A stretch of 23,976 nucleotides of DNA. Source: a virus. The notes under the pieces are model-generated. The model was not told the DNA's origin, made no database searches, and saw nothing but the letters and a program-made list of their open reading frames with translations. Within the stretch, counting starts at the first letter, position 1. Every line of letters begins with the position of its first letter. Location: positions 1 to 23,976 of IMG/VR virus record IMGVR_UViG_3300023116_000355. One strand, written 5' to 3'. This document shows positions 1 to 23,976 of the stretch, one piece after another. The translations under genes and the position numbers were made by a program.

Positions 1-1
1 T

Positions 2-214
2 AGAGTATTAAAAGATAGAGAACCTTTAACATCAAGGCAGATTTATCATGCTATTATTGATTTACCAGCAGTAGATGATAGAAGCCTAAAGAAAAGAAGA
101 ACAGTCCCAGAATATAATGTATTAGTAGGGATGCTATCTAATCCTAAATATGGATGCGTAAGAGCAAACGGTAAATATGTTTATCCTGCTCTTTGGAAAT
201 TAAAGGAGGAATAA
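2..214 (+). CDS. C-terminal end of an unidentified protein (partial)
   Basis: An open frame runs in from the left edge of the window and gives about 70 residues before a TAA stop at 212-214. The fragment is basic and looks like a small winged-helix unit: a helix-turn-helix-like stretch (LTSRQIYHAI), a loop with KKRR, a second helix (YNVLVGMLSN) and a beta hairpin (YGCVRANGKYVYPALWKL). The fold is my reading of the sequence pattern, not a recognised family. It ends 2 bases before the start of the clamp-loader gene, and its last codons contain that gene's Shine-Dalgarno sequence, so the two are probably co-transcribed. The N-terminus lies outside the window and no function can be assigned. Confidence 0.6.
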   Translation, partial: RVLKDREPLTSRQIYHAIIDLPAVDDRSLKKRRTVPEYNVLVGMLSNPKYGCVRANGKYVYPALWKLKEE

Positions 215-216
215 AA

Positions 217-1125
217 ATGCTATGGACAGAAAAATATAGACCAAAAAATTTGAATGAAGTAATTGGACAAGAACACTTTGTATCTGATGCAAGAGGTTGG
301 GTTGAAGAAAATAATATGCCTAATATTCTATTATACGGAAATCCTGGAAATGGTAAAACAGGAGCAGGATTAGTGATTGGAAGAGAAATCTTAGGTGAAT
401 CATTTCAAGATAATTTCATTGAAGTAAATGCGTCAGATGATAGGCGATTAGAAAATGTGCGAACTACAATTAAAAATATCGCACAAAGCGGCACAATCGG
501 TGATGCACCATTTAGAATCGTATTATTAGACGAAATGGATGGTATGACTACCGATGCCCAAAATGCACTAAAGCGTATCATGGAAAGATATGCAAGCAAT
601 ATTCGTTTTATTATTACCTGTAATGATAGAAATAAAATTATCTTCGCATTACAAAGTCGGTGTGCAAATTATCATTTTAAACCGCTTTCTAATGAGGCTG
701 TCCTTGAAGTATTAACTTCAATCCTCAAGGCTGAAGAAATAACCCGATTCTCCCAAGATGAATTGGACTCCTTTATATATGCGATGAATGGTGATATGCG
801 GAGGGCGATTACGGAACTACAAGCGGCAAAGGCAAGCAATTCCACCCTCAAATCGCAAATTGATGCAGGATTAAACGAATACAAAAAATTGTTAATGAAA
901 ATTGTAAATAAAAATACTTTAGCATTAAGCAGTATGCACGACTTCTTACACAACGGATTCACTATCCGTGAAGTCTGTATTGGCTTACATGATGCAGTAA
1001 TTGATTCTGAATTAGAGAGTAATTTGAAATTCAAAATCCTTAGAACTATTGGAGAAAGCGAATGGCGTTCAACCACTATGACTCCAAAAGTGTTAGCCTC
1101 TTGGTTAATTAGCCAACTATCATAG
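217..1125 (+). CDS. rfcS: Replication factor C small subunit (clamp loader AAA+ ATPase)
   Basis: This AAA+ ATPase should open the PCNA-type ring and load it on primed DNA. The first residues, LWTEKYRPKNLNEVIGQ, are the classic RFC box at the N-terminus. Walker A is GNPGNGKT (residues 41-48), Walker B is VLLDEMD (about 102-108), sensor 1 is FIITCN (131-136), and the RFC signature SRC is at 147-149. At 302 residues it is close to archaeal RfcS (about 320). I chose the ATG at 217 over the one at 193 because AAAGGAGGA lies directly upstream of 217 and the protein then begins at the conserved motif. No large subunit is visible here, so the viral protein may act as a homo-oligomer or borrow a host subunit. 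That last point is inference; the family call is secure. Confidence 0.96.
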   Translation: MLWTEKYRPKNLNEVIGQEHFVSDARGWVEENNMPNILLYGNPGNGKTGAGLVIGREILGESFQDNFIEVNASDDRRLENVRTTIKNIAQSGTIGDAPFRIVLLDEMDGMTTDAQNALKRIMERYASNIRFIITCNDRNKIIFALQSRCANYHFKPLSNEAVLEVLTSILKAEEITRFSQDELDSFIYAMNGDMRRAITELQAAKASNSTLKSQIDAGLNEYKKLLMKIVNKNTLALSSMHDFLHNGFTIREVCIGLHDAVIDSELESNLKFKILRTIGESEWRSTTMTPKVLASWLISQLS

Positions 1126-1165
1126 AATTGAACAAAAATAAAAACAAAAATGGAAGTGAAAAAAC

Positions 1166-2383
1166 ATGGAAGAAAACATGAAAGCAGAAATTGAAAAGAG
1201 CGCACAATACATTGGTATGAGCGTTGAAGAAGCGACGAACAAGTTTGAAGAGATTTGTTCCGAAAACAACATTGAAACCACTAACCCCATTTCAAGGGGT
1301 CTTTGGCGCAACTATGTTGCGAATGTGCGAAGAACGCAAGATAGCGGAGATTCATCCAAAGGTAATGATTCTTACTACAAAGCAGCATTTGGTTTCTTTG
1401 TTTCCCTTGATGCCCCTAGAGACATGATGGCTTGGAATCGCATGAAGGCAAAAGAAGAGTTTATGCGTGATGCTGATAATGCCCTTGAACAAGGTATTGT
1501 TGCTATTGCATCACAAAATGCACTTGGAAAGTGGGTTGTTTCCCGCTATCACAACGGAGAATACGGTGAAAAAACTGTTTCAACGCTTCCTTCTGGTGCA
1601 GAAGAAGCAGAAGATGGTCGTTTCTTTATTCCTTTGGATAATACCGCAACCTACATGAATGGTGGTAAAAACAACAATTACGGTAAGCCTCTTCCCGCAG
1701 AACAAATGCGAAGAAGCGGTGTTTTCTTCGGCTCTATCGGTCAAGGAGAAATGAAGCCTTACTACTTCTCTTACAAAAATGATGCAGGGGTTCAATTTGC
1801 ACCAAACACTTTTGAATGGGTGCATTTCCTTTGTATCGCTAACGACAACGGGACTGATATTTATGGGGCTAAAGATTTGACTTTGAACAGTCTTTCTCTT
1901 AACTCAGAAATGAATCCCGAAAACGAACTTTACCGTGATATGTCGTCTTTTGACTTTGAGGATTGTTTGCGTGAGAACTTCTCTTCTCATCTTGTTCCTC
2001 TTGTTGATATGGACAAAGCGCACATTGAGCGTCAAGCCCTTCCTTCTAAAGAGCGTTATGTGATTACTGACGGAACTGTTTGTAATATGAACATGACTCC
2101 TACAAAGAACGGAAACAGAATCATTAACCTAACTGACTTAAATGCAGAAATGGACTATGATTCTGAATCAACGGGTATTACTACCTGTTGGATTCCTGAA
2201 CATTTGACTCTTGATTTCGGTATTGGTTCTTCCGTTATCGTTATTGGGCGAACTAGTCAAAGAACGACTGATGAAGGAGTTGAGCCAGTTACTATCAATG
2301 TTGCTGGTCTTTACTGCGTTATTCGTCATGGTTCGGCAGTTGAGGTTTCAGTTCCAGTTGAAGAGGATTTTGACTGGTTTTGA
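1166..2383 (+). CDS. Probable OB-fold single-stranded DNA-binding protein
   Basis: A 405-residue protein with an N-terminal helical part, a Gly/Asn/aromatic-rich middle, and a C-terminal section (about 290-390) with the beta pattern of an OB fold (KERYVITDGTVCNMNMTP, then NRIINLTD, VIVIGRTSQRT and VTINVAGLYCVI). It ends in an acidic tail closed by aromatics, EEDFDWF. Acidic tails ending in an aromatic residue are typical of bacterial SSB and T7 gp2.5, where they bind partner proteins. The position between clamp loader and RecA-like ATPase/clamp suits an ssDNA-binding protein. Codon choice looks different from neighbours (more CTT and CGT, fewer TTA and AGA), as might be expected for a strongly expressed protein. 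Assignment rests on pattern and context; another OB-fold DNA-binding role is possible. Confidence 0.6.
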   Translation: MEENMKAEIEKSAQYIGMSVEEATNKFEEICSENNIETTNPISRGLWRNYVANVRRTQDSGDSSKGNDSYYKAAFGFFVSLDAPRDMMAWNRMKAKEEFMRDADNALEQGIVAIASQNALGKWVVSRYHNGEYGEKTVSTLPSGAEEAEDGRFFIPLDNTATYMNGGKNNNYGKPLPAEQMRRSGVFFGSIGQGEMKPYYFSYKNDAGVQFAPNTFEWVHFLCIANDNGTDIYGAKDLTLNSLSLNSEMNPENELYRDMSSFDFEDCLRENFSSHLVPLVDMDKAHIERQALPSKERYVITDGTVCNMNMTPTKNGNRIINLTDLNAEMDYDSESTGITTCWIPEHLTLDFGIGSSVIVIGRTSQRTTDEGVEPVTINVAGLYCVIRHGSAVEVSVPVEEDFDWF

Positions 2384-2426
2384 TTAAAACCACCTTTTGT
2401 GTAGTCGTTGGCGTTAATGACGGCCA

Positions 2427-2452
2427 TAGAGGTGCGAAGCCTCTAGTTTTTT
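2427..2452 (+). terminator. Hairpin plus T6 tract after the ssDNA-binding protein gene
   Basis: TAGAGG (2427-2432) pairs with CCTCTA (2440-2445) across a 7-nt loop and is followed by TTTTTT. It lies 44 bases after the stop of the preceding gene and just before the next Shine-Dalgarno sequence. It could attenuate rather than fully stop transcription, which would let the preceding gene be made in excess of the downstream genes. Just upstream, GTCGTT and AATGAC around 2404-2421 can form a second weak stem with one G-U pair. Confidence 0.6.
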
Positions 2453-2466
2453 AAAAAGGTGAAAAT

Positions 2467-2763
2467 ATGCAAAAGATTACAATTAATGATTATAAATCAG
2501 CATTTATCTCTAATGGCTTTGTAGTTAAGGCTGGAAGTTGGATTATAAATTTAAGAGATGTTGAATTTATGACTTACAGATTAAACGACAAAGATGAAAC
2601 TTCATATTTAGTGGCGTTTCATATTGGTGATAAAGAAACAAAAATCATGGTAAATGATATTCAAGCGGTTAAGGAACTTTTCAAAAGTTGGACAAACGCT
2701 AAAGGAACTGAATTAGAATTTGAATACGAAGATATTAAAGGAGGAATGAGAGAATGGGATTAA
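2467..2763 (+). CDS. Hypothetical protein, 98 residues
   Basis: A small soluble protein that I do not recognise. It has alternating beta-strand patterns (GFVVKAGSWIINLRDVEFMTYRL, then SYLVAFHIGDKETKIMV) followed by a helix (DIQAVKELFKSW) and an acidic C-terminus. AAAAAGGTGAAA just upstream serves as the Shine-Dalgarno sequence. Its last codons carry the AAAGGAGGA ribosome site of the next gene and overlap that gene by 10 bases, so translation is probably coupled. It lies inside a replication operon, which suggests but does not prove an accessory replication role. Confidence 0.75.
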   Translation: MQKITINDYKSAFISNGFVVKAGSWIINLRDVEFMTYRLNDKDETSYLVAFHIGDKETKIMVNDIQAVKELFKSWTNAKGTELEFEYEDIKGGMREWD

Positions 2764-3575
2764 CCAGTAATAATAAAACAAACGCAGTTGATGAAGGAAT
2801 GACTAACAATGCAAGAGTTGTTGCCTTCAAAGAAAAGTTGAAGAAACAAACAGAAGGACGAATGGCTAGAAACAATCGTCTTATTTGTGGTATTTGGGGA
2901 GAGCCTAAGACTGTTAAAAGCGGTTTGGCTTTAGATTTTCCCGATAAACAGATTTATGTTCTTGACTGGGATGATGGTTGCGAACCTACTTGGAGACAAA
3001 ACCATGAAATGACTGATAGAATTACTCTTTGGAATCCCGAAGTGCGAAACAAAAATGGAGAATTGGATATTCAAAAGTCCGAAGCAAACTCAGAAGATTT
3101 TGTTTTGTTTGTGAAGTCAAAGATTGAAGAAGGCGAAGATGTTCTGTTTGTATTTGATGGAATTGATAAGTGGCTTGATTGTTGCACTTTAAATGTAACT
3201 GGTTCTTCAAAGATTGGAAAGCCTCAAAAGATGAAGTTTGAGTGGGGAAAGCGAAACGCACCATTCTATTCTCTTCTTATGATGTGCAAGAATCTTGATT
3301 GCGACCAAATTTACATTACTCATGCTAAAGCAGATTATGGAGCAACAGGAGAAGTTATTGGTTCTAAACCAAACTGGCATAATTGGGGTGATTATCTGTA
3401 TCAAATTATTTCAACAAGAAGAACACGCAAAAAGAATGATGTTGTGTATAAGGCTGAATTACTCAGCAGTAAAACCAACACCGAATTAGTGGGCAAAACT
3501 TGGGAAACTCTAACCGTTGGTGGTGGAAATGTTTCTTGGGAAGGAATGCCTGAATTGCGTGAGGGATTGATTTGA
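2754..3575 (+). CDS. RecA-fold P-loop ATPase (AAA_24/Sak4-like)
   Basis: A 273-residue single-domain ATPase resembling phage AAA_24 proteins such as the Sak4 single-strand annealing recombinases. After a charged 40-residue N-terminus comes the core: LICGIWGEPKTVKSGLALDFP (P-loop at about 49-56), then IYVLDWDDG, the strand-acid pattern often seen after the P-loop in this family, and DVLFVFDGID (Walker B, acid at 135). YITHAKADYG may be the sensor region. The P-loop reads GEPKTVKS: the glycine that normally precedes the lysine is valine. The ATG at 2754 sits 8 bases after AAAGGAGGA. Its neighbours are the probable ssDNA-binding protein and the clamp, so a role in strand annealing or recombination-linked replication is likely (inference). 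Confidence 0.75.
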   Translation: MGLTSNNKTNAVDEGMTNNARVVAFKEKLKKQTEGRMARNNRLICGIWGEPKTVKSGLALDFPDKQIYVLDWDDGCEPTWRQNHEMTDRITLWNPEVRNKNGELDIQKSEANSEDFVLFVKSKIEEGEDVLFVFDGIDKWLDCCTLNVTGSSKIGKPQKMKFEWGKRNAPFYSLLMMCKNLDCDQIYITHAKADYGATGEVIGSKPNWHNWGDYLYQIISTRRTRKKNDVVYKAELLSSKTNTELVGKTWETLTVGGGNVSWEGMPELREGLI

Positions 3576-4339
3576 AATTTACAATTGATAGCGATACCCT
3601 AAAGAAAGCATTAGAAAGCGTTCAAGTAAAAGGCAAAGGAACAACAAATAGTGGGTTTGGCTCAACCAATTTCGGCACTTATGCTTATTTGGTAGCCGAT
3701 ACTGCTTCTCTTGAAGTCTGGAATGGAAATGCTACTTTTTGTGTTAAAATTAGTATTGATGCCGAGGTTGAAGAACAAGGCAGGGTTTGTTTAAATAGTG
3801 AAACTGTTATTCCCTATCTAAAAAACTTTAGTGGTGAGAATGTTATTTTTTCTGTGAATGATTTTATTCTTATCAGTTGCGGAACTAAGAAAGCCTCAAT
3901 TCCTTTAGTAGTAAATCATCCAAATGCTGATGCTATTTCAAGAATGCAAAACATGATGAATCCTATTTCATATGAAATTCAGCCGCAGACATTTTTTAAT
4001 TTTGGTAAATCCAAGTTTGAAGGTGCATTTACTCTTACACAAAGACAATTACAGGATGCAATTAAAGCCTGTGAATTAGTCAAAAGTGGAGTGTATAAGT
4101 TTGATTTTAATAATGGGGTGTTGAATGTCTCAACACGCCAAAATGTTACAAACAAATACGAAGAAACAATAACTCCTGCTTTTCCTACGGGAGAACCTGC
4201 TACGGTGGAGTTTAGTTCTCCAATTTATGCTTTCTTTGAGAAAGACCAGATGTTGAATTTTTATCTAAAAGATGACTTTCCTCTTTTAGTAGTAGCGAAT
4301 GATAGAATACTGTTAAAAGCACCACATATTTCAGGGTGA
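3572..4339 (+). CDS. pcn: DNA sliding clamp (PCNA-like)
   Basis: A 255-residue protein, the usual length of a two-domain PCNA monomer, which would form a ring that holds the polymerase on DNA. The C-terminal part shows the PCNA end pattern: PATVEFSSPIYAFF, MLNFYLKDDFPLLVV, then ILLKAPHI, comparable to the 'YxxDYPxxx...LAPRI' end of PCNA. The N-terminal half (MKFTIDSDTLKKAL, VADTASLEVW, LISCGTKKASIPLV) looks more like domain 1 of the bacterial beta clamp than like PCNA. It starts with TTG at 3572, overlapping the upstream stop by 4 bases (TTGA), with GAGGGA upstream. It sits directly before the polymerase gene. Sliding clamp is well supported by context and length; the subfamily is less certain. 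Confidence 0.85.
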   Translation: MKFTIDSDTLKKALESVQVKGKGTTNSGFGSTNFGTYAYLVADTASLEVWNGNATFCVKISIDAEVEEQGRVCLNSETVIPYLKNFSGENVIFSVNDFILISCGTKKASIPLVVNHPNADAISRMQNMMNPISYEIQPQTFFNFGKSKFEGAFTLTQRQLQDAIKACELVKSGVYKFDFNNGVLNVSTRQNVTNKYEETITPAFPTGEPATVEFSSPIYAFFEKDQMLNFYLKDDFPLLVVANDRILLKAPHISG

Positions 4340-4345
4340 ATAATA

Positions 4346-6031
4346 ATGATAATTAGTAAAATGAATGATGGAATGAGAATATACAAATCTTGGAGAGAAA
4401 ACGGAGAGAAAAAACATGAAATTGTTCCCTTTAGACCTTACTTCTATGTTTTACAAGATGAACCTGAGCGACCTCACTATAAACCTACTAAATATCTTAC
4501 TAGGGATTTTGAGTATCAGCGTGGCGATTGGGTTAATCTTGCGGGACAGCCTTTGAAAAAAGTATTTGTTGAGTCAGCACAAGATATTAGGAATGCTAAA
4601 AATAAGTTTAGGGAAACCTATGAAGCAGATGTTCCTTTTCACTTTCGGTATTGTGTTGATGAGTTAGATGAAATGCCCGAATATAAACTGCGTAAGTGGT
4701 ATTGGGATATGGAATGGGCGCAAGGTGGAGAATATCACGACCAATTGACTACAATTGTTGTGTATGATAATTACGACGAAGAATATATTCAATGGGTGTG
4801 GTGGCCTAAAGATGATACTAAAAAAGATTTGGCTGATGTTATTTTAGAAGGAGATATTTGCCCACCTTCTAACTGTTCTGTGCGTTTTTTCTCATCAGAA
4901 AAAGAAATGATTGAGGATTTTATGAACACCATGATTGTAAAAGACCCTGATATGTTAATTGCTTGGTTCGGTCATTTTGCTGATTTACCAAAGTTATTTG
5001 AACGGGCTTCTGCGGTGGGTCTTGACCCACGCATTATTTCACCAACGGCAACAGTCAAGGGATTTAATTCCATGAAAGAAGGTTTTTCTACGAAATATTC
5101 GGAGAAAGGTTTTTCACCAATTGAACAACCCATTGGTGGGCGAATTACCCTGTCTTTGGACTTAGCATTTGAAAGACAATGGAATGATTCTCAAAGAGGA
5201 ACATTACCTTCTCTTTCTCTTGATTATATCGGTGAAACTGTTCTTGATAAGAAGAAGTTAGTGTCGGAAAAGTTTCCTGACCCTAACGATTTTTACCGAA
5301 GAGCATGGCTTGAAGATACGGAAACTTATCTTAAATATGCTTTAAGAGATGTTGAATTGATGGTTGAAATTGATGAGAAGAACTTTTGTAGTGAAGCAAT
5401 TGTTTCTCTTCAACGATTACTGAAAGCACCATTTGATGCTTGTTTCTATGCTTCTCATATGGGTTCTATTTACTTCATGCGAAATGCTGATTGGAAAGCA
5501 CCAACAGGTAGTAAAGTAGATAAAAGACAAGAATATGAAGGTGCTATGATTTACGACCCACTAAGCGAAGGAACAAATGGTTTGCACCTTAATGTAGCGG
5601 CTTTTGATTTTGCTGGTCTATATCCTTCAATGATGATTGCACGAAACATTTCTTGGGAGACAAAATCTGTTGAGCCAACTGAGTTTGGAGTTAATATTCT
5701 AACTCCAAGAGATTTCAGCGATGTTAAACATGAACAAATGCTATATTACAAAACAGACAAACTCGGCTTGTTGCCGAGAGCCGTTCTTGAGTTGAAGGAA
5801 CTCCGCAACGAATATAAACGACTGATGCGAGAGGCGAGAGAAACGGACAATGGCGAATATGCGAAGTGGTATAACAATCAAATGGCTGTTAAGAGATTAA
5901 TGGCTTCTTTCTATGGTATTGTTGCCTTTCAAGGATTTGGTTGGGCTGATGTTGATTTAGCCGCAAGTATCACGGCCAGCGCAAGAGAAGCAATTAGATT
6001 AGCCGCATTTGCAGCAAAGGAGATGGAGTAA
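4346..6031 (+). CDS. polB: Family B DNA polymerase, N-terminal fragment (exonuclease, motifs A and B)
   Basis: The first 561 residues of the replicative polymerase. Visible in order: the N-terminal domain; proofreading exonuclease Exo I WDME (D121, E123), Exo II WFGHFADLP (D213) and Exo III YALRD (Y331, D335); then polymerase motif A DFAGLYPSMM (catalytic D421) and motif B KRLMASFYG (K516 to G524). Motif B usually reads KxxxNSxYG, so alanine replaces the conserved asparagine. The protein stops at AAKEME, just where an intact polymerase would continue into motif C; that continues in the gene starting at 7186. The TAA stop overlaps the ATG of the HNH gene. A PolB normally spans both parts in one chain of roughly 800-900 residues; here 561 plus 297 residues. 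No intein splice motifs are seen at the break. Confidence 0.95.
   Translation: MIISKMNDGMRIYKSWRENGEKKHEIVPFRPYFYVLQDEPERPHYKPTKYLTRDFEYQRGDWVNLAGQPLKKVFVESAQDIRNAKNKFRETYEADVPFHFRYCVDELDEMPEYKLRKWYWDMEWAQGGEYHDQLTTIVVYDNYDEEYIQWVWWPKDDTKKDLADVILEGDICPPSNCSVRFFSSEKEMIEDFMNTMIVKDPDMLIAWFGHFADLPKLFERASAVGLDPRIISPTATVKGFNSMKEGFSTKYSEKGFSPIEQPIGGRITLSLDLAFERQWNDSQRGTLPSLSLDYIGETVLDKKKLVSEKFPDPNDFYRRAWLEDTETYLKYALRDVELMVEIDEKNFCSEAIVSLQRLLKAPFDACFYASHMGSIYFMRNADWKAPTGSKVDKRQEYEGAMIYDPLSEGTNGLHLNVAAFDFAGLYPSMMIARNISWETKSVEPTEFGVNILTPRDFSDVKHEQMLYYKTDKLGLLPRAVLELKELRNEYKRLMREARETDNGEYAKWYNNQMAVKRLMASFYGIVAFQGFGWADVDLAASITASAREAIRLAAFAAKEME
6016..6027 (+). repeat. Direct repeat copy 1, AAAGGAGATGGA
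   Basis: This 12-base sequence lies at the end of the polymerase N-fragment, 3 bases before the ATG of the HNH gene. The identical 12-mer occurs at 6605-6616 at the other end of the HNH gene, also 3 bases before an ATG, and a 9-base core (GGAGATGGA) recurs at 6699-6707, again 3 bases before an ATG. It contains the Shine-Dalgarno GGAG. Confidence 0.8.
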
Positions 6032-6633
6032 TGGGAAAAAGGTCATTACCAATTAGAAAAACTATTTATACTTATTGGGAAAATAGCCCACTTAAAATAG
6101 TCTTAAATAAACAAGCATTTGATAAAAATAATAATAAATGTATGGCTTGTGGTGTGGAGGCAAATATAGACCGAGCGCACATTGTTTCTAAATTTTATGG
6201 AGGTTCAAATGAGCCATCAAATATTCATTGTTTATGTCAAATTTGTCATAAGTTAAGTGAAAATTTACAAGGACATGATTATTGGTTATGGATTGCCCTA
6301 AAATCAAAATTATTTTCATACGGCACAGACATGACCTATGAATTAGACCATACTTCATCAAAGGATAAGAGTCTTAGACCATATTATATGGAATTTGAAT
6401 ATCCTGAAAAATTAAGGAAATACTCTAAAGAATATACTCAACTTTCTTTACTTGAGGGATGGGGAGGAAGAAGCACTATTTGTTATTTGTATTTAGCAGG
6501 TCTTATGCCGAATTCATATTTAGATATTAATTATCCTTTATTATCGGACATAGAAGAAATTCTAGAATATAATTCAGAGATACATTTTTATATACCTGAA
6601 ATAAAAAGGAGATGGAATTATGAAGGAATGTAA
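6031..6633 (+). CDS. HNH endonuclease (probable free-standing homing endonuclease)
   Basis: A 200-residue protein whose N-terminal third holds a zinc-bound HNH nuclease: CMAC (C37, C40), DRAHI (H50, the general-base position), GGSNEPSNIHCLCQICH (N64, second zinc pair C69/C72, H73). Such enzymes cut DNA at a specific site, and phage versions often lie inside or beside the gene whose intact copy they cut. The C-terminal part (from about residue 85) is unlike any domain I know and could give target recognition. The ATG overlaps the stop of the polymerase N-fragment, and the start is preceded by AAAGGAGATGGA. It sits in the gap of the split polymerase gene, so it probably spread into this locus and is associated with the break (inference). 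A simple restriction-type nuclease is the alternative. Confidence 0.9.
   Translation: MGKRSLPIRKTIYTYWENSPLKIVLNKQAFDKNNNKCMACGVEANIDRAHIVSKFYGGSNEPSNIHCLCQICHKLSENLQGHDYWLWIALKSKLFSYGTDMTYELDHTSSKDKSLRPYYMEFEYPEKLRKYSKEYTQLSLLEGWGGRSTICYLYLAGLMPNSYLDINYPLLSDIEEILEYNSEIHFYIPEIKRRWNYEGM
6605..6616 (+). repeat. Direct repeat copy 2, AAAGGAGATGGA
   Basis: Exact copy of the 12-mer at 6016-6027, here inside the end of the HNH gene and 3 bases before the ATG of the next mini-gene at 6620. A 9-base core is repeated once more at 6699-6707 before the gene at 6711. The repeats bracket the HNH gene. Confidence 0.8.
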
Positions 6634-6721
6634 AAGATGTAAAAGTAGAAAGGCCGTTCACCCAATACACGGATATTGCTGGAATTGTTATAGACAATGG
6701 AGATGGAAAAATGAAAACTAA
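6620..6721 (+). CDS. Mini zinc-ribbon protein, 33 residues
   Basis: A very small gene overlapping the end of the HNH gene, with the ribosome site GGAGATGGA 3 bases upstream of its ATG. The product has two CxxC knuckles: C4-K-R-C7 and C20-W-N-C23, separated by a basic loop, and ends in an Arg/Trp-rich tail. This is enough for one zinc ribbon and hardly anything else. Its last residues (WRWKNEN) and those of the HNH protein (RRWNYEGM) are encoded by related DNA because both carry the next gene's GGAGATGGA. Function unknown; nucleic-acid or protein binding is plausible. It overlaps the next gene by 11 bases. Confidence 0.7.
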   Translation: MKECKRCKSRKAVHPIHGYCWNCYRQWRWKNEN

Positions 6722-6881
6722 ATATGTAACGATTAAAGTATCATATGATACGGAAGAAACTTGGGATATTACTTTACAAGAAGTAAAGGAGTTATTTCAA
6801 ATGATGAATAACTTAAAGCGTCATGCTATCATTATAGAAATTGAACAAGGTGTTAATCGTGATGATGGACAGGACGAATGA
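6711..6881 (+). CDS. Hypothetical protein, 56 residues
   Basis: A small acidic protein beginning MKTKYVTIKVSYDTEETWDITLQEVKELF. The pattern is a beta strand, a loop, an amphipathic helix (LQEVKELFQMMNNL), and a second strand (HAIIIEIEQG), so a mini alpha/beta fold is likely. It begins 3 bases after GGAGATGGA and overlaps both its upstream and downstream neighbours. No family recognised. It is part of the small-gene cluster between the two polymerase fragments. Confidence 0.65.
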   Translation: MKTKYVTIKVSYDTEETWDITLQEVKELFQMMNNLKRHAIIIEIEQGVNRDDGQDE

Positions 6882-6990
6882 ATTATTGGAAGAGTTGCTA
6901 GCCATGATAAATAGAAGCAACAAGATTTTGATGATGGTTAATATAGTAAATATTGCGACTATCATTACACTACTGGTGGTGGTATTATGA
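6865..6990 (+). CDS. Single-span membrane peptide, 41 residues
   Basis: An open frame with ATG at 6862 or 6865 that overlaps the previous gene by 17 bases and the next by 4 (ATGA at 6987-6990). The N-terminal half is charged and helical (DRTNELLEELLAMINRSNK); residues 21-41 are an uninterrupted hydrophobic stretch (ILMMVNIVNIATIITLLVVV) that would span a membrane. The best ribosome site, AGGTG, is somewhat distant, so expression would depend on coupling to the gene before it. Overlap at both ends with its neighbours argues that it is real. Function unknown. Confidence 0.5.
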   Translation: MDRTNELLEELLAMINRSNKILMMVNIVNIATIITLLVVVL

Positions 6991-7181
6991 GAGATGAAGA
7001 ATTTTATTTTGAAGCATTAAAAGAAATTAAGAAAATGAAAGAACATTTAGAAAACGAATTAGAGGATATGGAAATCAAACTTCGTTCTCTTCAATTGGTT
7101 AAGAGGCAGATTATGGAACTCCAAGATGAAGTTGCTAAAATGCAACAACAACCTGTTGGTATGCTTTTTACTCTAAGGTGA
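6987..7181 (+). CDS. Coiled-coil protein, 64 residues
   Basis: A highly charged, almost entirely helical protein (FEALKEIKKMKEHLENELEDMEIKLRSLQLVKRQIMELQDEVAKM) with heptad-like spacing of hydrophobic residues, followed by a short tail. It should form a coiled-coil oligomer. The start overlaps the stop of the membrane peptide, and the gene ends 4 bases before the start of the polymerase C-fragment, with that gene's AAGGTGAT site at the junction. It might bridge or scaffold proteins; tethering the two polymerase pieces is possible but purely speculative. Confidence 0.75.
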   Translation: MRDEEFYFEALKEIKKMKEHLENELEDMEIKLRSLQLVKRQIMELQDEVAKMQQQPVGMLFTLR

Positions 7182-7185
7182 TTAT

Positions 7186-8079
7186 ATGAAAGTAGTATAT
7201 GGACACACAGATTCAATTTATGTGCAAATTGATTCTGTTGAAACTGCTGAATCTGCAATTAAGCAGATTGAGGCAAAAGTGCGAGAGCATTTTCCTAATG
7301 TAATGGAACTGGAAAATCATCCTGTTGTTCTTGAATTTGAGAAATACTATTCTGCTTTGGGTGTTGGAACAACAAAGAACCGCAACGCTGGATTAGTTTC
7401 TTGGGAAGATGGAGTATGGTTAGATAAGCCAAAGTTTAGTATGACTGGTTTTACTGCAAAGCGTGTTAGTGAAACTAAATTAGCAAAAGAAGTGCAAACT
7501 AATACTCTTAAAATGTGGGTTGAACAAAAATCTTATGCAGAAATTACTAAGTATTTACATGAAACCTTTAGCGCAGTAAATAACGGTGAAATTCCTCTTG
7601 CTTCTATTATCAAGAGAAGCCGTCTTAGGAAAAACAGATTTACTGTTCAATGCCCCAATTGTGAAACTAGATACAATTTAAGAGACTGTTCTACTTTACC
7701 GCACAAAGTTTGCGAAAAGTGCTCTACGCCAACAAAACAATTTACTACTCTTGAAGGAAAGAAACCTACTATTGGTTCAGGAATTGCTGGTGTTTTATAC
7801 GCATGGGAAAAGAAAAACACTAATTTTGATGACTCTTATCTCTTCTTAAAAGTAAAGAGGGTAAATGATTTCTATACCCATCCTTTAACTCAAGAAAAGC
7901 GAGAAGTTGAATACTTATCAGGCATAACCTACGAGGATTTTGAAGGTTGTAGTCCCGATTGGGACTTCTATGCTCAACAGGTGGTTAAGAAGGCCGACCC
8001 CGTTTTCAAGGCTATGGGGTGGGATATAGCGTCCATACGGACGGGAAAAATACAAGCAAGCCTTGACGAATGGTGGTGA
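7186..8079 (+). CDS. polB: Family B DNA polymerase, C-terminal fragment (motif C, thumb, PIP-like tail)
   Basis: The second polymerase piece, 297 residues, begins MKVVYGHTDSIYV, which is catalytic motif C. Its usual form is YGDTDS; the first Asp is His here (H7) while the essential second Asp (D9) remains. Next come the thumb-side motifs KPKFSMTGFTAKRV and KEVQTNTL. At residues 156-179 there is a zinc-ribbon-like insert with CPNC, C168 and CEKC. The protein then resumes the usual C-terminal pattern (DWDFYAQQVVKKADPVFKAMGWD) and ends QASLDEWW, matching the clamp-binding PIP box Qxx(I/L/M)xx(aromatic)2. The ATG at 7186 has its own AAGGTGAT ribosome site, so it is an independent gene that must assemble with the fragment ending at 6031. 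The last 90 bases are notably GC-rich compared with the rest. Confidence 0.93.
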   Translation: MKVVYGHTDSIYVQIDSVETAESAIKQIEAKVREHFPNVMELENHPVVLEFEKYYSALGVGTTKNRNAGLVSWEDGVWLDKPKFSMTGFTAKRVSETKLAKEVQTNTLKMWVEQKSYAEITKYLHETFSAVNNGEIPLASIIKRSRLRKNRFTVQCPNCETRYNLRDCSTLPHKVCEKCSTPTKQFTTLEGKKPTIGSGIAGVLYAWEKKNTNFDDSYLFLKVKRVNDFYTHPLTQEKREVEYLSGITYEDFEGCSPDWDFYAQQVVKKADPVFKAMGWDIASIRTGKIQASLDEWW

Positions 8080-8083
8080 ACAG

Positions 8084-9010
8084 ATGAACACAGATGAAAA
8101 ATATGAAGCACGAATTAATTCAATGAGAGAATATACTTACGATTGGTCGCCCGAAAATTATGACGACCCTTCAAAACCAATTTTGAAGATTAGCAAATCT
8201 TCTCTTGTTGGTGCTTTTTCTTGGTGTCCTAAGAAATATGATTTCTCATATATTCAGCGTTTGCCTCAAGACCAAACCGAGGCTATGCGGAAAGGAACTA
8301 TTCTTCACAATAGCCGAGAAGCATTCTTTGATGAGTTTGATATTAAGAAAGCAGAACAGATGAACAATTCTGAAGTGCTGGAATATTGCACTTCTCTTAT
8401 GCCCGTTGATGATTATTTTGACATTTCTTTGACGGTTGCTGCTTTTGAAGCACAAAGATTTATTGAAGCAAGAACAGAAGATAGAGTTCATGAGTTTTTA
8501 CCTGTTATTAATGAGAAGAAGTTTGATTGTGAATTTACTCTTCGTAAGAATACGAGTAAGAAATATCCATTACAAAGAGATTATGTGATTCGCCTTCAAG
8601 GTATTATTGACCGTGTGTTTATTGAGAACGGGAAACTAATTCCCTTTGAATATAAGACAGGAGGTTGGAAAGAATCTAAGGCTTCCTCTATGCGTCAAGA
8701 AATGGCCTTTTATCAGTTGATGATTGAAAATGCACCCGAAGAAGTTTTAGAAAAACATGGTTTAACAAAAGACATGGAGGTTAGTCATTGGGGTTGGTAT
8801 TATCCCGTTGCTAATCACATTACGGTTGAACCTGTTAAGAAAAGGTCAATGACGGCTCTTTTAGAAAACATGGCTAAGTTAGTATATACCTATGAACAAA
8901 AAGCATTTGAGGAAGTAGATTTCCCTACTTCTTTTTGGAGACAGACCTGTTCTGAATATTGTTCTTATTATGGTATTTGTCCTGCCGCACAAGAAGATGC
9001 TTGGTTATGA
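8084..9010 (+). CDS. Cas4/AddB-like PD-(D/E)XK nuclease with predicted Fe-S cluster
   Basis: A 308-residue RecB-family nuclease. Motifs in order: SxSSL then FSWCPKKYDF with C48; GTILHNS with H75; GIIDRV with catalytic D176; PFEYKTG with E189 and K191; RQEMAFYQ (QxxxY); and a C-terminal cysteine set C289, C293, C299. One upstream cysteine plus three near the end is the layout that binds a 4Fe-4S cluster in Cas4 and AddB. These enzymes resect DNA ends to make single strands for recombination. I chose the ATG at 8084 because GGTGGTGA lies 5 bases upstream; a TTG at 8063 would overlap the polymerase gene. There are no cas1/cas2 genes or repeats nearby, so a replication or recombination job is likely rather than CRISPR adaptation. 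Confidence 0.88.
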   Translation: MNTDEKYEARINSMREYTYDWSPENYDDPSKPILKISKSSLVGAFSWCPKKYDFSYIQRLPQDQTEAMRKGTILHNSREAFFDEFDIKKAEQMNNSEVLEYCTSLMPVDDYFDISLTVAAFEAQRFIEARTEDRVHEFLPVINEKKFDCEFTLRKNTSKKYPLQRDYVIRLQGIIDRVFIENGKLIPFEYKTGGWKESKASSMRQEMAFYQLMIENAPEEVLEKHGLTKDMEVSHWGWYYPVANHITVEPVKKRSMTALLENMAKLVYTYEQKAFEEVDFPTSFWRQTCSEYCSYYGICPAAQEDAWL

Positions 9011-9027
9011 TTAAAGGAGGTGAAAAA

Positions 9028-9234
9028 ATGGTTGATTTAAAGAAAACAAGAGAAAATTTTAAGAGAGACACTAGGAGAGCATATAGACTGAGACAGGCTA
9101 CTATGGAAAAAATAGGGGTCAATTCCTATGAAGATTTTTTGATTGAAGAACTCATCAAAAAACATTATGCTCAGTTCTCGCACATTGATTACGAAAAATT
9201 ATTGGAGGCTCTTTTAGATGAAAGAATTAATTGA
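9028..9234 (+). CDS. Hypothetical basic helical protein, 68 residues
   Basis: Starts at an ATG placed after a near-perfect Shine-Dalgarno AAAGGAGGTGA, the strongest ribosome site in the window, which is why I prefer it to upstream starts. The product has a very basic N-terminus (LKKTRENFKRDTRRAYRLRQ) and an acidic helical C-terminus (EDFLIEELIKK, YEKLLEALLDERIN). The split charge suggests nucleic-acid contact at one end and oligomerisation at the other, but no family is recognised. It overlaps the next gene by 17 bases. Confidence 0.75.
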   Translation: MVDLKKTRENFKRDTRRAYRLRQATMEKIGVNSYEDFLIEELIKKHYAQFSHIDYEKLLEALLDERIN

Positions 9235-9589
9235 AAACAAAGTCCTGTCAAGAAATTGGACATTTAATGAGATTTCAAATCTTAATGATACAGTAGTATC
9301 TTTATCACAAGATATTTATTCAGAAATGACTCTCATTGAAAAATTTAAACTTGTCCAAGATTTGAGAATCAAAGAGGACTATGTGGGGGCATATTTTGAA
9401 GATGTTCTCAAACTTACTGTTATGACAGTATTAAATGGCGAAATCGCTATGGTAATGAAGCAATTATTGAATGGTGCAACAATTAGTTTTGGAGGTAATA
9501 ATAATGAGATTTCCGAGGGAAGTATGGGCGGGAAGCCACATCAAGAACGCCCCACAAATGAAAAGAAAAGTCGTCTTAGCGAGGAATGA
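9218..9589 (+). CDS. Hypothetical protein, 123 residues, overlapping the primase gene
   Basis: Begins at an ATG 10 bases after GGAGG. The first 90 residues are mostly helical (LVQDLRIKEDYVGAYFEDVLKLTVMTVLNGEIAMVMKQLL), and the last 35 are low-complexity and polar (GGNNNEISEGSMGGKPHQERP), the part that overlaps the primase reading frame by 86 bases. The tail's composition is probably dictated by the primase frame. No family recognised; the position directly before the primase suggests a replication accessory role. Confidence 0.7.
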   Translation: MKELIENKVLSRNWTFNEISNLNDTVVSLSQDIYSEMTLIEKFKLVQDLRIKEDYVGAYFEDVLKLTVMTVLNGEIAMVMKQLLNGATISFGGNNNEISEGSMGGKPHQERPTNEKKSRLSEE

Positions 9590-10544
9590 TTATGCTAACT
9601 TTATTAATGCTCAAAATAACAGGACAAATGTCTATACTACGGTCTATGACTTTGAACATTTTTCGGAAAAAGCAAAAATAGAATCCTCTGTTATTATTGA
9701 TAGAGTTTTTCTTGATTTTGATGCACACGAAAATGACTTAGATTTGGCTTGGAGGGATGTTAAAGTGGTAATGCAATTAGTCCATCAAAAAGATTATCTA
9801 CATACTCTTTTCTTTTCAGGTCGTGGATTTCATTTGTTTTTATTTGGTAAGAGAACAAAGAATATGAGAAATGTTCAAACCTTTTTCCGAGAAATTAAGG
9901 CATACTTATCTTCAAAAGTAGGAAGCAAAAACAGTCTTGATGATAGGGTAGGACAAACAACAAGATTACGCCGTATTCCAAACACCGTGAATATGTCATC
10001 TTCGGATGAAAATGGTAATCCTTATTATTGCATACCCTTGACACGATTTGACCTTATGTGTGAACTTGAAGATATTCTTGAAATTGCGAAAGAGCCTCGC
10101 CTTATCCCCTTCAAAAAGGAGGGAAAAAACGAGGTGTTGTTTCCCGATGCACCCCCTATGGCGGCGATAGAGGGAGAGATTTCTGTTCCAAAAACAGTAG
10201 GAAAACTCCCAATGTTGCCCTGTTTGCATAATGCAGTAATGACGGAGAATCCTTCTCATATGTCAAGGGCTTACCTTGTTTCATGGTATCGTGATTTGAT
10301 TTCGGGCTATCGTGATTTGGTTTCAGGACAACAAAAAATGCAAACACTTGAGTTAGTCGTTGAAGAACTTGAAAGAGTATTTGCTGATTCCGATTCTGTT
10401 TGGTTAGATTGGGATAAAAACGAAACGAGAAAACACGCAAGATTTACAGTATTCAATAACTACAATACTCCCCATTGTGATAAATTAATTAGTGAAGGAT
10501 ATTGTGTAGGTAAATGTTGGAGGTTTCCTGATGCTGATAATTGA
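9504..10544 (+). CDS. Archaeo-eukaryotic primase, probable PriS-PriL fusion
   Basis: A 346-residue primase that would make primers for DNA synthesis. The N-terminal half has the AEP catalytic motifs: FLDFDAHE (metal-binding D71, D73), FSGRGFHLF (S105 to H110), and DDRV...RLRRIPNTVN. The C-terminal 110 residues resemble the iron-sulfur domain of the large subunit PriL: MLPCL (C240), a helical stretch SRAYLVSWYRDL, then ETRKHARFTVFN, TPHC (C325), GYC (C334) and GKC (C338). Four cysteines in this order are the PriL 4Fe-4S ligand pattern. A fused PriS-PriL is known from Nanoarchaeum equitans. I chose the ATG at 9504 because GGAGGT lies 7 bases upstream; an ATG at 9471 in the same frame lacks a good site. 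It overlaps the next gene by 14 bases. Confidence 0.88.
   Translation: MRFPREVWAGSHIKNAPQMKRKVVLARNDYANFINAQNNRTNVYTTVYDFEHFSEKAKIESSVIIDRVFLDFDAHENDLDLAWRDVKVVMQLVHQKDYLHTLFFSGRGFHLFLFGKRTKNMRNVQTFFREIKAYLSSKVGSKNSLDDRVGQTTRLRRIPNTVNMSSSDENGNPYYCIPLTRFDLMCELEDILEIAKEPRLIPFKKEGKNEVLFPDAPPMAAIEGEISVPKTVGKLPMLPCLHNAVMTENPSHMSRAYLVSWYRDLISGYRDLVSGQQKMQTLELVVEELERVFADSDSVWLDWDKNETRKHARFTVFNNYNTPHCDKLISEGYCVGKCWRFPDADN
10287..10328 (+). repeat. Tandem 21-base duplication inside the primase gene
   Basis: Two adjacent 21-base units (10287-10307 and 10308-10328) differ at only three positions and encode YRDLISG followed by YRDLVSG (primase residues 262-275). The in-frame duplication lengthens a helix or loop in the PriL-like domain. 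Confidence 0.85.
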
Positions 10545-11220
10545 TTCAAGAGAAAAATCAAAACTAGCCAAACTAGTTATGCAGAAAGCAAAAGGATTAC
10601 AGATTCCTTTTGAACAGCGTTGGATTGAGATTGGCGATTATGTTTATGATGATGTTTGTTTTGAAGCAAAATCCACGACTGATTTCTTAGGTTCAGTAAT
10701 GTCAAAAAGATTATGGACTCAAGTTGATAATATGGATAGGCATTACAAAACAAATGTAGTAATTATTCATGGTAGTCTTGATGAAGCAATTATGAATGTT
10801 ATTGAAAACTCTCCTAGTAAAATGCCTATCGGAGCAAGAAGTATTATGTTAAACAATAAGTTTCTTGGGGCAATAGGCAGACTTATTCTTGATACTGATA
10901 TTAAACCAGTATGGGTAGAAACAGAAGAAGAGGCCGCACTTATTATCACAGCAGTTAGCAAAATGAAACCTATGACAAGAGATGTAATTGCACCTCAAGT
11001 GTTTAAAAGATTAACAACTGATGATTTAAGGCTTGATTTACTATCTAGCATTAAAGGTGTTTCAATAAAGAAAGCAAAAAAATTAATAAAAGAATTTGGC
11101 TCTATTATGGAAATAGGTGAATGTTCAGTATTTGAATTACAAGCCATTGAAGGTATCGGAGAAACCTTAGCCAAAAGAATTATCTCCACATTAAACTCAG
11201 AAGAGAAGGTGAAAATATGA
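10531..11220 (+). CDS. ERCC4/XPF-family structure-specific nuclease with HhH domain
   Basis: A 229-residue protein like the short archaeal XPF, which cuts branched or flap DNA near junctions. The N-terminal ERCC4 nuclease domain shows LIIDSRE (D5, E8), IEIGDYVYDDVCFEAKSTTDF (GDY at 35-37; E45, K47, D51) and KRLWTQV. The usual ERKxxxD motif reads EAKSTTD, so the middle Arg is Ala. The C-terminal part (about 153-222) holds two helix-hairpin-helix motifs: SSIKGVSIKKAKKLIKEFG and QAIEGIGETLAKRII, which bind DNA. It starts inside the primase gene's end and overlaps the helicase-like gene by 4 bases (ATGA), so the three are likely one transcript. Family is clear. Confidence 0.93.
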   Translation: MLIIDSREKSKLAKLVMQKAKGLQIPFEQRWIEIGDYVYDDVCFEAKSTTDFLGSVMSKRLWTQVDNMDRHYKTNVVIIHGSLDEAIMNVIENSPSKMPIGARSIMLNNKFLGAIGRLILDTDIKPVWVETEEEAALIITAVSKMKPMTRDVIAPQVFKRLTTDDLRLDLLSSIKGVSIKKAKKLIKEFGSIMEIGECSVFELQAIEGIGETLAKRIISTLNSEEKVKI

Positions 11221-12680
11221 ATGAAGAATATGATGAAGAAGAATATATGGAATTGCTTGAAACTAATGCAGGTGTTTTTAGCGAAGCCTTACCAAGAATT
11301 GTTAGAGAGTTTCAATCATCAGCAGTTGAAGTATCACACTATAATGATATTCCTGCTGGTATTTGTTTTTTCAATATTTTAGGTCAAATCGTGAAAGATT
11401 TTATCACGATTCCTAATGGAAGAAACCACGAAGATACTAGAATACATTTTTGTTGGGTGCAAACTAGCGGAACTGGAAAATCTACAATGTGGAACTTTGT
11501 TGGGCCTGTTGCTGAAAAAACATTTTCTATGATTAATTCTAGCAACAAACACCCTCCGTTTGTTCGTAATAACTTACCTATGAACCGCATTTTCAATACT
11601 TTTGGCGTGACGGATTATACTGATTCTGTTCTTATTGGTGGCTATGATAAAGAAATGAATGATGATGATGAAGTTGAATTTGTGAGAAGACCTGGAGTTT
11701 TAGAAGGAAATGGGCTTGCTCATTGGGATGAGTTTGAATATTCTGGTATCTTTAAACAAAGCCAGCACAAAGAAAACTCAATTGTTTATCTAAATACTTT
11801 GATGAACTCATTAGCAGGTGAGTCTTGGATTATTTCTAAGGCTTTGACTTCCTTTGGTGGTATGATTATGGAATGTTTTTGTGAGCGTTCTGTTTTGGCT
11901 ATGACTTATCCACCTAATAATCTAAACGATGTTATGGCTGAAAAGGGTGTTCTTCAAAGAATGCTTTTGTATGTTTGGGAAGTGCCTGAGTTTATTCAAC
12001 ATAAAATGCGCCTTGAGCAAATTGAAAAGGCTGGAACTATTGAAGAAGTAAATCAACCAATTGATAAATATGCAAATGCTATCTTTAAGATTTATGAACT
12101 TACTCAACAACGATTTAATGATGTAGGAGGCGACCCTCTCAAAACAATGCGCTATACTGAAGATTTCAACCAAGTGCTAAAGTTAGAATATGAAAGCATG
12201 AGAATGTATCTTCACAATACTCGCCCTGATGTTGCTAAAATTGCGGGTAATTTTACTACCCGTTTAATGAAGATTCTCTATAAAATGTCTGTTCTTTGTA
12301 GTGTGGCTTCTGCACCTTCAATTAAGAATAAAGACCAACAATTCGTTGTTACGGGGCATAATGTTCGTCAAGCGGCAACAATCGTCCGACAATGTTATAT
12401 GACATTGGTAGATTGGCTAGAGCGAAGCCTCCGAGCGAAGCGCAAGAGCATAGCCGAAAACTCGCTTGAATCAGTCTTTATTGATGTTTATAACAAAATG
12501 AAGAAAGATGATGAAGGTTTCGTCAATAAAACAACACTCTTAACAGAAGTCCGAACTAAGGCCAAAAAATCAAGAGCGCAAGTGTATAGACATTTTGATG
12601 TGATTAGACACAAGTTTGAAGAACAAAAAGGGTCAAATAACAGGACTTATGTTAAGTTAATTAGGAGTGATGAAGAATGA
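11217..12680 (+). CDS. P-loop ATPase, probable replicative helicase, with C-terminal winged helix
   Basis: A 487-residue protein with Walker A SGTGKST (K88 at about 84-90) and a Walker B-like HWDEFEY (D171, E172). Between them is a long insert including TDSVLIGGYDKE. SFGGMIMECFCERSVLAMTYPP may hold the sensor 1 region, and GVLQRMLLYVWE follows with a possible arginine finger. The last 70 residues (FVNKTTLLTEVRTKAKKSRAQVYRHF...RTYVKLI) look like a winged helix. The order acid-glutamate after Walker A plus a C-terminal wHTH recalls MCM-type helicases, but the MCM N-terminal DNA-binding domain is missing. The neighbours are primase, XPF-like nuclease and an exonuclease, and no other helicase candidate lies in the window. 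ATPase is secure; helicase is inference. Its 3' part contains a short GC-rich patch at about 12420-12470. Confidence 0.7.
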   Translation: MNEEYDEEEYMELLETNAGVFSEALPRIVREFQSSAVEVSHYNDIPAGICFFNILGQIVKDFITIPNGRNHEDTRIHFCWVQTSGTGKSTMWNFVGPVAEKTFSMINSSNKHPPFVRNNLPMNRIFNTFGVTDYTDSVLIGGYDKEMNDDDEVEFVRRPGVLEGNGLAHWDEFEYSGIFKQSQHKENSIVYLNTLMNSLAGESWIISKALTSFGGMIMECFCERSVLAMTYPPNNLNDVMAEKGVLQRMLLYVWEVPEFIQHKMRLEQIEKAGTIEEVNQPIDKYANAIFKIYELTQQRFNDVGGDPLKTMRYTEDFNQVLKLEYESMRMYLHNTRPDVAKIAGNFTTRLMKILYKMSVLCSVASAPSIKNKDQQFVVTGHNVRQAATIVRQCYMTLVDWLERSLRAKRKSIAENSLESVFIDVYNKMKKDDEGFVNKTTLLTEVRTKAKKSRAQVYRHFDVIRHKFEEQKGSNNRTYVKLIRSDEE

Positions 12681-12904
12681 AGTGGGAAAACACATACCTA
12701 GTGTTTCAAGTTGAGAAAGGGCCAAAAGTGATTATTGATACTTTAAACACTTATGGTGAAGATGGTTGGGAATGTTGTTCTCAATTAATCGTCGCAAATA
12801 AGCAGATTGTCTGCTTCTTAAAGCGAAGAACCGACCTTGAAGATGAGCCAAAGGTGAACAAGGAAGAAGAAAAAATTAGCAAACTTTGGTCTAGCGGTGA
12901 ATGA
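12677..12904 (+). CDS. DUF4177-like small protein, 75 residues
   Basis: The first 50 residues follow the DUF4177 pattern: an initial strand (WENTYLVFQVEKG), then LNTYGEDGWECCSQLIV (the typical 'LN..G..GWE.v' helix and strand), and a final strand IVCFLKRR. An acidic, lysine-rich tail follows. The family's biochemical role is not known to me. It overlaps the helicase-like gene by 4 bases (ATGA), and its end contains the GGTGA ribosome site of the next gene. Confidence 0.7.
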   Translation: MKWENTYLVFQVEKGPKVIIDTLNTYGEDGWECCSQLIVANKQIVCFLKRRTDLEDEPKVNKEEEKISKLWSSGE

Positions 12905-12905
12905 T

Positions 12906-13499
12906 ATGTCAGTATTGGCTATTGACCTTGAAACCAAAAATATGTCTTATGACATTGGTGGATTTGGTAATACTCATATGTTTCAGGTTTCAACCGTAGC
13001 AACATGGGATGGTAATACAGGAACAGTTTATGTAGATGAATCCGTTGATTCATTTGCTAAGTCGGGTCATAATATCAAGCCCCTATCTGAACTTAAATAT
13101 GATTTAGATAATCATTTTCAAAAGGGAGGACTATTGTTAGGACATAACATTAAGGCTTTTGATTTACCCGTTCTTCGGGACTCAATGGACATTTATTGCA
13201 TTAATAAATACATCAAAGAAGAACAGTTTATTGATACTTCAAGAATCCTTATGAAAGAACATGGTGAAAGATTTCAATTAAAAAATCTTGTTAAATGCAC
13301 TATGAATGATTCCAAATTAATGGAAAGTGCTGATGCACCTAGATTATGGAAAATGGGTCAATATGATGAAGTAGTTGAGTATTGTATGAAAGACACACAG
13401 TTAGTTTATGACCTTTGGAAATACGGACAGGATAATGGTATTGTTAAGGCTTTTTCTTTAGAACATGGAGAACACAAAGATTTGGAGGTGAGTTGGTAA
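12906..13499 (+). CDS. DEDDy-type 3'-5' exonuclease (RNase H-like fold)
   Basis: A 197-residue exonuclease of the DnaQ/DEDD superfamily. Exo I is LAIDLETK (D7, E9), Exo II is LLGHNIKAFDLPVL (Asn and Asp of Nx3FD), and Exo III is VVEYCMKDTQLVYDLW (YxxxD). RFQLKNLVK is the 'sLk.L' helix common in this family. I chose ATG 12906, 5 bases after GGTGA; a GTG at 12897 is an alternative. The polymerase has its own intact proofreading domain, so this is a second exonuclease, more likely used in recombination, degradation of host DNA or trimming of RNA/DNA ends. It ends in the TAATG junction with the next gene. Confidence 0.88.
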   Translation: MSVLAIDLETKNMSYDIGGFGNTHMFQVSTVATWDGNTGTVYVDESVDSFAKSGHNIKPLSELKYDLDNHFQKGGLLLGHNIKAFDLPVLRDSMDIYCINKYIKEEQFIDTSRILMKEHGERFQLKNLVKCTMNDSKLMESADAPRLWKMGQYDEVVEYCMKDTQLVYDLWKYGQDNGIVKAFSLEHGEHKDLEVSW

Positions 13500-13645
13500 T
13501 GACGACTTGGGAATGGATTGGTTTGCTTTTCTTCTTAATCATCTTAATGCTTCTCTTCTTCGCAGCATTCGGTGGAACTAATATCACCGATGAAAGCGTT
13601 GAAGAATACATGAAGCGTTTGATGGGCGAAGAAAGCCGAAAGTGA
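13499..13645 (+). CDS. Single-span membrane protein, 48 residues
   Basis: Starts at an ATG that overlaps the previous stop (TAATG), with GGAGGTGA about 8 bases upstream. The N-terminal half is one transmembrane segment (WIGLLFFLIILMLLFFAAFG, residues 6-25), followed by a charged, helical tail (ESVEEYMKRLMGEESRK). The ribosome site and spacing make it convincing despite its size. It could be a holin-like or membrane-anchoring protein, but a single span with a cytoplasmic tail fits many roles. Confidence 0.75.
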   Translation: MTTWEWIGLLFFLIILMLLFFAAFGGTNITDESVEEYMKRLMGEESRK

Positions 13646-13649
13646 TTAT

Positions 13650-13793
13650 ATGGCTTTAAAACAAGAATGCTTCTATTGTCAAGAAAAGACAGTAGCAAGA
13701 AGACTTCTTGGTTTTTATGTCGGTTCAACAGAACAGATAAAATTATGGGAATGCCGAGCCTGTAAAGCCATTTGGTCGGAAAAAACAAATTGA
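13650..13793 (+). CDS. Zinc-ribbon protein, 47 residues
   Basis: The last gene of the rightward operon. It has two knuckles, C7-F-Y-C10 and C35-R-A-C38, joined by a strand-rich linker (TVARRLLGFYVGSTEQIKLWE), the layout of a small zinc ribbon such as those in transcription-related proteins. AGTGAT precedes the ATG by 4 bases and overlaps the upstream stop. The stop codon lies at the edge of the terminator hairpin. A DNA- or RNA-polymerase-binding role is possible but unproven. Confidence 0.75.
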   Translation: MALKQECFYCQEKTVARRLLGFYVGSTEQIKLWECRACKAIWSEKTN

Positions 13794-13823
13794 GGGAGCG
13801 TATGCTCTCTCTCCTTTTTTTTT
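13792..13823 (+). terminator. Strong hairpin and T9 terminator of the rightward operon, possibly bidirectional
   Basis: GAGGGAGC (13792-13799) pairs with GCTCTCTC (13804-13811) with one G-U pair and a GTAT loop, followed after CC-like bases by nine T (13815-13823) and a second T7 run. Read from the other strand the same hairpin is followed by a T-rich stretch (complement of GGAAAAAACAAATT at about 13778-13791), so it may also stop leftward transcripts of the tail genes. Confidence 0.85.
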
Positions 13824-13982
13824 GGATTTTTTTCTATGGCCTATTTTAAATTCGCTTATTACTAATTTTGTTGGGCTAAATGAGAGCATTTTCGCATCTT
13901 AGAAAGGCGACCCCTTGCATTCAAAGGCTACAATCTCGGCCAATGAATGCAACGCAAAAGTTGATATTGTTGAGTCAAATGC
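13824..13982. other. Convergent intergenic stretch with inverted repeat
   Basis: No gene is seen here. It contains an 8-bp perfect inverted repeat, TTGCATTC at 13915-13922 and GAATGCAA at 13945-13952, with a 22-base loop that itself contains GGC and GCC arms. Near the end of the tail-fibre gene TTGT-GAG (13967-13974) and CTC-ACAA (13982-13988) can form a bulged stem. The tail-gene transcripts must end here, so these are candidate leftward termination structures or part of a small RNA. No promoter is recognisable. Confidence 0.6.
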
Positions 13983-15320
13983 TCACAATTTATAAGCCAT
14001 CCATTCAGTCCCGCTTAAACAAATAACTTCCCAAATATCGCCAGCCGCCCCTGTTGGAGTAGTTTGTGATAAAATCTCATAGGCAGTAGTTAGAGGGGTT
14101 CTAGTATTATCTAACAATTGGTCGCCGCTTTGAACATCAATTGTTAAACTTCCTGTTCCAGTAACAGGAAGAATTAATCTATAAATTTGTCCAGTTCTTG
14201 CAGAAGAAGCAGAAGGCAAATTTAAAGTTAAGTTATTTCCTATGGGGTCTAACGAAGCAAGAATAATATAATCTTCATCTGTAATATCATAAGTATTAAA
14301 TGGCGGAGGCGAAGCAGTTTGTTCAACTACATTCACAACTAAGCCTTTTGTTTTAGAAACACCATCTACATGAAGTTCTGCATCGGGAGACGCTACATTA
14401 ATTCCGACACCATCTTGACTTCCATCAACAACTAACATATTGACATTATTATCAGATTCAACTCTAAAATCAACACTAGCCCCTGCTTCATTAAAAACAA
14501 CATTTCCTGCAACACTTAATGAACCTGTTAAATCTATTGCTGATTCTGCTTCTACGGCATCAATGACTCTAGTTGTAGTATGATATAAATTAGTCCCTTC
14601 TGTTAAATCACTAGTGGTTTTTCCTGCAAAATCAGTATCAAAACTAGTATAAGCCGACAAATCAGCAATTTGTTGAGCAGTAGCAGTTTTGATAATATCA
14701 GAGTCATCCGTGTCTTGAAGAATAATTTTATCATCAGTAGCAGGAGTAGGAGTAACCGTTGGTAAGGTATCTAATTTGTAAAGTCCTGTCATAGTAATGC
14801 CGTTGTTATCACCCGTTAATTTACCTGCTTCTGTATAAGTTCCAGAATTATCATAAGCAATACTTAATGAGCGTGAAGAAGGACTATAAGTTAAATATTG
14901 AATCAAAAAAGCACTTGCTCCTGCATTTACATTTCCTAAAACAGCAATAACAGTATCTCCTGAATCAATATCTGCTACTGTGTCAATTCCTCCTGCTCTT
15001 ACTGCAAGAGTAGTATTACTATTTGCTGGTATTACTAGCAAACTGTATGTTGTTCCTCCTGAATTACCAGCAATAGTAAAGGTATTGGGAGATAATGAAA
15101 TAGTTTCTATTTTTCCTTCACGGCTAATCACTCCATCACTTACTGTTCCTGTATTATTACCAGTAGGAGTAATATTAAATCCACTAATAACATAGTTTCC
15201 AAGAATACCATGTGCTAAGGTTTTAATTAACCCAGTATGGGGAAAATCATTTCCATCTTGTATTTGCGTTGGGGTCGTGCCTGTTGTGCTTTGTCCGTAA
15301 TAGTTTGGGTTATTTACCAT
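13983..15320 (-). CDS. Tail fibre protein
   Basis: A 445-residue protein, rich in Thr, Ser, Gly and Asn, with features of viral tail fibres: an N-terminal part beginning NNPNYYGQ with beta-rich repeats; the phrase SDLTEGTNLYHTTTRVIDAV, a linker pattern frequent in marine phage fibres; VGINVASPDAELHVDG, akin to the 'VGIGTTSPxxKLHV' segment that often precedes fibre tips; and a C-terminal beta domain (IILASLDPIGNNLTLNLP...GDIWEVICLSGTEWMAYKL). No intramolecular chaperone is seen. GAGGTGG lies upstream of the ATG. As the last gene of the tail cluster it probably carries the receptor-contact end. Confidence 0.85.
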   Translation of the reverse strand: MVNNPNYYGQSTTGTTPTQIQDGNDFPHTGLIKTLAHGILGNYVISGFNITPTGNNTGTVSDGVISREGKIETISLSPNTFTIAGNSGGTTYSLLVIPANSNTTLAVRAGGIDTVADIDSGDTVIAVLGNVNAGASAFLIQYLTYSPSSRSLSIAYDNSGTYTEAGKLTGDNNGITMTGLYKLDTLPTVTPTPATDDKIILQDTDDSDIIKTATAQQIADLSAYTSFDTDFAGKTTSDLTEGTNLYHTTTRVIDAVEAESAIDLTGSLSVAGNVVFNEAGASVDFRVESDNNVNMLVVDGSQDGVGINVASPDAELHVDGVSKTKGLVVNVVEQTASPPPFNTYDITDEDYIILASLDPIGNNLTLNLPSASSARTGQIYRLILPVTGTGSLTIDVQSGDQLLDNTRTPLTTAYEILSQTTPTGAAGDIWEVICLSGTEWMAYKL

Positions 15321-15321
15321 G

Positions 15322-15699
15322 TCATTCCACCTCTAAAATAAGAAATAGTTCTAATGTTTCGCTTGTTGAAAAAGGGCCAACTCCTGAAAAATTTTGTCTA
15401 ATTAACATATTATCTTCTCCTGTATAAACAGCAGTAATGTCTGCATTAGTATTAGCATCATCAAAAATACCTAGTTCTCGTATAACTTGTCCTTGGATAG
15501 TATTACCAGAAATGCTTAATTTAATTTCCATTATATTATTATTGGTTGAAACTGCTTTAACAACAGTCGCACCAGATAAAGGAGAATCTAAATCATTATT
15601 AATAGGATTAGTAGAATTTCCTCCAATTCCTACCTTTCCAGAACTTATAATACTCTGAATGTATTCAGCAATAACCTGTTTTCCTGCTTCTGTTATCAT
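15322..15699 (-). CDS. Collar-fibre/baseplate-like tail protein, 125 residues
   Basis: The protein begins with a helix (EAGKQVIAEYIQSI), followed by GKVGIGGNSTNP, and contains QVIRELGIFDD, a motif seen in phage tail-collar and fibre N-terminal proteins (I.ElGlFD). The rest is beta-rich. It overlaps the tail hub gene by 4 bases (ATGA) and ends one base before the fibre gene, so it probably links the hub to the fibre. GAGGTTGAT serves as the ribosome site. Confidence 0.75.
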   Translation of the reverse strand: MITEAGKQVIAEYIQSIISSGKVGIGGNSTNPINNDLDSPLSGATVVKAVSTNNNIMEIKLSISGNTIQGQVIRELGIFDDANTNADITAVYTGEDNMLIRQNFSGVGPFSTSETLELFLILEVE

Positions 15700-18600
15700 G
15701 TTAAATCAACCTCGGTAATATCAGTAATTGTAGTCGTTCCGCCGTTAAATCCAAGTGATTGTGAACCAGTATTTAGAGGTGTCGTAAAACCAAGTCCACC
15801 CCCACCCGAAGTAGTTGATTTGCGTATTTTAAGTTTTAGTGGCTTTAATTTAATAGTGTCTAAGAAATCATAAGATACTTCATCACTAGTTAAATCCTTA
15901 CTTCTCAAAGAAGCACTTGTATTTCGGTTTGAAATTAAAATACCAGATAGAGTATCAGATAAATCTTTGCTATATCTCCCAAGTGTTAATTTAATAAAAC
16001 CAGATAAATTATATTTCATTTCTAAAACTAAAAAAGTGCTCAAAGGAATATTTTCTTGAGGCAGTTCAACTTGAATAATATCTCCGACTTTTAATTGACT
16101 TATTCCCTTACTGTGCATTGTTAAAACTAATTTTTGATTTAGAGTAGAATGTATTCTTAATAATCTTGATGCTTCTTTATCTGTTTCTCCTTGAGTTAAA
16201 AGAGACTCATCTATTACATCAAATGATTTTCTTCCTCTCTTTTGAATAGATTTTAAATCCTTTCTAACTGATTTATGTTGCCTACCATAAACAGTAATTT
16301 CATTATAGTAATCAAAAAGAGTTGATACTTTTTCAAACTCACTAATAAGATAATCATCACTATCATTAATAAGAATATTAGTATAATAATCAGCATTTGT
16401 TTTTAATACTGCATTAAACACATTATCTTCTTCTATTAATTTCATGTTCTTTTTATTTAGAACAAAATTAATAGCACTAAACAAATCAACACCTTGATAA
16501 TTGGGACTGAGATATAATGGGCTATCATCGTTTGAATCTAGGCTAAACGAAATCTCTTCATTCTCCATTAATTCATTAATAATATCTTTTCCTTCTAAAC
16601 CAATATTTAACGATGTTCCGATACAGGCTCTTGTTGGAGAAATATTTAAAGTATTAACAGTAGTAATAGTAAAAGGCTCGCTAATACTAACAATACCATG
16701 TTGTTCTTTTATTTCAGAAAATTTTAAACCTATTTCTTTTTCAGTAGTATAATCTTTATTTTCAAAAACAGAAATAGATGAAGAATATTTATTATCCCCA
16801 TCGCTTAGATACAATGAATGTTCTCCTTCGGGAAGAATATCTAAAAAGTTTTTTGCTTTTCTAATGACTAAATAATCTTCATTTGAACTTTGTTTATCTA
16901 CATCAACTGCAACATACATTGACAAAAAGCCTTCTCTTCTTGGGCCATTTCCGTTATCACCTTTATATCCTTCTAAAATATCAATATCTTGATTTATGTC
17001 ATACATTTTATTGTCATTTGGCATTTTAGTATATCCATGAGAAAGCATATTTAAAGTAATTTCATTGGGAGTAAAGTTATAAAAAGTAGTTTCGTTGGGT
17101 TTAAGTATTCTATAAGCAGTTGCATCAGTTAAGGTCTTATCTGTTATAATTATATGCTTTTTTGCATTAACTGGTGTCCCCAAAGAGTTTTTAGTTTGAA
17201 TAGTAGTAGAATTGGCGACTTCGTGAGAAACAATATAAATTATTTCTTCGGGAATAACCCCATGCATAGAATTACCAGTATTTAATGATTCTGTTCCAGT
17301 AGTGATAGTTGTTTGAGTAATAGTGTTATAACCACTTTCCGAAACTAAATAGCAACCAGTTAAGTCTATCATATCTATCCAAGCATTCTGTGAAGCAAAT
17401 ACATCTAGTCCATATCTATATAAATCACCATTTGATGATTTAACAGTCACTACTGTTTCATGGTCGCCAGATTCAAACCAAAATCTTGGTTTTATTCCAA
17501 ATCTTATTCCTGTTGCTTCATATGGGCCACTTCCCGAAGCAACTAAAGTATTTGCTGTTAAATCTGGATATTTGTATTGGACAAAATGTGTTCCGCTTTG
17601 TAAGGTTAAAAAATCAGTATAAAAAGAACCATCATCTGCTTGTTTAATAGCATCTCCCGATAATCCAACGGTTGTTCCTGTTTGAATGTCTATTGTATTT
17701 CCATCTTCAATGTTATAAGTATCTAAAATGACGGCAATCCCCTGTTTAAAAATATTTCCTGAACTTGCGAAATATTGATAAATTGGACGAGAAGGCATTT
17801 GTCTGATTGTAGAAGATAAAGAACTTTTAGTATTTGCATATAAAAATCTTATAGGCGTAGCAATAACATCCGAAGAAGAAAAAACTCCTGATAAAGTAGT
17901 TGAAAAATTATTACTATACCAATTATTACTAGTATCTGTTTGATAGTTTGCAGTAATAATTGCTCCTTTTTGAATATGAGGTGTCATTTGTTGCATAAAG
18001 GTATCATCTTTAGCACCTCTTGTGAAAATAGTTGTTTCATCATCTAAAACAAATAAATTACCACTTGTAAATGTTCCTTCTTCATTTAAATAGGCATCAG
18101 TTTGTAAAGTAATAACTGGATGGGAATAACTAGAAATAATACCTATAAATTGGTAATTACTATCATATAATTCTCCTGTTGGTGCGGGAGAAATAGCAGA
18201 ACCAGTAATGTGTATTTCATCACTATTAGCACTTAATGTGCTAGCAATATCTATTGCTCTTGCTAAATCAGTAAATGTCCTTCCTTTAAAATCAGAAAAT
18301 CCTTTAAGATAGTTTTCATTTTTAACCTTTCCTTTTTCAGGATTATATTGATTAAAATGAGTATCAAAACAAATTTCAGTTAATCTCATAATTCCAAATC
18401 TTTTAAGAGAAGATATTTCTCTTTCTGAATTAAAAGAAATAGTTTGAAAAGATTTATCACTTAAAGCCAATTTTTTACCTGAAGAAGTATTACTATAATT
18501 TAAACTCTCATCAATAATTTCTTTTTCTTGTAATAAAAATAAGTTGTAAGAATTAATTGTTTTATTACCATCCATCAAACTATCATTCCTTAAAGAAGAG

Positions 18601-21600
18601 TATGGAAGTAAATCAGAATTTAAATACATAAATAGGGTAGCCGAAGGAGTATTTAGTTGGTCTAAAGTAACCAAAAGAGAGTCAATTTCAGGAACAAATG
18701 CAGATGTTTTGTTAGGGTATTTATCTTCAGATGCAACATATTTTCTTATTCTTTGTAAGTTTTGAAATAAAGAACCAAGTGCGCTTCCAAAACCTCTCAT
18801 ATCTAAATCAGCATGAATATCATCACCTGTTCCAGTTGTATCGTAAAAGGTTTTATTATCGGAATTAATATTTGGTTTAAATTTATAAGCAATAGAAGAA
18901 TATTTTAATTTAGAAGTATTTGGATAAGTTTGGAAACTAGAATATTGGGAAACCCTTTTTTTCCTAGTCAGATTAAAACTTCCTTTAGATTTACTCATTA
19001 GCCTATAATAAGGTTGTCCGTATTTTTTACTAATATCAGTATTATCTAAATCCCAACAATTTGTATAATTTAAAGGAACTGCTCCAGAAGAAGTGATTTT
19101 GGGATGAGGAATTGTTAAAATTTTACTGTTCCATAAATGCGCCCCATTAACAAAAAATAAATCATGCGTGTCTTTATCAGCCTTAAATATTTTATATATA
19201 CTTAAATTATATGTAAAATCTCTATCTAAATATACTAAATTATTATTGTTTGCCGTTCCTCTTTTCATGCTAAGAATAACAACATATCCTGCAAAAACTG
19301 CACTTTCTGTATCTTCTCCAACAAAAACGGCATCCCCTACATTTAGATTTTTAATACCATCACTTGTTGCCTCTAAGATATTATTTCTAGTATTATTTGC
19401 TCCGCCAACAGTTGTCAAATCGGCAATTTCTGTTAAAGTATAACTTTCACTATTTTCAAAATTAGCAATTTTTCTTCCTAAAGTAATAGGAATATATGGG
19501 GCTAAGGTAATTTCTGAAAGATTTTCATTGTTATTTACTGAAACAATTTCAAAGTCTATTAAGGTATTAATTGTATCTAAGTCAGTATTTGAAAGTCTAG
19601 TTTGAAATTTATAGTCATTGTCAATAGAAGAAGGATATAAAATATCATATCCTATTGCTTCAGTATTTGTAGAATTAGAAGTATTAGGTAATTCAGTAGT
19701 TTCGGAAGAGCCTGTTAAACTTTTCCCTGAAGTAAAAATAATTCCTTTATTAGCAGAGCCAGTTAAACTAGTAGGATTTAAAGAATTATATTGAGAAGAA
19801 GATAATGCTTTATTTAAAATATAGTTCTTTTCTGTCTCAACATATATTTTTTCGGAATAAACTTGACTTAATGCTCCTCTAGTTAAAGTAATAGTCAAAG
19901 GGTCGCCAGTAGCAGTTAAAATTTCTCCAATATATCCATTAGCAGTAAATAGTTTATTTCCTGCAACGGGCAAAATATCAAAGTCAGCAACATTTACTCC
20001 TGTTGCTAGACTAGTATCTCCAATATCAAGAGAAAAGTTGGTTGAATCAATTTGTGATAATTTATTATATGGGCTGTTAGAAGAATAAATAACATCTTGA
20101 CTAAACAGAATATTTCTGTTAATAATCGGAGAAAGCAACTTATTAAACTTATCTCTTCCTTGGATTTTCATAATAGTTTGTCCATCTTCTTTAGTGGACT
20201 CTATGTTTTCAACTTCACCATTAAATCTTTCAACAAACAAATAATACTGCCCTGTCAAATAATTTAACGCAGAATCATTATAAGAGTCTTTTGAATAGGA
20301 TAAAGTAATCATATTTTTAGTTGCATCACAAGCAGTAATATCTGCAAAAATACCATTAAAGTTCAATGCGCTAAATGCAATATACATCTTGCTAAACCTT
20401 CCATTAAGCAAGGAAATATCAAGCATAAGTGTCCTGTCTTTTGCGTTATATGCTCGCCTGTAAAGGACGGCATCGGTTGATGGTGAAACGCTAACAGATG
20501 CAAAAAGAGCATCGGTGGGGAGTCTCGCAACAGACTCAAAGACGATGTTCTGAGTGTTGTTGCTGAACCCACCAAACGAAGAAACAAGCATGATGTAATC
20601 ATCTATTTTAACTTCATCTCCTGTGTTTAATACTGTTTGTAGGTCATAGTCACAATAGAAGTCAAAAGCATTCGTGCTAGTAGTTTGTTTGTATTTTGCT
20701 TTGAGAGGATAAAATGTATCTAAATCTCCTTGATGTATATTATCTCTAACCCTATATTCATAAAATTCTTCAATTTTCTTAGGTAAAATTCTAGCATTGT
20801 CTATAATACTAGTTTCTGAAAAGCCAGCCTTTCCATCAATTGATTCTGTATTTATATGGTCATATACATGATAAACCAAGTTTGCCTTTAATGGAGAAAA
20901 ATCATAATGTAAATATCTTTGTGGGCCAGTATGTTCTTGATAACCAGCAATATAATCATCTTGTTCTCTTCTAGCGTTAGGAAACATTTTGTTATATAAA
21001 TTAGAAGTAGCAGTAATAGTATTACCTTCATTAGTGGTAATAGACCCAGTAGTAGTATCATCTAAATCTCTTAATTTATCAGTAAAAGAAACAAAATGAG
21101 AGTATTTACTATAATCTTTAATAACTTCTCCAAAGTCTTGGACTGTTCTAAATACAACTGCATTTGTTGTATTAAATGTAAAAGAACCAGCATTACCAAA
21201 TCTTTGCATAGCATAATATTTGGTATTGTGATTTAGTTCATCGGGCTTATCTAACAAATCATTAAAAAAGTAAAATAAAGGCCTTGAACAATTTAAATTA
21301 TTTGCTAAATCTAAACTAAGACTATTTTGCAGTATTCCTCCCGAAAATGCTAAAATAGTTGGGCCAGTTTTATAGTGGCCTTGAATAATCATAAATTTTG
21401 TATTTTTAGGAATTTCATTTCCTAGTTTTGGTTCAAATTCAAAAGCATCTCCTTCTTCATCTTCTGTAATAACTTCTGTTATTCTTGCGAAGTGGTGTTT
21501 AGTGTCATCATCTGAATAAATTAAAACAAAATAATAATAAAGGTCAAATGAATAAGTTGGTGTATCAAATTGTATTCCTTCTTGTGTAAGTGCATCATAA

Positions 21601-21797
21601 CATTTTATTCTAAAACCTTTTGTGGTTTGTAAATTAGAATATTCTGCTTCTACTCCCTTATAATATCTAGGAATAAAAACATCTCCATCGTCTGCACCAA
21701 TAGCAGTAAATATTCTATTATTATTCAATGCTCCTAGACTATCACTAAAAACAGGATTTGTTGGGGCATTTGCTGTGTCGCTTAAATCAACAGTCAT
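15696..21797 (-). CDS. Giant tail hub / Tal-like protein, 2033 residues
   Basis: The longest gene in the window. Its place after tape measure and Dit-like genes and before the fibres is that of the siphovirus tail-associated protein (Tal/gpJ). The last third carries a hub-like segment: DLFSAINFVLNKKNMKLIEEDN, then YYNEITVYGRQHKSVRKDLKSIQKRGRKSF and GISQLKVGDIIQVELP, a pattern typical of gp27-type baseplate hub domains. The long N-terminal and middle regions are beta-rich and rich in Ser, Asn, Asp and Tyr, with no catalytic motif I can recognise. It ends in a Gly-rich low-complexity tail (TTSGGGGLGFTTPLNTGSQS). A strong GAGGAGGTGG precedes the ATG. A GC-richer patch covers about 20400-20600 (residues 400-465). 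Confidence 0.8.
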   Translation of the reverse strand: MTVDLSDTANAPTNPVFSDSLGALNNNRIFTAIGADDGDVFIPRYYKGVEAEYSNLQTTKGFRIKCYDALTQEGIQFDTPTYSFDLYYYFVLIYSDDDTKHHFARITEVITEDEEGDAFEFEPKLGNEIPKNTKFMIIQGHYKTGPTILAFSGGILQNSLSLDLANNLNCSRPLFYFFNDLLDKPDELNHNTKYYAMQRFGNAGSFTFNTTNAVVFRTVQDFGEVIKDYSKYSHFVSFTDKLRDLDDTTTGSITTNEGNTITATSNLYNKMFPNARREQDDYIAGYQEHTGPQRYLHYDFSPLKANLVYHVYDHINTESIDGKAGFSETSIIDNARILPKKIEEFYEYRVRDNIHQGDLDTFYPLKAKYKQTTSTNAFDFYCDYDLQTVLNTGDEVKIDDYIMLVSSFGGFSNNTQNIVFESVARLPTDALFASVSVSPSTDAVLYRRAYNAKDRTLMLDISLLNGRFSKMYIAFSALNFNGIFADITACDATKNMITLSYSKDSYNDSALNYLTGQYYLFVERFNGEVENIESTKEDGQTIMKIQGRDKFNKLLSPIINRNILFSQDVIYSSNSPYNKLSQIDSTNFSLDIGDTSLATGVNVADFDILPVAGNKLFTANGYIGEILTATGDPLTITLTRGALSQVYSEKIYVETEKNYILNKALSSSQYNSLNPTSLTGSANKGIIFTSGKSLTGSSETTELPNTSNSTNTEAIGYDILYPSSIDNDYKFQTRLSNTDLDTINTLIDFEIVSVNNNENLSEITLAPYIPITLGRKIANFENSESYTLTEIADLTTVGGANNTRNNILEATSDGIKNLNVGDAVFVGEDTESAVFAGYVVILSMKRGTANNNNLVYLDRDFTYNLSIYKIFKADKDTHDLFFVNGAHLWNSKILTIPHPKITSSGAVPLNYTNCWDLDNTDISKKYGQPYYRLMSKSKGSFNLTRKKRVSQYSSFQTYPNTSKLKYSSIAYKFKPNINSDNKTFYDTTGTGDDIHADLDMRGFGSALGSLFQNLQRIRKYVASEDKYPNKTSAFVPEIDSLLVTLDQLNTPSATLFMYLNSDLLPYSSLRNDSLMDGNKTINSYNLFLLQEKEIIDESLNYSNTSSGKKLALSDKSFQTISFNSEREISSLKRFGIMRLTEICFDTHFNQYNPEKGKVKNENYLKGFSDFKGRTFTDLARAIDIASTLSANSDEIHITGSAISPAPTGELYDSNYQFIGIISSYSHPVITLQTDAYLNEEGTFTSGNLFVLDDETTIFTRGAKDDTFMQQMTPHIQKGAIITANYQTDTSNNWYSNNFSTTLSGVFSSSDVIATPIRFLYANTKSSLSSTIRQMPSRPIYQYFASSGNIFKQGIAVILDTYNIEDGNTIDIQTGTTVGLSGDAIKQADDGSFYTDFLTLQSGTHFVQYKYPDLTANTLVASGSGPYEATGIRFGIKPRFWFESGDHETVVTVKSSNGDLYRYGLDVFASQNAWIDMIDLTGCYLVSESGYNTITQTTITTGTESLNTGNSMHGVIPEEIIYIVSHEVANSTTIQTKNSLGTPVNAKKHIIITDKTLTDATAYRILKPNETTFYNFTPNEITLNMLSHGYTKMPNDNKMYDINQDIDILEGYKGDNGNGPRREGFLSMYVAVDVDKQSSNEDYLVIRKAKNFLDILPEGEHSLYLSDGDNKYSSSISVFENKDYTTEKEIGLKFSEIKEQHGIVSISEPFTITTVNTLNISPTRACIGTSLNIGLEGKDIINELMENEEISFSLDSNDDSPLYLSPNYQGVDLFSAINFVLNKKNMKLIEEDNVFNAVLKTNADYYTNILINDSDDYLISEFEKVSTLFDYYNEITVYGRQHKSVRKDLKSIQKRGRKSFDVIDESLLTQGETDKEASRLLRIHSTLNQKLVLTMHSKGISQLKVGDIIQVELPQENIPLSTFLVLEMKYNLSGFIKLTLGRYSKDLSDTLSGILISNRNTSASLRSKDLTSDEVSYDFLDTIKLKPLKLKIRKSTTSGGGGLGFTTPLNTGSQSLGFNGGTTTITDITEVDLT

Positions 21798-22981
21798 AAG
21801 TCCACCTCCTCAAATCGTAAATATAATACAGTATTATCATAATTAGGTAATAAATTACTTACTCCATTAAATTCATTTTTCTTAATGTTTAAGATAGCAA
21901 GTTCATGCAATTCTCCCATGAATTGATTGTTGGTCTGTGCTGAACCTGCGCCCGTTGAACCTGTTCCGTTTGCTCCTATGTAAAAATCTTCCTCCGCTAA
22001 AGAAAAAGAACCCGAACCAGAATACTTCTGTTGTAGTATTTTATTACCATTAAAAAACAAAGAAATGCTTTTATTCTGTTCTGAATAAGTGCAAGCAATA
22101 TGATATAAATTATTGATATAGTTTGGTTCTTGTTCTGCTTTTACGAAAATAAAATCACTTGTTGTCAAGGTAATGCTTGGAGTGCTGGTTAAAACAATAT
22201 CACTTGCATTTGCTTGATTAACAGTTCCTAAAGAAATAAAGTCTTTTCCTTGTTTGGTAAATACTTCAATTTTATCCCCGCCAAACAAATAATTACTTGC
22301 ACCCGCTAACCCTATTGTTGAACCGCTAACGCTTGTAATAATTCCCAATTGTCTATATTTAGTTTTATTTGTTGAATCATATGTTCTAATATCATTCCCA
22401 CTATTATAGTTATATTGAAAACCCCAATTAGGATAGATGATTTCATCGCTTGTAAAATACTCCATAGGGTCAGTTCCTAATTTAATTCCTACTTTTAATT
22501 TATATCTGGCTGGACTATTTTCATTGTGTAGAGTGTTATTTAGCAAACTGATTTGTAAATCACTACTATGAAATATTCTCATTTCGTGGGAGTATCTATT
22601 ATTTCTTGAAAGATATAATTCGCTTTCATGGTCATTTTCAGTTGAAGCATCATAAATAGATTGCTCTAATCCAGAGTTTATTTTTTTACTGTTTGACACA
22701 TAACCGTTTCCATCAGTATGATTTTCTTTTCTTAAGTTTCCATTAACACTAGAAGTAGGAGCATATAAATCTCCATTACTGCTATGTGTTCCAAAACCAT
22801 TTATTTCATAGGGAGTAAAAATACACTCAAAAGTAAAATCTCCAGTTAAATCCCAAAGACCATAAGTAATATCAGCAGAAGAATCAACAATGTTTTTAGA
22901 GTAGTCAATTGTTAAAAAACCATTACACATAACTGGAAATACCAGCGAGCGTTGTTTTCCGACAAAAATAGAATACGCCAT
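21794..22981 (-). CDS. Tail protein with LamG/concanavalin-like domain
   Basis: A 395-residue protein whose C-terminal 130 residues follow the LamG-like jelly-roll pattern: LYHIACTYSEQNKSISLFFNGNKIL, FYIGANGTG, and QFMGELHELAIL, comparable to 'HHVAVTYD...lylNG...iG......f.G.iDevriy'. Such domains bind sugars or proteins on cell surfaces. The N-terminal part is also beta-rich. I chose the ATG at 22981, 4 bases after the upstream stop; a TTG at 23005 in frame would overlap the upstream gene and is an alternative. It overlaps the hub gene by 4 bases (ATGA). It may decorate the tail tip and help host recognition (inference). Confidence 0.8.
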   Translation of the reverse strand: MAYSIFVGKQRSLVFPVMCNGFLTIDYSKNIVDSSADITYGLWDLTGDFTFECIFTPYEINGFGTHSSNGDLYAPTSSVNGNLRKENHTDGNGYVSNSKKINSGLEQSIYDASTENDHESELYLSRNNRYSHEMRIFHSSDLQISLLNNTLHNENSPARYKLKVGIKLGTDPMEYFTSDEIIYPNWGFQYNYNSGNDIRTYDSTNKTKYRQLGIITSVSGSTIGLAGASNYLFGGDKIEVFTKQGKDFISLGTVNQANASDIVLTSTPSITLTTSDFIFVKAEQEPNYINNLYHIACTYSEQNKSISLFFNGNKILQQKYSGSGSFSLAEEDFYIGANGTGSTGAGSAQTNNQFMGELHELAILNIKKNEFNGVSNLLPNYDNTVLYLRFEEVDL

Positions 22982-22985
22982 AAAA

Positions 22986-23609
22986 TCAGCCCAATACACT
23001 CGCAATAGTAAAATCTAGAGTAAATTCAACTTCTAAAGTTTCTCCACTAAAAGTAAAACCAAAACTAGAAATAAATCCTCTTAAGCCCTTGTATTTTCCA
23101 ACGCTTACATCGGCAGTAGTAGGGAAAGAAAAAGGTAAAACCACATTTTTATTATCTAAACTCAACGCAGCACCTCTAGCATGGAAGGTAAATGGAATAT
23201 TTCTTTCAGCAACTTCGTTATAATCTTCATCAACTGTTGAAGGCATTAAAATCACTAATTCATCAATGGCTTGGTATCTTGCTAAACCTGTTGAATCTAC
23301 ACCCGAAGCAATCATTTGAGCAACTTCATGGGCAGTAAAATTAATTGCTGTGCTTCCGCTATGGCTTCTCTTAAGTTCCATAGGTAAAATAAAACCACTT
23401 AATGAAACTCTTTTATTTGACATTCCTAAATCTAAAGCAGCAGTAACCGATTCGCCTGTAAATAAACCACTAAGAGGAACTGGGATATTAGGAATTGTTT
23501 TATCAACTGAAAAATTAGCCGACACTACTCTTAAAGGAAATGTATCTACATCTATACTCGTTTCATCGTCAAATTGTGCTAGTTTAAGATAAGCATAATA
23601 ATCGGGCAT
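22986..23609 (-). CDS. Tail protein in the distal-tail (Dit) position, 207 residues
   Basis: A beta-rich protein beginning MPDYYAYLKLAQFDDETSI and ending GFISSFGFTFSGETLEVEFTLDFTIASVLG. It lies between the tape-measure end and the LamG-like and hub genes, the place of distal tail proteins in siphoviruses, and its length suits a Dit-like or small tail component. I see no diagnostic motif, so this is by position. I chose the ATG at 23609, preceded by AGGTGAT, over a GTG at 23618. Confidence 0.7.
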   Translation of the reverse strand: MPDYYAYLKLAQFDDETSIDVDTFPLRVVSANFSVDKTIPNIPVPLSGLFTGESVTAALDLGMSNKRVSLSGFILPMELKRSHSGSTAINFTAHEVAQMIASGVDSTGLARYQAIDELVILMPSTVDEDYNEVAERNIPFTFHARGAALSLDNKNVVLPFSFPTTADVSVGKYKGLRGFISSFGFTFSGETLEVEFTLDFTIASVLG

Positions 23610-23614
23610 TAATA

Positions 23615-23976
23615 TCACCTCAATGTGCTGGAAGATGTGCTTCTGTTAATTTTAGCAGAAATGTCTCTTCCTATCATATCTGCTATTCTTCTCATTTCTG
23701 ATTGTGAGGTATCTTTTGCATTTACAGTAATATTGAAATTATTTACTACATTTTGTGTTTTTCCTCCAACCATAGCCTTAGAATCCTTATTGCTAAATAC
23801 CGTTGCACCTTTCGGGAGATTAACTAATTCTGGCCCTTCTTCACCAACAACAGCCATTCCTCCTTGAGAAGTCCCTCCATCTGCAAAGAAATCAAAACCA
23901 AACATCTTTTTCATTTTTCTTACTAACCATTTTCCGACCTTAAACATGACTAAACCAATAACTGCCGCTAACCAAA
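23615..23976 (-). CDS. Tape-measure protein, C-terminal end (partial)
   Basis: The open frame runs off the right edge. It starts in a hydrophobic segment (WLAAVIGLVMFKVGKWLVRKMKK), then has FADGGTSQGGMAVVGEEGPELVNLPKGATVFSN, the typical C-terminal 'GGxxxxxAxVGExGPExVxLPxGAxV' signature of tape-measure proteins, and NNFNITVNAKDTSQSEMRRIADMIGRDI, another usual closing element. The ATG at 23947 is internal. Tape-measure proteins set tail length, and the gene normally precedes the tail-tip genes as here. Confidence 0.92.
   Translation of the reverse strand, partial: WLAAVIGLVMFKVGKWLVRKMKKMFGFDFFADGGTSQGGMAVVGEEGPELVNLPKGATVFSNKDSKAMVGGKTQNVVNNFNITVNAKDTSQSEMRRIADMIGRDISAKINRSTSSSTLR

Follow-up and report, generated by a model that had tools for sequence, protein, structure and literature searches.

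Does a viral DNA polymerase gene that is broken within its catalytic core still specify one enzyme, and was it broken by the endonuclease gene that now lies between its halves? The question is raised by a window of 23,976 nucleotides (the whole stretch of DNA analysed here), which is a fragment of a magrovirus, i.e. a virus of Marine Group II archaea. The window carries AAA/RFC-like, RadA-like, clamp-like, family B DNA polymerase (PolB) and PD-(D/E)XK genes together with tail genes, and the same gene order is found in many long relative contigs of 87–103 kb. The traits by which Magrovirales are recognized, a tailed virus of about 90–110 kb with its own replisome genes, were all found.

A polymerase gene cut directly before motif C

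The PolB of the window is encoded by two genes, PolB-N and PolB-C (Table 1). Positions 36–193 of the Pfam DNA_pol_B profile match PolB-N (E = 4.6e-18), and positions 222–370 match PolB-C (E = 4.4e-9). Exo I–III and motifs A, B and C, which identify a family B polymerase, were recovered with Pfam and PHROG and are spread over both chains, with the cut located directly before motif C, i.e. between motif B and motif C. The fragment ends and coordinates given in the original prediction were correct on re-check, and the predicted gap content, an HNH gene and four mini-genes, was found at 6031–7181. It had also been claimed that almost no residue is missing when the fragments are joined, and they are about one residue short of the intact polymerases of a sister clade described below. 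Each fragment was said to have its own start and ribosome site, in agreement with the Shine-Dalgarno-like stretches present 5′ of PolB-N (AGGGTGA) and 5′ of PolB-C (AAGGTGAT).

Table 1. Features of the split polymerase locus, in coordinates of the window.
Feature	Position	Strand	Length (aa)	Remarks
PolB-N	4346..6031	+	561	ends AAKEME, stop TAA; exonuclease domain (Pfam), motif A (D421), motif B (K516)
Tail copy 1, AAAGGAGATGGA	6016..6027	+		PolB-N end; left border of HNH cassette
HNH endonuclease gene	6031..6633	+		probable free-standing homing endonuclease; start overlaps PolB-N stop (TAATG)
Tail copy 2, AAAGGAGATGGA	6605..6616	+		right border of HNH cassette; Shine-Dalgarno-like for mini-gene 1
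Mini-gene 1	6620..6721	+	33	two CxxC pairs (zinc-ribbon-like)
Mini-gene 2 (m1)	6711..6881	+	56	
Mini-gene 3	6862..6990	+	42	hydrophobic C-terminal segment; family in 94 loci
Mini-gene 4 (m2)	6987..7181	+	64	coiled-coil-like; family in 91 loci
PolB-C	7186..8079	+	297	starts MKVVYGHTDS; motif C (YGHTDS), rest of palm, thumb with Cys4 insert

One split point in a clade with intact sisters

The 293 loci retrieved from IMG/VR yielded 186 distinct junctions, all split at the identical point; the split is therefore due neither to chance nor to assembly error. PolB-C starts four residues before YGHTD in 176 of 176 cases, and, with a single exception, those PolB-N chains that have the AREA motif end 15–19 residues past it. 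Alignment to the intact PolB of relatives had been proposed as a check, and the spacing from AREA to YGHTD proved to be nearly conserved: 12 intact proteins have 20 residues there, and nearly all split ones have 15–17 (PolB-N) plus 4 (PolB-C). Gap length ranges from −4 to 1613 bp. Cargo is carried by 182 of the 186 junctions; the other four are cargo-free, and there the two genes share the four bases ATGA. In 171 of 186 junctions the PolB-N stop codon and the next ATG overlap or are adjacent. When INPHARED was searched, no match above about 25% identity was obtained for PolB-N, and only three matches, all weak, for PolB-C.

The intact proteins belong to a syntenic sister clade (12 contigs) in which PolB is a single ORF of 750–826 aa, 41–46% identical to PolB-N and with the same motif C. 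Because haloviruses as the sole outgroup gave a very long branch, a search was made for intact sisters of marine origin, which then served in the tree. The split clade is supported in the tree by an SH-aLRT of 99, and one change from intact to split suffices. A large virus clade inherited the PolB split from its ancestor, and the syntenic sister of this clade keeps the intact gene. The PolB of this magrovirus is very probably a two-chain polymerase derived from one ancient fission, located where the palm/fingers helix leads into the motif C strand. The first split would have resembled the present cargo-free junctions: a small frameshift at the Gly-Tyr turn preceding motif C would have produced the ATGA stop/start overlap. 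The cargo-free state occurs at three places on the tree; today's examples may therefore have arisen by secondary loss, and an insertion is still a possible origin of the first split.

Two chains as one enzyme

Purifying selection acts on both halves (dN/dS of 0.07–0.16 for PolB-N and 0.04–0.17 for PolB-C), and their distances are correlated (r = 0.86). Each chain contributes part of the catalytic residues, the motif A Asp being in PolB-N and the motif C Asp in PolB-C; these residues are invariant in 176 of 176 cases, motif C having a His in place of its usual first Asp. Of 33 contigs, 32 harbour a single PolB, either as an N+C pair or as an intact gene; the remaining one, the 184-kb L003 contig, harbours two N+C pairs. 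A separate intact polymerase gene, which the original prediction had named as its refuter, was sought in long relative contigs and none was found there. AlphaFold models of the chains, modelled separately, were of modest confidence (mean pLDDT 62 and 73). Judged from sequence, a two-chain polymerase is the best reading of both halves: both chains would be made by translation of a single operon and would come together as one active enzyme.

The HNH gene and an insertion hotspot

The HNH gene of the window matches HNH_5 (8e-6, slightly below the Pfam cut-off) and many PHROG HNH families. This type is present in 5 of 186 junctions, and the loci L002 and L003 (PolB-C 96% identical), where mini-gene 1 lies directly 3′ of PolB-N, are still split without it. 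The HNH gene therefore entered an already split gene; it is a late arrival, one cassette among others, and not the cause of the split. The proposed likeness to Aeh1 nrdA/mobE, where the split is made by the endonuclease, consequently did not stand: for the window HNH this class is ruled out by L002, L003 and the cargo-free relatives, all split in its absence. Having an HNH domain, a gene of its own, a sporadic presence and a matched empty site, it is probably a free-standing homing endonuclease, and its target would be the conserved PolB-N tail.

The gap between the PolB halves is an insertion hotspot. Its first slot after PolB-N is occupied by 43 gene families, with at least 53 changes on the tree. 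The mini-gene m1, present at 89 of the 186 junctions, occurs no more than once in a genome and never outside the PolB gap, and is absent from the intact sisters. The 3′ tail of PolB-N doubles as the Shine-Dalgarno-like sequence of the following gene, and several cassettes (HNH, GIY-YIG) bring a second copy of this tail, 12–17 nt long. Tail repeats of at least 12 nt were found at 12 of 178 loci (about 0.5 expected) and of at least 14 nt at 6 of these loci (0 in 1780 shuffles). Occupied and empty sites could be paired in L001/L002, L130/L179, L065/L136, L140/L064, L050/L068 and L123/L125. A clean tail repeat is absent at the window-type HNH of L020, L023 and L028, and the repeat could be maintained by selection for translation rather than created by insertion.

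The PolB-N tail would give a ribosome-binding-like sequence to any gene that follows, so that cassettes inserting there and duplicating the tail should harm neither half; the split junction may later have turned into a tolerant landing site. Even chances can be given to a further reading, that the junction is a reusable cassette site where selfish endonucleases and small cargo genes insert after the conserved tail, each carrying or creating a second tail copy, which gives the next gene its ribosome-binding sequence and offers a repeat for clean later excision. If true, the ancient fission opened a safe harbour in a replicase that is essential, and genes turn over there at a very high rate across ocean viruses.

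Alternative explanations

The residues flanking the gap would join almost perfectly, and an offset of one between the frames makes ribosomal frameshifting conceivable at cargo-free junctions. The gap might be an intron or be bypassed, with a full-length PolB obtained by splicing, trans-splicing or frameshifting. We consider this highly improbable. Rfam searches for introns, run with both gathering and permissive thresholds, returned no credible match, the gap ends share no common sequence, the first genes are of 43 unrelated kinds and four relatives are gapless, which speaks against a group I or other self-splicing intron; a split-intein polymerase is excluded by the lack of intein halves or intein-like extensions at the fragment ends. 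Read-through or in-frame bypass is discarded on the grounds that PolB-N uses all three stop codons (TGA 134, TAA 47, TAG 5) and that gap lengths are evenly spread over the frames (65/61/60). Moreover, a Shine-Dalgarno-like match of at least 4 nt is found at the PolB-C start in 160 of 182 junctions versus 48% of shuffles. The original prediction of gene fission, rather than an intein or a simple frameshift, is borne out by these observations. Least probable of all is that the PolB halves are decaying remnants and that another polymerase replicates the virus. Motif C without its usual first Asp would fit decay, but the same His is found in the intact sisters; dN/dS values of about 0.1 in both halves, the invariant catalytic residues and the lack of another PolB in long contigs also argue against it.

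A homing endonuclease might nevertheless have broken an intact polB, as in the Aeh1 type, and have later been lost or replaced in most lineages. Three kinds of endonuclease do fill the slot directly after PolB-N in 14 junctions, nearly all junctions carry cargo, and an unrelated halovirus-like PolB is also split with an HNH gene in the gap. Such an origin is made unlikely by the absence of any endonuclease common to the whole split clade (the window type being confined to five junctions), by the five changes in endonuclease presence, all at tree tips, and by the resemblance of cargo-free junctions to a plain frameshift. As for the tail repeats, it is a real, if somewhat doubtful, possibility that they are only convergent ribosome-binding sites and that cargo arrives by ordinary illegitimate recombination, without cassette logic. 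The core AAGGAGATGG is also present elsewhere in the genomes (0.047 per kb in gaps and 0.021 per kb outside them), and most gaps lack a long repeat. However, repeats of 15–17 nt reach upstream of any ribosome-binding core and lie exactly at cassette borders in occupied/empty pairs, and those of L050 and L065 match the tails of other viruses, not that of the recipient.

Implications

Intact sisters, a single split, cargo-free overlap forms and then many insertions outline a directional gene fission in an essential enzyme. A two-chain replicase, cut directly before catalytic motif C, is predicted in very common archaeal viruses of the ocean, and magrovirus PolB would be a natural model for split-polymerase assembly. 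Virome surveys with PolB as a marker should count both genes as one enzyme.

Comparison with known systems

A natural two-gene PolB is known in archaea from Methanothermobacter, and the PolB halves of Nanoarchaeum equitans carry a split intein. DNA polymerase I of N. equitans is split (NEQ068/528) and is unsplit in the relative Nst1 (PMC3655853). Both are cellular genes, whereas magrovirus PolB is viral.

Within Magrovirales, a figure of the ICTV Aoguangviridae profile labels 'PolB-NTD/CTD' in Aobingvirus yangshanense (PMC10768690). PolB of this magrovirus is thereby labelled as two genes, very probably by the same split, known from the figure label alone; the accessible profile text says nothing of the split point, its origin, intact sisters or the anatomy of cassettes (PMC10768690). 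Its genome (ON649702) was not among our matches in the phage collection. An earlier account of the split is possible; the single origin, the intact sisters and the cassette anatomy were not found described in the accessible literature.

According to the accessible parts of one account, Aeromonas phages 44RR2.8t and 25 have a split gene 43 (43A/43B), its two products purify together and with activity, and the seg endonuclease at the split of phage 25 may have invaded an already split gene (PMC2988022, citing Petrov 2010). This is likewise a PolB in two genes, in a different lineage and by an independent event. The split point is not the same: the 44RR break lies between motif A and motif B, 43B containing both KILINSLYG and YIDTDS, whereas the magrovirus break follows motif B. 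HEG-islands, which lie by essential phage genes, include T5orf172 and HNH endonucleases close to DNA polymerase genes, and the accessible description of these islands includes no reused junction within a split polymerase with tail duplication (PMC10448857). In Aeh1 nrdA/mobE, an endonuclease gene likewise lies between the halves of an essential viral enzyme, and the split is attributed to the insertion of that gene (PMC2988022), whereas the magrovirus HNH came after the split. The cause of the split can thus be separated here from the mobile gene inside it, which was not possible in the Aeromonas phage example.

A split DNA polymerase gene in a magrovirus genome

As the original prediction stated, the family B DNA polymerase (PolB) of the window, a 23,976-bp IMG/VR virus record, is encoded by an N-terminal gene (PolB-N) and a C-terminal gene (PolB-C), with an HNH gene and four mini-genes in the gap between them (Table). 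The same strand carries genes for AAA clamp-loader-like, RadA-like ATPase and sliding-clamp-like proteins, a PD-(D/E)XK nuclease and further replication proteins, and the minus strand carries tail genes; the names RadA-like, primase-like and ERCC4-like derive from position and sequence, Pfam matches being weak or absent. This gene order is kept in long relatives, many of 87-103 kb, which, together with published descriptions of magroviruses (PMC10768690, PMC12999244), places the window in the order Magrovirales. A tRNA-Lys (TTT) gene overlaps the end of the first ORF listed.

Table. Coordinates of features in the window and in related loci (L-numbers).
Feature	Location	Strand	Content
ORF	1166-2383		
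tRNA-Lys (TTT)	2362-2453		
PolB-N	4346-6031	+	exonuclease, motifs A and B
Tail repeat AAAGGAGATGGA	6016-6027		at the 3' end of PolB-N
Tail repeat AAAGGAGATGGA	6605-6616		second copy
Gap content			HNH gene and four mini-genes; neighbours overlap by a few bases
Mini-gene m1	6711-6881		
Three-mini-gene block	6711-7181		m1, short hydrophobic protein, coiled-coil protein
PolB-C	7186-8079	+	motif C, remainder of the palm, thumb
PolB-N of L002	3804-5432		72% identity to window
PolB-N of L003	3771-5432		93% identity to window
Toxin gene in polB gap	L218:5380-5718		PemK/MazF type (PF02452, E=4e-16)
Halovirus-like split PolB	L384:4956-8463		
Halovirus-like split PolB	L372:3530-6881		

Position and origin of the split

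IMG/VR scans produced 293 related loci, with 186 distinct junctions readable at both ends. The split point was identical in 186/186, and no intact PolB was found among these loci. Gene fission is confirmed at the sequence level. Some scan patterns start at the PolB-C start Met and thus favour split genes; scans seeded with PolB-N are free of this bias, and they found a separate PolB-C behind every PolB-N with enough downstream sequence. PolB-N stops no more than a few residues from AAKEM or KVMEL; PolB-C always starts four residues ahead of YGHTD. The gap spans -4 to 1613 bp, with a median of 692. The split is old and fixed in position.

One-ORF PolBs of 750-826 aa were found in twelve marine contigs by a scan seeded with a halovirus PolB. 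Judging from the gene order that those checked have in common with the window (ORF 1166, RadA-like, clamp, nuclease, primase-like, ERCC4-like), these contigs are sister magroviruses. Their PolBs are 41-46% identical to the N part. Motif C has an unusual form, YGHTDS, in split and intact magrovirus PolBs alike, with His for the first Asp (YAHTDS in L391, L399 and L411); PolB groups B2/G2 are reported to have a conserved His in motif C (PMC7544198). In a tree of 91 rows, one change separates intact from split genes (SH-aLRT 99); the halovirus root is a very long branch, and the separation of the magrovirus clades is independent of it.

The alignment of intact ELG-Y-E-V-I-YGHTDS with split EL* / M-K-V-V-YGHTDS shows the loss of roughly one residue (the turn Gly), with the Tyr position having become the start Met. 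Four loci (L200, L249, L252, L258) have no cargo genes in the gap: the PolB-N stop and PolB-C start overlap as ATGA, and a Shine-Dalgarno-like stretch for PolB-C lies inside the end of PolB-N. A small frameshift beside the Gly codon would create such an overlap, with no need for a mobile element, and was probably the first split event. Since the cargo-free state occurs at three places on the tree, some of these junctions may have lost their cargo secondarily.

The original prediction likened the arrangement to endonuclease-split phage genes; the window's HNH endonuclease as the cause of the split found no support. The slot directly after PolB-N holds an endonuclease in 14 junctions: window-type HNH in 5 (one distant), GIY-YIG with MUG113/T5orf172 domains in 5, and in 4 a second HNH-like group assigned by motif only, without Pfam confirmation. 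Genes in this slot belong to 43 families, with at least 53 changes on the tree. In 171/186 junctions the next start codon overlaps the PolB-N stop or lies directly beside it.

A possible reusable insertion site

In six pairs of junctions with and without a given cassette, the PolB-N tail is present once in the empty form and twice, flanking the cassette, in the occupied form; L002 and L003 represent the empty form of the window's HNH site. Tail repeats of at least 12 nt occurred in 12 of 178 loci, compared with an expectation of about 0.5; repeats of at least 14 nt were seen in 6 loci and never in 1780 shuffles. The tail copy that the cassette carries in L050 and L065 encodes KAKEME, as in other viruses, whereas the recipient has AAKEME, which points to cargo having moved together with its own tail. 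With its GGAG and GGTGA stretches the tail resembles a ribosome-binding site; the repeats may thus persist through selection for translation, which is compatible with cassette transfer.

Mini-gene m1 has one copy per genome, confined to the polB gap, and the intact sisters lack it; the three-mini-gene block is conserved in about half of the junctions. A toxin gene lies inside the gap of L218. PolB-N of L002 and L003 differ in identity to the window (Table) while their junctions and PolB-C are the same, which suggests recombination inside PolB-N.

A probable two-chain enzyme

Both halves should be functional and are expected to act jointly. dN/dS was 0.07-0.16 for PolB-N and 0.04-0.17 for PolB-C, and the exonuclease residues, the Asp of motifs A and C and the Lys of motif B show no variation (176/176). 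Since the two metal-binding Asp residues lie on different chains, neither chain is expected to polymerise alone under the established PolB mechanism. Distances of the two halves are correlated (r=0.86). Models of both match archaeal and phage PolB structures, and in a profile alignment PolB-C begins opposite yeast Pol delta residue 758, just ahead of motif C. The AlphaFold model of PolB-C by itself has a confident thumb (about 90 pLDDT) and a palm section (residues 2-11 and 38-95) that is not confident, as is expected if this section folds only against PolB-N; a shallow alignment could also explain this. A nearly invariant Cys4 zinc-ribbon-like insert occupies residues 156-179 in the thumb. 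A single PolB, split or intact, was present in 32 of 33 contigs searched whole; the exception, the L003 contig (184,733 bp), carries two pairs of PolB-N and PolB-C, and assembly may have fused two virus genomes in it.

Comparison with known split polymerases

Split PolB is already known as a kind, as in N. equitans (PMC3655853), and the ICTV profile of the magrovirus family Aoguangviridae labels PolB-NTD and PolB-CTD (PMC10768690). The available literature that was searched yielded neither this label elsewhere nor a discussion of the magrovirus split. The single origin, intact sister clade, cargo-free junctions and reusable insertion site appear to be undescribed so far. Halovirus-like PolBs of L384 and L372 are independently split elsewhere, after the palm (HVTV-2 residues 703|718), and their gap contains an HNH-like gene of another kind; in L342 PolB stops at this point too, the next ORF being zinc-finger plus Vsr-like. 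Gene 43 is split in Aeromonas phages 44RR and 25, and a review (PMC2988022) notes that the seg endonuclease may have entered a gene that was split beforehand and that the two chains, purified together, show activity. We checked the sequence of 44RR: its break lies ahead of motif B, at a site different from that of the magrovirus split.
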